The position numbers and the translations under genes are program-made. Below are positions 1 through 64,000 of a stretch of 64,000 nucleotides of DNA, piece after piece. The notes under the pieces were generated by a model. That model saw nothing but the letters and a program-made list of their open reading frames with translations, had not been told where the DNA came from and ran no database searches. How positions within the stretch are numbered: position 1 is the first letter of the stretch; each line of letters starts with the position of its first letter. Source of the stretch: Alopecurus myosuroides (taxonomy: Eukaryota; Streptophyta; Magnoliopsida; Poales; Poaceae); contig CM054058.1 of NCBI GenBank assembly GCA_028641055.1, forward strand, positions 82,192,020-82,256,019, written 5' to 3'.

Positions 1-1480
1 CCATCATTGTCATTCTCATCGGAATCTTCTTTGTTAGAATCAATAGCCATTGGGGCCTCATCATCGTAATTAGGATCCTCAACAGAAAACTTTAGCTCAT
101 AGAACCCATCTCGAATAAAAACAGGCCATTTATCTGGGATCACCGTGTAATCCATACACCCCACCAAGATGCGTAACACTCCATGCTTCCTAGTAAATTT
201 CATGTCCACCTTTATCGTGTTGCCAAAAAGAGAGATGAGACTCCAAAGCAATAAAAAATCACCCCTATGAGGAGAGGGGATATCAAACACTAATCCAAAT
301 CCCAGGCAACGTCCATAGGGGCTTGAAAACAGCCGCCCAAACCTCCACCGTAATCACACATGGACTGTTTGGAATATGACATGCCCCAAAGACGATCATA
401 CGATCAAGCTCACTCCTGGATGGGAAAGACACTTTGAACACATTGTCTCCCACCTCGAGAACCTCCCATTTGAACTGCTCAGAAGGAACCAATCTCTATA
501 GCTGAATAATGACCTCGTCAACAGAAAGCGATCCTCCCGTGACTGTAAGCTTACCCAGCCTCGCATAATCGATCTTAGGCTTCGTAACCACAGCCTCGTA
601 AAACATCAATCTCTCATCAATAAAATCATGCGTGATAACCTGCTGCTTCACAGCCGATAATAGATGGCAATCCTCGGGCTCGTGACCAGAACCCTCACAA
701 TATTCACACGCAACTACCGTGCATTCGGCACTGAGATGACCCTGCACACCACATTTGAAACACTTAGCTTTATCTTTCTTTGCTTTTTTCGTAGCCAATT
801 CATCATCACAATCAGAAACCGAAGCCAAGTCCAAACTCACCGTCGCCGTTTGCAGCGTTGGTTGGACCCCTTCTCCTCTAGTCGCATTAGCTGCAGCCAG
901 ACGCTGTGCAGCTCCAAAATCCGCGCCGGTGACAGGGAGGATCACTGTGCCAGGCGCGCGTACAACAGCTTGAGCAGCCGATGCGCTCGGTAGCACATGT
1001 GCTGCTGGAGATTGCTGCACCACAGCTACCGGAGGTGCTGCAGCAGCAGCCGTACCCTGCTGCACCGCCGAAGCCCCTTGGGCTCTCAACGCCTCTGTCA
1101 CCTGCCTCACTACGGCCGCGACCGTATCTTCACGGAGCTCACCCGAGCCGCCGTCGGTGGGCCTGGCCGGCACGGGACTGCGTCCCCTCCCTCGTCCGCG
1201 GTAATTCGCATTCGAGCGCCCACGGTTATAACCACGACCGCCATAGTTGGAGCTGTATGGTCTACGAAAGCGATCACCACCGCCTCCGCCTTGCTAACCC
1301 TGGTTGAAACCGGCACTGGCGTTGAAGCCACCGAAGGCACCGGCGTTGCCCTGCGGGAACTCGCCGTTCCTCGGGTAAGCCCCCTGCCCCGCCGTGCCGC
1401 TAGGGCCCCCTGGTTGTAGTTGCCAAACCGCACGGGAGCGCCGCCGCGAGAGGCATGCAAACAACTGACACCAATTACAT
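1..1480 (-). pseudogene. Zinc-knuckle / DUF4283-type retroelement-like gene, broken
   Basis: I read a decayed gene on the minus strand. From its N-terminus it has a Gly/Arg/Asn-rich segment (about 1480-1180), an Ala/Gln-rich stretch, then two CCHC knuckles of spacing C-x2-C-x4-H-x4-C (CFKCGVQGHLSAEC and CEYCEGSGHEPEDC) near 700-770. A C-terminal part (about 1-500) resembles the DUF4283-like region of many grass zinc-knuckle proteins and ends in an acidic tail. Such proteins bind nucleic acid and are usually retroelement-derived. Damage seen: an in-frame TAG near 1294, another TAG at about 496, a frameshift near 283 and probably one near 1400. The reading frame continues to position 1, so the true 3' end may lie outside. 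A LINE ORF1-like or domesticated gag-like origin are both possible. Confidence 0.6.
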
Positions 1481-2186
1481 GGTAATGGAGGGCGATAGCA
1501 GCGGCGACCAGGGCGCCCGCAGCGGCTCCCCGGAGAGCTCCGGCGCCTCCCCCCTTCGTGGACGCTTCTGGGCGTCCTCTGCAGACGAAGACGGCGAGGA
1601 AGCGAGTGGTGGCTCATCTCACTCTCCTTGTTCGCTGGGCTACCGCTGCAGGGCGCCGACGCCGGCAGCGTCACGGGACTTGGTGGAGGGCCGCAAGGAG
1701 AAGAGGGAGTACAAGAAACGGCAACAGCGCTGGGCGGCGGCGCAACTACGGGTTTCACCGGCGCAGGTATGTATCTCAGGAGGATCGCCGCCGATTTCCC
1801 ATTCTGGTTCTTCGTCTCGGGATCGGCACTGACATCTGCTGTGTCTTCCCCCTAGCACGTTCGCGTATGTGGAGGAGGATCAACCGTGGTATGTCGTTCG
1901 TCGGTTAAGAGGAAAACTGCGGCACGTTATCGACGACGAACCGTTGCCGTCGGTGAGCTTGTCCGGTGGGATCCATGGCGATCCGCGTTTGAACTCCGAT
2001 CTGTTCCTGTCGGTAGGCCACACGGGCCGAGCTCGCCGAATTCTTATGGGCCGTTATCGGTCTTGTCAGCGGAAAGAAAATTGTCAGGGCCATGCGGGCC
2101 CTCCGCATCGGATAACCTGGACTCATCGAGCACCGGCTCGGGTAGGGTTCACGAGACTAACGCACGCGGCTCCGGTTCTGCGTACG

Positions 2187-2290
2187 ATGGCGAACCAGGG
2201 CGGCGGCGGAGGGCAGTACGGTGATGGCCGTGGCGGCGGCGGCGGACAATATGGAGATGGCCGCGGGTTTCCTCGCGGCAAAGCCGGTCT
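2187..2290 (+). pseudogene. Fragment of a Gly-rich N-terminus
   Basis: An ATG at 2187 opens a short Gly-rich frame with two copies of the block GGGGGQYGDGRG. This composition resembles the N-termini of the zinc-knuckle family seen on the opposite strand at the left edge. It could be the first exon of a divergently oriented relative, cut off by the MITE that follows. No downstream coding is seen. The 1481-2186 stretch before it is GC-rich with only overlapping open frames that I cannot assign. Confidence 0.25.
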
Positions 2291-2401
2291 CAAATTAGTT
2301 GTCATAGATTTGTCAAAATATGGATCATCTAGACGTATTTTAGTGTATAGATACATCTATATCTTGACAAATTCATGACATCTAATTTTGGACGGAGGGG
2401 G
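2291..2401. mobile_element. Stowaway-like MITE, left tip missing
   Basis: The segment is an imperfect palindrome. Its right end reads GGACGGAGGGGG followed by TA, matching the CTCCCTCCGTCC-type tip and TA target of Triticeae Stowaway elements. The left arm pairs with the right arm internally (TTGTCAAAATAT against ATATCTTGACAA) but the outer left tip is absent, so the element is truncated or was cut during a rearrangement. Confidence 0.65.
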
Positions 2402-2539
2402 TACAAGATACTTACGGGTGGAGATGGGCTGTAACATATGAATTCTGCTCCCTAGCATACGTGCACGATTCATGTGTGGTGGAGAAGGTGTCACCTAGTA
2501 AATTCTGCCACGCTACTCACTTATCATATAATCTTCTGA

Positions 2540-3289
2540 GTTATATGTGACACCTATGGGATTAGTAACTTTTGATCTAGTAAATTGTGACACATAGAGT
2601 ATATGATGCTGATTTGTCACACCTAATGAGTTAGATGTAACACTAGGGAATTTTCGAGGAAAGAGGTCTCCATCAATAAGTTAGGTGTGAAATATAGGAA
2701 ATTTTCGAGAAAAAGTTCTCCACACAATAAGTTAGGTGGGACACCTAGGTGATCTTGTAGGAAAGAGCTCACCACCAAATAAGGCCTCCTTTGATTTGAA
2801 GGATCTTCTCAGGATTTCCGTAGGATTCAGTTCCTAAGGATTTTTTCCCATCAAACACGTATGATTCGTTGGATTGTACCTGGCAGGAACAAATCCCATA
2901 GGGATTCCGTAGACTGTTTTCACGAGAAAAGGAAAATGAAGTCAGACCTGATGGAAGAATCCTGGCGCGAAGAAAACATCCATTTGGAGTGTTCCTGTGG
3001 GTTCCATCGATACAATCAAACATCTATTTGGAGAGTTCATGTACCTATAGCATTGGTAAGGACACGCCACTCCATTCCTTTGCACTTCCTATCCCTTTGC
3101 GATTCCTACCCTGTGATTCAAAGAGGCCCTAAGTTAGTTGGAACACATAGGAAATTTCCAGGAAACAGCTCTCCATTCAATGGTTAGGTGGAACAATTAT
3201 AAAATCTTCTCCTACATCCGTTCTAAAATATAAAATGCATAACACTTTCTTTTACCGTCACTTCGACAAAAAAAAGGTTACTTATTTAA
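2540..3289. repeat. Left inverted arm made of about 52-bp subrepeats
   Basis: This arm is homologous, in inverted orientation, to 19022-19553. Units of about 51 bp begin with AATAAGTTAGG or a close variant at roughly 2624, 2675, 2726, 3130 and 3178; a Tourist MITE separates the third from the fourth. The outer limit of matching is the GTTATATGTGACAC block near 2540. At the inner side both arms run into the same Stowaway-like sequence (CCGTTCTAAAATATAAAA). The match resumes after the A1 insertion at 12571-12605 (AACATGTGTTTAA). The arms may be long TIRs of a foldback or Mutator-like element, or an inverted duplication. Confidence 0.6.
2783..3129. mobile_element. Tourist-like MITE (PIF/Harbinger type)
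   Basis: The ends are GGCCTCCTTTGA on the left and TCAAAGAGGCCC on the right, an inverted pair, flanked by TAA on both sides (2780-2782 and 3130-3132). A TAA/TTA target and GGCCTNTTTGA-like termini are typical of grass Tourist MITEs. At 347 bp it has no coding capacity. It lies inside the left inverted arm and has no counterpart in the right arm, so it inserted after the arms arose. Confidence 0.8.
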
Positions 3290-3304
3290 TGTCGGATATA
3301 TACT
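3290..3304 (+). repeat. Remnant of the A1 5' LTR
   Basis: Only TGTCGGATATATACT remains. It is identical to the start of the intact LTR at 12030 and is directly preceded by the TTTAA duplication. The next bases already belong to gag, so an internal deletion removed the rest of the LTR, the primer binding site and the leader. Confidence 0.85.
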
Positions 3305-4029
3305 ATTGACTAAAAAAGGTTTTGTATAACCAATCAGTACAAGCAATGCATGCTTTCGTCAATGGACTAAAATCCGGACTTGTACCGTTCATGGTTGGTT
3401 CCAAACAGCACAAAGATCTCGGATCTATGCTTACAACCGCCAATGAACACGCTGCAGCCGAAGACGACATCAGAGCAAGAGGAGGCAATATCGATGCACT
3501 GATACTGGCCAAGAAAAATCCTCGCCCTGAGAAAAAAGGAACTTCGGATGCAACACCAAAACCCAAAGAGGTTAACATAGCCTTTGGAAGTGAAAAAGGG
3601 AATAGGTGGAAAGAACGCAGTTCAGAACCAATCAACTACACTAAAGAAGAGTGGGAGAAGATTAAGTCGGAGCCCTCCGTCCACCATTCGCAATTTGGGA
3701 AACCCACCCATAGAAACACGCAATGCCGGCTGAATAAGCACATGAAAGGCAGTGCAGGATCCGGAAATAAGGGGAAGAGTTCCAAAAGGAAATTTTCCAA
3801 ACAAAAGCCAGAAGGTGAGAAAGAAGACAGTGAATCGGACACTGAAGAAAAAATCCAGGAACAACAGCGAAATGGCGAACCCAAGTTTCCGAGAGTTGAT
3901 GGAGAATGCGCCCTAACTTTCTTGGCAACTCCGTCAGCAAAGGTGGCAAAAAGAACACTTCGAGAAATAAACGCGGTTGTTCCGGCAACCCCGAAATTTT
4001 TGAAGTATTCGAACACACCAATCACCTGA
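3305..4029 (+). pseudogene. gag: A1 gag (N-terminus missing)
   Basis: This open frame is the C-terminal part of a gypsy Gag, the structural protein that packages the element RNA. It holds a basic, Lys/Gln/Ser-rich segment and the peptide FVNGLKSGLVPF, which resembles the end of the plant retrotransposon gag domain. A degenerate knuckle-like His/Cys patch lies near 3680-3730. The start is lost in the 5' deletion; the ATG at 3322 is internal to the original protein. The frame ends at a stop at 4027-4029, just before the protease region. Basic composition and position upstream of protease support the call. Confidence 0.7.
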
Positions 4030-4704
4030 GATCAGTCTGATCATCCCGGGAACATCCCTGAACCCGGCACACAAGCTCTTGTTGTAAGCTCTATCGTCCA
4101 GAACACTAGGCTAAAAAGAGTGCTGATGGACGGAGGATCCAGCATTAACATAATGTATCTGGATACGCTGAGGCATCTGAAAATCTCCGAGTCCCAGCTC
4201 AATTACAGCAACATACGCTTCCATGGCATTGTTCCTGGCAGGCAAGCACGATCCCTAGGAGAAATTTCCCTAGATGTCACTTTCGGAGAAAAAGATCACT
4301 TCCGTGAGGAAAAATTATCCTTCGAGTTGGTGCCGTTCGAAAGCGTGTATCACGCAATACTCGGACGTCCAGCTTTCGCCAAATTTATGGCAGGATCATG
4401 TTATATCTATAACAAGCTGAAGATACCAGGGCCGAAAGGAGGAGTAATCACCATAACTAGAGACTTCAAACTGGCGAACAAGCTGGAAAAAGAAAACGCC
4501 ATTTTCGCTGAAAGGGTCATAGCAAAGGAAGAGCTGAAGGAGCTGGCTAAGGAAGTATCGCCGACAGAAATGCCGGCAGGAAAAGAAACCCGGAAGCCAG
4601 CAGATAGCTTCAAGGCATCCGAGAATACACGACAGGTAATCCTAGATCCCAACGATTCGATAAAATTTGTCGTAATAGGAACTGCGATGACCGACAAATA
4701 GGAA
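4030..4704 (+). pseudogene. pol: A1 pol: aspartic protease region
   Basis: The frame contains LMDGGSSINIMY, a retropepsin-like active-site block in which the usual D-[ST]-G appears as D-G-G, as in many Tat elements. The block ILGRPAF follows about 80 residues later; it is the conserved segment near the end of the protease. The protease processes Gag-Pol inside the virus-like particle. A stop (TAG at 4699-4701) separates it from the reverse transcriptase frame, which continues directly (EGELIKFLRENWDIFA), so this looks like a single point mutation in a once continuous pol. Confidence 0.8.
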
Positions 4705-6197
4705 GGCGAGCTCATCAAGTTCCTCCGTGAGAACTGGGATATTTTCGCCAGGTGTCCGGCTGACATGCCAGGCGTACCCAGGGAACTTGCTGAGCATCAA
4801 CTCAAGGTGGTTCCAGGCTCCAAACCCGTCAAACAAGTTCTCCGTCGATTTGACGGAAGAAGACGGAAGGCTATTGGCAAGGAAATAATCCGGCTTTTAG
4901 TAGCAGATTTCATCCAGGAAGTAATACACACTGAATGGTCTGCAAATCCAGTATTAGTACCGAAGAAAGACACTACTGCTCTTAGAACGTGTATAGATTA
5001 CACCGGCTTGAACAAACTGTGTCCAAAAGATAGGTTCGCGTTACCGCGAATCGATCAAATAATAGATGCCACCGCAGGCTCTGAGCTTTTATGCTTTTTG
5101 GATGCATATTCCGGGTATCACCAAATACGCATGAAAAAGGAAGATCAAATTAAGACTTCTTTTATAACCCCGTATGGGACGTATTATTACGTAACCATGC
5201 CATTTGGCCTGAAGAACGCAGGTGCAACTTACCAGCGTTGCGTAGTCATATTGGCAAAAATGTCCACGTTTACGTAGACGATATTGCTGTCGTAACCAAG
5301 GAAAAAGACACACTCCTTGAGGATTTTCGAGAAACCTTCGAAAACTTGCGCACTTACAAGATGAAGTTAAATCCATCAAAGTGTGTATTCGGGGTTCCCT
5401 CAGGAAAACTTCTGGGTTTTATCGTTTCTCACAGAGGAATAGAAGTTAAACCAGAAAAGATCAAAGCCATCTTGAACATCTCCAAACCTACGTGTGTAAA
5501 AGATGTCCAAAGATTGACGGGTTCCGCCGCTGCCGTCAGCAGATTTATTAGTCGGCTGGGGGATAAAGCCTTACCACTCTACAAGTTGCTGAAAAAATCC
5601 GACAAATTCAAGTGGACAGAAAAGGCCGATGCAGCGTTAACCCAGTTGAAGGAAACTTTGATGAAAGCTCCGATTTTGGCATCCCCAAAAGACGAAGAAC
5701 CTATGTTATTGTACCTCACGGCTACAAACAGGGTGATTAGTGCGGTAATTGTTGTGGAACAGAAGAAAGACGAACAAAGCATACCATATCAGCATCCGGT
5801 ATATTACATAAGTGAAGTTTTCTCCGAGTCCAAGCAAACGTACCCACACTACCAAAAACTGGCATATGGCGTATTTTTCGCATCTAGAAAATTGCGCCAT
5901 TACTTCCAAGGACATTCCATAACAGTGGTATGTAAAGCACCACTAGGGGATATAATAAGCAATGCGGAGGCAACTGGCCGAGTAGCCAAATGGGGTATCG
6001 AGCTAGCAGCCTTCGACATTAAGTACCAGCCAAGGACGGCAATAAAATCCCAGGTTTTGGCAGATTTTGTCGCCGACTGGACGGAAGCAATGGAGAAAAC
6101 ACCAATGATAGAGTCCGAGTACTGGATCATGCACTTTGACGGATCCAAGATGAAGGAGGGCGCTGGAGCTGGTGTAGTCTTAAAGTCCCCTAAATGA
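4705..6197 (+). pseudogene. pol: A1 pol: reverse transcriptase and RNase H
   Basis: Reverse transcriptase blocks are readable: NPVLVPKKD, CIDYTGLNK, LDAYSGYHQI, TMPFGLKNAGATYQR and the catalytic VYVDDI at about 5268-5285. Between ATYQR and YVDD a small deletion shifts the frame near 5240-5260 and removes several codons. Downstream lie the RNase H (YHPVYYISEVF-like context near 5800) and the connection domain. This enzyme copies element RNA into cDNA. The frame ends at a TGA at 6195-6197 inside the second RNase H, so the enzyme cannot be made intact. Gypsy identity is clear from RT motifs and domain order. Confidence 0.85.
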
Positions 6198-6705
6198 GAC
6201 ACAATGGAGTACGTATTACAAATACACTTCAACGCCAGCAATAACATGGCAGAATACGAAGCTCTGCTTCATGGCTTGCATATTGCAAAAGAAATAGGGG
6301 TAAAGCGCATCTTGTGCTATGGCGACTCGGATTTGGTAAAGCATCAACTTAACCAAACCTGGGACGCAAAAAGCCCTATAATGGCCGAATACCGAAGAAC
6401 AGTGGACGACTTCGCCATTTGTTGTTTTTGGATTCGAAGTACTCCACGTTAAAAGGGAGGAAAATTGGAACGCGGATGCGTTAGCCCGCATGGGGTCAGA
6501 GAGGGTAAAAATCCTACCACCAGGTGTATTCGTCCAGCATTTATACGAGCCATCCATAAAAGGTGGAGATATCGACTATCCTCTGGCTTCCGAGTCAATT
6601 GAAGTTATGCTCGTCAACCCGGACTGGACAATTACTTATTTAAACTTCTTAGTAAACCAGAAGTACCCGGAAGGAGCAGACGAAGTCTTGCAGAGACAAA
6701 TCTAG
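6110..6705 (+). pseudogene. pol: A1 pol: second, archaeal-type RNase H
   Basis: After the first RNase H comes a further RNase H-like domain with its carboxylates in order: MHFDGS (Asp), NNMAEYEAL (Glu) and YGDSD (Asp). The C-terminal part includes WNADALARMGS. An additional archaeal-type RNase H is a known acquisition of the Tat branch and supports the lineage call. It is broken by a TGA at 6195 and a frameshift near 6415-6450. The following residues to about 6705 link to the integrase. Confidence 0.75.
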
Positions 6706-7919
6706 CGTCGATGCAAAGGATACACGGTAATTGACAATTGCCTGTACAAACGCAGTACTTCCGGAATTTTTCTGCGGTGTATTTCACCAGAAGAAGGACG
6801 AGAAATCCTGCAAGAAATCCATGCCGGAGATTGCGGACATAATGCTCAATCAAAAAGCATAGTTAAAAAAGCATTTCGTGCTGGGTTTTTCTGGCTAACA
6901 GCCAAGACAGATGCTGAGCACATAGTCAACACATGTGTAGGGTGTCAATATTACGCCAATCAGACTAATATGCCGGCCCAAGCACTCAAAACTATCCCCA
7001 TTACATGGTCGTTTGCGGTATGGGGGCTAGATATGATGGGACCATTCAAAACTACGCGAGGTGGACTTACACATCTACTTGTAGCTGTGGATAAGTATAC
7101 CAAATGGGTGGAGGCTAAACCCATCAAAAAGCTGGACGGTGTAACCGCCAGAAATTTCATCATTGACATAGTCATGAGATATGGCGTTCCACACAGCATA
7201 ATAACCGACAACGGGACAAATTTCTCCATTGGGGAGTTGGCAAAATATTGCCGACAAACAGGAATTCACCTAGATCTAGCATCTGTGGCACACCCGCAAT
7301 CCAATGGACAGGTTGAGAGAATGAATAGCTCAATCCTGCAAGGAATACGCCCAAGACTCGAATCTCCTCTTCATAGAGCAGCTGGAGCATGGGTAGAAGA
7401 GCTACCTTCCGTGCTTTGGAGTATTCGAACAACGCCAAACAGGTCAACTAGGCAAACCCCGTTTTTCCTAGTTTATGGTGCGGAAGCTATCCTTCCAACA
7501 GACATGATCCATGATAGCCCAAGAGTGCGGGATTTCGACGACTCGGATGCCGAAGAAGCACGACAGGATGCCGTCGATCTCTTAGAAGAGGAACGAGATC
7601 TTGTGCTTCAAAGATCCGCCATTTACCAGCAAGGTTTACGACTTACCATAGTCGGAAAATCAGGCATCGTTCTTTTAAAGAAGGTGACCTAGTGCTGAGA
7701 TTGGTACAACAAAGGAAGCATAAATTGGCCCCAGTATGGGAAGGACCATTTGTCATTAGTAAAGCCATAAAGAATGGATCATATTATCTTGTCGACATTC
7801 GAGATACGGAAGACGATCCTAAGAAGCCGAATCGCAAAAGAAAGAGAAAGATAGATGTTGAGCTAGGAGAGACAAAGAGGCCTTGGAGTATCCAGCAGTT
7901 ACGTCCCTTCTATACTTAG
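6706..7919 (+). pseudogene. pol: A1 pol: integrase
   Basis: The H2C2 zinc finger is readable near 6820-6955 (HAGDCGH then CVGCQYY). The core has the DDE triad: Asp in WGLDMMGPF, Asp in IITDNGTNF and Glu in NGQVERMN. The GPF segment and a basic C-terminal tail (PNRKRKRKID) follow, ending at 7919 after SIQQLRPFYT. Integrase inserts the cDNA into the chromosome. I see no chromodomain, as expected for Tat and unlike element B. Damage: a stop near 6703, a frameshift near 7640 and a stop at 7690-7692. The C-terminal piece restarts at 7692. Confidence 0.85.
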
Positions 7920-8537
7920 TTCAATTTCTATCTAAACATCTTTGAGATCATGAAATAAAGTTGTCGGAATTCCTGCATCCATGTTTTTACAAGTTTATTA
8001 TAGTACAAAGCATGATTCCACCTTATCTATTTCCCAATGATCTTACAAAATACTCGATGTTAACCCGAATTGTGCCTGCATGCTCGGTGTTAAAAAACTG
8101 AATGATTTTCAGCCTGCTAACGGCTAAAGGAAACTCGGATTGTGCCTGCGTGCCCAAGTTTCAAAAAATTCCTTGCTTTTCTCTAAGTATTATCTGATTG
8201 TTTATGTGTTGGGTCATTGGAGCTAGTTAGTAAAAATGCCTTTAGTATGATCCATGTTTCCGAGTTTGAACTGATTGGTTATACCCAGTAATTCGGCATG
8301 ATGATTCATAGTACTATTGAGCCATTTCAAACACTAAGGATAGATAAAACACATAAGCCAGAGAATTTAGAAGATAGTTATACCCGAAAACCTTGCAAAG
8401 AATTTCATAATTAAAACTGCAAAAGGTGGAGTTCTTTTTTATACAAAAGAATAGAAGCATTACAATATAAATTACATTGTAAAAGTGCAGTAATGCTCCT
8501 ATTGTCTACTCCCACCATCCAGGTTAAGGACAGCCCT
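7920..8537. other. A1 spacer between pol and the antisense gene
   Basis: About 600 bp of AT-rich sequence without a coding frame. It includes two near-copies of a GAATTGTGCCTGC motif about 72 bp apart (near 8070 and 8142). It probably holds the 3' ends of both convergent transcription units: sense pol ending at 7919 and the antisense gene ending at 8538. Confidence 0.5.
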
Positions 8538-11491
8538 TCAAGCATCCGACTCATCGTCGTTGTTGTCATTCTCGGGGGCTTCGGGGATCTCCTCTTCCGG
8601 ATAGGTGATGGAGATGTTCACCATGGAGGCGATCTTGGTGGCGTGTCCTTTGATTTCATCGAAGATGGTGGTTCTCTGGGTTTCCGTGTATCCTTGAGGG
8701 ATACCGGACGCCACGCGCCAAGACTTGGCACCAGGGTAATGCATACGCATAAGGCCGAGAGCCATGCATGCACCAACTCGTGCTGCGGAGCGTAAGGTGG
8801 ACTCCCTGGACTCCTCCACCTCCAAGATAGCACACGAAAGTTTCTCAACTTCCGAGAACTCCCAGTCCTTGTGGGAAGGAACTTGTTGATCAGCTGCATG
8901 TCAGCAGCTCTGATCGCGGTCCACACCTTCCCAAAGGCTCGGATTCTATCAATCCGAGTAAGATCTGGGTTATCTCCTGTTTTTTCAGACAAAACAACCA
9001 AAAGGTTAAGTGAAAAAGCAGAGAAAGAAAGCAAGACAGGGAAAAAGTGGTAAAAGAAATAAACTTACCGAGGATCTTGTCGATTTCGGAGCCTTCCTCC
9101 AGGCGCAGATTTAAGGCATTTTCCAAGTCCTGAATGGTGGACTTGTCCTTTTCCGCCTGCTCGGAAGCCTTGGACTGAGCAATTCCAAGGGCCAGATTGC
9201 TGGCTTCCAGATCTTTTTTGGCCTTCATAAGTTCCTTATGAAGGTCCAAATTCTCCTGACCGAGACTGGCAGCATTGCTGGCATCTTCAGCTATTTCCTT
9301 GGCCTTGGCCAAAGCAGCTGGAAAGCAAGGAAAACATTCCGAGTTTAGAAAATCCTTGAGAAAGTACTTAGGGATAATCCGGATAAAAAACTTTAGAGAA
9401 TAAAACATACCTGTTGTTTCCGACAGCTGCAGCTGAGACGATGCCAGCTCCGCCTCTTTCACATCAAGAATAGAAAGAAGATTTCTAACTTCTTTATTCT
9501 TGACCGAAAGTTTATTGAAAACTTCCATGTTAATGGATTCAGCGGTTTGCTGGAACACGACAACGAAAAGAGTAACTAAAAAGCATCAAGGAGAAAAGTA
9601 TACATTTTGCTTAATGCTTGGGGGCTAGAGTTAAATACCTGGCTCATTCGCTGCAAACCCGCCAAGTTTTCATTGAACTCTTTTGCGTATTCCGCAAAAA
9701 GAATTCCGGACGCGTTTAGGCCATCGTTGATGTTCTTGATGTCCTTGTCAAAGGTGGGAATCTCCTCATCGGTTGTTCGAGAAGAATTTCCCACCTCTGG
9801 GGCCGCCCTTTCCCTCGTGTCCGTGTCCGGCACAACGGGCTGGCTGGGCTCCAAAGACTCGGTGGTGGGGGCTGTGGCATGCTCTTCTGCCATCGTGTCC
9901 GGTGTGTCCGGTGCAATGACGGGAGAAGGTTGAGAGCCTCTGCTGGATACAACCTTGTGCCTATTCATCTTTTTGGGCTTTAGAGTGGAGGGAGGCAGGG
10001 TAAAGGCAAGACAAAAAGCCGGAAAAGGTTAAAACTCCGAAGGCAAAAGAAAACTCCGACAAAAGAAAATAACCTGGATGCTCTAACCTGGAGGTGGCGA
10101 CGGGAACCCCGTCAAGATCAATGATTTCCTCAGAGGAGGAGATCTTCTTGCGCTTTCGCCCACCTGCAAAGGCGGCGCGCAACGCCTCCAGTTCAGCTTC
10201 GGAAGCCAGCTGCGATTCGGGAAGGTCGGCGATCTGTCGAAAAGAAAAAGCAGAGTTAGAAGCGAAAAATCCGAGAAAACGTGGAAAAGTTTAATCCCAA
10301 ATGACGGAAAATAATACCTTGGGAACCGGGTTGTCGGCCGTATACATTGGCCGACTTGCTTCATATTGGTCACGGGATGCGACCAACTGGTTCACGCGCC
10401 TCCGCAAATCCCTCACGGCCCAGTCTTTGATGGTTGTCCGCATCTTGTCGCCGGTGCCCGTATACTCGTAAAGGAGACGACCACCATGGTTGGCTAATGG
10501 TTGGATCCGCCTATCCAACCAGCAAAGGACTGTGTCCATGCCGGTTAGAGGCAGATCAGAGGAAGTGAGTTTGGCGATGCGCCGCTTGATCCTTAGAAGA
10601 CCAGGCGGCAGAACTTGGAAGGCTTGAATTCCCCAATTCTCTTGGGGGAACAGCAGCAGTGTTTGAGAAAGGTGGAACCCCGATGGCCTTTTTCGGGAAA
10701 GGGACATTGGGATGATAAAAGAAGGAACCCGTCCAGAATTTGACGGATTCCGAAGTCTTGATCTTGGGGAACCAATCCTCCCTAAATCTTCGAAGAGTGA
10801 AGGAAATGGTTCCGCAAGTCGGGAGTGCACCCTCCGAAGAGTTCCGCTTAACCCCGAAGCAGTATAACTAGAAATCTAATCTAGGTTCTATGCCTGGAAA
10901 ACCCTCGAAGAGGGCCTGAAAGCCGGCCATATAAAGAATAGAGTTTCGTGGCAGGTTATGAGGCTGGATATTGTAGTGGGAGAGAACCTAGAATAAAAAG
11001 GCAGAAGGTGGCAGTCCCATACCTCTCAGAAGGTGGGAGGAGAGAAGAACCCATTCTCCGTCGTTCGGCATGGGTTCGTTCTCGGCCTCCGGAAGCCGCC
11101 ACTTCCCTTTCAACACTAACCCCTCCTTCTCCATGTTTGGAAGGAGGGACGACGGAATGCTGCAGGAAATCCAATTGTCGGCAGTTTCCATATCCTCGTC
11201 AGCTCCGGCGGCGGCGGACGCGGCGGCCTCCACGGCGGCGAGCTCGTCGCCCACGAGCGTGATTTTCTCCTCCGCCGTCTCGGGAGCGAACAGCGGAGAG
11301 GGCATGGAGCTCGAACCCGCAAGATCCACGGCGGCGGAAAGATCTCCTCCGTCCGCCGCGATGCCCGCGGTCTTCACTGGTTCATCGCCGCCGGCGTGCG
11401 TTGGGGAATCCAACATAGGATCCATCATGTTGATGATATCCTCAATGTCTTGCGCGATGGTGCGGGATGGCGAAGATGGCGGAGATGCCAT
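8538..11491 (-). pseudogene. A1 antisense gene (PF04195-type, 6 exons), broken
   Basis: A spliced gene runs opposite to gag-pol. Exons read from the minus strand: 11491-10318, 10233-10088, 9999-9639, 9549-9411, 9317-9069 and 8976-8538. Aligned to A2 the exon lengths agree to within a few bases (1174/1166, 146/146, 361/361, 139/139, 249/250, 439/440), which supports the structure. Exon 1 contains the segment typical of the 'putative gypsy type transposon' domain (LFEGF.GIEPRLDF, then TLRRFREDWF). Exons 3-5 are Glu/Lys/Ala-rich and probably coiled coil. Function is unknown. Damage: TAG after PSAFLF near 10988, a stop near 10868, frameshifts in exon 1 near 10620-10680, and an AG to AC change at the exon 3 acceptor near 10000. 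Confidence 0.75.
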
Positions 11492-12029
11492 TAGGTGGCG
11501 GCGCTGGTTCGCCTCCGGTGAGGTTTTGGGCACGGTGCGCGTTCGGAACTTTCTCTCTGCTGGAAGCTTGGGCGTGGTAATGGCGTTTGAAGTGGGTGCG
11601 GAAGGTTTTTCGAGAGGACGAAGAAGGCTATTTATAGCCGGAAATCCGTCACGATACGTGCTAACGACTCTTTTGACCGTTGGATGATCAACGCGTGTCA
11701 CTCGCCGGAAAATCCGGGAAATGAATCGACAGGGTGATTATGGCTATCTCCTCGTTTCCTGCGAGAATCTGTCAGAGATATGTTTCTGGGTTTCCCGCTT
11801 GAAACCCAAACGTCCCTTACGTCAGCATGATTAAAGCGCTGACGTAGGAGGTTCCTTCTCCGCGAAGGATCGTGTGAGAAAAGCCGGATTTTCAGAATTC
11901 CGAGTTTTACGTTACCATATCTTTTCAAAGAAGAATAAGAAGAATCAAGAATGCTGGCCAATATTTCTCGGACAATATACATTTGGCGACAGACGGCGAA
12001 TCAGAGTTTTAATCCTTCTTGAGGGCTAC

Positions 12030-12570
12030 TGTCGGATATATACTGAATAGGGGTATATCAGATGGTGGTCATAAGTGCCGGATTACCAGGGTGGCCCAAG
12101 TGGTAGTGGGCTATGGTCCATTGGGCGGCCCAGTAAGCTGACGCGCAGAAGACGGATTCTAGAAGGACCCGGATCACGGCCCACGTGATCTGGCTTGGAG
12201 TAGAAGGCTGATTTCTTACTTTCCAAGTTGAAGCTACTGTAGTCTTCTAGGTTTCTTACTCTGTATGCCCTAACCCGGCTATTATATAAAGCCGGACGGG
12301 AGATATGATAGATAGAAAAGAAGCTATAGGCTAACTCGCTGGGAAGTTTATCCTCAGCGAATAGCTAAACCGAGCCTCACATTGTAACTGTATACACAGG
12401 CTTTAGCCCTGATTAGTGAGATTACAGGAGTAGGGACGCCGTATTATTACGACGTACCGAACCTGGGTAAATCCTGTGTCTTTTGTCTTCAACGCGATCC
12501 CGTTCCCCCACGTCTCTACCCGTAGTCTCATGGCACCCCCGTCTATAAAAACTACTACGATGTCTCGACA
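12030..12570 (+). repeat. A1 3' LTR
   Basis: 541 bp, starting TGTCGGATATAT and ending ATGTCTCGACA, followed by the TTTAA duplication. A TATA box (TATATAA) lies near 12283, flanked by the inverted pair CCGGCT and AGCCGG. The polypurine tract just upstream reads GAGGGCTAC; the A2 copy reads GGGGGCTAC, so A1's is mutated. The same 541-bp length is found in the A2 LTR in inverted orientation. Confidence 0.9.
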
Positions 12571-12575
12571 TTTAA

Positions 12576-13496
12576 CATGTGTTTAAGTGATAGAAACTAT
12601 AATTATAATTAAAATACTTTTGATTAGAAATACAATTATATAAATTATATATCGCACAAGATACAAATTAATAGATAAATTGTTTATCGAAACTCTAGCC
12701 CCGTTAGAAAAAATCAGACTTATACATCTAGAGCCGGTACCAGTGTCAAAAGGGGTAGAAAATTTAAACTTTTTTACTTGGTTGTGTTATGGTAACCCTT
12801 ACCCTTGCAAAGATTTCATCCGGTTCGTCCAAAGTGAGAGTTTCAGCTATAAGTCCGGAAACTCACTAGAGAGAAAGTGATGACGGTGAAGCCGGTCACA
12901 TCTCAGAGTGGCATCTTGGAGATATAAAACCCATAACGCACGTGTATACACTTGGTATGGAATCATCTATCTTTTGGTAGGATTCCGATGCTCTCGTGCC
13001 CCTCTCCGGCGAAACCCTAGCCCCGCTGGAGAAAAAACCAGACTTATACGTCTACAGCGTGTGATCCTTGACGAGGGAAGCTTAACGATATCCTTACAAC
13101 TAGTCCTAGTTGTGAGGATCTACGAATGTTCAGAACTCTTCTACGACAATATCGAATCCGTCGCCAAGTGAGTCGTGATCCTGATTAATGCATGCATGGG
13201 CACGCATCGTTATCTGCATAGTGATCTTGACGGTTACGTACGGATTTCTTTAATTCTATAGTGTACACCAATATTCTTGGTTTTCCCCTCGCCAGAGATG
13301 ACCCAATCCACCTCCCCCTTAGTGAACCGGGACTGCCGCATCCCCATTCCAGTTGCGGCTACATACAGGTATGGAGCCCTCCATTTCATCGTGACACACA
13401 GCCTCCACACTCCAGCCCTCCTATGCGGTGAGTATCTGGTTAAACACGACGGTGCGACCCCCCTTGACCAGGGCGCGGTCACCTGCGGCCACGTTG
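12576..13496. other. Unassigned sequence with a spaced direct repeat
   Basis: The first 30 bases belong to the left inverted arm. The rest carries a direct repeat of about 40 bp: the blocks CTAGCCCCGTTAGAAAAAA at about 12698 and CTAGCCCCGCTGGAGAAAAA at about 13015, both followed by CAGACTTATAC. Minus-strand frames at 13234-13575 are open for about 110 codons, but I do not recognise the product. It could be a captured gene fragment joined to 15820 onward once element D is removed. Confidence 0.35.
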
Positions 13497-14871
13497 ATTT
13501 GTGTAGAAAGATGAGATTGGTGTAATATGTTGGATGTATTATTGAGCTTAATGGGCAAGAATATATAGGCAACATCCGCCCGCAGTCCTAGCGGCAGTGT
13601 TGCGAACAATAGGAGCGTCGCGAACGGTTAGACTGGAGAGGAATCGAGTAGAATCCAGTAGGCTGGCATCCCCTGCAGTAAGAGCGGGAACGTCGTGGAC
13701 GATGTCGCGTCGCTGATGCTTGGACTGTAGAAGAAGCTGATGAGTGCTCAATCAAGGTGATAGCCCTTTATGCCGATGTCGAGGTAGCCGAGAGCGTTGG
13801 ACGGTGCAGCCTTGGTCGAGGTAGCCGTGCGAGGGGTAGCCGTGGTCAATGTTGTGGTAGGATGCCGGTGTCGAGGGAGACGCACATGAAGCCGCATGCG
13901 CATAGTGCGCGAGTAGAGTGGCGGAGACACGTCGAGGCAGTCGTCGAGGAGGAGGGTCGATGCCAAACTCGATGCAGTTCGAGCCATCGAGGACAAGGTG
14001 CGGCCATGGTTTTGCCAGAACAGGGCGCACAACAGGGAAGAAGGCATACTCCGGTTTTTCCATAACCGAGTATGCATAGACGAAGTTGGTGACACGGTCG
14101 GGGCACCGGGGACGTTGTCGAAGCCGATGAAGATGAGACGCCGATTCGACCTTGCCAGACTCAGGAACGCGTCGGCGACGAATGCATCTGCCGGTGTTTC
14201 CAGTATCGGACGTGCGGAGGCAGGGACCATCATAAACCGTGTTCCAGCGTCAATGGGACTAGCATAGGAGGCCTCCTGAACGATTGTGGGGCGCAGAGTG
14301 ACGTAGAGAGAGAGGTGTTGATGCAGTCCGTGGTTGTCGGAGTAGATGAAGTAGTCGCGGTCAAGACAATGACGCCGGCGACAAAATCATAGTGGACGAC
14401 GACAAAGAAGGCGGCGGACCAGCGGCGACCTAGAGTGGTCATACCGGACGCCTAGACCGATGAATGCGTAGTCGCCGGGACCTGCGAAGAGTGGCCACAC
14501 AGGTTACCTGTGGAAATGCGACGGCGGTACCCGAAGTAGGCGAGGAGGAACCCGATGGCGTGACGAAGACCATGCACGGACGTTGGTGACCTGTGCTGAG
14601 GGAGGATGCGTGGAAGGAGCCAAGGACGCTCATGCGTGGTGGCGGCGAAGATGACCGCGTACAACGACGCTACACCCTGAGAGCGGCGTAACTGCAGGAC
14701 GGGAGTCGATGCAGCAGCTGGGGTGCCACCGGCAGCGTACACGCCTGGGAAGGTGCGTTGGCAGCCATCGACGTAGACCAATGGTGGCGGCGCTGTGGCC
14801 TGAAGGGGCGTCACAACAACAGCCCGTAGCTCGATTGGTGGTAGGCGCATACTCGGGACTTGCTTGGCGAA

Positions 14872-15107
14872 GACGAACGTGTGATCGGTTATTCAGACCG
14901 ACGAGGTGTTGTGCCATCGCATGGATGACGAAGCGCTGATGGGATTCAATGGCGACTTTGTCGGTGGAGTCCTGGTCGATGATGGCAAAGACGAACGAGT
15001 GATCAGTTGTTCAGAGCGACGAGGTGTTGTGCCATCGCATGGATGACGAAGCGCTGATGGGATTCGATGGCGACTTTGTCGGTGGAGTCCCGGTCGATGA
15101 CGGCGAA
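14872..15107. repeat. 118-bp tandem duplication in element D
   Basis: Two near-identical units (14872-14989 and 14990-15107), each starting GACGAACG and containing GAGGTGTTGTGCCATCGC. They differ by only a few substitutions, so the duplication is younger than most of the decay around it. Confidence 0.85.
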
Positions 15108-15637
15108 GACGAACCAACGATGGATGTCGCGTGGACGAGAGAAGTCGGGAGCGACGCATCAAGGCGTCGATCCCTCGGACGACGCGTCCGGCCTTGCCGG
15201 GCGGTTGCTGAAGACGAGCTAGTCGGTGCGGAGTCGGCGCCGGCGAGTCGGCCGCGTCCTACCGAAGCAGGCGCGGTAGCCGGCCTTGAGGAGTCGGCTG
15301 GTGCGGATTCGGCGCCGGTGTGTCAGCCGCGATAACTGACGTGGAGGAATCTTCCGGTGCGAGTCGATGTCGTTGTTGGAGTAGAGGCGTGTGTATATGA
15401 CGGGCGGTGGGCGACGCAATCCGATCTATGATCGACAAACCAAAAAAGAAAACGTCGGCCAAGCAACCGGCGGAGAAAAGAATCGCTAGGGCAGTCGATC
15501 AACATGACCGGCGGACAAACCCTATGTACGGGCGGCGCGGCCCCCGGCAAATATCATGAACATCGACCTCCCCGGGGGCGGCGCGGTGCGGAAACGTGTG
15601 CGACGGCTAGGTCAAGGATCTCTCCGCTCGGAGACCA

Positions 15638-15814
15638 TGTAAAAAAGATGAGATTGACATAATATGTTGGATATATTATTGAGCCTCATGGGTGAGTATA
15701 TATAGGCGTACACGAAGTCAACTTGGAGTACAAGTCAATTCAGGATTGTACGGAAACAGATCCGGTCTCTATCTTATACTACCATTAGCACACGTACATG
15801 TCAATACTCTAACA
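15638..15814 (-). repeat. Element D 5' LTR
   Basis: A 177-bp TG...CA repeat in minus orientation with a TATA-like CCTATATATACTC near 15695-15708. The last 65 bp are repeated at 13502-13570. The primer binding site-like sequence follows at 15637-15624. Confidence 0.65.
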
Positions 15815-15819
15815 ATTTG

Positions 15820-17560
15820 CAGCGGCCTTTCACCCCTTTCCTCCTTCAAATATACTCCTACATGCATGCGGGCCCCTCCCGATTCGGAGTCTAGCACCCT
15901 AGGGGAAGCATCCATAGCCCCGCACATGCTTTCCCCGGTCGTGTCGGACCGCACAACTGCATTTTCGCCCGACAGACGACCGACGCGTTTTTTTCCTTTG
16001 CCTTAGACGTATTTTCTGGGAACACGACAACGTGGCAGGCCCGACGACCACACCCAAAGTCAGCGTCCGTTCAAACCCTACTCCGCGAGACTGGAACGAG
16101 CTATTTGAATTGGCCGGAGCCGCCGCGCCCAACCCACCGCCGTTGCCGGCGTCGTTGGGCTAGTAAGGGAATCTGGCACCTCGAGGGTATAGGAATGGTT
16201 CCGCGTAAATGGCCACCCCAGCGACAGGCCACCTTCGATGCTACCACCCATAGATAAGCGGTGGGGAGGTTGAAATCTATCATTCGCGTGACATGTACTA
16301 GGAGAGCATAGACCACCGTCTTCAATTTCGGTGATGAGACCAATTCGAGGTGGTTCTGCTGGTTCCGGGACATGAAAGCCCATGATAGTGGGGAGCGCGG
16401 AAAGGTCCAAGCACCATGCCGAAACCCCGAACGCGCTCGATCCTTCCTCGTCTTGGTAAGAAGATTGAGGCGCTCGTCCCAAGCCACGGACGAGAGCACC
16501 CTCTGCACTGCCGCCAGACCACGAAAATGATCATGGTGTCCCTTGATCTCGATCTCGGCGTGGACGTACAACGCGCCCACCACTGGATGAGAATGGCGCG
16601 ACCATGACGCAAGGCAAAGGTGCATTGATGGCGTGCGTACGAACATGTCATGCATCACAGCCGCCTAGTCACGACCTTCATCGAAGAACAAGAGGTAGTT
16701 ACCCTCCCTGTGCCGGTGAGCTGAAGAAGGATCCCGACGGGAGCGCGTGCAGTTTCGCCACTGCATCGTAGACCCGCTACACCGAGAGCGGACAACACGA
16801 GCCATCATACATTGCCACCATTGCGTTCCTCAACTTGCTCTCCGCGTTGTCGACCTATTGTGTTTGTGTGAAGACACAAGACGCGTACACCGGCCTCCTT
16901 GCCAGCTCGTCGTCAACTGTCACCTCATGGGCACCATACAATCCGCTGAGAGGGGTATTCACCTCCTTCTCTCTCCTGTAGCTCGTCACCAACATTGGCG
17001 CGTGGAGCTACGGCAAGGACAACCCTCCTCTGGCCACGGCGCCCTGCTCTCCTAGCGCTCAGGACCGGCCACACTTGTAACCTCTCGTTTCTTGACTGCA
17101 CGACCGCCCCGTCGCTCTAGCATCTGTACGCCGGTTCCTCCTCCGCTGCTGACGCCAGCCGCCGCGCCTTAGTGCAGTCATGCGACCAATGCCCGGCCAT
17201 GTCCCGCCGGATGCAGACCGGGGCGGCGGGTCAGTCTCGCGCTTGATGTCCTTCCTCTCTATAGAGCAGACACACCCCTGCAAAGATGCCGACTTCGCGC
17301 GTGGTGCGACGCAACTTCTCCCCACCTGACAGCCCGTATGGCGACCGCACGGTCTTTTCTCCTTCTTCTTCGCCTGCTCCCACGGCGCCCCATCATCCAT
17401 GACTTCCGGCCCGTCAAGCTCGTCAAACGCCTCTGTCACCTCCTCCTTGAAGACCTTCGACCTGACATGCGCCGCTGCGGCACCCTCGCCATTGGACGAC
17501 CCCATCAGCGCGTCGTGGTAGGACATAGGGGAGAAGTTACTAACAGAGTCACGACCGGCG
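15820..17560 (-). pseudogene. Second zinc-knuckle gene relic, heavily decayed
   Basis: On the minus strand a CCHC-like piece (C-x3-DMAGHWSHDC) is readable near 17170-17220. Downstream a segment near 16100-16650 reads ALYVHAEIEIKGHHDHF and then PTIMGFHVPEPAEPP. The pieces lie in different frames, with several stops between them. The arrangement resembles the grass zinc-knuckle / LINE ORF1-like proteins of the left edge, but I cannot align them throughout. Nothing intact can be made. The region up to 17898 beyond it is unassigned. Confidence 0.4.
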
Positions 17561-17898
17561 CGCCACCGATCTTCGTGACTTTGACGTTTTTGTGCACCGC
17601 CGCTAGGGGCGAGGGGGAGGCTGGGAAGACCATGGCCCTCGTGGGTGGACGCCCCCTCCGAAATGGAGCACGGCGAAGGGAAGAGCGGCTCTCTCTGCTC
17701 TCGTTCTTGCTATGTCTGCACTCTAAAAGAAAAGAAATAATGAGAGAAGAGAACGCTATATATTATTGATTCTAGGAAAATCATGGTTTATTTTGCCGGA
17801 AAATAGTAGTAGAGGTAACAGAAAACTGTTTTATAAACTAAATCCCAGGTCAAAGTCTCCCGTGACACAAAGAAAGCACAGGCTGATACAGTAATGCA

Positions 17899-18985
17899 TT
17901 TTTTTTGATAAAGGGAAGTATATTAATATCGCGGAGATACAAATTACTCCCGGCCTCTGCAACAACGCAATGGATGCACACAGCCGAAAGACAATAAAAA
18001 GAAGAAATAAAAAAGAAGAAAAGTCCCGCTACAGAGTTACAGTACTCGCGGTATCCGCACAACCTCTACATAAACAACAGTTGACGTCCATCTCTTCGAA
18101 AACAACGTCTCCAAAAAGAACGGTGCCAGGCACAACCAATTAAGGCCAGACCTTGGGTTTTTGCCCTGAAGATAATCCCTGCTCCCAAAACAACGGCTCT
18201 AAAAAGACAAGTGCCAGGCACAACCAATTAAGGCTAGACCTTGGGTTTTCACCCTGAAAGGTAGGACTTTGGACTCCACGTATATTGTCTCCCCTCTGAC
18301 ATACAGATGCCATGAATCTTGTAACTTCAAGCCAGTTCATCATCGATGCAAAGATTCCGAACACCGTTGCTAGTCCTCCAATCTCACCTTCGATGACTGA
18401 GCATTGCGACCAAATTCCACCGATCCAGCAATCTCCAGGCGTTGCCCATGGGAGTCGCCGGCGGAGCCTTTCGGTCAACACCCCGGCTTGATCAAAGAGG
18501 ACCTACATCATGATCTTCATCTTCGCGCGACAGGAAACCCTAGGACCACCGCCATTATTCTTCAGCCTCGCAGCCCGATACCGCGAAGCCACTCCCAGCA
18601 GGAAAGCATCAAAGAAGGGGTAGACCATTGCCAACACTAGGTCGCCGGCGTGACCAAAGGTTGTAGCCAGACTACCACGGCCGGCCAAGGCCAGATCCGA
18701 TACCTCAGATCTTAGCCCAAGGCGAACACAACGTTGGATCCCTGGACGCAAGCACCAGATCCTTCCTCTGCTAACACCCCGGGCAGATCAAGATCAGCAT
18801 CAGATCCCAACGTCCCCAAGCGGTTCCATGATCTGATCTTGGCGCCGCCAGCGACGCACCACCACCGCCGTACCACCTTCCGGCCAGGAGACTCAAGCGC
18901 CGGCCCAAGGCCGCGCCGCCCTATGCCCACCGATGGCTAACCACCGCCCACATGGAATGCCGCCGCGGATCATCTCTCATGCCCA
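17899..18985 (-). mobile_element. Poly(A)-tailed retroposon, non-coding
   Basis: A run of T at 17899-17906 is the poly(A) tail of a minus-strand transcript; the preceding end reads CTTCCCTTTATC plus A-run, a 3' end I associate with Triticeae non-LTR elements. The body extends right to about 18985 with no convincing ORF. An 88-bp tandem duplication lies at 18101-18262 (GTGCCAGGCACAACCAATTA in both units). No clear target duplication was found, so the 5' limit is uncertain. A processed transcript of a long non-coding RNA is an alternative. Confidence 0.5.
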
Positions 18986-19021
18986 CCGTCGGTGACACCT
19001 ATGCAATCTTGTACTGCTGCT

Positions 19022-19553
19022 GCTAACAACCAATTATAGTTTCTATTAGTTAAACACATGTTAAATACGTTTTTAATGAAAATCCAGGTCAAAGTAAATG
19101 AAATACTTTTTATATTTTAGAACGAAGGTAGTACAAGATTGCATAGGTGTCCCTACTAACTTATTGGGTGAAGAGCACTTTCCTAGAAGATTATTCTAAC
19201 TCTTTTTGTGGAGAGCACTTTCCTAGAAGATTACCTAGAGTCTCCCATCCAACTCGTTATGTGGAGAGCACTTTCCTAGAAGATTACCTAACGTCTCCAA
19301 CTAACTCATTAGATGGTGAGATCTTTCCTGAAAGATTCTCGATGTGTCTCATCTAACTTATTGGGTGGAGGTCTTTTTCCTAAAACATTATGTCTCACCT
19401 AACTCATTGGTTGAGACCTCTTTCCTCAAAGGTTTTCTACACATTTCACATAACTCATTGAGATTGATAAGTCAGTATTATATACTCTTTATGTGTCATA
19501 GATTGGCGGTTTTCTAAATCATAAGTTACTACTCCATATGTGTGACATATAAC
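19022..19553. repeat. Right inverted arm, seven subrepeats of about 52 bp
   Basis: Inverted counterpart of 2540-3289. Subrepeats begin AACTYATTRGGTGG or a variant at about 19158, 19198, 19251, 19303, 19355, 19401 and 19452, each followed by a CTTTCCTAGAAGATT-like block. The inner side contains a Stowaway-like tip (TTTTAGAACGAAGGTA, ending 19134). That MITE is itself bracketed by inverted copies of GACACCTATGCAATCTTGTAC (about 18992-19012 and 19132-19152). The outer limit of homology to the left arm is GTGTGACATATAAC near 19553. Confidence 0.65.
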
Positions 19554-20080
19554 TAACAGATTGCCCTTAGAGGCTTCCATGTATTCAGTTTTGCCTCTAG
19601 ATGTGAAGAGTGCTCAGTTTTACCCCTGGTGCGGGTGCAACTACTATGGAAAGGACAAACGGCCAGTTTGGAGTCCATTCCGTCTACTGGCGTTAGTGTA
19701 AGTGGGCCAATAGTTTACAGGCGGGACCGCGCAACGAGTCAACGACACGAATTCGGGCAGAGCCGTACTGGGCACAACCGTATCCTACGCCGGTCTGCCC
19801 GTGCGTCGCCACGTGCTCCCGAACGGCCGTCGTGCGGCGCCGCCACCACCTGCACCGCTACGACCGTCCAGCGTGGCCACTGCTGAACCGCCATCTGCTC
19901 TACCGGTACAAGCTCCACCATATTCTCTGCCGCTACCGTTCTGCGACGCCACGCATGGGGCACTCGTTCCGCCACTGCGCCCGCCAGCCGCTCGACCGTG
20001 GCGGGGGCTTCTTCTGTGCACCTAGCCGGAGAGCTGATAGGTGGGGAGCTTGTGCACAGAAGGGTGTTCCCTAGGGCGAA
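19554..20080. other. GC-rich stretch before the MULE transposase
   Basis: About 500 bp, mostly GC-rich, with several overlapping open frames of less than 160 codons on both strands and no recognisable motif. It directly precedes the ATG of the Mutator-like transposase and may be its promoter and 5' UTR. Confidence 0.4.
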
Positions 20081-21220
20081 ATGGTGAGCGGCGGCGACCC
20101 CGGAGTAGTTGGCATGGCAGGCTTTCGGCCGAAGACCCGCCGCATCCACGACTGGGTTCCCGAGGGGTAAGTCTCGTTTCGATTGAGGTTGCTTGCGCAC
20201 TTCAACATTCGATTGGTCATTGGTTTGTGGTTGATTTATCTATTGTTGTGCTGATTTTGCTATAGGATGGGTTTACGGTTTGCTTTCTTGGTGAGCATAA
20301 GAAGGGACAGGTACATCATGGATGCAAAGAATAAGAAGAAATTCCATGGAAGTTTCAATTATCCATTGCCAATGGATTGTAATTGGAGTTTCAGGCAATT
20401 TGGGGAGGTAATTTGTAGCCCATATCCTTGGGGTTTGCAAGATTAAGTGGAATTCAAATACCACGATGGAGGGGAATAAATGGTTGGAAGTTAGTAATGA
20501 TGCAGAGCTCGCTACCATGTTTGCTAGACATAAGTAAAAAAGAGAAATTTCACGTGAGGCTGCAAAATGATGTGGTTGTGTCAGCACTTGGACCTTCTCG
20601 GGTAGAACCATGTCGTCTTTATGCGATCTCTAGCTAATATAGTTCACATCGACGTGGTGGCTCGAAAAGCGTGTGCATAGGCAGAAGGGCCCCCCTTGAA
20701 GTGGAAGTTGATGCCTACAATTCTGGGGATGATGAAGAGAGGCTTTATTCTGATGTTGTTTAGAATTTACGACGAGTGTCTCGGGCTGAATACCAATATG
20801 ATTATGAGAGCCAAGATGAGGCTCACAATGACATCATTGTGGTGGATGACTCGGTGAGTGAGGACGCTTCCAGTTGTTGAATGGGGCCGTGAGAACCCTC
20901 AGATGGAATAAAGTACCATTTTTTATCCATGAGTGAGTGTATAAATGCAATTTTGACGTAATACAACAAGGCATAGCGTACCTTCAAAGTTGACAAGAGC
21001 GATGAAGTGTGTTACGGAGTGCACTGTGGGACTGCTGGTTGTCGATGGAGGATGCTTGCATCTAAAATGTGAAATATCACGAATGTTCAGGTCAAAGTGA
21101 ACCTTTTTAGTCACACATGTCATGAATCAACACTTAGAAATGAAACAATCAGTAGAACCAAGTCAAGATGGGTGGCGGAAGAAGTAAAGATGTGTATGAT
21201 AGAAAACCATCAAGTGGGTA
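20081..21220 (+). pseudogene. Mutator-like (MuDR) transposase, N-terminal half, decayed
   Basis: ATG at 20081 starts exon 1 (MVSGGDPGVVGMAG...), with a GT donor near 20168. An AT-rich intron ends at ATAG near 20266. Exon 2 shows the acidic segment VDAYNSGDDEERLYSDVV and, from about 21020, the DNA-binding domain of MuDR-type transposases with a C-x4-C pair (CGTAGC) followed by CRWR and a FSHTC His/Cys end. Several frameshifts and stops (near 20440, 20640, 20762) break it. The gene stops abruptly at 21220, where the CACTA3 terminus begins, so its catalytic half is cut off. MULE transposases act by a DDE mechanism; this piece could not. Confidence 0.65.
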
Positions 21221-21626
21221 CACTGGTAGAAAATAGGCCTTTAGTCCCGGTTCGCAAAGGCCATTAGTCCCGGCCGCGCAACCGGGACTAAATATGCGCG
21301 ACTAAAGACCCCCCCTGTAGTCGCGCCACTTACGGACCGGAACTAAAGGCCCGTCCACGTGGGCGCCAGGAGTCCGTCGGGGCGGAGGACCTTTAGTCCC
21401 GGTTCTCGTGGATAACCGGGACTGAAGGCCTCCTCCGCAGGTTTAGGGTTTTAGCCCTCCTAAACCTGGTTTCTTTTTAATTTGTTTTGTTTTGTTTCTT
21501 TTATATTTTATTTTGTGTTTTATTTTAATTTTGATGAAGTTTCAGTACACATATATATTGTACGCTACTATATACATGCACATATGAAATTTCAAACAAG
21601 AAGAATTCAATAGGAATATATAATAT
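21221..21626 (+). mobile_element. CACTA3: left end of a third CACTA element
   Basis: It starts CACTGGTAGAAAATAGG, a CACTA-type tip, followed by inverted and direct copies of TTTAGTCCCGGTT and AACCGGGACTAAA out to about 21430. This subterminal pattern is common in Triticeae CACTA (En/Spm) elements. An AT-rich stretch follows until element A2 begins at 21627. The other end of CACTA3 is not in the window, so A2 and everything inside it probably sits within this element. Confidence 0.75.
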
Positions 21627-22167
21627 TGTCGAGACATCGTAGTAGTTTTCATAGACGGGGGTGCCATGAGACTACGGGTAGAGACGTGGGGGAACGGGAT
21701 CGCGTTGAAGACAAAGACACAGGATTTACCCAGGTTCGGTACGTCGTAATAATACGGCGTTCCTACTCCTGCAATCTCACTAATCAGGGCTAAAGCCTGT
21801 GTATACAATTACAATGTGAGGTTCGGTTTAGCTATTCACTGAGAATCAACTTCCCGGCGAGTTAGCCTATAGCTTCTTTTCTATCTATCATATCTCCCGT
21901 CCGGCTTTATATAATAGCCGGGTTAGGGCATACAGAGTAAGAAACCTAGAAGACTACGGTAGCTATTAACTTGGAAAGTAAGGAATCCGCCTTCTACTCC
22001 AAGCCAGATCACGTGGGCCGTGATCCGGGTCCTTCTAGAATCCGGCTTCTGCGCGTCAGCTTACTGGGCCGCCCAATGGACCATAGCCCACTACCACTTG
22101 AGCCACCCAGGTAATCCGGCACTTATGACTACCATCTGATATACCCCTATTCAGTATATATCCGACA
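21627..22167 (-). repeat. A2 3' LTR
   Basis: 541 bp, the inverted counterpart of 12030-12570; on the plus strand it reads TGTCGAGACATCG ... TATATCCGACA. The TATA box (TTTATATAAT, about 21906) is again flanked by CCGGCT and AGCCGG. The polypurine tract next to it, read on the minus strand, is CTTCTTGGGGGCTAC (22168-22182). Confidence 0.9.
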
Positions 22168-22646
22168 GTAGCCCCCAAGAAGGATTAAAACTCTGATTCG
22201 CCGTCTTTCGCCAAATGTATATTGTCCGAGAAATATTGGCCATCAATCTTGATTCTTCTTATTCGTGGAGAAGGAACTTCCTACGTCAGCGCCTTAATCA
22301 TGCTGACGTAAGGGACGTTTGGGTTTCAAGCGGGAAACCCAGAGACATATCTCTGACAGATTCTCGCGGGAAACGAGGAGATAGCCATAATCACCCTGTC
22401 GATTCATTTCCCGGATTTTCCGGCGAGTGACACGCGTTGGACATCCAACGGTCAAAAGAGCCGTTAGCACGCATCGTGACGGATTTCCGGCTATCAATAG
22501 CCTCCTTCGTCCTCTCGAAAAACCTTCCACTCCCACTTCGAACACCATTACAGCGCCCAAGCTTTCAGCAGAGAGAAATCTCCGAACGCACACCGCGTCC
22601 AAGACCTCACCGGAGGCGAGCCAGCGCCGCCACCCAATGGCCTCTC

Positions 22647-25600
22647 TGTAGATGCCCCAGACCGGAGGGTCCAGAACCCCTCATATGCATTCATTCACGA
22701 TCCCAGAAGAACCAGTCGTGAACAACATACGTAGTTGGCATACAGAATACATCATCCATTACACGAATATAGAGTCTTACATAAATGGTCACATGACCAA
22801 GTTCTTGATAACTGTCACACAGGACAGACATTCAACATTAACACAATGGAAGACGATAAGCATAGCGTAGTAGAACCCGAGTCACGCCTCATCCTACAGG
22901 CTGCTGACTGGGAGACGATCCTAACTCGCAGGGCCATCAGCATAGAACTCCTCCTCATAGAACTCCTCCTGAGGTGGCTCCTCGTAGTCTGGTAAGTAGA
23001 TACCAGGGGCGAAACCAAATGAGTACGTTTGAATGTACTCAACAAGACATCCTTTATGAGCTTACAATAATGCATACATGCTTATTTGGTGGAGTGGGTA
23101 GGCCATACATATGGTTCAGCTACCCATGACAGATAAAAGATTTATCATGGTTGATTCTTCAAGTTTAGTTCTTTGTGAAAAATCATTTAAAATAATGTAG
23201 TTTTTCTCTCGTAGATATCACATATCTTGGAGGTTTTATAAGACTTTTCGAAAAGAAAGTTTTCTTTTCAGAAACTTTTAGTAATAGTTTCCTTCTCATC
23301 GGTATCTCGCAGATACCAAGTCATTCCTCCAGAGTACCTCGCAGGTACAAATCCTTCTTTCAAAACCTCTTTTGAAAAGTTGACACAATACTAGCTACAT
23401 GGCCATTCAACCGTCCATATCCGAGGACGCGGCTATCTCGAAATAGTTTTGAAGAAGTAGTTTTGTGAAAACTTCAGAAATGAAAAGCATGCATGATAGA
23501 TAATGATAAGTGTTTATACAGCAAGCATTAGGATGGCTTGCCTTGGTACAAGTGATGGTCCTGGTCCTGAAAGTAACAGGAGTTGCAATACCCTTCTGCA
23601 GCAAATCCTTCCTCCTCGTTTTCTAACGTCGTAAAAAGAAATAAGGGCACACTTTCAGAACCAAACAAGAAAAACAATGCTACAAGTAATACATACAGCA
23701 AGCACTCAAGAAGTATCACCCAAAGTACTCAACTTTCCATGAAGAAATATTTGCACAAAAACTATAGTGGGAAAAATCTGCTTTTTCCTAGTGTTTAGGT
23801 GTGGCCAAGCTCAATGGTTTTAGTTAAGAGCACCATGGACCAGTGGAGTAAAGCACATGTTACTAGACAGTAGGGTGTCACATAAAACACATTTTGATGT
23901 CTAAAAACTCCCCTAACAATCTCTATGGCTAGCACATATAATTTGCTAAAATAATCAAGTGGTGAAAAAGCTCATGACAACAAGTCAAGTCTATTTTCCA
24001 CCATGATGCAAAAATACCAGTGGGTGCTCCACTAGAAAAATGCTCACCAAGAGGTTAATAAGCCTCTGGTCACTTTTATAAAAGTGCTCCAAACAAACAA
24101 ACTAGCATACAAAAACTCCTACTCATACTAGTAGAAATTTAGGAAAAATACTAGACTAGTTTAGGCTACACTTGGTAATTTTATGCACAAGTGTGCAAGA
24201 TAGCAGAGGAAAAATACTCCTCTAACAAGTACCAAAAAGCTACTGGATCCCACAAAATAACACAAAAAGTTTAGCTAAGAAACAAGGAAAAACTAGGCTT
24301 AAAATGCTACACATGTGAGGAGATTAATTCCTAGTCACCCAAGTGTTACTCATGCTTTTACACTACTTAAGAGCAAATATATCAGAGGTGAAAACACTAG
24401 GATAATAGTGCCACAAGGACATTCCATCCTCTGTTTTCAATACCAAAGATTCATATTTTTTTTCCTAGGGGAAAACAAGACAAAAAGCATGCATGAATAT
24501 TCTAGTATGAAATCTAGACTTAAGTATTGTTATTTGAATCTATTTCAAACACAAGCACCAAGTAACCAGAGGTGCTATACTCAAAATAACAGTACCTAAA
24601 TGGTACTGGTTCCATGAGAATCAATCTAGCAATAAGCATAATAAGCATTTAAAGATCTACTCGAAACATATATAAAAATCTAGCTATGAGCAAGATCTAT
24701 GCATGGAAAAATAGTTCTAAAAATTCTACCACTCAAACCATTTATCCTAATATGTTCATATAACTTGTAAACATCATAACCACACTGGAAAACAACATTA
24801 CAAGAAAGAACACATCATTTGCATATAACAAAAAGCACACATAAAACAAGATCTAGGAATTTAAAACTAGACAGAAAAGTGCCCAAACTTGTTCTGTCTC
24901 TCTATTTTTTTCTGTGGCTCAAAACATGAAATCCTTCTAGGATGTGGTAGCTATTAACATTACGAAACATCTATAATTGGTCCCACTCAAAAATAATGCC
25001 CCAAACTTCCTCTAAAAATCTTGGAATAGCTCTCTGGTGTTTCACCAAAATGGATGGCATTTCCAAATGGTAATTCACCTTGGTGCAAACTAAAATTCTA
25101 CTGGTAGGTATTGGCAAGGGCTATCCAAAAAGTTGAGTTTGCTCAAAAATATTAAGTACTGTTGAAGTTCTATTCATTTCAATTTTAAGGGTACTGTGTG
25201 GCAAATTAGCTATAGAAAAATAATTAAAACTCCAAACTTGATTCTTCCAGTGGGAGATGGTTGTGATTTCGCAAGGCTATGAGTACAAAAATTAGCAAGG
25301 TTAAATAAAATTATTTTCTACCTTTTTCAAGCCCAAAGCTAACACCTATTTAATCTTCCAGAAAATCCTATTTTTGAAATTAACAGGAAAAAGCCCAGAT
25401 GGGCCAGATCTGCTGCGCCTGGCCCAACTAGCGCGCGGCACAGCCCGCCAACGCACGCGCGCGCGCGAAGCCGTAAGTTTCAAAGGAGACCGTCGATTCG
25501 CAGATCGACGGCTCCCCTCTCTTCTTACTCCCCGCGCCTCTCCCTCCCTCTCTCTCTCCTGTCCCGCGGACGAACACGTAGCAAGCACGGGAAATAGCTC

Positions 25601-26973
25601 ACCTAGGGCTTGCGAGATGAAGCGGGGTGGTGCAGGTGTGGAAGATGGTGTCCTGGGCGACTTCGTGGCGCGGGCACGGACAGCGTGAGGGTGCGGACAC
25701 GGCGGCGGCTCCGAGGACGGCGGCAACGTTTCTGCAAACGATCGAGGGCGGGAGGATATCAGGGAGGTAGGCACGAGTGAGGGGATCATCAAGGAACAAA
25801 AATGGAGTCGGGAGGTGCTGTTAGCGTGGCGCCATCTCGACCTCGATCCGCACGGGCTCGTGGATGGGCGCGGCTCGCCTAGCCCACAGAGAGTGATCAA
25901 GCACGCGAGTGCTCGATGGGGTGAGTGAGAGGGGTGAGTGGAGCGTGGTGGCGAGAGGATTGGCCTCGGGGTGAGTTATAGGAGTGGTTGCAAGGGGGGG
26001 GGGGGGTGCTCGGGTACGCATGAGCTAGGCATAGCTGGTCCAAATGGAGGTGTTCCAGTGGTGACCAAGCTACAGGGGGATGTCCTAGATGTTCTCCTCG
26101 TACACCAATATGAGCAAAGGCACAACAAGGCCAAGGTATGGGCAAAAGCAAGAAATTCAACTATTTCAACAACTCTAAATGACATCATCACATGTCCACT
26201 TGCCACCTCACTCACTCCCTCCTTGGTCAACAAAAATGGGATCCAATGCCACCTTCTAGAAGCTCAATAACATTGTTTTCGAATTGGCAAAGTGGCAAGG
26301 CTTGGATCAGTGCACACAAGATAAATCATCAAGTCTAAAAGTGCTAATCACTGTTCTGTCAGAAAAATTCAGTTAGGCAGTTTTCTGAATTTTTCTAAGT
26401 GCTGGAAAAACAGACAGAGATAGCAAAAGTTTGAGCTGTTTTCACCAAGCAAACAAACTCAAAAATGAGTGATCTAAAATTCTCAACAAAGAGCAACTAT
26501 TCAAGTTTCATAACCAATCATTTGTTCTGAAAAAGGAAGGGTTTAAGGCCCTGAAAACAATTGGTTAAGTAGGCACTGTTTCTGTTTTTACACTGCCTAA
26601 AAATCTGTCTTAACAAGATGGCTCAAAAACCATCATGGAATTGTGTGTTAATTATGTTTATAAATTTATCCAAGGATGTAGTTTTGTTGTCCTCATATCA
26701 GAGAGTAGTCTTGAGCAAAGAAACCCCATAATTGGATAATCCTTGTGATGGAAAACAAGGGTTGAAAACAGCTACTTGGCTGTTTTTCAGGACAAGAATT
26801 ATATTGGAAAATCTAATGAAAGCTTTTCCAATTAATTTTATTTCAAGGTCAAGTTGATTCCTAACCATCAATAACACATTTTTAAGTGGATACAAAGTGT
26901 TACTTCAAGTTTTGAAAAATATTCTCTTAAGAACCTTAGTGGAAAACATAGGAAAACAAATAGAAAACAATGT
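22647..26973 (-). repeat. Element B 3' LTR
   Basis: About 4.3 kb. It aligns with the 5' LTR, but the first ~170 bases (U3 tip, TGTCACACC...) are missing next to the polypurine tract. About 690 bp present in the other LTR (33918-34590) are also absent. Conversely it keeps 23632-24476, which the other LTR lacks. A possible TATA (CTATAACTCAC, minus strand, about 25985-25975) precedes a GC-rich stretch (25900-25380). The open frames there are probably just GC-rich leader. Confidence 0.85.
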
Positions 26974-27011
26974 CCCCCCTTTAAAAGAATCTCGTCCCGA
27001 GATTCGCGGGT

Positions 27012-30000
27012 TTAGGCTTTAAGAAAATCAGAGAACTCCTTCCTGATCTCATCCTCACGCTCCCAGGTAGCTTCTTCCTCAGAGTGATTCGTCCACTGAA
27101 TCTTAAGGAATTTTATAGCACGCCTCCTGGTAGCGCGCACAATCTCCTCGAGAACCCGCAGGGGTCTATCACGATAAGTCAAGTCATCATTGATATCAAT
27201 GATCCTGAAGTCTACGTCTTGATACGAGAGATCCTTCTCAGGTACTTGCAGACATTTCCGGAGCAATGACACATGGAAAACATTGTGAAACGCAGATAGC
27301 TCCTCAGGTAATTCTAACTGATAAGAAACTTCGCCACGACGTGCCAAGATCTTAAAAGGGCCAATATACCTGGGCGCCAACTTTCCTTTGACATGGAAAC
27401 GCTGCATCCCTTTGAGTGGCGTAACACGAAGGTACACGAAATCTCCAATGCTGAAAGAGACATCACGACGCTTCGTATCAGCATAACTCTTCTGACGAGA
27501 TTGAGCGGTCTTTAAACGTTCCCGAATAAGTTGGACCTGCTCCTCTGCAACTTTCAAAGTGTCCACACCAAAAACCTGACTGTCTCCAGTCTCAGTCCAA
27601 TTTAAAGGTGTACGGCATTTACGTTCATACAGTGCTTCAAAAGGGGCCATTTGCAAGCTAGACTGATAACTGTTGTTGTAAGAAAACTCTGCGAAGGGCA
27701 GACAGTCTTCCCATTTAATTCCATAGGACAACACACAAGCACGGAGCATGTCTTCCAGAATTTCGTTCACACGCTCTATTTGTCCATCAGTCTACGGGTG
27801 ATAGGTTGTGCTAAAAGCTAGTTTGGTTCCCAAACTCTCGTGCAACTTCTTCCAAAATATAGATGTGAACTGTGTACCTCGATCAGATACAATCCTGCTT
27901 GGGACTCCGTGTAGGCTGACAATCCGAGAAATGTAAAGATCAGCAAGCTGGTCTCCACGATAGGTGGTCCGGACAGGAATAAAGTGAGCAACTTTCGTGA
28001 GCCTGTCCACGACAACCCATATAGAATCATTTCCTCGGCTGGACCTAGGAAGTCAAGTGATGAAGTCCATTCCCACTTCATCCCATTTCCAAAAAGGCAC
28101 TTGCAACGGCTGGAGCAATCCCGCGGGACGCTGGTGCCCAGCTTTCACTTGCTGGCAGACATGGCACTTGGCCACAAATGAAGCAATCTCTCGCTTCATT
28201 CCATGCCACCAGAATCTCTCCTTCAGGTCTTGATACATCTTTGTTCCTCCAGGATGGATAGAGTACAAGGTCTCATGAGCTTCGGCCATGATGGTCTGCT
28301 TGAGATCAGATTCAGAGGTAACACAAATACGGCCTTCATACCACAATCCCCCTTCAGCATCGATGGTAAACCCAACAACCTTCTCCTTCTCCATGCGGGC
28401 CTTAATACCATCAATACTTTTCTGGCCTTTCTGCGCTTCTTTGATTTGGTTAACCAGAGTTGGTTTAAGTTCTATGGCGTCTAACATGCCATAGCTGACC
28501 ACTTCAATGCCAAGCTGGTCTAGCTATTTCCACAACTCGGGCTGCCTTACTAGAATCATAGCATTTAGAGAGGCCGGCTCTCGACTAAGAGCATCCGCAA
28601 CCACATTTGCCTTTCCCGGGTGATAATGAATACTAAGATCATAATATTTAATGAGCTCAATCCAGCGGCGCTGCCTCATGTTGAGCTCACGTTGAGTAAA
28701 GATATACTTTAAACTCTTATGATCCGTGTAAATTTCCACTCTTCTTCCCATAAGAAAGTGCCGCCATGTCTTGAGGGCATGAACAACGGCAGCAAGCTTT
28801 AAGTCATGAGTGGGATAATTCAATTCGTGGGGTCTCAACTGGCGGGATATAAAAGATATCACCTTCCCTTCTTGCATAAGCACGCTTCCAAGACCAAGCT
28901 TAGAAGCGTCACAATATACGTCGAAATTCTTGGTGATATCCGGCATTATAAGGATTGGGGCAGACACCAGTCGACGCTTCAATTCATTGAAACTCTCTTC
29001 ACATTTGTCCGTCCATAGGAACTTTCTATCCTTCTTGAGCAACTGGGTGAGGGGTCTGGCTATACTCGAGAATCCCTGAACAAATTTGCGGTAATATCCT
29101 GCCAAACACAGAAAGGATCTGACTTCAGTCTGGTTGGTCGGAGCAGCACGCTTCTCCACAGACTGAACTAGAGTAGGGTCAACAGATATTCCTCCCGCAG
29201 ATACTACATGTCCAAGAAATCCGACTTCCGTCAACCAGAATTGACATTTACTAAACTTAGCATACAATTGATGCTCACGAAGTGTTCCGAGCACAATTCT
29301 CAGATGTTCTTCGTGTTCTTCCTCACTCCTCGAATATATGAGAATGTCGTCAATAAACACCACGACAAACTTGTCTAGAAAATCCATGAATACCTTATTC
29401 ATGAGATTCATGAAATAGGCAGGGGCATTGGTTAGACCAAAGGACATCACGGTGTATTCATACAGCTAGTAACGAGTGGTGAAAGCAGTCTTGGGAATAT
29501 CGGTATCACGGACTTTCAATTGGTGATAACCAGTCCGAAGGTCGATCTTTGAGAAGATTATAGCCCCATTCAGCTGGTCAAACAGGTCTTCAATTTTGGG
29601 CAACGGGTATTTGTTTTTGATGGCATCATTTAACTTGCGGTAGTCCACACATAAACGAGTGGTACCGTCCCGTTTTTCCACAAAAATGATCGGAGATCCC
29701 CATGGCGATGCACTAGGGCGAATCAAACCTTTCCTTAACATGTCATCCAGCTGGGTCTTCAACTCATCTAATTCTTTCGGGTTCATCCGATAAGGCTTCT
29801 GTGCTATGGGTCCAGTTCCGGGCACTAACTCGATCACAAACTCGATATCCCGATCAGGGGGCATACCGGGTAATTCTTCAGGAAAAAAATCCGGGTATTC
29901 ACAAACGACTGGAACTTCCTCAAGGACAGGGTGGGCTATACCAGTGTGGCAGTGAACTTGTGACGAGGGTCTAGTTGCAGTGTACGCAACCTTTTCCCCA

Positions 30001-31526
30001 TCCTCCGAGATCATTTCAATAGATTTCTTAGTGCAATCAATAACTCCCTTATACTTGGTCATCCAGTTCATACCGAGTACCACTTCTATCCCTTTGGATC
30101 CCAGCACTATAAGATCAGCATGAAAAGTTTTCCCTTGTATTTCTACTGGTATCTCATTGCAAATTAGGTTGGCTTTAGTACTATCCCCAGGTATTTGTAC
30201 TAACATAGGGTTGTGCATACGGGAATGCTTCATACCACTTTACGCAGCAAACGGTTTAGTGACAAAGGAATGCGATGCACCAGAATCAAACAGTACTTCG
30301 GCTGGCACCGAGTTGACAGGAAACATACCCATCACCATGTCTGGTGCCTCCTGAGCTTCTGCAGCATTGACGTGGTTCAGGTGTCCCTTCATCCTATTCT
30401 GCCGTCCAGTGGAAGGACCATGATTCATATTGGTTGCAGTAGGCTAGGCTGGGTCAGTAACTCTGGTTGGGCACTCACGAGCGAAGTGACCTTCCTTTCC
30501 ACAGGCAAAGCAACCTCCAGAAGGCTTTGAGCTTGGGTTTGGCTTGGGAGCATTGTTGGATTTGTTCCCATTTCCTCCATTGTTGTTTCCATAGCGGTGT
30601 CCATGATTGTTTCCAGAGTGATTACCATGGTTACCACCATAGCTATTTCCTCCGTACCTTGGTGCATACGGTGCAGGGTGGTTGGAGTTGTTGGGCCTTG
30701 GTGCATAGTTGTGGCTGGGGCGGGGTGCATAAGCAGGCGCCTTGTGGGTTGGTGGCCTCGCATACGGAGTGTTGCGAGTCCTCTGAGCACTTGGTCCTCC
30801 ATGCGCAGTCATTTTCCTTTTGCGGTTATCCTCAGCAGATTTCCGCTTGTGCTCCAGCACCATAGCGGCATTAGCAAGGGTCTCCAAATCCTGGAATGGA
30901 ACCACCACTAGAGAGCACTGGAGCTCATCATCCAGCCCATTTAAGAACCTCTCCTTTTTCTTAGCATCAGTGTTGATATCCTCCGGTGCATACCTGGACA
31001 GAGTAGTGAAGTTCTCCCAGTACTCAGACACAGGCATACTTCCCTGCGTCAGCTTCAGAAATTTTTCCCGCATAAGTGCCATCATTCCTTGGGGAATGTG
31101 GTACTTGCGGAACCTTGCAGAGAAATCCTCCCAGGTGAACACGTGACCAGCAGCAACAGTCTCACGTGTAGTTTCCCACCAAGTCCTGGCAGGACCAGCA
31201 AGAAAATGGGAGGCAAACAGGACCTTATTATTCTCCTCTATTGAAGCCACTTCCATCTTGTTTGCAATGGTGTGGAGCTAGTCGTCAGCATCGAGAGGAT
31301 CCACAATCCTAGTGAAGACTGGGGGGTTGGTGTGCTGAAAGTCTCTCAGTCTCGAGCGAGCACCATTGCCATTGCCATTATTGTTGTTGGCAGCAGCTAG
31401 TTGTTGCAGAGCGGCAATGGTAGCTGCACTCTCAGCTCGGGTGGCCTGGCGATCCTCCATCAGCAGGGCCAGCAGCGCCTCCACTGTGGGTGGTGGTGGC
31501 GGTGGGGGTTCGCGACGAGGTGCCAT
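27012..31526 (-). pseudogene. gag-pol: Element B gag-pol polyprotein, seven in-frame stops
   Basis: ATG at 31526 (MAPRREPPPP) opens one frame of 1505 codons ending at 27012. In order: gag with RTWWETTRE and a CCHC knuckle (CFACGKEGHFAREC, about 30540-30480); protease (LFDSGASHSFV, about 30290); RT ([23 protein letters not shown]); RNase H ([16 protein letters not shown]); integrase with H2C2 zinc finger, Asp in VVDRLTKVAHF and SDRGTQF and Glu in DGQIERVNE; chromodomain at the C-terminus (about 27200-27015: YRDRPLRVLEEI, EEATWERE). Stops lie at 31278, 30444, 30240, 29466, 28524 (TAG, TAG, TAA, TAG, TAG), 28053 (TGA) and 27792 (TAG). There are no frameshifts. Confidence 0.9.
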
Positions 31527-31920
31527 GCTGAAGTGAAACATGTGTAAGTCTAAGAAAAAATAAATTCTTGTTTTTGAAAACCCAGTACCTTTAATAATAA
31601 ACAAAAAGGAATACGAGTGATATGTTTCAAAAACAAGAGCGGGGCAGTCGCAAACTCGGATGAAATGAACGCAAAGTAGTGACAATCAATAGAAAACCAA
31701 GCCAAACATTTCATTCATCACCATAATTAAACAAAGTTTCCAACATTACACACACACATCACAAACCATATCATACAAGGAAGGCTTCATCGAGCTACAG
31801 GGGTTGCGATTGGTGGGGTCATCGCAAGGCTACCACTAGCAAAACTATCTAGCAAAACGATCTAGCATACCTAACTAGCATCTAGACTAGCATCAAGTGC
31901 TAAGGGTGAGAAGGCTGCGA
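31527..31920. other. Element B spacer between upstream ORF and gag
   Basis: About 390 bp, AT-rich on average, with no conserved motif seen. It carries the leader of gag-pol; a minus-strand frame from 31685 runs into gag but starts outside the recognisable protein. Confidence 0.45.
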
Positions 31921-32877
31921 CTACACAGAGTCGTCGCTGTCCCCAACATCGAAGATAAGCTCCTCAGGGTCCTCCTCCTCCTCGCCAAGCATGTCATCAT
32001 CATCCTGCTCGCTAGCCTCGCTCATATCCATCCCCTCTAAGTCGGAGGGAACGTCCTCAATAGGCAGAAGCCCCTCAATCTCCCTGTTGAGCTCTAAGGC
32101 CTCCTCCTCAAGCTCCTCCACGGAAGCGTCTCTCGCGGCTACCTCCTCACGAGCTATCTGGAGCCTACTACGCAGAACGGTGTTAGCCCCCTCCAGGGCC
32201 GTCATCCTAGTGGTGAGACGTGCATGGCCGAGGCGGGTGGCCCTCAGCTGCCTGAGCAAGGCACGGTGCCTCGCGGTAGTAGCCTCCAACTGCTCCCTCA
32301 ACTGGGACAACTGCTGTTCCAGTGCTCCACTCTCCTCCTGGCTGTCGTGAAGCTCAGCCCTCAGCTCGTCAGTCTCGGCCATCAGCGTGTGGTGCACCAG
32401 TGTGCCGAGGTGGCGGTCAAGTCGCTGCTTGTCCAACCTGATCTGAGTGCGGTACAGCAGAATCTCCATCTCGTCCAAGTGAGGACCAACTGTAGTAGTG
32501 TCTGGCTCGACAGGAAGTGGTATGCCATCCTCATCACGCCTTCCAATCAGCTCGAACCGGGAGCCGATGAACATGTACTCCCCGATGTGTGCCAGACGTG
32601 CCACTGACTCCTGAATCACCCGCACTGCCGCCTCGTTCCAGGAACGATCAACAGCACGAAAAACGTAGTCCTCCACTGTCGGGCTAGCCAGAGGTGCGCG
32701 GATAGTGACCTCCGCGTACCAGTCCCCCTCCAGAGGTGCACCGTCAACTAGTCCTCCTCGCAGCTCCGGAAGTGGGCGTCCTAACACAGTAGCCATAGAG
32801 ACTAGCCTCTCCTCGAAAAGGAAAGTCTCGCCTCGTGGACGTCCCAACTGGAAAGCCTCGGTGATGACCACGTCCAT
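31921..32877 (-). CDS. Element B upstream ORF: coiled-coil, acidic protein of 318 aa
   Basis: An intact frame lies between the primer site and gag, on the same strand as gag-pol. It starts MDVVITEAFQLGR. Residues 1-120 look globular. Residues about 150-275 are rich in Leu, Glu, Arg and Gln with heptad-like spacing and are probably coiled coil. The last 45 residues are very acidic (DDDDMLGEEEEDPEEL). I do not recognise the globular part. It keeps an open frame while gag-pol next to it has seven stops. It could be an extra structural or accessory protein like the pre-gag ORF of Ogre elements, or a captured host gene. A 5' leader of 230 bp separates it from the primer site. Confidence 0.7.
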   Translation of the reverse strand: MDVVITEAFQLGRPRGETFLFEERLVSMATVLGRPLPELRGGLVDGAPLEGDWYAEVTIRAPLASPTVEDYVFRAVDRSWNEAAVRVIQESVARLAHIGEYMFIGSRFELIGRRDEDGIPLPVEPDTTTVGPHLDEMEILLYRTQIRLDKQRLDRHLGTLVHHTLMAETDELRAELHDSQEESGALEQQLSQLREQLEATTARHRALLRQLRATRLGHARLTTRMTALEGANTVLRSRLQIAREEVAARDASVEELEEEALELNREIEGLLPIEDVPSDLEGMDMSEASEQDDDDMLGEEEEDPEELIFDVGDSDDSV

Positions 32878-33103
32878 CTACACAAAATTTTAAATATAGT
32901 TTAAGTGAGACCACAGTGTGCAAAGTTTTAAGTTTATGCAAAGAATAATCTTAATGCAAGTAGAGTTTAACCCAGAGAGGTGGTGGGATATAGGGAATAT
33001 TTGATACGTAGTCATATATCCAAATTTTTTTTTGTATTTGTAACTTATTTTTTTGGAGTATACACTAACGTCCATGCTAACTAAGGTCTCCTAGAGTCAG
33101 GAT

Positions 33104-33116
33104 GGCTCTGATACCA
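33104..33116 (-). other. Element B primer binding site
   Basis: On the minus strand the LTR end CCTCTACA is followed by AAGT and then TGGTATCAGAGCC, complementary to the 3' end of initiator tRNA-Met. This is the usual primer of Tekay-type chromoviruses. Confidence 0.9.
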
Positions 33117-33120
33117 ACTT

Positions 33121-36100
33121 TGTAGAGGCCCCAGACCAGAGGGTCCAGAACCCCTCATATGCATTCATTCACGATCCCAGAAGAACCAGTCGTGAACAAC
33201 ATACGTAGTTGGCATACAGGATACATCATCCATTACACGAATATAGAGTCTTACATAAATGGTCACATGACCAAGTTCTTGATAACTGTCACACATGACA
33301 GACATTCAACATTAACACAGCGGAAGACGATAAGCATAGCGTAGTAGAACCCGAGTCACGCCTCATCCTATAGGCTGCTGACTGGGAGACGATCCTAACT
33401 CGCAGGGCCATCAGCGTAGAACTCCTCCTCATAGAACTCCTCCTGAGGTGGCTCCTCGTAGTCTGATAAGTAGATGCCAGGGGCGAAACCAAATGAGTAC
33501 GTTTGAATGTACTCAACAAGACATCCTTTATGAGCTTACAATAATGCATACATGCTTATTTGGTGGAGTGGGTAGGCCATACATATGGTTCAGCTACCCA
33601 TGACAGATAAAAGATTTATCATGGTTGATTCTTCAAGTTTAGTTCTTTGTGAAAAATCATTTAAAATAATGTAGTTTTTCTCTCGTAGATATCACATATC
33701 TTGGAGGTTTTATAAGACTTTTGGAAAAGAAAGTTTTCTTTTAAGAAACTTTTAGTAATAGTTTCCTTCTCATTGGTATCTCGCAGATACCAAGTCATTC
33801 CTCCAGAGTACCTCGCAGGTACAAATCCTTCTTTCAAAACCTCTTTTGAAAAGTTGACACAATACTAGCTACATGGCCATTCAACCGTCCATATCCGAGG
33901 ACGTGGCTATCTCGAACTAGTTTTACTCTGCAGAGGTGTACACATTTCCACTAGATCCAGAATCCGCCATGAAACAACCATGGACTGCTCCCATCCTATG
34001 AGAACATCAGATAACTGGTCTTGACTATCCACTCTGTACAAGTTAGTACATGACTATCTCTTCAATTGGGGTTAACCTCCCCGGCAAGCCGTGTCACACA
34101 CCGCACAGACAGGAGACGCAACTGCTGCATCCGGAGGGAAAATTAATCCCACACTTTAGATGTCCCGTATACTCACTCCTACCGACACTTCGGTTCGGAG
34201 GATCCAATCCCCTATAGCACTTGAGATAGCACACATACTAACCATAAAAAGTTTTTAATCAAGCCCCTACCCATATTGGGGTAAAGTGGCAGTACGATAA
34301 TGGTTGTCCAGCGAAGACTAGGTTATGTGTCTTTTGTAAACATTTCTCAAAAATTTCCCATCATGACAACTCTTCCGGTAGACAGGGTCTCACCCTTCCT
34401 CCGGGGTTTTCCTTCCATAGGGCATTTGTTTACAAAAACACATTTTATTTAGTTCATTTAAGAACTCAAGTTTTAAGTGGGTGTATGGTATTTATATACC
34501 ATTTAGTGGCTAAGGGCTTGGTAATACCAAGTTGACTATTAATATGATTCCTTCTACTAGTAATATTAATAGTAGTAGTATTCACACAAAAATAGTTTTG
34601 AAGAAGTAGTTTTGTGAAAACTTCATAAATGAAAAGCATGCATGATATAAAATGATAAGTGTTTATACAGCAAGCATTAGGATGGCTTGCCTTGGTACAA
34701 GTGATGGTCCTGGTCCTGAAAGTAACAGGAGTTGCAATACCCTTTTGCAGCAAATCCTTCCTCCTCGTTTTCTAACGTCGTCCACTGGACAAAAAGCATG
34801 CATGAATATTCTAGTATGAAATCTAGACTTAAGTATTGTTATTTGAATCTATTTCAAACACACGCACCAAGTAACCAGAGGTGCTATACTCAAAATAACA
34901 GTACCTAAATGGTACTGGTTCCATGAGAATCAATCTAGCAATAAGCCTAATAAGCATTTAAAGATCTACTCAAAACATATATAAAAATCTAGCTATGAGC
35001 AAGATCTATGCATGGAAAAAAAGTTCTAAAAATTCTACCACTCAAACCATTTATCCTAATATGTTCATATATCTTGTAAACATCATTAACACACTGGAAA
35101 ACAACATTACAAGCAAGAACACATCATTTGCATATCACAAAAAGCACACATAAAACAAGATCTAGGAATTTAAAACTAGACAGAAAAGTGCCCAAACTTG
35201 TTCTGTCTCTCTATTTTTTTATGTTGCTCAAAACATGAAATCCTTCGAGGATGTGGTAGCTATTAACATTACCAAACATCTCTAATTGGTCCCACTCAAT
35301 AATAATTCCCCAAACTTCCTCTAAAAATCTTGGAATAGCTCTCTGGTGTTTCACCAAAATGGATGTCATTTCCAAATGGTAATTCACCTTGGTGCAAACT
35401 AAAATTCTACTGGTAGGTATTGTCAAGGGCTATCCAAAACAGTTGAGTTTGCTCAAAAATATTAAGTATTTTGGAAGTTCTCTTCATTTCAATTGTAAGG
35501 GTACTGTCTGGCAAATTAGCTATAGAAAAATAATTAAAACTCCAAACTTGATTCTGCCAGTGGGAGATGGTTGTGATTTTGCAAGGCTATGAGTACAAAA
35601 ATTAGCAAGGTTAAATAAAATTATTTGCTACCTTTTTCAAGCCCAAAGCTAACACCTATTTAATCTGCCAGAAAATCCTATTTTTGAAATTAACAGGAAA
35701 AAGCCCAGATGGGCCAGATCTGCTGCGCCTGGCCCAACTAGCACGCGGCACAGCCCGCCAGCGCACGCGCGCGCGTGAAGCGGTAAGTTTCAAAGGAGAC
35801 CGTCGATTCGCAGATCGACGGCTCCCCTCTCTTCTTCCTCCCCGCGCCTCTCCCTCTCTCTCTCTCTCCTGCCCCGCAGACGAACACGTAGCGAGCACGG
35901 GAGATAGCTCACCTAGGGCTTGCGAGATGAAGCGGGGTGGTGCAGGTGTGGAAGATGGTGGCCTGGGCGACTTCGTGGCGCGGGTACGGACGGCGTGAGG
36001 GCGCGGACACGGCGGCGGCTCCGAGGACGGCGGCAACGTTTCTGCAAACGATCGAGGGCGGGAGGATGTCAGGGAGGTAGGCACGAGTGAGGGGATCATC

Positions 36101-37443
36101 AAGGAACAAAAATGGATTCGGGAGGTGCTATGAGCGTGGCACCATCTCGACCTCGATCCGCACGGGCTCGTGGATGGGCGCGGCTCGCCTAGCCCACAGA
36201 GAGTGATCGAGCACGCGAGTGCTCGATGGGGTGAGTGAGAGGGGTGAGTGGAGCGTGGTGGCGAGAGGATTGGCCTCGGGGTGAGTTATAGGAGTGGTTG
36301 CAAGGGGGGTGTGCTCGGGTACGCATGAGCTAGGCATGGCTGGTCCAAATGGAGGTGTTCCAGTGGTGACCAAGCTACAGGGGGATGTCCTAGATGTTCT
36401 CCTCGTACACCAATATGAGCAAAGGCACAGCAAGGCCAAGGTATGGGCAAAAGCAAGAAATTCAACTATTTCAACAACTCTAAATGACATCATCACATGT
36501 CCACTTGCCACCTCACTCACTCCCTCCTTGGTCAACAAAAATGGGATCCAATGCCACCTTCTAGAAGCTCAATAACATTGTTTTCGAATTGGCAAAGTGG
36601 CAAGGCTTGGATCAGTGCACACAAGATAAATCATCAAGTCTAAAAGTGCTAATCACTGTTCTGTCAGAAAAATTCAGTTAGGCAGTTTTCTGAATTTTTC
36701 TAAGTGCTGGAAAAACAGATAGATATAGCAAAAGTTTGAGCTGTTTTCACCAAGCAAACAAACTCAAAAATGAGTGATGTAAAATGCTCAACAAAGAGCA
36801 ACTATTCAAGTTTCATAACCAATCATTTGTTCTGAAAAAGGAAGGGTTTAAGGCCCTTAAAACAATTGGTTAAGTAGGCACTATTTCTGTTTTTACACTG
36901 CCTAAAAATCTGTCTTAACAAGATGGCTCAAAAACCATCATGGAATTGTGTGTTAATTATGTTTATAAATTTATCCAAGGATGTAGTTTTGTTGTCCTCA
37001 TATCAGAGAGTAGTCTTGATCAAAGAAACTCCATAATTGGATAATCCTTGTGATGGTAAACAAGGGTTGAAAACAGCTACTTGGCTGTTTTTCAGGACAA
37101 GAATTATATTGGAAAATCTAATGAAAGCTTTTCCAATTAATTTTATTTCAAGGTAAAGTTGATTCCTAACCATCAATACCACATTTTTAAGTGGATACAA
37201 AGTGTTACTTCAAGTTTTGAAAAATATTCTCTTAAGAACCTTAGTGGAAAACATAGGAAAACAAGTAGAAAACAATGTTTTCCTTAGGAGAAAAATCCTC
37301 AAGTGAGTGAAAAGAACACACCACTTAAATTGCATAGATAAACATTACTTCACCAACATGTTGTACACTTAATTATGTTACAAAATTCTTAAGAGGCTTG
37401 CTAATTTACTATTATACAAGTGCTTAAAAACAGGGGTGTGACA
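33121..37443 (-). repeat. Element B 5' LTR
   Basis: 4323 bp; on the plus strand it starts TGTAGAGGCCCCAGACC and ends GGGGTGTGACA, followed by the CTCTC duplication. Relative to the 3' LTR it lacks the block corresponding to 23632-24476. Large LTRs above 4 kb are usual for some Triticeae gypsy families. GC-rich frames at 35660-36100 are mirrored in the other LTR and are not convincing genes. Confidence 0.9.
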
Positions 37444-40413
37444 CTCTCCGTCGTCTTCGCCCGCCCGCACCGTCACACAAGACATCGAGGATATCATCAA
37501 CACGATGGACCCTATGTTGGATTCTCTAGTGCACGCCGGCGACGAGCCGGTGAAGACCGCGGGCACCGCGGCGGACCGAGGAAATCCTTCCGCCGCTGTG
37601 GATCTTGCGGGTTCCAGCTCCGCGCCCTCTCCGCCGTTCGCTCCGGAAACGGCGGAAGAGAAAATTACGCTCGTTGGCGACGAGCTCGCGGCCGCGGAGG
37701 CCGCCTCGTCCGCCGCCGGAGCCGATGAGGAGATGGAGACTGCCGGCAATTGGATTGCCTGCAGCATTCCGCCGTCCCTCCTTCCAAACATGGAGAAGAA
37801 GGGGTTAGTGTTGAAAGGGAAGTGGCGGCTTCCGGAGGACGAGAACGAACCCATGCCGAACGACGGAGAACGGTTCTTCTCTCCTCCCACCTTCTGAGAG
37901 GTATGGGACTGCCACCTTCTGCCTTCGTTCTCCAGGTTCTCTCCCACTACAATATCCAGCCTCATAACCTTCCACCAAACTCTATTCTGTATATGGCCGA
38001 CTTTCAGGCCCTCTTCGAGGGTTTTCTAGGCATAGAACCTAGATTAGATTTTTGGCAGTATTGCTTTGGGGTTAGGCGGAACTCTTCGGAGGGTGCACTC
38101 CCGACTTGCGGAACCATTTCCTTCACTCTTCGGAGATTTAGGGAGGATTGGTTCCCCAAGATAAAAACCTCGGAATCCCTCAAATTTTGGACGGGTTCCT
38201 TCTTTTATCATCCCGATGTCCCTTTCCCAAAAAAGGCCATCGGGGTTCCACCTTTCTCGAACACTGCTGTTGTTCCCCAAGAAAATTGGGGAACTGAAGC
38301 CGTCCAAATTCTGCCGCCTGATCTTCTAAGGATCAAGCGGCGCATCGCGAAACTCTCCTCCTCTGATCCGCCCCTAACCGGCATGGACACAGTCCTTTGC
38401 TGGTTGGATAGGTGGATCCAACCGTTAGCCAACCATGGTGGCCGTCTCCTTTGCGAGTATACATGCACCGACGACAAGATGCGGACAACCAGCAAAGACT
38501 GGGTCGTGAGGGATTTGCGGAGGCGCGTGAACCAGTTGGTCGCATCCCGCGACCAATATGAAGCGAGACGGCCAATGTATACGGCCGACAATCCGGTTCA
38601 CAAGGTATTATTTTCCGTCATTTGGGATTAAACTTTTCTACGTTTTCTCGGATTTTTCGCTTCTAACTCTGCTTTTTCCTTTTGACAGATTGCCGACCTT
38701 CCCGAATCGGAGCTGGCTTCCGAAGCTGAACTGGAGGCGTTGCACGCCGCCTTTGCAGGTGGGCGAAAGTGCAAGAAGATCTCCTCCTCTGAGGAAATTA
38801 TTGATCTTGACGGGATTCCCGTCGCCACCTCCAGGTTAGAGCATCCGGGTTATTTTCCTTTGCCGGAGTTTTCTTCTGTCTTCGGAGTTTTAACTTTTCC
38901 GGCTTTTTTTTCCTTTTAGCCTGCCTCTCTCCACTCTAAAGCCCAAAAAGCTGAAGAGGCACAAGGTTGTGTCCAGCAGAGGCTCTCAACCTTCTCCCGC
39001 CATCGCCCCGGACACGCCGTCCACGATGGCAGAAGAGCATGCCGCAGCCCCCACCACCGAGTCGCTGGAGCCCAGCCAGCCCGTTGTGCCGAACACGTAC
39101 ACGAGGGAAAGGGCGGCTCCTGAGGTGGGAGATTCTTCTCGGACAACCGAGAAGGAAATTCCCACCTTTGACAAGGACTTCAAGAACATCAACGATGGCC
39201 TAAGCGCGGACGGAGTTCTTTTTGCGGAATACGCAAAAGAGTTCAATGAAAACTTGGCGGGGTTGCAGCGGATGAGCCAGGTATTAACTCTAGCCCCCAA
39301 GCATTAAGCAAAATGTATACTTTTCGCCTTGATGCTTTTTAGTGACTTTTTTCCTTGTCGTGTTCTAGCAAACCGCTGAATCCATTAACATGGAAGTTTT
39401 CAATAAACTTTCCGTCAAGAATAAAGAGGTTAGAAATCTCCTTTCTATTCTTGACGTGAAAGAGGCGGAGCTGGCATCGTCTCAGCTGCAGCTGTTGGAA
39501 ACACCAGGTATACTTTTCTCTTTGAAATTTCTGATTCAACTTTTTGTCTAAGTACTTTTCCCGAGTTTTTTCTAAACTCGGAATTTTTTCCTTGCTTTCC
39601 AGCTGCTTTGGCTAAGGCCAAGGAGATAGCTGAAGATGCCGGCAATGCTACCAGTCTCCATCAGGGGAATTTGTACCTTCATAAGGAACTTATGAAGGCC
39701 AAAAAGAGATCTGGAAGCCAGCAATATGGCCCTTGGAATTGCTCAATCCAAGGCTTCCGAACAGGCGGAAAAGGACAAGTCCACCATTCAGGACTTGGAA
39801 AATGCTTTAAACCTGCGCCTGGAGGAAGGCTCCGAAATCGACAAGATTCTCGGTAAGTTTATTTCGTTTACCAGTTTTTACATGTCTTGCGTTTTTTCTC
39901 TGCTTTTTCACTTAACCTTTTGGCTGTTTTATCTGAAAAAACAGGAGACAACCCAGATCTCACTCGGATTGATAGAATCCGAGCCTTTGGGAAGGTGTGG
40001 ACTGCGATCAGAGCTGCTGGAATGCAGTTGGTCAACAAGTTCCTTCCCACAAGGACTGGGGAGTTCTCGGAAGTTGAAAAACTTCCGGGTGCTATCCTGA
40101 AGGTGGCGGAGTCCAGGGAATCCACCTTACGCTCCGCTGCACGGGGTGGTGCACACATGGCTCTCGGCCTTATGCGTATGCATTACCCTGGTGCAAAGTC
40201 TTGGCGCATGGCGTCCGGCATCCATCAAGGATACACGGAAGCCCAGCGGACCAACATCTTTGATGAAATTAAAGGTCACGCCACCAAGATCGCCTCCATG
40301 GGGAACATCTCCATCACCTATCCAGAAGAGGAGATCCCCGAAGCCCCCGAGAATGACAGCAGCGAAGAAGAGTCGGATGCTTGAAGGGCCGTCCTTAACC
40401 TGGATGGTGGAAG

Positions 40414-41293
40414 TGTCGGGGGGTTACCCCCGAGTAGGGTAAAGGCAGGTGGTAAAGGCAAGGTCAGAATAGATGTTTGGTCGAGTAGCCGCCTACCCGG
40501 TAAACTGCTACCCGGTCGACTGCTACTCGGTCTTACATGAAAGATGACCAGAAGAAGGAATCAAGCAAGTTATATCCGTTCGAGTAGAAGAGTTGGCCCG
40601 AGTAAAACTGGCGGGAACCTACTCGGGCCAGAAGTCAAAGGAGCCGTTCTGACACAGGATCCCGCGTATCCTGGGTCCGTACTTGGCACTATTCACACCA
40701 CTGTTCATCTGGGGCCGGCGTGCCTGACAGTGACAGTGTGGAAGCAGGCGGTCGCAGGATAAGGGGGCCCTACTCTGTGTTCGTCACAGTGATAACAGAC
40801 TGAACACTTGGTTTTGCCCAACGACTTTCCGGACAGGACAAGATTAGGAACCAAAGCTGTCAGCGGGAACTCGGAAGAAGGACGATGTGCACACAATGTC
40901 GACACTTGTCCGTATCTGGACGTATCCGGCTGGGCACCATGTACGTATATAAGGTTCCCCGCCGCCTCCCGCGCGAGGGACGACGTAGGAACCACAAGTT
41001 CTTGACCTAGATTCTTGACCTAGTTCATCACGTAGAGAAGAGTGGCTACTCGGTAGCAAGAACACTTGTACTGTGGCTACTCGGTGAGACATCGGAATAT
41101 ACAAAGAAAGGCAGGAGTAGGGGTTTTACCTCATCACGAGGGCCCTGAACCTGGGTAGATCGTATTGTTTGCAGTGTTTAGTTCTTACCGCACGCGGCTA
41201 CTCGTCGCGTGATCCCTCCCCGAGCACCTCCAGCGTCCTTCGTCCCCACATCTTTAGCCATCCCATGGCATCTGCCGTGACACCACCACGACA
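40414..41293 (+). repeat. Element C 5' LTR
   Basis: 880 bp from TGTCGGGGGGTTACC to CCACCACGACA. It holds many copies of CTACTCGG or CTACCCGG. A TATA box (GTATATAAGG) lies near 40944-40953. The primer binding site starts right after it at 41294. Confidence 0.85.
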
Positions 41294-41814
41294 GTTGGCG
41301 CCCACCGTGGGGCTACCAGCGGCGCTGGCTGGAGTTTCTGTTTGGACGGGATCTTCTTCAGCGGAGCGCGTAGTCTGTGGCCTTGTCCACAGATTCGGCT
41401 CCTTCGACTTCGTCACTGACAATGCAGGCGACTTCGGCGGCAGGGCCATGCCGGAGGGCGGCACGGTGATCTCCTTCGGCTCGCACCTCGTCTACGTCGC
41501 CACCGCCATCGTCAACGAGTTTCCGGAGGAGGTGTTGGTGGCAGAGGATCCTCCTGCTGTCATCGCTGCTCGCGGAAGGCCTACGCGCTTTTCTGCGAAC
41601 AGCGCTGAGGTGATGGTGGCCGGCCTGGCTGCGAACGCCGGCAAGAGTGCCGCTGGCGCTGCGGTCATCATCGACGAACCTGCTGGCCCAAGTGCTGGCG
41701 GGAAGACCCACAAGCCCTATGAGAAGCCCTGCAACCTTCCTCTCTCCACTACTCCGACCATCCCCGCGTCTGCGGGAAGAGTTGGCATGCCACCTCCCAC
41801 CGACCTCGAGCTCT
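41294..41814 (+). pseudogene. gag: Element C gag, first part
   Basis: An open frame, Ala/Gly/Pro-rich, runs from the primer site into the CACTA1 insertion. The first ATG after the primer site is at 41448 (MPEGGTVISF). An earlier ATG at 41262 lies in the LTR and is a less likely start. The frame ends at 41814 (TDLEL) and continues at 53979 once CACTA1 and one copy of its TCT duplication are left out. I recognise it as gag by position and by the typical Tat gag continuation, not by a catalytic motif. Confidence 0.55.
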
Positions 41815-41839
41815 CACTAGTAGGGAATGGCTTATAGCC

Positions 41840-42165
41840 ACCAGTATACTGCTGGCCAACAAGCATTTCTGTTGCCCAGCGCTAACAGCACTGGCGAACA
41901 GAAATATCTGTTCGCCAGCGCTATTAACACTACCGCTGGCGAACCACACCTCCTGTTCGCCAGCGCTATGGACGGGCCCCACCTGCACGCGCTACAGCCG
42001 CTGCCCTATATTAGCGCTGGCGAACAGGGCAAAGTGTTCGCCAGCGCTACGCTCACCACCGCTGGCGAACAGGTGCTGCTGTTCGCCAGCGCTAATATGT
42101 GGGCCCAGCACGCATTTTAGCGCTGGCGAACAGCAGCACCTGTTCGCCAGCGGTATTCCGCAGAT
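41840..42165. repeat. CACTA1 left subterminal motif array
   Basis: Repeated GCTGGCGAACA and its reverse complement TGTTCGCCAGC alternate, often as close inverted pairs (for example near 42061-42092 and 42120-42151). Such arrays are the binding sites of the element's own DNA-binding protein in En/Spm. The pairs could form hairpins. Confidence 0.85.
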
Positions 42166-42625
42166 CTAGCCATAAGTGGCACCCCCACCACCCACTTTCC
42201 CCTCCACTCTCTCTTCTTCACCTTGTCCCCTCTTCTCTCTCTAGCTCGAAATTATGCCAATTTCTCCACCCTCCTACTCTATTTTGAACCAACTAAATTT
42301 ATTTTAGTTGGTATATATATGTTTATCTCCCTCCTAACACCATTTCTACCCCAAATTTTCCCTCCCTAGCCATCTAGATCTAGAATTACCCCCTTTCTCT
42401 CCAAAGCTCCAAAATTCTCCGGATATCATCGTGTAGCCATCTATTCATTTGAGGTGGGATGAATGATAATATATAATTAAATGAGTTTGTATATAAATTT
42501 TGTCCGGATACACGCGATATGCAATATGTGTGAAATTTCACCGGATTCAACAATGGTCGTGTGATGGAGACGATAAATGCATGTGTGCGCAATTTGTTGT
42601 GGAATGAAATTGAGTAGCCAACTAT
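42166..42625. promoter_or_regulatory. CACTA1 leader region of the transposase gene
   Basis: A pyrimidine-rich stretch (CTCTCT, CCCTCC) lies next to the left motif array, then AT-rich sequence. No coding frame. By position it should contain the transposase promoter and untranslated leader. Confidence 0.45.
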
Positions 42626-42858
42626 CGCCGGAATGTTGATTCATTTCCGTCTCGGCACAGTTTGGCACTCCCTAATAACCTCCTATTTGTAGGAAGGTCA
42701 TGCCGAATTTTTTCGTGAATACGACATGAAGTGAAATTTTTGATATGAAAATGAGTTGCCACTTTGCCGGAATGTTGATTCATTTCCGTCTCGGCAAATT
42801 TTGGCACTCCTCTAACCTCCAATTTGTAGGAAGGTCATGCCGATTTTTTTTCGTGAAT
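42626..42858 (+). repeat. CACTA1 leader module, two copies
   Basis: Two copies (42626-42720 and 42766-42858) of a ~95-bp module start GCCGGAATGTTGATTCATTT and end GGTCATGCCGA...TTCGTGAA. A third copy is at 49412-49500. The modules end 67 bp before the transposase ATG here and 128 bp before the second gene's ATG there. Confidence 0.8.
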
Positions 42859-42925
42859 ATCGAAATATATATATATATATTATGTTTGGTTCTAATATTA
42901 ATTATATCGGCGCGCGCTCTCGTGC

Positions 42926-45900
42926 ATGCGACATATAATGGTGGTCGTTAAGAGTGAACGTGTCGTGAATAGTTACTTGAGACACGCGACAGAAGACATG
43001 TTACAAAATGGCCGCAAGGAGATACGATGTCCATGTCGAAAGTGCAAACTAGGGGGCTTGCTCAATCCCTTTACCGGAGACTTGCTCAGTCACCTCCTAA
43101 GGTATGGTTTCATGGATGGGTATAACAGTCAGTGGGTAAGTGATGATGAAGATGATGAAGTCCATGGGGCGGCGGCGGTAGGAAATGATGTGCAACAGGA
43201 CAATAGCAACGATCGACTAGAACTACAGCAGGACCAACTACAGCAGGACCAAGATCAGCCTCATGACCCCGCACATGATCATGGAGAAGATGTTGAACAA
43301 GACGTGGAAGAAGATCACGAGGACACAGGGACACCCCTAACGGAAGTTGTGCGTGACCCTCATCTGAAAGAACTGCTTTTGAGAAAGACGACTAACTCGA
43401 TATCTGCTGCTAGAGAGCAATCGAAGCTGGCGCAACTAGAGATAGACTCGAAGACACCGTTGTATGCAGGCTGCGGTCCGGGAGAGTCCCGCCTGAGAGT
43501 GGCCCTCGATGTTCTGCAGATGAAGGCGAGATACAAATGGAGCGACATAAGCGTCGATGCAAGCCTGCAATACTGGCACGATGTCCTTCCAGAGGGCAAC
43601 ACCTGTCCTAAAAGTTGCGACGAGGCCAAGAAAGTCGTGTGCCCCTTTGATTTACCTCACGAAAAATACCATGTGTGCATCAACAATTGCTACATTTATC
43701 GGAAAGTGGACGTGAACAAAACCATTTGTCCAGTTTGCAGCGCCGCTCGATACAAGAAAGGGAAGAAGAAAGCTCCTCGGAAAGTTGTGTGGTACTTTCC
43801 GCTCATTCCCCGTCTGCAACGGTATTTCGCGGACCGCAAGGAAGCAGAGCTCATGCGCTGGCACGCGAAAAGGAGGAATAAAGTTTTAAAAGATCCAAAT
43901 CGGAGTGAAAAAGTAATTCTGACACATCCTTCAGATGCAAGTCAATGGAAAGCAATTGACTGTGAATATCCAACGTTCGGGGCGGATGCAAGGAACATCA
44001 GGTTGGGTGTGAGCACCGACGGACTCAATCCGTTTGGCAACCAGAGCAGCACCCATAGCACCTGGCCCGTGTTTGTATGGATGTACAACATCCCTCCCTG
44101 GTTGTGCATGAAGAGGAAGTATATTCACATGAGTATGCTAATTCAAGGGCCGAAACAACCAGGCAACGACATCAATCTATACCTGAAGCTGCTTAAAGAT
44201 GAGCTGGAAACGCTATGGGCTGAGGAAGGGGTGAACACATGGGACGCCTTCGGTGAACAATATTTCCCAATGAGAGTTGTCTTACTCTGTACGGTTCACG
44301 ACCTACTAGGCTACGGATATGTGGCGGGCCAGGTGTGCCACGGACATAACGGTTGCGTGAGGTGCATGGATGACCCCACGTTTATGCAACTTCCGAAAGA
44401 TCCTGCGTCTTCGAAAACAGTTTTCGTTGGCCATCGAAGGTGGCTACCCAACAAAGACCCGTGGAGAAGGCGAGGAGACCTTTTTAACGGTGAGGATGAG
44501 CTCCGTGGACCTCCACGTAAGAGGTGCGGCGAAGAAATCTACAATTTGCTGAATGATTGGAAGGAATGCCCAGAGCCGGGAAAGAAGCAAAAGGCGCCAA
44601 AACCGCTTCTGGATGTATGGAAGACGAGGTCGGTGTTTTGGGACTTGCCATACTGGCCCATTCTCGATACGACTCACTGCCTTGATATGATGCATATCAC
44701 GAAGAATGTGTTTGAAAGTTTGTTTGGCACGCTGCTCAACATGCCGGAGAGGACCAAAGACGGGGTGAAAGCAATAAACGACCTGAAATATTTTGGTATT
44801 AGGGTAGATCTTCAGGGGGGACGCCCGGATGATGACGACGGCGATCAATCGTGTGATGAGGAGATGGATGGTCGCAAGGCCAAAAGGGTTAAGAGGAATG
44901 ACTATTACTGCCCCCCTCCTGCTTCACTCTTAGTCCGGACGAGATCACAAAATTGATGATGTGCCTTCTCGGAGTCAAAGTCCCTAGCGGTTACTCAGGG
45001 CTAATAAGCAGATTCCTCGACGCGCAGAAACAAAAGTTTAGCGGGATGAAGTCTCATGACTGTTACGTGATGATGACGCAGATACTTCCGGTTGCGATCC
45101 GCGGAATAATGGACAAACACGTCCGGGAAACCCTGTTTGGCCTCTGTAACTTCTTCGACGTTATATCTCGAAAGTCGATCACGGGAAGCAGATCTCAAGG
45201 CTGCAGGAAGAGATTGTCGTGATACTATGCGAGCTTGAGATGTACTTTCCACCATCATTCTTTGACATATGTGTTCATCTGTTGGTCCATATCGTGGACG
45301 ATATCATCTATCTCGGGCCGTTGTTCCTGCACAACATGATGCCGTTTGAAAGGATGAATGGGGTCATCAAAGGATATGTTCGCAACAGAGCTCGTCCGGA
45401 CGGAAGCATCGTTCAGGGCTTTCTCACCGAAGAGTGCATCTCTTTCTGCACGAATCATATGGACGTGGAGGACCCAGTTGGTCTGCCCAGAAACAAGCAC
45501 ATTGGCAAGCTCGATGGAGTAGGTCACAAAAATGGACGTAGAGAAGTGCATGTGGATCGGGCTTGTCGACGCACCGACTTTAACAGGGCAAACTTAGTAG
45601 CTCTCCAACACATTGACATGGTCGATACTTGGCTGGAAAAACACAAGAGCTCGATTATGAAAAAGTACAGTGAACAAGGCAAGCGGAGGACCGAAGGAGA
45701 AATAATCAGAGAGCATAACTCCACTTTCTTGCGTTGGTTTAAAGATGTGATCGTCGCTAATCCACCGCCAAGGGATTGTGCGAAAAATAAACTATTGTAC
45801 GCCTTGGCACATGCCCCAGCTCCCAACCTAGCGACGTTTCAAGCATATGATATCAACGGGTTCACTTTCTACACAGAGGAGAAAGACAAAACTTCCGATT

Positions 45901-46448
45901 ATCAAAACTCAGGGGTAACGATGGAATCCTACACCGGTGACAAAAAGTTAAGATACTACGGAAGGATCGAGGAGATATGGGAGCTTAACTACTCTGGAGA
46001 GAAGGTGCCTATGTTCCGCGTCAGATGGGCTAGGATGTCGACCGTCAGAAAAGAAGACCAATACTTTACAACCATGGTTATTCCCGAAGCCGGAACCTCA
46101 TCAAGCGCGAATGTCACAGCGCAAAATGAGCCATGGGTATTGGCTAAACATGTGTCCCAATGCTTCTTCATAACAGACCCCGCAAGGCCTAGCCGTGTTG
46201 TCGTGAGGAGAGGGAAAAGAAATATCATCGGAATGGATGGAGTCGTTGATGAGGACGAATTCGACACGTTCGGCGACCCAAATATTGACGATGATCAAGA
46301 AGATGATGATGATAGTCATGCAACATACACAACAAGAAGAAGCAGAACAACGCTACCTAGGCATGGTCTTCCATTCATAAGAAGAAGTCATAATGTGGGG
46401 TTAAATTATGCAACTGCGACCAAAAAAGGCAAAAAGATCAAACACTGA
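42926..46448 (+). pseudogene. tnp2: CACTA1 TNP2-type transposase, two frameshifts
   Basis: This is the transposase of CACTA elements, which cuts at the CACTA tips. The N-terminal association domain has CPCRKCK and LRYGFMDGY (about residues 30-75). The Transposase_21 region follows, with NTCPKSCDEAKKVVCPFD, CPVCSAARY, STDGLNPFG, PPWLCMKRKYIHMS and VCHGHNGCVRCM. Next are the DUF4218-like part (GLCNFFDVI, LCELEMYFPPSFFD, GSIVQGFLTEECISFC) and the DUF4216-like part (YYGRIEEIWEL, CFFITDP). One-base shifts break it near 44925 (before SPDEIT) and near 45184. The remaining frame is open to 46448. The first ATG at 42926 may not be the original one. About 1,170 codons in total. Confidence 0.88.
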
Positions 46449-46559
46449 GAAACTATGTATATATCTGTCTTCTAATTGTATGCGACGAAACTATGTATAT
46501 GCATGGATCAACTGGTCTGATATCGATGTGCACTTATTATAAATTTAATGTACCTTGTT

Positions 46560-47262
46560 TTGTATTTCACATGTGTGGACTTATTAGTAGAAAACAAAAA
46601 TAAAACAACTGAAGGAAATAGTAAATAAAGGAAAACAACTAAAAATAGTAGAAAACATGAAGGAAATAATGGAAAACATAAAGAAATATAATAAAAAACA
46701 TGAAGGAAATAATGGAAACAAGATAAAACATGAAGTAAAACAACTGAAAATAGTAGAAAACAAAAATAAAATAAAAGAAAACATGAAGGAAATATTAGAA
46801 AACCTAAAGGAAAACAACTGAAAATAGTAGAAAACATGAAGAAAATAATGGAAAACATAAAGAAATATAATAGAAAACATGAAGGAAAGAATGGAAACAA
46901 GATAAAACATGAAGTAAAACATCTGAAAATAGTAGAAAACAAAAATAAAACAAAAGAAAACATGAAGGAAATATTAGAAAACCTAAAGGAAAACAAAATT
47001 TAACAACAGAAAACAAAAAGAAAACAAGAGAAATCATGAACGAAATATTGGAAAAAAAATAAAACATGAAGGAAAATAATAGAAAACAAAAGAAAACATG
47101 AAGGAAATATTAGAAAACCTAAAAGAAAACAAAATTTAACAATAAAAAACAAAAAGAAAACAAGATAAAACAAGGGAAATAATGCATGGAAAACAATAGA
47201 AAACAATAATAAACAAAAACAAATCAATTTAAATAAATAAAAATAAAACAGTAATGTGTGTC
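46560..47262. repeat. A-rich degenerate tandem repeat in CACTA1
   Basis: Built from AAAACATGAAGGAAATA-like units. A higher-order period of about 180 bp is visible (46671 onward repeated at 46850 onward), then one of about 134 bp. The minus strand gives long Phe/Ser/Leu-rich open frames here, which are composition artefacts. Confidence 0.75.
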
Positions 47263-47302
47263 TCAATTATTATAAACATAAATCAATTCAAAAAAAAAGG
47301 GT

Positions 47303-47422
47303 AGCGCTGGCGAACGTAGCTTCTGGTTCGCCAGCGCTATGTTACCGCTGGCGAACAATCCTTTGTTCGCCAGCGGTAGGATAGCGCTGGCGAACCAGGA
47401 GCTATGTTTGCCAGCGGTAACC
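47303..47422. promoter_or_regulatory. CACTA1 internal cluster of the terminal motif
   Basis: Six copies of GCTGGCGAAC / GTTCGCCAGC in three inverted pairs, of the same type as at the element's ends (for example TACCGCTGGCGAACAA and its inverted partner at 47343-47378). It lies between the transposase gene and the second gene, just before a GC-rich leader. It probably marks the second gene's promoter. Confidence 0.7.
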
Positions 47423-47857
47423 CCCCACTGAGAGGTACACAGGGCCGGGACTTAGCCGTTTTTCTCACGAATCGATTCAATCGCACGCGCACTACTCGAT
47501 CCTCTCTGTCTCCGGCGAGTGCAGGTACCGGCGACCACCGCGCGTACGGCCCTCTCCCTAACGCCCTCCATTGCTCCACGCTCCCTACCGCCCCTCCACT
47601 CCCTCCACCGGCCCTCTCCCTCTCTCGCCCCAACCTCCATCGACGCCGGCCACTCTCCATCGACGCCGGCCCGCTGCTCGCTGCTCCTCCCCCGGTTCTC
47701 CCTCCCCCGCTGCTCCCTCCTCCTCCCCGGCCCGCGGATCCCTCCTCCTCCCCTGCGGCTGCCGCACTGCCTCTGCAGCGGCACCGCCGGCGTGCTGCCC
47801 GCTGTTGGCCCCTCTTCTGCCACGCACAGGAGGTGCTCGACGGAAGTTCTACAGGTA
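47423..47857 (+). promoter_or_regulatory. GC-rich, pyrimidine-rich leader of the second CACTA1 gene
   Basis: CCTCC-rich sequence with open frames on both strands but no recognisable protein. It ends at a good splice donor (CTACAG/GTAAAT, about 47851). I take it as an untranslated first exon; a captured host first exon is possible. Confidence 0.45.
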
Positions 47858-49411
47858 AATTTTCAGCGATCATCTGTTTATTCAAACACATATATCGACA
47901 TATACACACTTTGGTCATCTCTGCTTGTGTATCTACATTTTTTTACATTGAAAATAATGTTGTCCATTGTGCAGTCTTTTTCCATGAGCAATGTTTTGAA
48001 CTTTATGTACATTCTCCTTGTTTTGATCTCTCTGCTAATCAGTTATGGCAATCTTTTTTGGCTTCCATGTACAGATTAATTAGTTAAAACTTTTAAGTGA
48101 CATCTGATAATATCTGTTCAAGTAGTAGTAATCTGGATCCCACTTTGTGTGACATATGACCAACTTTATTATATAACTAGCATTGTGCCTGTGCATTGCA
48201 GAGGATGCAAGCTAAATGGATAGTGCTCACAAACATGAGAAACAAATTAGTACTGTATATCTTATACCAGTGGAACATGTTAGTACAATTTTAGTTCACA
48301 ACATCTGAAACAAGTTGGGTTCACCCCAATTTTAGTCCTATTACATGTTCCACCAAATCGCATTCCAGTGTTTGTTTGCATCATACATCAAATAGCATTT
48401 GATTCCCTAACTATTTGCATAGAACCAGAGCTACCAAGCCATAGATTTGATTCCTTTTAAAATGATAAAAATGGTAAATGCACTCTCTGTAGTGTTGTTT
48501 TGGGTGCCATTAGGTAATGGATCTGCCACCACTGCTTTCCTGTTAATTGGCCTTTCTCACTGCAGCAGATCACTGGTAATTGGCCTTTCCTGTTAATTTT
48601 CCTGTTAATTAGCATCACTGGTAAGTTATGATTCTTGCAAAAATCCAAGAAAAATAAATTTGCTTGATCACCGCGTCAAATCTGCCAATTGTTGTATCTA
48701 TAAAGTAACAATCAAAGTCTCAGACAAATACTAGGACAAATTTATTATCAAATGTGTTATGGACTTGTTTAAAAAATGTGTACTTTAAATATGAAGAAAT
48801 TGTTTCATTTCTGTTTGAAATCTGAGGTAATGAACACAAGGAGATGGTCCTGTAGTTCTCTGTCATTACTTCCATGTACTGTTTTCTTATATAGATTTAA
48901 GTTCATTCACTTCATAACAGTTTTAGTATCAGATAATTATGAAAGGAGATGGTCCTGTAGTTCTCTGTCATTGAATTAATGCTACTCTTAGAACCAAAAA
49001 ATTTGTGGCTGTTTCAAAACAGAAATCATAGTTGGTGAGCTATGGTGTGGTGTGTGTGTTGTGGTGTATGTGGTGTGGTGTAGTACCTAGTGTTTTCTCT
49101 TAGTACTCAATTGTTAGCAATTTATATGCATGTCCTGTCTTGATATCTAAATATGAATCTGGATATCTCAATTGTTTTTTATGGTTGGTGATGGTTGGTG
49201 TGATGGATGGTGTGTATGGATGGTGGTGATGGATGGTTGTGATGGATATGGCGTGGTGATGATGGATGGTGGTGATGGATGGTGGAGATGGTGTGTGGTC
49301 GTGTGGATATGTGCCCACCTTCGTGTGGATGACGATGATAATATGAGGGGTGGGATCTATTATATGAGGGGTGGGATTTTATGTGCAGGTACCCCACGTG
49401 AGTCCCTATTT
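47858..49411 (+). other. Probable leader intron of the second CACTA1 gene
   Basis: AT-rich, without a gene. It contains a 29-bp direct repeat (AGGAGATGGTCCTGTAGTTC at 48839 and 48945) and a TGG/GATGG low-complexity tract at about 49180-49310. The rest shows nothing I recognise. Confidence 0.4.
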
Positions 49412-49500
49412 GCCGGAATGTTGATTAATTTCCGTTCCAGCAAATTTGGGTACTCCATTTGTGATATTTTTAACAAGGTCATGCCGAAATTTTCCGTGAA
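49412..49500 (+). repeat. CACTA1 leader module, third copy
   Basis: A diverged copy of the 42626/42766 module: GCCGGAATGTTGATTAATTT ... GGTCATGCCGAAATTTTCCGTGAA, lying 128 bp before the ATG of the second gene. Confidence 0.75.
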
Positions 49501-49628
49501 GTTTGGCATGATCTTTGCTAAAAATATCACAAATTAGAGTGTCCGAGAAATTTGGACTCATATGGGGTACATCGTCTAAATTGTAGGATTTGTTGAACTT
49601 ATTTCGGGTTTTCTCTCCTTCATTAGAT

Positions 49629-52600
49629 ATGGCTCACAACGACGAGGCGGGTGGTTCTGGTCTCGGACACGGCGGAGACAACGACGATGCGTGGCTTTCT
49701 ATGCTAAGCGCGGGAGGCGGACCCGTAGATCCGCACCCAGATCTAGAGATGGAGGGCGACGATGCAGACGACGAGATGGACGAAACCGTTCGCCAGGAGC
49801 TAGAGCCACACAACGATACATCGGGCGCAGAAGGTGATCAAACCGGTAGTGGCACCGGTGATACCGCCTCCGGTAGCGAGGCGGCGGCTAAGCGCAAAGA
49901 GAGGCGGCACAACATGCTCGCCACCATGCGGGAAGAGTTCACAGAAGTGGACCCCAAGAGCGGTGCTCCCCTCGAGCCAGAGAGTTATGCCAAGGGCTAT
50001 GGAAACCAGATAGGCTGCATAGCTCGAGACTTCGGCAACGTTAATATGGAGCACCTCAGAGCTAAAGAAACAAGGCTAATGCCGCCCTGCTGATTGAGAA
50101 GCTGCACACAAGGTACAAATTCCCGGATCCTTACGACAACCAGGACCTGAAGAAGAATCTGGTCAACTCCTTAGCACTGGGAAAGTTCGCCAAGGCGTTT
50201 ACGACTTGGAGATCCAGTTTGCGGGAGATGCTTGCGAAGGGTAAGGATTTTGATGAGATCCATAATATGTGGCCCTCCATTTCCGAGGAAGACTTGGCCC
50301 AATTCAAGATCGACGAACTCAAACAGGAAAGGGTGGCGCTGAGTAAATGGGGGAAAGAACATCGAAAAAAGAACATTGGCCCTCACAATCTCGGAAGCCG
50401 GGGTTACCTTGGGAAGCAGAAAGTATGGGAAAAGGAGGATTCGAAGAGAGAAGGGCCGAACCCGTTTGACAAGATCACCGACCCGCAGGTGAGAAATTTT
50501 GTCAGGGCCCATTATAGGGAAGATCCCAAAAAGCCCGGCGATCTTGTGTTGAACGAGAAGGTCAAGCTGCTCGAGAATAAGTATCTCGAGGAAGAAGAAA
50601 AAGAACGCCTATCTCAATCTGACGGGGGGTCCTCGGCGACGACGAACAAGGACCCGTATGACACCCCGTTCATTAGGGCGCTTAACGCGATGAAGGGAGT
50701 GCCCCTTGACAAGAAGCCGCATCGTGGCCATGTGCATGGCCTCGGAAAGGGTCATCGGCATGCGCACTACTACCCCGACACCAAGGAAAAGCGTAAGGAG
50801 CGGAACAAGGGCCCGGAGAAGACGGTCGACGAGCTTGTGAACGAGAGGCTCAATGAGCTCCTCCCTACCATCTGTTCGACCGTCGCTCAGTCCTTAGCGC
50901 CGTGGATGCTAGGTGGAGGACAAGGGCCGCTCCCGCAGATAAACATAGCCCAAATGGTGCAGCCAGCGCCGCAGAACATGGCCCCCGTCGTGGCGCCGCA
51001 GAACGTGGCCCCCGTCGTGGCGCCGCAGAACGCGGCCCCCGTCGTGGCGTCTGCTGCGCGGAACGAGCCGGCCCCCAACCCTCAGCCGGAAGGTCGCAAA
51101 GATCCGTCGCCGCCCCGCCACATCTCTTCAACGCCGCCGCCGACACTTAGCGGTCCATCCCCCTTGTCCGAGCTCAATGCCCTCACGGTAATTCAACGTG
51201 CACTGCTTAATTATATATTATGACTTGATTCGTGACGGCATCAGTCTCTAACAACGATCGCGCGATGTTTCGCAGGCCGACGAGACGGGATGCACATTGC
51301 TCCTTAATGTGAACGGCGAGTTAAAGGACGTCGCCAAAGGAAAAATCATCACACCTCTGAACCGCGTATCCCACGGCGTTCGTATGCCCGAGGACGTGTT
51401 CAGAGTGACATTAAGTCGGGTGCTCCCTGGTTGCGGTGCTCTCGAACCTCCGAACCAACCACCCGCAGCCGACAGCGAGTTGAACCTGGAGCAATGCTTG
51501 GTTTTGCCATTGACCTGGCCGAAATCACTAATTCGTTTGGAAAGTACTCCTGCCAACACTCCAACACCGGTCCAGGGGTCGGGGCACCCGAGCCAACACA
51601 AGGATTTCTCACCTGCAAAGTCCGTGCAGCACGACGGCGATGATGCTGAAGATGAGAACCGGAATGACTACCTCGTCGACGATCCTTACGAGGGGGCGCC
51701 CGGCCTGGATGATCTTGATCAACTTCTCTTTCCAGCGGAGGAAGCGGATAAATATCGATGCACAAAGCGTCTTTTCTCTTCTCAAGAGCCGGCAGTCCCC
51801 GAGCAAGAAGTCATCAGCCAGGATGCCCTCAAAGAGGTGGTAGCGGATGTATTTCATAAGAGTCAGCCTAAGAAGACGGCACGGAAAAGAACTAAGAAGA
51901 GTTCTGCCGTTGCATCGATGAGCCAACCGGTGGAGGGGACCAAGTCTAAGCCGCAGACAGGACGTGTATTGGACAGGATACCCATAACCGACTGGCATCA
52001 GATCCATCAGTTGGGAAAACCGATGCTTCCGCCGAGGTTGGTCGCCTTGCTGACAGGTGATATGCGTAGCGTCCATGACGGTGTACTATATATGGAGGAG
52101 ATGCTTCTGAAAGAGAAAAATCCAACGCTGCCGGTTTTGGTCGCAAAGGTGCCATCTACGGCGGGATTTGTCACTGAAGGCAACGCAAACAAGATCATCA
52201 TTAGATTTGACGACATTTTCCGTATGTTCCACATGAAATCACTCCACTCGTCAATCGTCCGTCTGTTTACGCTCAGCTTGGCGCATCAGCTATCCGTAGA
52301 GAATGTCAGAAACATCGGGCTAGCAGACCCCTACTACATGCACGACATGTACTTGAACAACCCCAGGGGTAGGGCAAATGCGACAAAGTACCTCGAACAA
52401 GTGTTGCTCACTAACCATATGAACAAGAGGATCACCCTCGTGCCCTACTTTCCTGAGTAAGTTATATTTCCCATCTTTACATAAGTTTGCGCATATATAA
52501 TTTTTGAGGATTATATATATGGACTCTCCTGTTTTGCGCAGAAACAAATACGGCACCCTCATCATGCTCTACCCGAGAGACGCGCACGCAGTATATCTCG

Positions 52601-53175
52601 ACTCCGGGAGTACGATGAAGGAGAAGAACTACACCCTCATCAAGTCTGTTCTCAATGATGCTATGGATGGCTACATCAGGGGGGAAGGATTCTGCGACAG
52701 GAAGAAACAAATTCAAGGCAAATATGTGTTCAGACACAGAACAGAGTTTCCCTGCCCCAAGCAGGCGCCAGGCGGCCAAATGGAGGCATGGTACCTCATC
52801 CAACACATGACGGAGATCGTGAAGGACCAACATAGTCTGCAATACATGTCTGCTGTGGACAAATGGTCTCGCAGCATCGTGGAATGGTCTGATGCTGAGT
52901 ACAGACAAAACTTTGGTCGCATCCAGCGCAAGATCTGCACAATCATCTATAAGGATGTAGTAACTGCAGGATCTACCTTCCACTGGAACCCCCCACCATC
53001 TAACAATGAGTTGCGACAATGTGTGCTAGAGCAGACTGACGAGAGACCATTCAACTCGTTAAAAGGTGCTCTTCCGTTCCCGCCGAGAAGAAACAGAAGA
53101 TCACAACATCGAGGAAGAAATGATCGACGGTATGTATTCGATTCGTTACGAATTGCTCCTAATAAGAACTTGTGA
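49629..53175 (+). pseudogene. CACTA1 second gene: Transposase_24 / Ulp1-like protein
   Basis: Exons: 49629-51187, 51276-52456 and 52542 to about 53110-53175, with GT-AG introns and matching phases. The N-terminus is Gly/Asp/Glu-rich. A Transposase_24-like helical region follows (KFAKAFTTWRSSLREML to FVRAHYREDP), then a Pro/Ala repeat (APQNVAPVV) near 50970-51050. The C-terminal part (exons 2-3) resembles the Ulp1 (C48) protease fold of CACTA-encoded proteins: the Asp strand AVYLDSG is present. The His-Trp pair is replaced by Tyr-Gly (KYGTLIML), and the Cys after Q-x-P-G is Glu (QAPGGQMEAW). One frameshift lies near 50071. The C-terminus beyond 53080 is uncertain. Probably the element's second, DNA-binding or regulatory protein. 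Confidence 0.75.
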
Positions 53176-53689
53176 TTTCCTTTGCCGGTCTAATGCTTTT
53201 ATCTTGGTCTACAGAGAGATGAAGAAGTGGACGGCGCGCTGGCCCTAGCGAAAGATCGCAAGCGGAGGCGGAAGCTAAAGCGGAGGCGGACCGTATATCT
53301 AGTCTTCTTTGCGATTGATCTCTATATCGCGCGTACGTTGCATAGATGTAGTAGTCATACCTTTGTAATCGTTGAACTAATTAGATGGCTATATTTTGGG
53401 TTCGAAATCTTCCGACATAAACGTGTTATTGAGATCAATGTGTTGTATTCGTACTTATGAGAATTGGATATGGATGCATATGTATAGATGTGTTAATTTC
53501 GTTATCGATGTGTTAAATTCGTTATGGATGGATGCATATGTATCTATGATTTATCGATGTGCTATCAGTGATTTATATGTGTGAAGTTTATAAATTATAG
53601 AATTTGAATGTATTTGGACCTGGGAATATACAGAATCAGAATATACAAAATGTTATACAAAAAAAAGAAAAAAATACAAACCTGGGAAA
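53176..53689. other. CACTA1 3' flank of the second gene
   Basis: AT-rich, with short repeats of TGTTAATTTCGTTAT and GATGCATATGTAT near 53475-53550. There is no coding frame. It probably holds the last intron or 3' UTR; a GT at about 53127 and CTACAG at 53214 could define one more short exon ending at a TAG near 53248. Confidence 0.4.
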
Positions 53690-53950
53690 CTTACCACTGG
53701 CGAACAAAGTCCCTACCGCTGGCGAACAGTACCACTGGCGAACAGGTTGCCTACCGCTGGCGAAGCTCTACCGCTGGCGAACAGAGCATCTACCGCTGGC
53801 GAACATAGCGCTGGCGAACAAGGCTTTGTTTGCCAGCGGTAACATGCACTACCGCTGGCGAAGTGATGTTCGCCAGCGGTAACCTGCTACCACTGGCGTG
53901 GTAGCGCTGGCGAACACATGTTCGCCAGCGGTAGCTGAAAATTGTTCGTC
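53690..53950. repeat. CACTA1 right subterminal motif array
   Basis: About ten copies of CTGGCGAACA or its complement, mostly preceded by TACCG or TACCA and in both orientations near the tip. Counterpart of the left array. Confidence 0.85.
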
Positions 53951-53978
53951 ACTGGTAGCCCTTTTCCTACTAGTGTCT

Positions 53979-54596
53979 TGAGCATGAAGGAGCAGCTCGA
54001 CAGGGAGCGCCAGGAACTCATTGCAGAGCAGGCGGAGTTAGAGAAGGTTAGACTTGAGCTTAGTCTAGACCAGATCAAGTACAACAAGGCTCACGGCTTC
54101 ACGCAAGTCGCTAGGAGAGCTAGCAAGGTAGGTCCTACTCGGCGCAACTTAGGCGCCGAGATGGCGACCGTTGGAGAGGTTCCTAGTCAGTCTGCCACCG
54201 CAAACACTTCCACTAGGCCTAGGTACAGCACCCCCGCTAAGACACTTAGAGCTGCAGAGGCCGTAGCCGCCGAGTTGCCTCGACTCGACGGCGACGCGCG
54301 CATTAGGCAACAAGAAAGGCTCAACGAGTTGGTGTTGGAGGCTGCTAGGCAGAATGAGGAGTTCCGGAAGGCCAACCCGGGTGCTGGCGGCTCGCAGGTG
54401 GTGCATTCGCATGCGGCCAGATCTGTTGATCAGGCCTCATCTCCGCATCCCAGACGCGAGAGGGACCGCAGTGGCACCTCGGGTAGAAACAGGCAACTGC
54501 AGGTGTACGACCCGACTGTCGCCGCGACAGTCCGGCCAGAAACACAACTCTGCTGGAGCATGCTTTCAAGCCCATAAAGCTCATAGCCAAACGCGA
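53979..54596 (+). pseudogene. gag: Element C gag, second part
   Basis: Continues the frame interrupted by CACTA1: LSMKEQLDRERQELIAEQAE begins a Glu/Leu/Arg-rich coiled coil, followed by a Ser/Thr/Pro-rich segment and LDGDARIRQQERLNELVLEA. This coiled-coil stretch is typical of Tat-type gag proteins. A frameshift is likely near 54500-54540, since the frame in use ends at 54577 while another continues to the CACTA2 border. Knuckle and protease parts are absent because of the later deletion. Confidence 0.55.
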
Positions 54597-54860
54597 CACT
54601 ACTAGGGAAAAGGCTACCGCAGGCGCACCAAATTAGGCTACCGCAAGCGAATTGCAGTTCTCCTGGGACCACGTCGCCAGCGGTAATGGCTTACCCCAGG
54701 CGAATAACACAATGCGCCTGTGGTAAGTTCGCATACCCCAGGCGAATACACCTTGTGCGCCTGGGGTAAAACTCTTACCTGTGGCGAACAAGCGCTGTGC
54801 GCCTGGGGTACAGATGCGTCTGGGGTACTGTGTACTGTTCGCCTGGGGTATGGTTTTGCT
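54597..54860. repeat. CACTA2 subterminal motif array
   Basis: Repeats of ACCCCAGGCGAATA and the inverted TGCGCCTGGGGTA, several in opposed pairs, plus variants (CTGTGGTAA, GCGTCTGGGGTA). One CGCCAGCGGTAA close to the tip is of the CACTA1 type. The motif shares GGCGAA with CACTA1 but has CCAG in place of GCTG before it. Confidence 0.8.
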
Positions 54861-55103
54861 GTATCAAAAAATAAAAGAAAAACCAAAATAACAGAATAAC
54901 AGGAAAATGACAGAATAACAGCAAAATGACACAATTAAGTTTTAGAACATAAATATTTTCGATCATCAACACATAGTCTCGATCATCAAGACATAGTTTA
55001 ACAAAATTACATAGTCTCGAAAAGAACCATGCTACTAATAAATCCAGGAGTTAGCTAGTGAGATGGAAATAATTATTTGTTCTAATTTAATTAAACTCGT
55101 CAT
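54861..55103. other. Between the CACTA2 terminal array and the B3-like gene
   Basis: AT-rich with short repeats (AATAACAG, ATCATCAACACATAGTCTCG). This would be the 3' UTR of the B3-like gene. No gene is seen. Confidence 0.45.
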
Positions 55104-56126
55104 CTACAGCTCTAGCGGGCTGATGTAGTGGATGACCATCATCATGTCCAAGTTGGGGACATCACTATTCCTCATGGTGATCAGAATAGCTCGTCCAACC
55201 GCCATACCAACTCTTGCGGAATGGAACCGCCTCCATGCTTGAGAGTTGAGGATGACCCGACCATCAGCATTATCCCTGGTGATCGGAACTGCGGTGACAT
55301 GTCCGGATTCTCCACGGCGTACTCCAATGGTACCGGGCTCCATGCCAGCACTGTCCGCTACCGCCATGGGTATTTTCTAGAACACAATTCCAAGATAGAA
55401 TAAAAGCACAAAGTCACATACCGGCCACATTATAACATAAGCAACTACAGGAATAAGAAAGTGTTAAGAAACATACCATGACATGTCCATTGGAGATGTT
55501 AGTATTGGTGATGCGATGCACGAAAGGAAAACCGATGTAGCTATCTATCTCGGCAAGTTTCTGAAGGACACGGTCCTTCTCAATCTCGCTAAGATTCGCT
55601 CTTTGAGCAACCACCACATGTTTCCATGGGTCCTCCTCGTCCATATCATCCTCAGTGTCCATATCATCCTCAGTGTCCTCCTCACTCCCGGCATTCTCGC
55701 TCGCAATCCCGCCCATATACACAATTTTGATACGAGGTTGTGGTCCTTCCATTGAGAAGTGAATGTAATCACTTCCGCTTAAATTGTACGTGGCGATGAG
55801 AACCTGCAATGCTTGCCCGCAGAAGTAGGTCTTCGTTCTTTCTTTTTTCACTCGAAGATTGTAGGTGGTCCCGTGAACATTGAAGTCCACATTATTGCCA
55901 ACTAACTGGTTGAACTCTTGGCGAATATTGCATGGAAGAATCTAAAAAAGAAATATAAAGAATAAACACAAGTCTCAAGCTAGATAGTAAAACGAAAGAA
56001 CAAGTTAACATAAAAAGAATTGTTAATTACCAACGAATCAACGTCACCGTCGTGGAGCTGAAGCATAAAAGAAGTCCCACTGAATCGTCCTTCGGCACAT
56101 CGGGACCGACATACGCCGCAAGCCAT
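55104..56126 (-). CDS. CACTA2 second gene: protein with two B3-like DNA-binding domains
   Basis: Three exons on the minus strand: 56126-56031, 55941-55477 and 55376-55104. Both introns are GT-AG, all junctions are phase 0, and there is no stop before the TAG at 55104. The product is 277 aa. Domain 1 (about residues 18-107) follows the B3 pattern: SLILP, NIRQEFNQLV, VHGTTYNLRV, then GSDYIHF. An acidic linker (EDTEDDMDTEDDMDEED) follows. Domain 2 (about 170-275) has the same layout, ending RVILNSQAWRRFHSARVG and MVIHYI, and intron 2 lies inside it. B3 domains bind short DNA motifs. The gene lies between the terminal array and the transposase, so it probably binds the element's own motifs. The B3 call is by eye. 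Confidence 0.72.
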
Positions 56127-56206
56127 GTTCTATTAAATTAAGAAAGTACACATAGAGGTTAGAGGAGCATAGATATCACAAAACAAAGACAAATGGCAGC
56201 ACCTAC

Positions 56207-56410
56207 CTCTAGTAGTATAATAAGGCAATTGACAGCAGTACAAACGAAATGGAACCTGTCGGAGAGTTTAGGTGATACTTCCAACAGTACACTTTCTTAT
56301 TTAATCTCACAATTCACAATTCACAATACTCTAGTAGTGTAATAAGGCAATTGACAGCAGTACACACGAAATGTTGTTATTGTGCGTGTTTTTACTCCTA
56401 TTTAATCTCA
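56207..56410. repeat. Tandem duplication upstream of the B3-like gene
   Basis: About 120 bp, repeated: CTAGTAGTATAATAAGGCAA near 56210 and its near-copy at 56330, both followed by GACAGCAGTACA, and ATTTAATCTCACAATTCAC at 56299 and 56401. Confidence 0.75.
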
Positions 56411-56454
56411 CAATTCACATTCCTTTTTACTAGTGAAACCTGTCAATTCACATT

Positions 56455-56601
56455 CACAATTCTTAGCCTTTCGGCTTGCCCACCTGTGTGTGGTGCTGTG
56501 TTTTGTTCTACGGCTTTTGCCGTTTGTAAGGAACCTGCTAAAACTTTGTTGTTCGTGATTTCAATGAAATCGGGGGGCAGCCCCTTTTAGTCTAAAAAAA
56601 A
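56455..56601 (+). mobile_element. 3' tail of a LINE-like retroposon
   Basis: It reads TTTGCCGTTTGTAAG, then GATTTCAATGAAATCGGGGG and CCCCTTTTAGTCT, ending in eight A at 56594-56601. This resembles the 3' UTR end of Triticeae L1-type LINEs. It is 5' truncated and no coding part remains; target duplications were not resolved. Confidence 0.5.
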
Positions 56602-56639
56602 TGCACTACAAAGATCCGCTAAGAGCACTGAATCCTGGA

Positions 56640-56935
56640 GATATAATGCACATTCCTCTGGATCGATCCACGACGACGGGAGCACCGCGGCCACCAGAAG
56701 CAGGCGCACATCCTCCACAACGCCGACGGGAGGGCCGGAGTGGGCTGGGATGGAGGGGGGATGGGAGGGAGAGGGGCTGGCCTGGATCAACGACGACGAC
56801 GACGACGGAGTGGGCGACGGCGGAGTGGGCGACGACCTGCTCTGCTCCTCTCGACACTGGCGACGGCGGAGGCGTGTGGGTTCGTGTGGGTGCGGGTGCG
56901 GGTGAGATCTGGTCACTTAGAATACTAAAGCATTG
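56640..56935 (-). promoter_or_regulatory. GC-rich leader of the CACTA2 second gene
   Basis: GC-rich with overlapping open frames; the minus-strand one is His/Pro/Ser-rich. By position it is equivalent to the GC-rich leader in CACTA1: next to an internal motif cluster and upstream of the second gene. Probably an untranslated exon rather than a protein. Confidence 0.4.
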
Positions 56936-56950
56936 AGCTAAGCACATTGG

Positions 56951-57236
56951 CACCGGTTTCTAATACAAACCGGTTCGAAAAGGATCTGTCCACTGGGCCC
57001 CACACTCTGCCGCAAATGGCCTCATGGCCTTTAGGACTGGTTTGTGGTACCAACCGGTTCGAAAAGGATCTGTCCACTGGGCCCCACACCCTGCCGCAAA
57101 TGGCCTCATGGCCTTTAGGACCGGTTTGTCGTACCAACCGGTTCTAAAGGATCTGTCCCCTGGGCCCCCTACCTACCCGCAACAAATGGACGCAGGCCTT
57201 TAGGACCGGTTTGTGATACAAACCGGTCCTAAAGGC
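56951..57236. repeat. 84-bp tandem repeat with CCGGTT palindromes
   Basis: Three and a half units with 84-bp period (CGGTTC at 56971, 57055 and 57139). Each contains CCGGTTTGT..TAC.AACCGG and GATCTGTCC.CTGGGCCCC. The CCTTTAGGACCGGTTTG pattern is that of a further CACTA family's subterminal repeats, so this may be a nested remnant. Confidence 0.75.
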
Positions 57237-57237
57237 C

Positions 57238-57408
57238 TCCGGCACCGCAGGCGCGTTTCGTAGATAATGCGCCTGCGCTAAATTTCGTAGGATTTTGGTT
57301 TGCGCGGTCCCACATGGCATTACCCCAGGCGCATGTCCTGTCAAAAGCGCCTGTGATAAAGATTACCCCAGGCGCATTTTCTCGATGATGCGCCTGTGCT
57401 AAGATTTT
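57238..57408. promoter_or_regulatory. CACTA2 internal cluster of the terminal motif
   Basis: Three opposed pairs of the CACTA2 motif (GCAGGCGCG/GCGCCTGCGCTAA; ACCCCAGGCGCATG/GCGCCTGTGATAA; ACCCCAGGCGCATT/GCGCCTGTGCTAA). It lies between the transposase gene (ends 57651) and the second gene, as in CACTA1. Confidence 0.7.
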
Positions 57409-57650
57409 CTAAATTACACTGCCCCGCGGCCTGGGACACATCGAGCAATACGAATGCTATAATATGTGGCTCCCCCACGTTGGTTTTCACTTAAAAAATA
57501 CATACATATGAAAGTTAACATGTGCAAAAAAAAATTAATGTCGCATCGAGCGTAAATAGATTGGTTTAGCGAGATACCGCAAGTGTTTCTCTCTAAAAAC
57601 ACATTGTACATATAGCTATTAGCATGTTATATCGCGAGTATTTCCCTCTC

Positions 57651-60118
57651 TCAACTTTTTGTCACAATATTAGTCTTGGCTTTCTTGGTCGATGTTGAAT
57701 ACGTGACCGCCATATTGTGACTTCTTCTTGTGAATGGAAGACCTGCCCTAGGTAGTGTGGTCCTGCTTCTTCTTGTCGTGTATGGTGCATCGTCTTCACC
57801 GGGTTCTTCCATCATCGGGTCTCCGACTAAGCCGTCGAAGTCCTTCTCATCGGCGACTCCATCCATTCCGACGAGGGCCCTTTTTCCTCTCCTTACGACA
57901 ACACGACTAGGCTTTGCCGGGTCGGTTATGAAGAAGCATTGCTCCACGTGCTTAGCCAATACCCAGGGCTCATTTTGCGCGGTGGGGTTCTTGGACTTGG
58001 GTTTGTTGGCTTCAGACATCGACATAGTGGTGAAATATTCGTCTTCTTTCGTGACGTTTGTAGCCCATCTGACATGGAACATCGGCAGCTTTACCCCAAC
58101 GTAGTCAAGCTCCCAGATTTCCTCGATCTTTCCGTAGTATCTTCTAACCTCTTCGCCCGTGTAAGATTCCATCGTTATAGACGAGTTTTGATAGTCGCTA
58201 CTTTTGTCTCTTTCCTCCGTGTAGAATGTGTACCCATTGATGTCGTATGCTTGATAAGTCATCAGATTGGGCGCGGGGCCATATGACAAGGCCAATACAA
58301 TTTTATCTTTCTCACATGTCATTGGCGGGGGATCGGCATCAATCTGCTTCTTGAACCATGTCGCGAAAGAGGAGTTGTGTGCTCTAAATATCTCATCTTC
58401 CGTCATCGGCCTGCGAGCACTGTTTTTTATCGCGGTTTTGTGCTCTTCTATCCAAGGGTCGACATCGTCGATGTGTTGTAACACTACTAGGTGGGCCCTT
58501 TCAAAGTCGGCTCTCCCACCACATGAGTCCGCGTCCATTACCCTTTTGCCAGTGTTGTGGCCTACCCCCATGAACCTGTCAAGGTGCTTGTTCGCGGGCA
58601 AACCAACAGCTGGCTTCTCATCGCCTAGGAAATTCTTGCAGAAAGAGATGCATTCTTCGGTGAGAAATCCCTGGACAATGCTTCCATCCGGGTGTGCCCT
58701 ATTACGAACGAATGATTTGATGATCCCGTTCATTCTTTCTAACGCCATCATGTTGTGCAAGAATGCCGGCCCAAGATTGGTGATATCGTCCACGATATGG
58801 ACCAAGAGATGTACCATAATATCAAAGAAGGCAGGTGGGAAATACATCTCAAGCTCGCATAGGATGGTGACGATCTCTTCCTGCAGCCTTCCGAGTTTCT
58901 TCACGCTTATCGACTTCCGAGTGATGACATCGAAAAAGTTACAAAGGCCAGTGAGCGTTTGACGGACGTGCGGTTCCATTATCCCTCTGATTGCAACCGG
59001 AAGTATCTGCGTCATCATCACGTGACAGTCATGAGACTTCATCCCGCTGAAGATTTTTTTCTCCGCGTCTAGGTATCTGCTTATCAGCCCCGCGTAACCT
59101 AAGGGAAATTTCACTCCGAGGAGGCATGTGAATATTTGCGCGAGCTCGTCGGGGCTTAGAGTGAAGCAAGAGGGTTTCAGGCGGTGAGTTTGGTGTTTCT
59201 TAGCCGTTTTCCGCTTGCGGTCGTCCATCTCCTCCACCCCATCCTCGTCCTCCTCCGTCTGTTCACGCGTAGAAGGCGGTAAGTGAAGCTCCCTCCTGAT
59301 ATTCAGGGCCATCAGGTCGTATCTTGATTTTGGCCCGTCTTTGGTCCTATCTGGCATGTTGAACAGGGTGCCAAGCAAGCTCTCACACACATTCTTCGTG
59401 ATATGCATGACATCAAGGCAGTGAGGCACTCCGAGGATTGGCCAGTACCGCAAGTCCCAAAACACGGACCTCCTTTTCCATACCCCCAAGAGCGGTCCTT
59501 CTGGCGGAGGACACTTTTTCTCTCCTCTCTTCCGCTTTTGTACCTTTCCCGACGGAGGACACGTTTTCCAATTCTTCAATAGAGTATCGATCTCTTCTCC
59601 TCTTCTCTTGCGTGGAGGTAGATCGAGCTCATCTTTACCGTTGAACAGGTCTCCGCGCTTTCTCCACGGGTCGTTCAGTGGTAGCCACATTCGATGCCTC
59701 ATGTATACGGTTTTAGAAGATCCGGGATCCTTGTGTAGCTGTAGAAACGGGGTAAATTCCATGCACCTGACACAAGCCTTGTGTCCATGGCACACCTGAC
59801 ACGCAATATATCCGTATCCGAGATAGTCCTGCACCGTCGTGATCAGTGCGGCTCTCATACGAAAAGTTTCTTCTTTGAAGGCGTCCCATGTTTCCACCCC
59901 TTCCTCCCACAACGTGTCTAGCTCCTCCTTCAATAACTCGAGATACAGGTTGATATCGCTCCCTGGCTGGGTCGGCCCTTGAATCAGCATACTCATGTGT
60001 ATGTACTTCATCTTCAGACACAACCACGGGGGAGGTTGTACATCCATACAAACACGGGCCAGGTGCTATGTTTGCTGCTCTGATTGCCAAACGGATTGAG
60101 ACCGTCGGTGCTCGCACC
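57651..60118 (-). pseudogene. tnp2: CACTA2 TNP2-type transposase, N-terminus deleted
   Basis: One open frame of 798 codons from 60047 down to 57651, clearly homologous to the CACTA1 transposase: PPWLCLKMKYIHMS, VCHGHKACVRCM, SCFTLSPDEL, MMTQILPVAIRGIM, GLCNFFDVITRKSI, LCELEMYFPPAFFD, YYGKIEEIWEL, CFFITDP. Upstream of 60047 a one-base deletion in a C run shifts the frame. The homology (STDGLNPFGNQSS in another frame) continues to about 60118, where it ends inside the Transposase_21 region. The association domain and first zinc-binding cysteines are therefore lost. The remaining two thirds are undamaged, so the truncation is fairly recent or the sequence young. The region 57411-57650 before it is AT-rich 3' flank. 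Confidence 0.88.
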
Positions 60119-63100
60119 AAGTGGCGACGAAGAGCAGCATCATGTCCGCACCTGCCCGAGCTCCCGAGGCGCGCCACTTCTTCAGCTCGGCCTTCACGCC
60201 GCGCAGTTTCAGGGCAAGTCCACGAATGGTTGTTGGCGCGTTGTCCTGCGGCCAGAAGAGCTCGTGGAGCTGGAAGCCGACGCGCACCAGATCGCTGCCC
60301 ACGCTGGCTAGGCGTTGGAACTGCCCTTGCATGACTAAGATGCTCTCCTCAATTTCTGCTCGGGTATCCGAAGGCTCGCCCTTCTCGATGCGAGCTGCTC
60401 GGGCCTTGGCCAGGGCATGCGCGCAAGAAGATACGATATCAGGGAAGACTTCTGCAAAAGCTATTGGAGAAAATCAGAAACGAGAAGCAGAGAAGAAAAG
60501 TACAACCGAACAGAAGAGATGCAGAAAAGAGAACACTTACTATTCAAATCGTAGCGCAGCCCTTGTAGCTGGTTCTTCCATGCTTCCTCGTTGGCTACGT
60601 GCTTCTCTTCGAGCAAGCGGAGCCCGTCCAGCTGGGCGAAGAGGTCAGCGTTGGCTTTCTTCAACACCTCGCACTCCGCTTCGAGGGTTCTTTCCTTGGC
60701 TCTGGCTGCTGCTTCATTCTTCTCCTTCTCGGCAACCAAGTCCTTCTTCTCGGCAGCGAGATTGATGGCATCCTGGAGCGCTGCGTGTAGCTGGACTTGG
60801 AGTTTCTCCATCTCGGTAGCATGTTCCTTCTGCAGCGCTACGGATTGGCTTGATAGTTGTTGCTGCACCTCAGCAGGTTGGAGGCAGCTCTGGTGCTCCT
60901 CAGCAAACTTGTTATGATCTTCCGCGCAAAGCCAGGCACGGTTAGCAGAGTAGCGAAGAAACACACACAAGAACAAGCCGAGTAGACGGCAACATACCTT
61001 CCAGTCTCTTGATGGTGGCCTGGCCATTCTCAACAAAGGCACGGCAGTTCTCGTGCTCGTCAGCCAGGGCCTTCAACTTCCCTGCAGAGTAGGATTGGTT
61101 AGCGCAAAAAGCAGAAGCGGGCGTAAACATCAAACGCAAGAACCGCGTAGCTAAAAGCGTACCTTCAACTTCAGACAGCCGCAGAGTGCTGTTCATCACA
61201 TCCTTATCGGCTGCCTCGGCGGCTATCTTCTCCTTCTCCAAGGCGACTATGCGTCTCTTGGCAACGGCGTGGTTCCAGAGTAGCCGACGATGCAAGTCGG
61301 TCCGCTTTAGTACGCTATTCTGAGGAGCAAAAGAAAAAAGAGTCAGGCTAAATAGTAGAGATTCAACCCGAGAAGGCGGCTACTCAAGAGAGTATCCGCC
61401 TACTCGGCTAAAATCTCGGGGACTGGGTGATGGATAAGGAAAAGAAGAAAAGTAGAAAAGAAGTAAAAATGCAACTCGGAGAGGATGAGTAGGAGCTTAC
61501 CGCATAGGATTGCTCGAGATCCTCTGCGTTCTTGCGGTGGACAAACATCTTCGCAGCAAGCGTAGCAGAGTTGGAGGAGACAGTCATGGGTTTGTAACCC
61601 AAGTCCACCTTATTCCAATCGACACGCATATGGTCGATGTCGCCCAGGTCGGTGCCGTTCCAATTTGTGTTGTCAAGGACCTTGCTGTCCCACTTGGCAT
61701 CAATGAAGCCAATCAAGTCTAGCACCTGCTCAAGGCCCTGGGACGTTATCGCCTGGTCCTGAACCCCGCGCGAAGAGATGGAGAGGGATTGGTCCTGATT
61801 TGGAGCCGGCGGTCTGGAGTCCACTGCCACGGTTTTCTTCCCTTTCTGAAGAGCAAGCCTCTGTTCCTTGGAGGTGAAGCCAACCTGGTGCTGCTTGCTG
61901 ACCTTCAACATGTAAGGAGGGAAGCAGGGCTGATCTGAGACACCGGCTGCAGCAGCCGCGGCAGCAGCCGCGCCAGGCTCGCGGATAACCAGTTGACCGG
62001 AATGGGCAGTTGATGTTGGCGGCGGCAGGTCGGCAGCCCGCTTCTTTGCTTTCTCCTTCTGGGCGGTTGGCTTCTCGGCTTTCTTCTTCTCGGTTTTCTT
62101 CTTCTCGGTATTCTTCTTCTCGGCGGCCTTCTTCTCAGCGGCCTCTTTCTCTGCAGCATCCTGAGCATTCTTCCTTGTAACCGGCCTGGCCGGAGGGCTG
62201 GCTGCAGCCTTGGTTTTCTGCACCAAGGAAGAGTCTGGCTGGGCGCTACCTTGATCAGTTGGTGGCGCCAGGGGCGCGCTATCCGGTGCAGCATCCGGCT
62301 GGGCGCTACCCTGCGCGGCGTCTGGCTGCGCGTCGCTCAGAGGGTACTGATCCGTCATATTGGCGTCTTCTACCCGCTGCTCGGCAGCGGGACCTGGCTG
62401 TGAGGCGTCGGCTGTTTCTACCCGCGCCTGGGGCGCGGGATCTTCTTCTTCAGCAGCCCCTGTGGCCGGCTGCTCCTGCTCTGTTCCTGGCCGCTCGAGG
62501 GCGGCGTCGTCGTGCATCTCTTGGTCTTGGTTCTCCTCGGCGGTGTTGGCCGGAGGAGAGGGGGGCCTCTCTTGGCGAGTAGCATCCTGCGCTTCCTGTT
62601 CCACGCGGGACTGCTGCTCCAAGTCGGCGTTTTGGGCATCAGTGTTCTCTGCTTGTGCGTTGGCGGCTTCGCCCTCACCGCCGTCGAGGTCGATAAGCTC
62701 GGGGGGCGCGAGAGCGGCGTCCGCATTCAAGGGGGCTCTGAAGAGAAAATGGCGTTCAGAGATAAGAAGAGGGCAGAGGAAATTGGGAGGAAACAGCGAA
62801 GTAAAGAATTGGGAATCAACCGAGAAGAACGAAGTAAACCAAAGCGTATAACCGGGAAGGAACTTACCCCTTGCGGGAAGGGATCGCTGGTTTCTTTCTC
62901 TTCACGACCTTCTTGGTCGTCTTCTCGGTCGGCTTCTTCTTCTTGGCAGGGGGCTCTTCGGCGCCACTGCCTGTCCGCTTGCGGGTAACAGGAGCGGCGA
63001 CGGAAAGAGGATTGACCTCAAGGGCTCCCTCGTTCTTGTTCTCGTCCTCATCCTCGTCCTCAGCATCAGCATCATCTATGAATTTGAGAAAGAAGAGAAG

Positions 63101-64000
63101 CAACTCAGAAACAGCAGGCAATCGGTTAGCGCTTCTCGCAAACAGACAGAAGAAAATCCACTTGCCTTCATCCTCATCCTCGGACCAATCGCGGAGAGAC
63201 GTTTCTGCGTGATGCTTCTCCGTCGTGGGGGCATGAGGGAGGTTAATCTTGTCTGCGGTCTCGAAGGAGGCCTCGTCGTCTTCTTCTCGGTCGTCTGACC
63301 AGTTACCCTCGAAGCGCTCACAGCTCTCAACAAGCTGGCGGTCAAGGACCTGAAGAACAGAGAAACGTCGCAAGTTAGCCGAATAGCATGAAGGCATTCT
63401 ACCCGAATAGGCGTGCAAACACAAAGGACACTAAGCCTAAAGAAATTTGTTAAGTATCTTACTCGGAAAGGCGTGCAAACATCAAGCATATTAAGCCTAA
63501 GTGTTTCTCCTAAGAGTGCCATCCGACAAGGCGTGCAAACACCAAGCACACTAAGCCTAAGCAGTTTTACTAAGTGCCCTACTCGGCGCAGAAGGCAATT
63601 GCTAGTCGCAGCAAGGAGAGAAGGCTGCCTACTCGGATTGCGTATACAGAAAGCAGAGTAAGAATAACGTACCCGTGGAATCGGCTTCGTGCGGCTGTAT
63701 GGGACGAACCCATACTGCCAGTTGTCGCAGAGGATAGTGGTCAGGATGGACCTTGCGTGCGCGGCGACGTCCGCGTTGCTGAGCTCGAACGTAGTCGTCC
63801 GAGTGCAGTCGCGGGGGCCTCCCAAGTAGCACATGGGGTGGGAGCGCTCTTGCAGAGGCAGCACGCGATTCCGGATCCAGCAGGCGACCGGATCGTCGCT
63901 CTTGAGCCCCTGTCCGATTAGATAGGCGAGCCGCTCTTCCATCTGCGTTGCATTGCGATCTTTGGACGGCTTCGTCTTCCAGTTCTGCCCGGATGGAGCT
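60119..64000 (-). pseudogene. Element C antisense multi-exon gene, both ends missing
   Basis: Read on the minus strand: 64000-63673, 63349-63166, 63075-62868, 62737-61501, 61320-61163, 61081-60998, 60918-60541 and 60460 to about 60119. All introns look GT-AG except the second, which uses AAG/GCAAGT (GC-AG). The first visible exon has WIRNRVLPLQERSHPM, a block found in PF04195-type proteins of grass Tat elements. The middle is Lys/Glu/Ala-rich, including an EKK repeat near 62090-62160; the last exons are coiled coil. I see no internal stop within the exons. The C-terminus ends at the CACTA2 junction, so the gene is broken there. Function unknown; its equivalent in A1 lies opposite to pol. Confidence 0.65.
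63411..63590. repeat. Three 60-bp tandem units inside an intron
   Basis: GCGTGCAAACA recurs at 63411, 63471 and 63531, exactly 60 bp apart, with TAAGCCTAA in each unit. They lie within the first visible intron of the element C antisense gene. Confidence 0.85.

What the first reader, a model, noticed from the sequence alone, without database searches (positions are those of the whole stretch)
41815..60118. Two related CACTA transposons with different second genes and different terminal motifs
Seen: the transposases share long blocks and the same domain order, and the tips are alike (CACTAGTAGGAAAAGG against CACTACTAGGGAAAAGG). CACTA1's arrays use GCTGGCGAACA and its second gene is a Transposase_24/Ulp1-like protein; CACTA2's arrays use CCAGGCGAATA or CCAGGCGCA and its second gene is a B3-like protein. 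Known: in En/Spm the second protein (TnpA) binds the subterminal motif. Inference: the second gene is a swappable DNA-binding module and the terminal motif evolves with it, giving each family its private recognition code.
Basis: partly seen in the sequence, partly recalled or inferred. Interest (0 to 1): 0.82.

Follow-up and report, generated by a model that had tools for sequence, protein, structure and literature searches.

The report
Transposons with interchangeable genes and ends
Two related plant jumping genes carry different helper genes and differently worded DNA-repeat arrays at their ends, but other copies in the same genome combine the helper genes and arrays differently, so they look like exchangeable parts rather than a fixed lock and key.

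Summary
CACTA1 (41815-53975, TSD TCT) and a truncated CACTA2 (54597-60118, minus strand) share TNP2 blocks and differ in second gene and array motif. (1) Of 8 loci sampled by tip alone, 5 had a second gene, all with CAGGCG arrays: 4 CACTA1-class, 1 CACTA2-class. Arrays of L004 and L005 are 90% identical over 398 bp, with nothing alignable beyond. (2) Of 19 divergent CACTA2-class copies, 15 had readable 3' ends: 6 CAGGCG, 8 GTGACG, 1 other. GTGACG copies are not one clade on the second-gene tree (p-AU 5e-7). L090 and L094 genes are 96% identical but carry different arrays. TNP2 of CACTA2 nests among relatives with CACTA1-class second genes. So the second gene is swappable, but the motif does not follow it. 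'B3' is unconfirmed; the Ulp1-like domain has lost its catalytic Cys. Which protein reads the arrays is unknown.

The parts
41815..53975 (+). CACTA1, complete element (5' tip - array - TNP2 - internal array - second gene - array - 3' tip)
   Evidence: tips and TSD TCT at 41812-41814 / 53976-53978
41843..42155 (.). CACTA1 5' terminal array, palindromic TASCGCTGGCGAACA units
42938..46448 (+). CACTA1 TNP2 transposase gene; reading frame broken around 44900-45200
   Evidence: PF02992 E 1.6e-75, PF13963, PF13960; frames
47299..47422 (.). CACTA1 internal array of the same CTGGCG motif, between the two genes
49629..53129 (+). CACTA1 second gene, DUF8039 class with an Ulp1-like C-terminal domain without the catalytic Cys (exons 49629-51187, 51276-52456, 52542-53129; a frame change near 50070)
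   Evidence: splice sites and frames; homologues P0002, P0003; profile match to rice P0101
53692..53933 (.). CACTA1 3' terminal array
54597..60118 (-). CACTA2, truncated: 3' tip at 54597, cut off inside TNP2 at 60118
   Evidence: same tip (up to 2 mismatches) in 29 of 30 family loci
54614..54849 (.). CACTA2 3' terminal array, TACCCCAGGCGAATA / CAGGCGCACA units
55104..56126 (-). CACTA2 second gene, 277 aa in three exons (56126-56031, 55941-55477, 55376-55104), 'B3-like' by eye only
   Evidence: splice sites and one open frame; 150 scored copies of exon 2 at 93% identity or more
56942..57237 (.). 84-bp tandem repeats with palindromic TTTAGGACCGGTTTGT motif, inside CACTA2
   Evidence: CCGGTTTGT present in 29 of 30 family loci
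57241..57402 (.). CACTA2 internal array (CAGGCGCAT units) between TNP2 and second gene
57651..60118 (-). CACTA2 TNP2, N-terminal part missing, frame change near 60065
   Evidence: PF02992 E 5.5e-45, PF13960 E 5.2e-28; 56 scored copies at 99-100% identity, 42 of 56 with a 1179-aa open frame

Best explanation
These are two families of one grass CACTA lineage with a modular layout: tip-array-TNP2-internal array-second gene-array-tip. SHOWN: one array type occurs with either of two unrelated second genes, and one second-gene class occurs with at least three array types; sequence identity stops at the inner edge of the 3' array; the 3' tips stay nearly constant; in four of four divergent B3-like copies read upstream of the gene, the array there is of the same type as the 3' array; and one B3-like copy is a 3.8-kb element with no room for TNP2. 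INFERRED: the arrays, which flank the second gene on both sides, are where modules recombine, so second genes are replaced and TNP2 can be dropped. INFERRED: because the motifs keep one loose template (about TASCSNNGRCGMAYN in palindromic pairs) and the 3' tips are fixed, mobilisation probably depends on TNP2 plus tips and array layout, and the second protein either tolerates motif variants or does something other than reading a private motif.
For: Loci found by tip alone (the first 8 listed of 687 exact tips): 4 of 8 have the CACTA1-class gene (L002, L003, L004, L007), 1 of 8 the B3-like gene (L005), all five with CAGGCG arrays; 3 of 8 have no second gene or TNP2 match within 1.5 kb. L004 vs L005: 90% identity over 398 bp from the tip, nothing alignable beyond. 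L004 vs L002: 98.9% over 1517 bp with different flanks, so the combination moves as a unit. L090 (GTGACG) vs L094 (CAGGCG): 96.4% identity through the gene, arrays not alignable by blastn at 1e-5. L096 (GTGACG) vs CACTA2: 88.8% through the gene, arrays not alignable. The B3-like tree rejects one clade per motif. The TNP2 tree nests CACTA2 among relatives with DUF8039-class genes. Element C2:43706110-43709944 is 3,835 bp with TSD TTA; 1.3 kb of it was not read, too short for a 3.5-kb TNP2. Upstream array type agrees with the 3' array in 4 of 4 (L099-L102; L102 has one exact GTGACG and is assigned by 89% identity to L100).
Against: Motif types are clustered on the B3-like tree (4 of 500 shuffles as low), so some linkage remains. 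The four CACTA1-class CAGGCG arrays form one clade of their own on the array tree, so that exchange may be a single event. The TNP2 of those elements was not identified (search did not complete), so 'the motif follows TNP2' is untested. 5' tips differ between families beyond the first bases. No binding, expression or transposition data. TNP2 loss was shown with its 5' tip in one copy only.
Confidence: 0.6

Rival explanations
1. Private code at fine scale: the second protein does read the motif, but a few residue changes retarget it, so related B3-like proteins have switched motif several times and a CACTA1-class protein has come to read CAGGCG.
For: Motif labels are clustered on the tree. In Spm/En, TNPA recognises the subterminal repeats (passages of PMC2613891). 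VANC proteins and their motifs are proposed to coevolve in VANDAL elements (passages of PMC5735166).
Against: Arrays beside different second-gene classes are homologous by descent (90% over 398 bp), not convergent. L090 and L094 have 96.4% identical gene regions with different arrays. Identity stops at the array edge.
Confidence: 0.2
2. The B3-like gene is a passenger: a host-derived gene carried inside CACTA ends (Pack-CACTA style) with no role in transposition.
For: A 3.8-kb element without room for TNP2 carries this gene. CACTA elements with identical subterminal regions and unrelated interiors, including captured gene fragments, are known (passages of PMC8195511).
Against: In 24 of 56 scored CACTA2-type TNP2 copies a listed B3-like exon lies 1.5-2.5 kb downstream on the same strand, so it is a standard part of that family. 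Pooled pN/pS of exon 2 is 0.55 over 30 copies, weak because the copies are young. A host homologue was not seen, but the only search returned one protein in all.
Confidence: 0.2
3. Composite artefact: second gene and array belong to different, nested or adjacent elements.
For: L069 turned out to be the 3' end of another copy about 9 kb from L023, so neighbouring ends do occur.
Against: Each combination occurs in several loci with different flanks (4 for CACTA1-class/CAGGCG, 8 for B3-like/GTGACG), the gene-to-tip distance is nearly constant within a family, and the three complete elements checked have TSDs. No complete CACTA1-class/CAGGCG element was read.
Confidence: 0.04

Closest known systems
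En/Spm (CACTA) of maize and Tgmt* of soybean, with the TnpA/subterminal-repeat coevolution proposal of PMC2613891
   Same: CACTA tips, 3-bp TSD, TNP2 transposase, second gene, repeated subterminal motifs; the same idea that second protein and motif diversify together
   Different: Here array and second gene are recombined: one array with two unrelated second genes, one second-gene class with several arrays; an extra internal array lies between the genes
Grass CACTA elements with DUF8039/Ulp1-like second genes (Lolium P0003, P0005; rice P0062, P0101)
   Same: CACTA1's second gene is this class (36% over 99% of the query to P0003; hhalign E 1.9e-8 to rice P0101)
   Different: In CACTA1, L002-L004 and Lolium P0003, P0005, P0034, P0037 the catalytic Cys position of the Ulp1-like domain is replaced, while rice P0062 and P0101 keep it
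VANDAL/VANC anti-silencing systems (Mutator-like, Arabidopsis; PMC5735166, PMC10398659)
   Same: An accessory gene beside the transposase and family-specific clustered motifs in the element
   Different: Different superfamily; motif and protein are proposed to coevolve there, here they recombine; no binding or methylation data here
Pack-CACTA / Tpn1-type elements (as described in PMC8195511)
   Same: Identical ends with different interiors
   Different: Here the interior that changes is the element's own second gene, in high-copy families, not assorted host fragments

Membership tests
CACTA (DTC) superfamily | CACTA termini | tested here: met
   41815, 53975, 54597; 687 exact CACTACTAGGGAAAAGG tips in the genome, 0 for the reversed control pattern
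CACTA (DTC) superfamily | 3-bp target-site duplication | tested here: met
   TCT (CACTA1), ATT (intact CACTA2 relative), TTA (TNP2-less copy); not testable for the truncated CACTA2 itself
CACTA (DTC) superfamily | TNP2 transposase (PF02992) | tested here: met
   E 1.6e-75 and 5.5e-45; the 3.8-kb copy has no room for it
CACTA (DTC) superfamily | subterminal repeats | tested here: met
En/Spm TnpA (functional role) | second protein binds the element's own subterminal motif | not testable with these tools
   no binding data; genomic pairing argues against a class-specific motif
B3 DNA-binding domain | match to a B3 sequence profile or B3 structure sequence | tested here: not met
   no B3 hit in Pfam or among PDB sequences at E up to 10
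B3 DNA-binding domain | B3 fold | tested here: inconclusive
   model of exon 2 only, pLDDT 50; helix/strand order resembles B3 (recalled), no significant Foldseek match
Transposase_24 (PF03004) | profile match | tested here: not met
   not found in the CACTA1 second gene at E up to 1 or 10
Ulp1/C48 peptidase | homology to a C48 domain protein | tested here: met
   hhalign probability 95.4, E 1.9e-8 to rice P0101, which carries PF02902; no direct Pfam C48 hit and no PDB hit
Ulp1/C48 peptidase | catalytic Cys | tested here: not met
   CG of rice (LCGYY) aligns with EA/DA in CACTA1, L002-L004 and Lolium P0003, P0005, P0034, P0037 (catalytic positions recalled)
Ulp1/C48 peptidase | catalytic His | tested here: inconclusive
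   HW of rice aligns with KY in CACTA1 and, by eye, MY in P0003; P0034 has a His one residue away, and the position was not read in L002-L004

The most novel reading that the evidence does not exclude
Second genes of grass CACTA transposons travel as array-flanked cassettes, sometimes as TNP2-less transposons of their own, and are exchanged between TNP2 lineages by recombination in the arrays, so these elements form a combinatorial system in which no second protein owns a motif.
Probability: 0.35. Interest if true: 0.75.

Novelty: new variant of a known kind. Interest (0 to 1): 0.55.

Why it matters
Coevolution of the second (TnpA-like) protein with the subterminal repeats has been proposed for CACTA elements (PMC2613891, passages). 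One plant genome holds what look like natural swaps in both directions, some recent (96% identical genes with different arrays), which makes the question testable: L090/L094 and L004/L005 are ready-made pairs for binding tests. It also adds a second-gene type with no recognised domain, and an Ulp1-like domain without its catalytic Cys, to a gene that PMC4423477 (passages) calls of 'yet unknown function'.

Tried and rejected
Tried without result: Pfam, PDB-sequence and Foldseek searches for a B3 domain. PDB search with the Ulp1-like profile. Text search for tip sequences in papers (3 papers; none holds the four longer tips like those of the window). L098 as the 5' end of L096: unrelated DNA. 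L069 was fetched as the 5' end of a CACTA2-family copy but is the 3' end of another B3-like copy. Linker peptides of Lolium fused proteins as signs of internal arrays: only P0003 looked array-like, by back-translation by eye, so it is not used as evidence. Selection: pooled pN/pS 0.55 (B3-like exon 2, 30 copies), 0.66 (exon 3, 29), 0.50 (CACTA1 exon B, 30), 1.09 (CACTA1 exon C, 30), all on very similar copies, so weak; the value for CACTA1 exon A used a wrong frame (30 of 30 copies with stops) and is discarded. One search timed out. Rejected: motif determined by second-gene class; the CACTA1 and CACTA2 motifs being unrelated.

Rows dropped or thin: 4 of 19 divergent B3-like 3' ends (L071-L074) had no readable tip and array. 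L017 (no exon 3 found) and L069 (only exon 3) were left out of the 18-row tree. Rows L070, L077, L080 and L095 contain stops read as X. Array labels were set before the trees, but a FastTree had been seen before the AU test. In one search, 148 of the 150 scored B3-like hits were typed in (two on small contigs omitted), and both hit lists are capped.
Full report
What is there. CACTA1 runs from 41815 to 53975 with TSD TCT and reads tip - array - TNP2 - internal array - second gene - array - tip on the plus strand. CACTA2 lies on the minus strand; 54597 is its 3' tip, and it is cut off inside TNP2 at 60118. The TNP2 C-terminal parts are 63-65% identical. The motif arrays are real and far above chance.

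The window's genome (G000, 3.57 Gb, unnamed; a grass by inference, since most of the closest named homologues are from Lolium) could be searched. Exact CACTACTAGGGAAAAGG tips: 687, reversed control 0. The B3-like exon gave 150 scored copies at 93% identity or more out of 3409 first-look candidates; the CACTA1 second-gene exon gave 105 scored copies at 95% or more out of 7283 candidates. 29 of 30 B3-like loci end in the same tip (up to 2 mismatches) with different flanks, one of which reads N. An intact CACTA2 relative spans 7,562 bp with TSD ATT and CAGGCG arrays at both ends.

The two motifs are variants of one template. Aligned by eye, TACCGCTGGCGAACA and TACCCCAGGCGAATA share 12 of 15 bases, and 28 of 30 CACTA2-family loci also hold one CTGGCG unit. 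The third type, TAGCCGTGACGCACCA, fits the same frame more loosely.

Test 1: same array, different second gene. Of the first 8 listed exact-tip loci (L001-L008), 4 have the CACTA1-class second gene (pieces 35-51% identical to CACTA1's, longer pieces 50-57% to Lolium P0003), 1 has the B3-like gene (64%), and 3 have no match to either second gene or to TNP2 within 1.5 kb. All five with a gene carry CAGGCG arrays. L004 (CACTA1 class) and L005 (B3-like) share 90% identity over 398 bp from the tip and nothing alignable further in; L004 and L002 are 98.9% identical over all 1517 bp although their flanks differ. On an array tree of 16 rows the four CACTA1-class arrays form one clade, which groups with five B3-like arrays apart from the seven others, CACTA2's included (100/99; midpoint-rooted drawing). 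So this exchange may be a single event.

Test 2: same second gene, different array. A diverged B3-like protein (P0001) found 151 matches in the genome. I read the 3' ends of 19 of them: 15 had a tip and array, 8 GTGACG, 6 CAGGCG, 1 another type (L070); 4 did not. On an 18-row protein tree the GTGACG copies need 3 changes at the fewest (2 forced by well-supported branches), and one clade is rejected (p-AU 5e-7; CAGGCG 2e-6); the labels are still clustered, 4 of 500 shuffles being as low. L090 and L094 are 96.4% identical through the gene, and L096 and CACTA2 88.8%, with arrays that blastn does not align at 1e-5. In these two pairs and in L004/L005 identity stops about 320-445 bp from the tip, at the inner edge of the array.

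Test 3: TNP2. In a 70-row TNP2 tree (quick method, SH-aLRT support) CACTA2 falls inside a well-supported clade of 23 rows, mostly Lolium, 17 of which have a CACTA1-class second gene in the same predicted protein. Its sister clade of 4 rows (three Lolium, one unnamed) includes one such, P0052. The simplest reading is that the B3-like gene replaced a CACTA1-class gene in CACTA2's ancestry. In 24 of 56 scored CACTA2-type TNP2 copies a listed B3-like exon follows 1.5-2.5 kb downstream (both lists are capped).

Cassettes. I read about 1.1 kb upstream of four divergent B3-like copies. The array there agrees with the 3' array: GTGACG type for L080, L090 and L092, CAGGCG for L094 (the L092 stretch has one exact GTGACG and is assigned by 89% identity over 123 bp to the L090 stretch). 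In the CACTA2 family, CAGGCG units lie upstream of the gene in 29 of 30 loci. For L090 the 5' tip itself is there: a 3,835-bp element with TSD TTA. About 1.3 kb of it was not read, too little for a 3.5-kb TNP2. The internal arrays of CACTA1 and CACTA2 sit at the corresponding place. I infer that arrays on both sides of the second gene are where modules recombine, and that recombination between the 5' and internal arrays could drop TNP2. This was not observed directly.

The proteins. CACTA1's second gene reaches no Pfam family's cut-off, but Lolium relatives carry DUF8039 (PF26133, precomputed). Its C-terminal domain matches a rice Ulp1-type second gene (hhalign E 1.9e-8). The catalytic Cys position is replaced in CACTA1, L002-L004 and Lolium P0003, P0005, P0034 and P0037, and kept in rice P0062 and P0101; loss of the His is likely but less certain. 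CACTA2's second gene is one open frame of 277 aa over three exons; B3 membership was tested and not met by sequence, and is inconclusive by fold.

Literature. PMC2613891 (passages) suggests that subterminal repeats and tnpA-like exons may coevolve; PMC5735166 (passages) and PMC10398659 (abstract) describe VANC proteins and their motifs; PMC8195511 (passages) notes identical CACTA ends with unrelated interiors; PMC8978399 (passages) reports second-ORF domain variation; PMC4423477 (passages) calls the CACTA second ORF of unknown function. My searches of the held library (listings only, apart from the papers above) showed nothing on a B3-like second gene or on second-gene/array exchange; subscription papers are mostly not held.

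Verdict. Whether TNP2, a shared core of the motif, or something else reads the arrays is open.

Noticed in passing
56942-57237: 84-bp tandem repeats with a palindromic TTTAGGACCGGTTTGT motif inside CACTA2, next to the internal array; CCGGTTTGT is present in 29 of 30 family loci. It looks like an array of yet another motif type.
   Followed up: partly
52542-53129: The Ulp1-like domain of the CACTA1 second gene has lost the catalytic Cys position, as have the Lolium relatives inspected, while rice P0062 and P0101 keep it.
   Followed up: partly
46585-47260: AT-rich minisatellite (AAAACA-type units) between TNP2 and the internal array of CACTA1.
   Followed up: no
L070, L087: A more diverged B3-like copy (52% in exon 2) with yet another array and a tip ending TTTCCTTGTAGTG.
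   Followed up: no
L001, L006, L008: Exact CACTA2-type tips with CAGGCG (L001) or GTGACG (L006, L008) arrays and no second gene or TNP2 match within 1.5 kb; 5' ends or non-autonomous elements.
   Followed up: no
41121-41837 and 53939-54577: Open frames on both flanks of CACTA1, gag-like by eye; CACTA1 appears inserted in a retrotransposon-like region. Flanks were not joined or searched.
   Followed up: no
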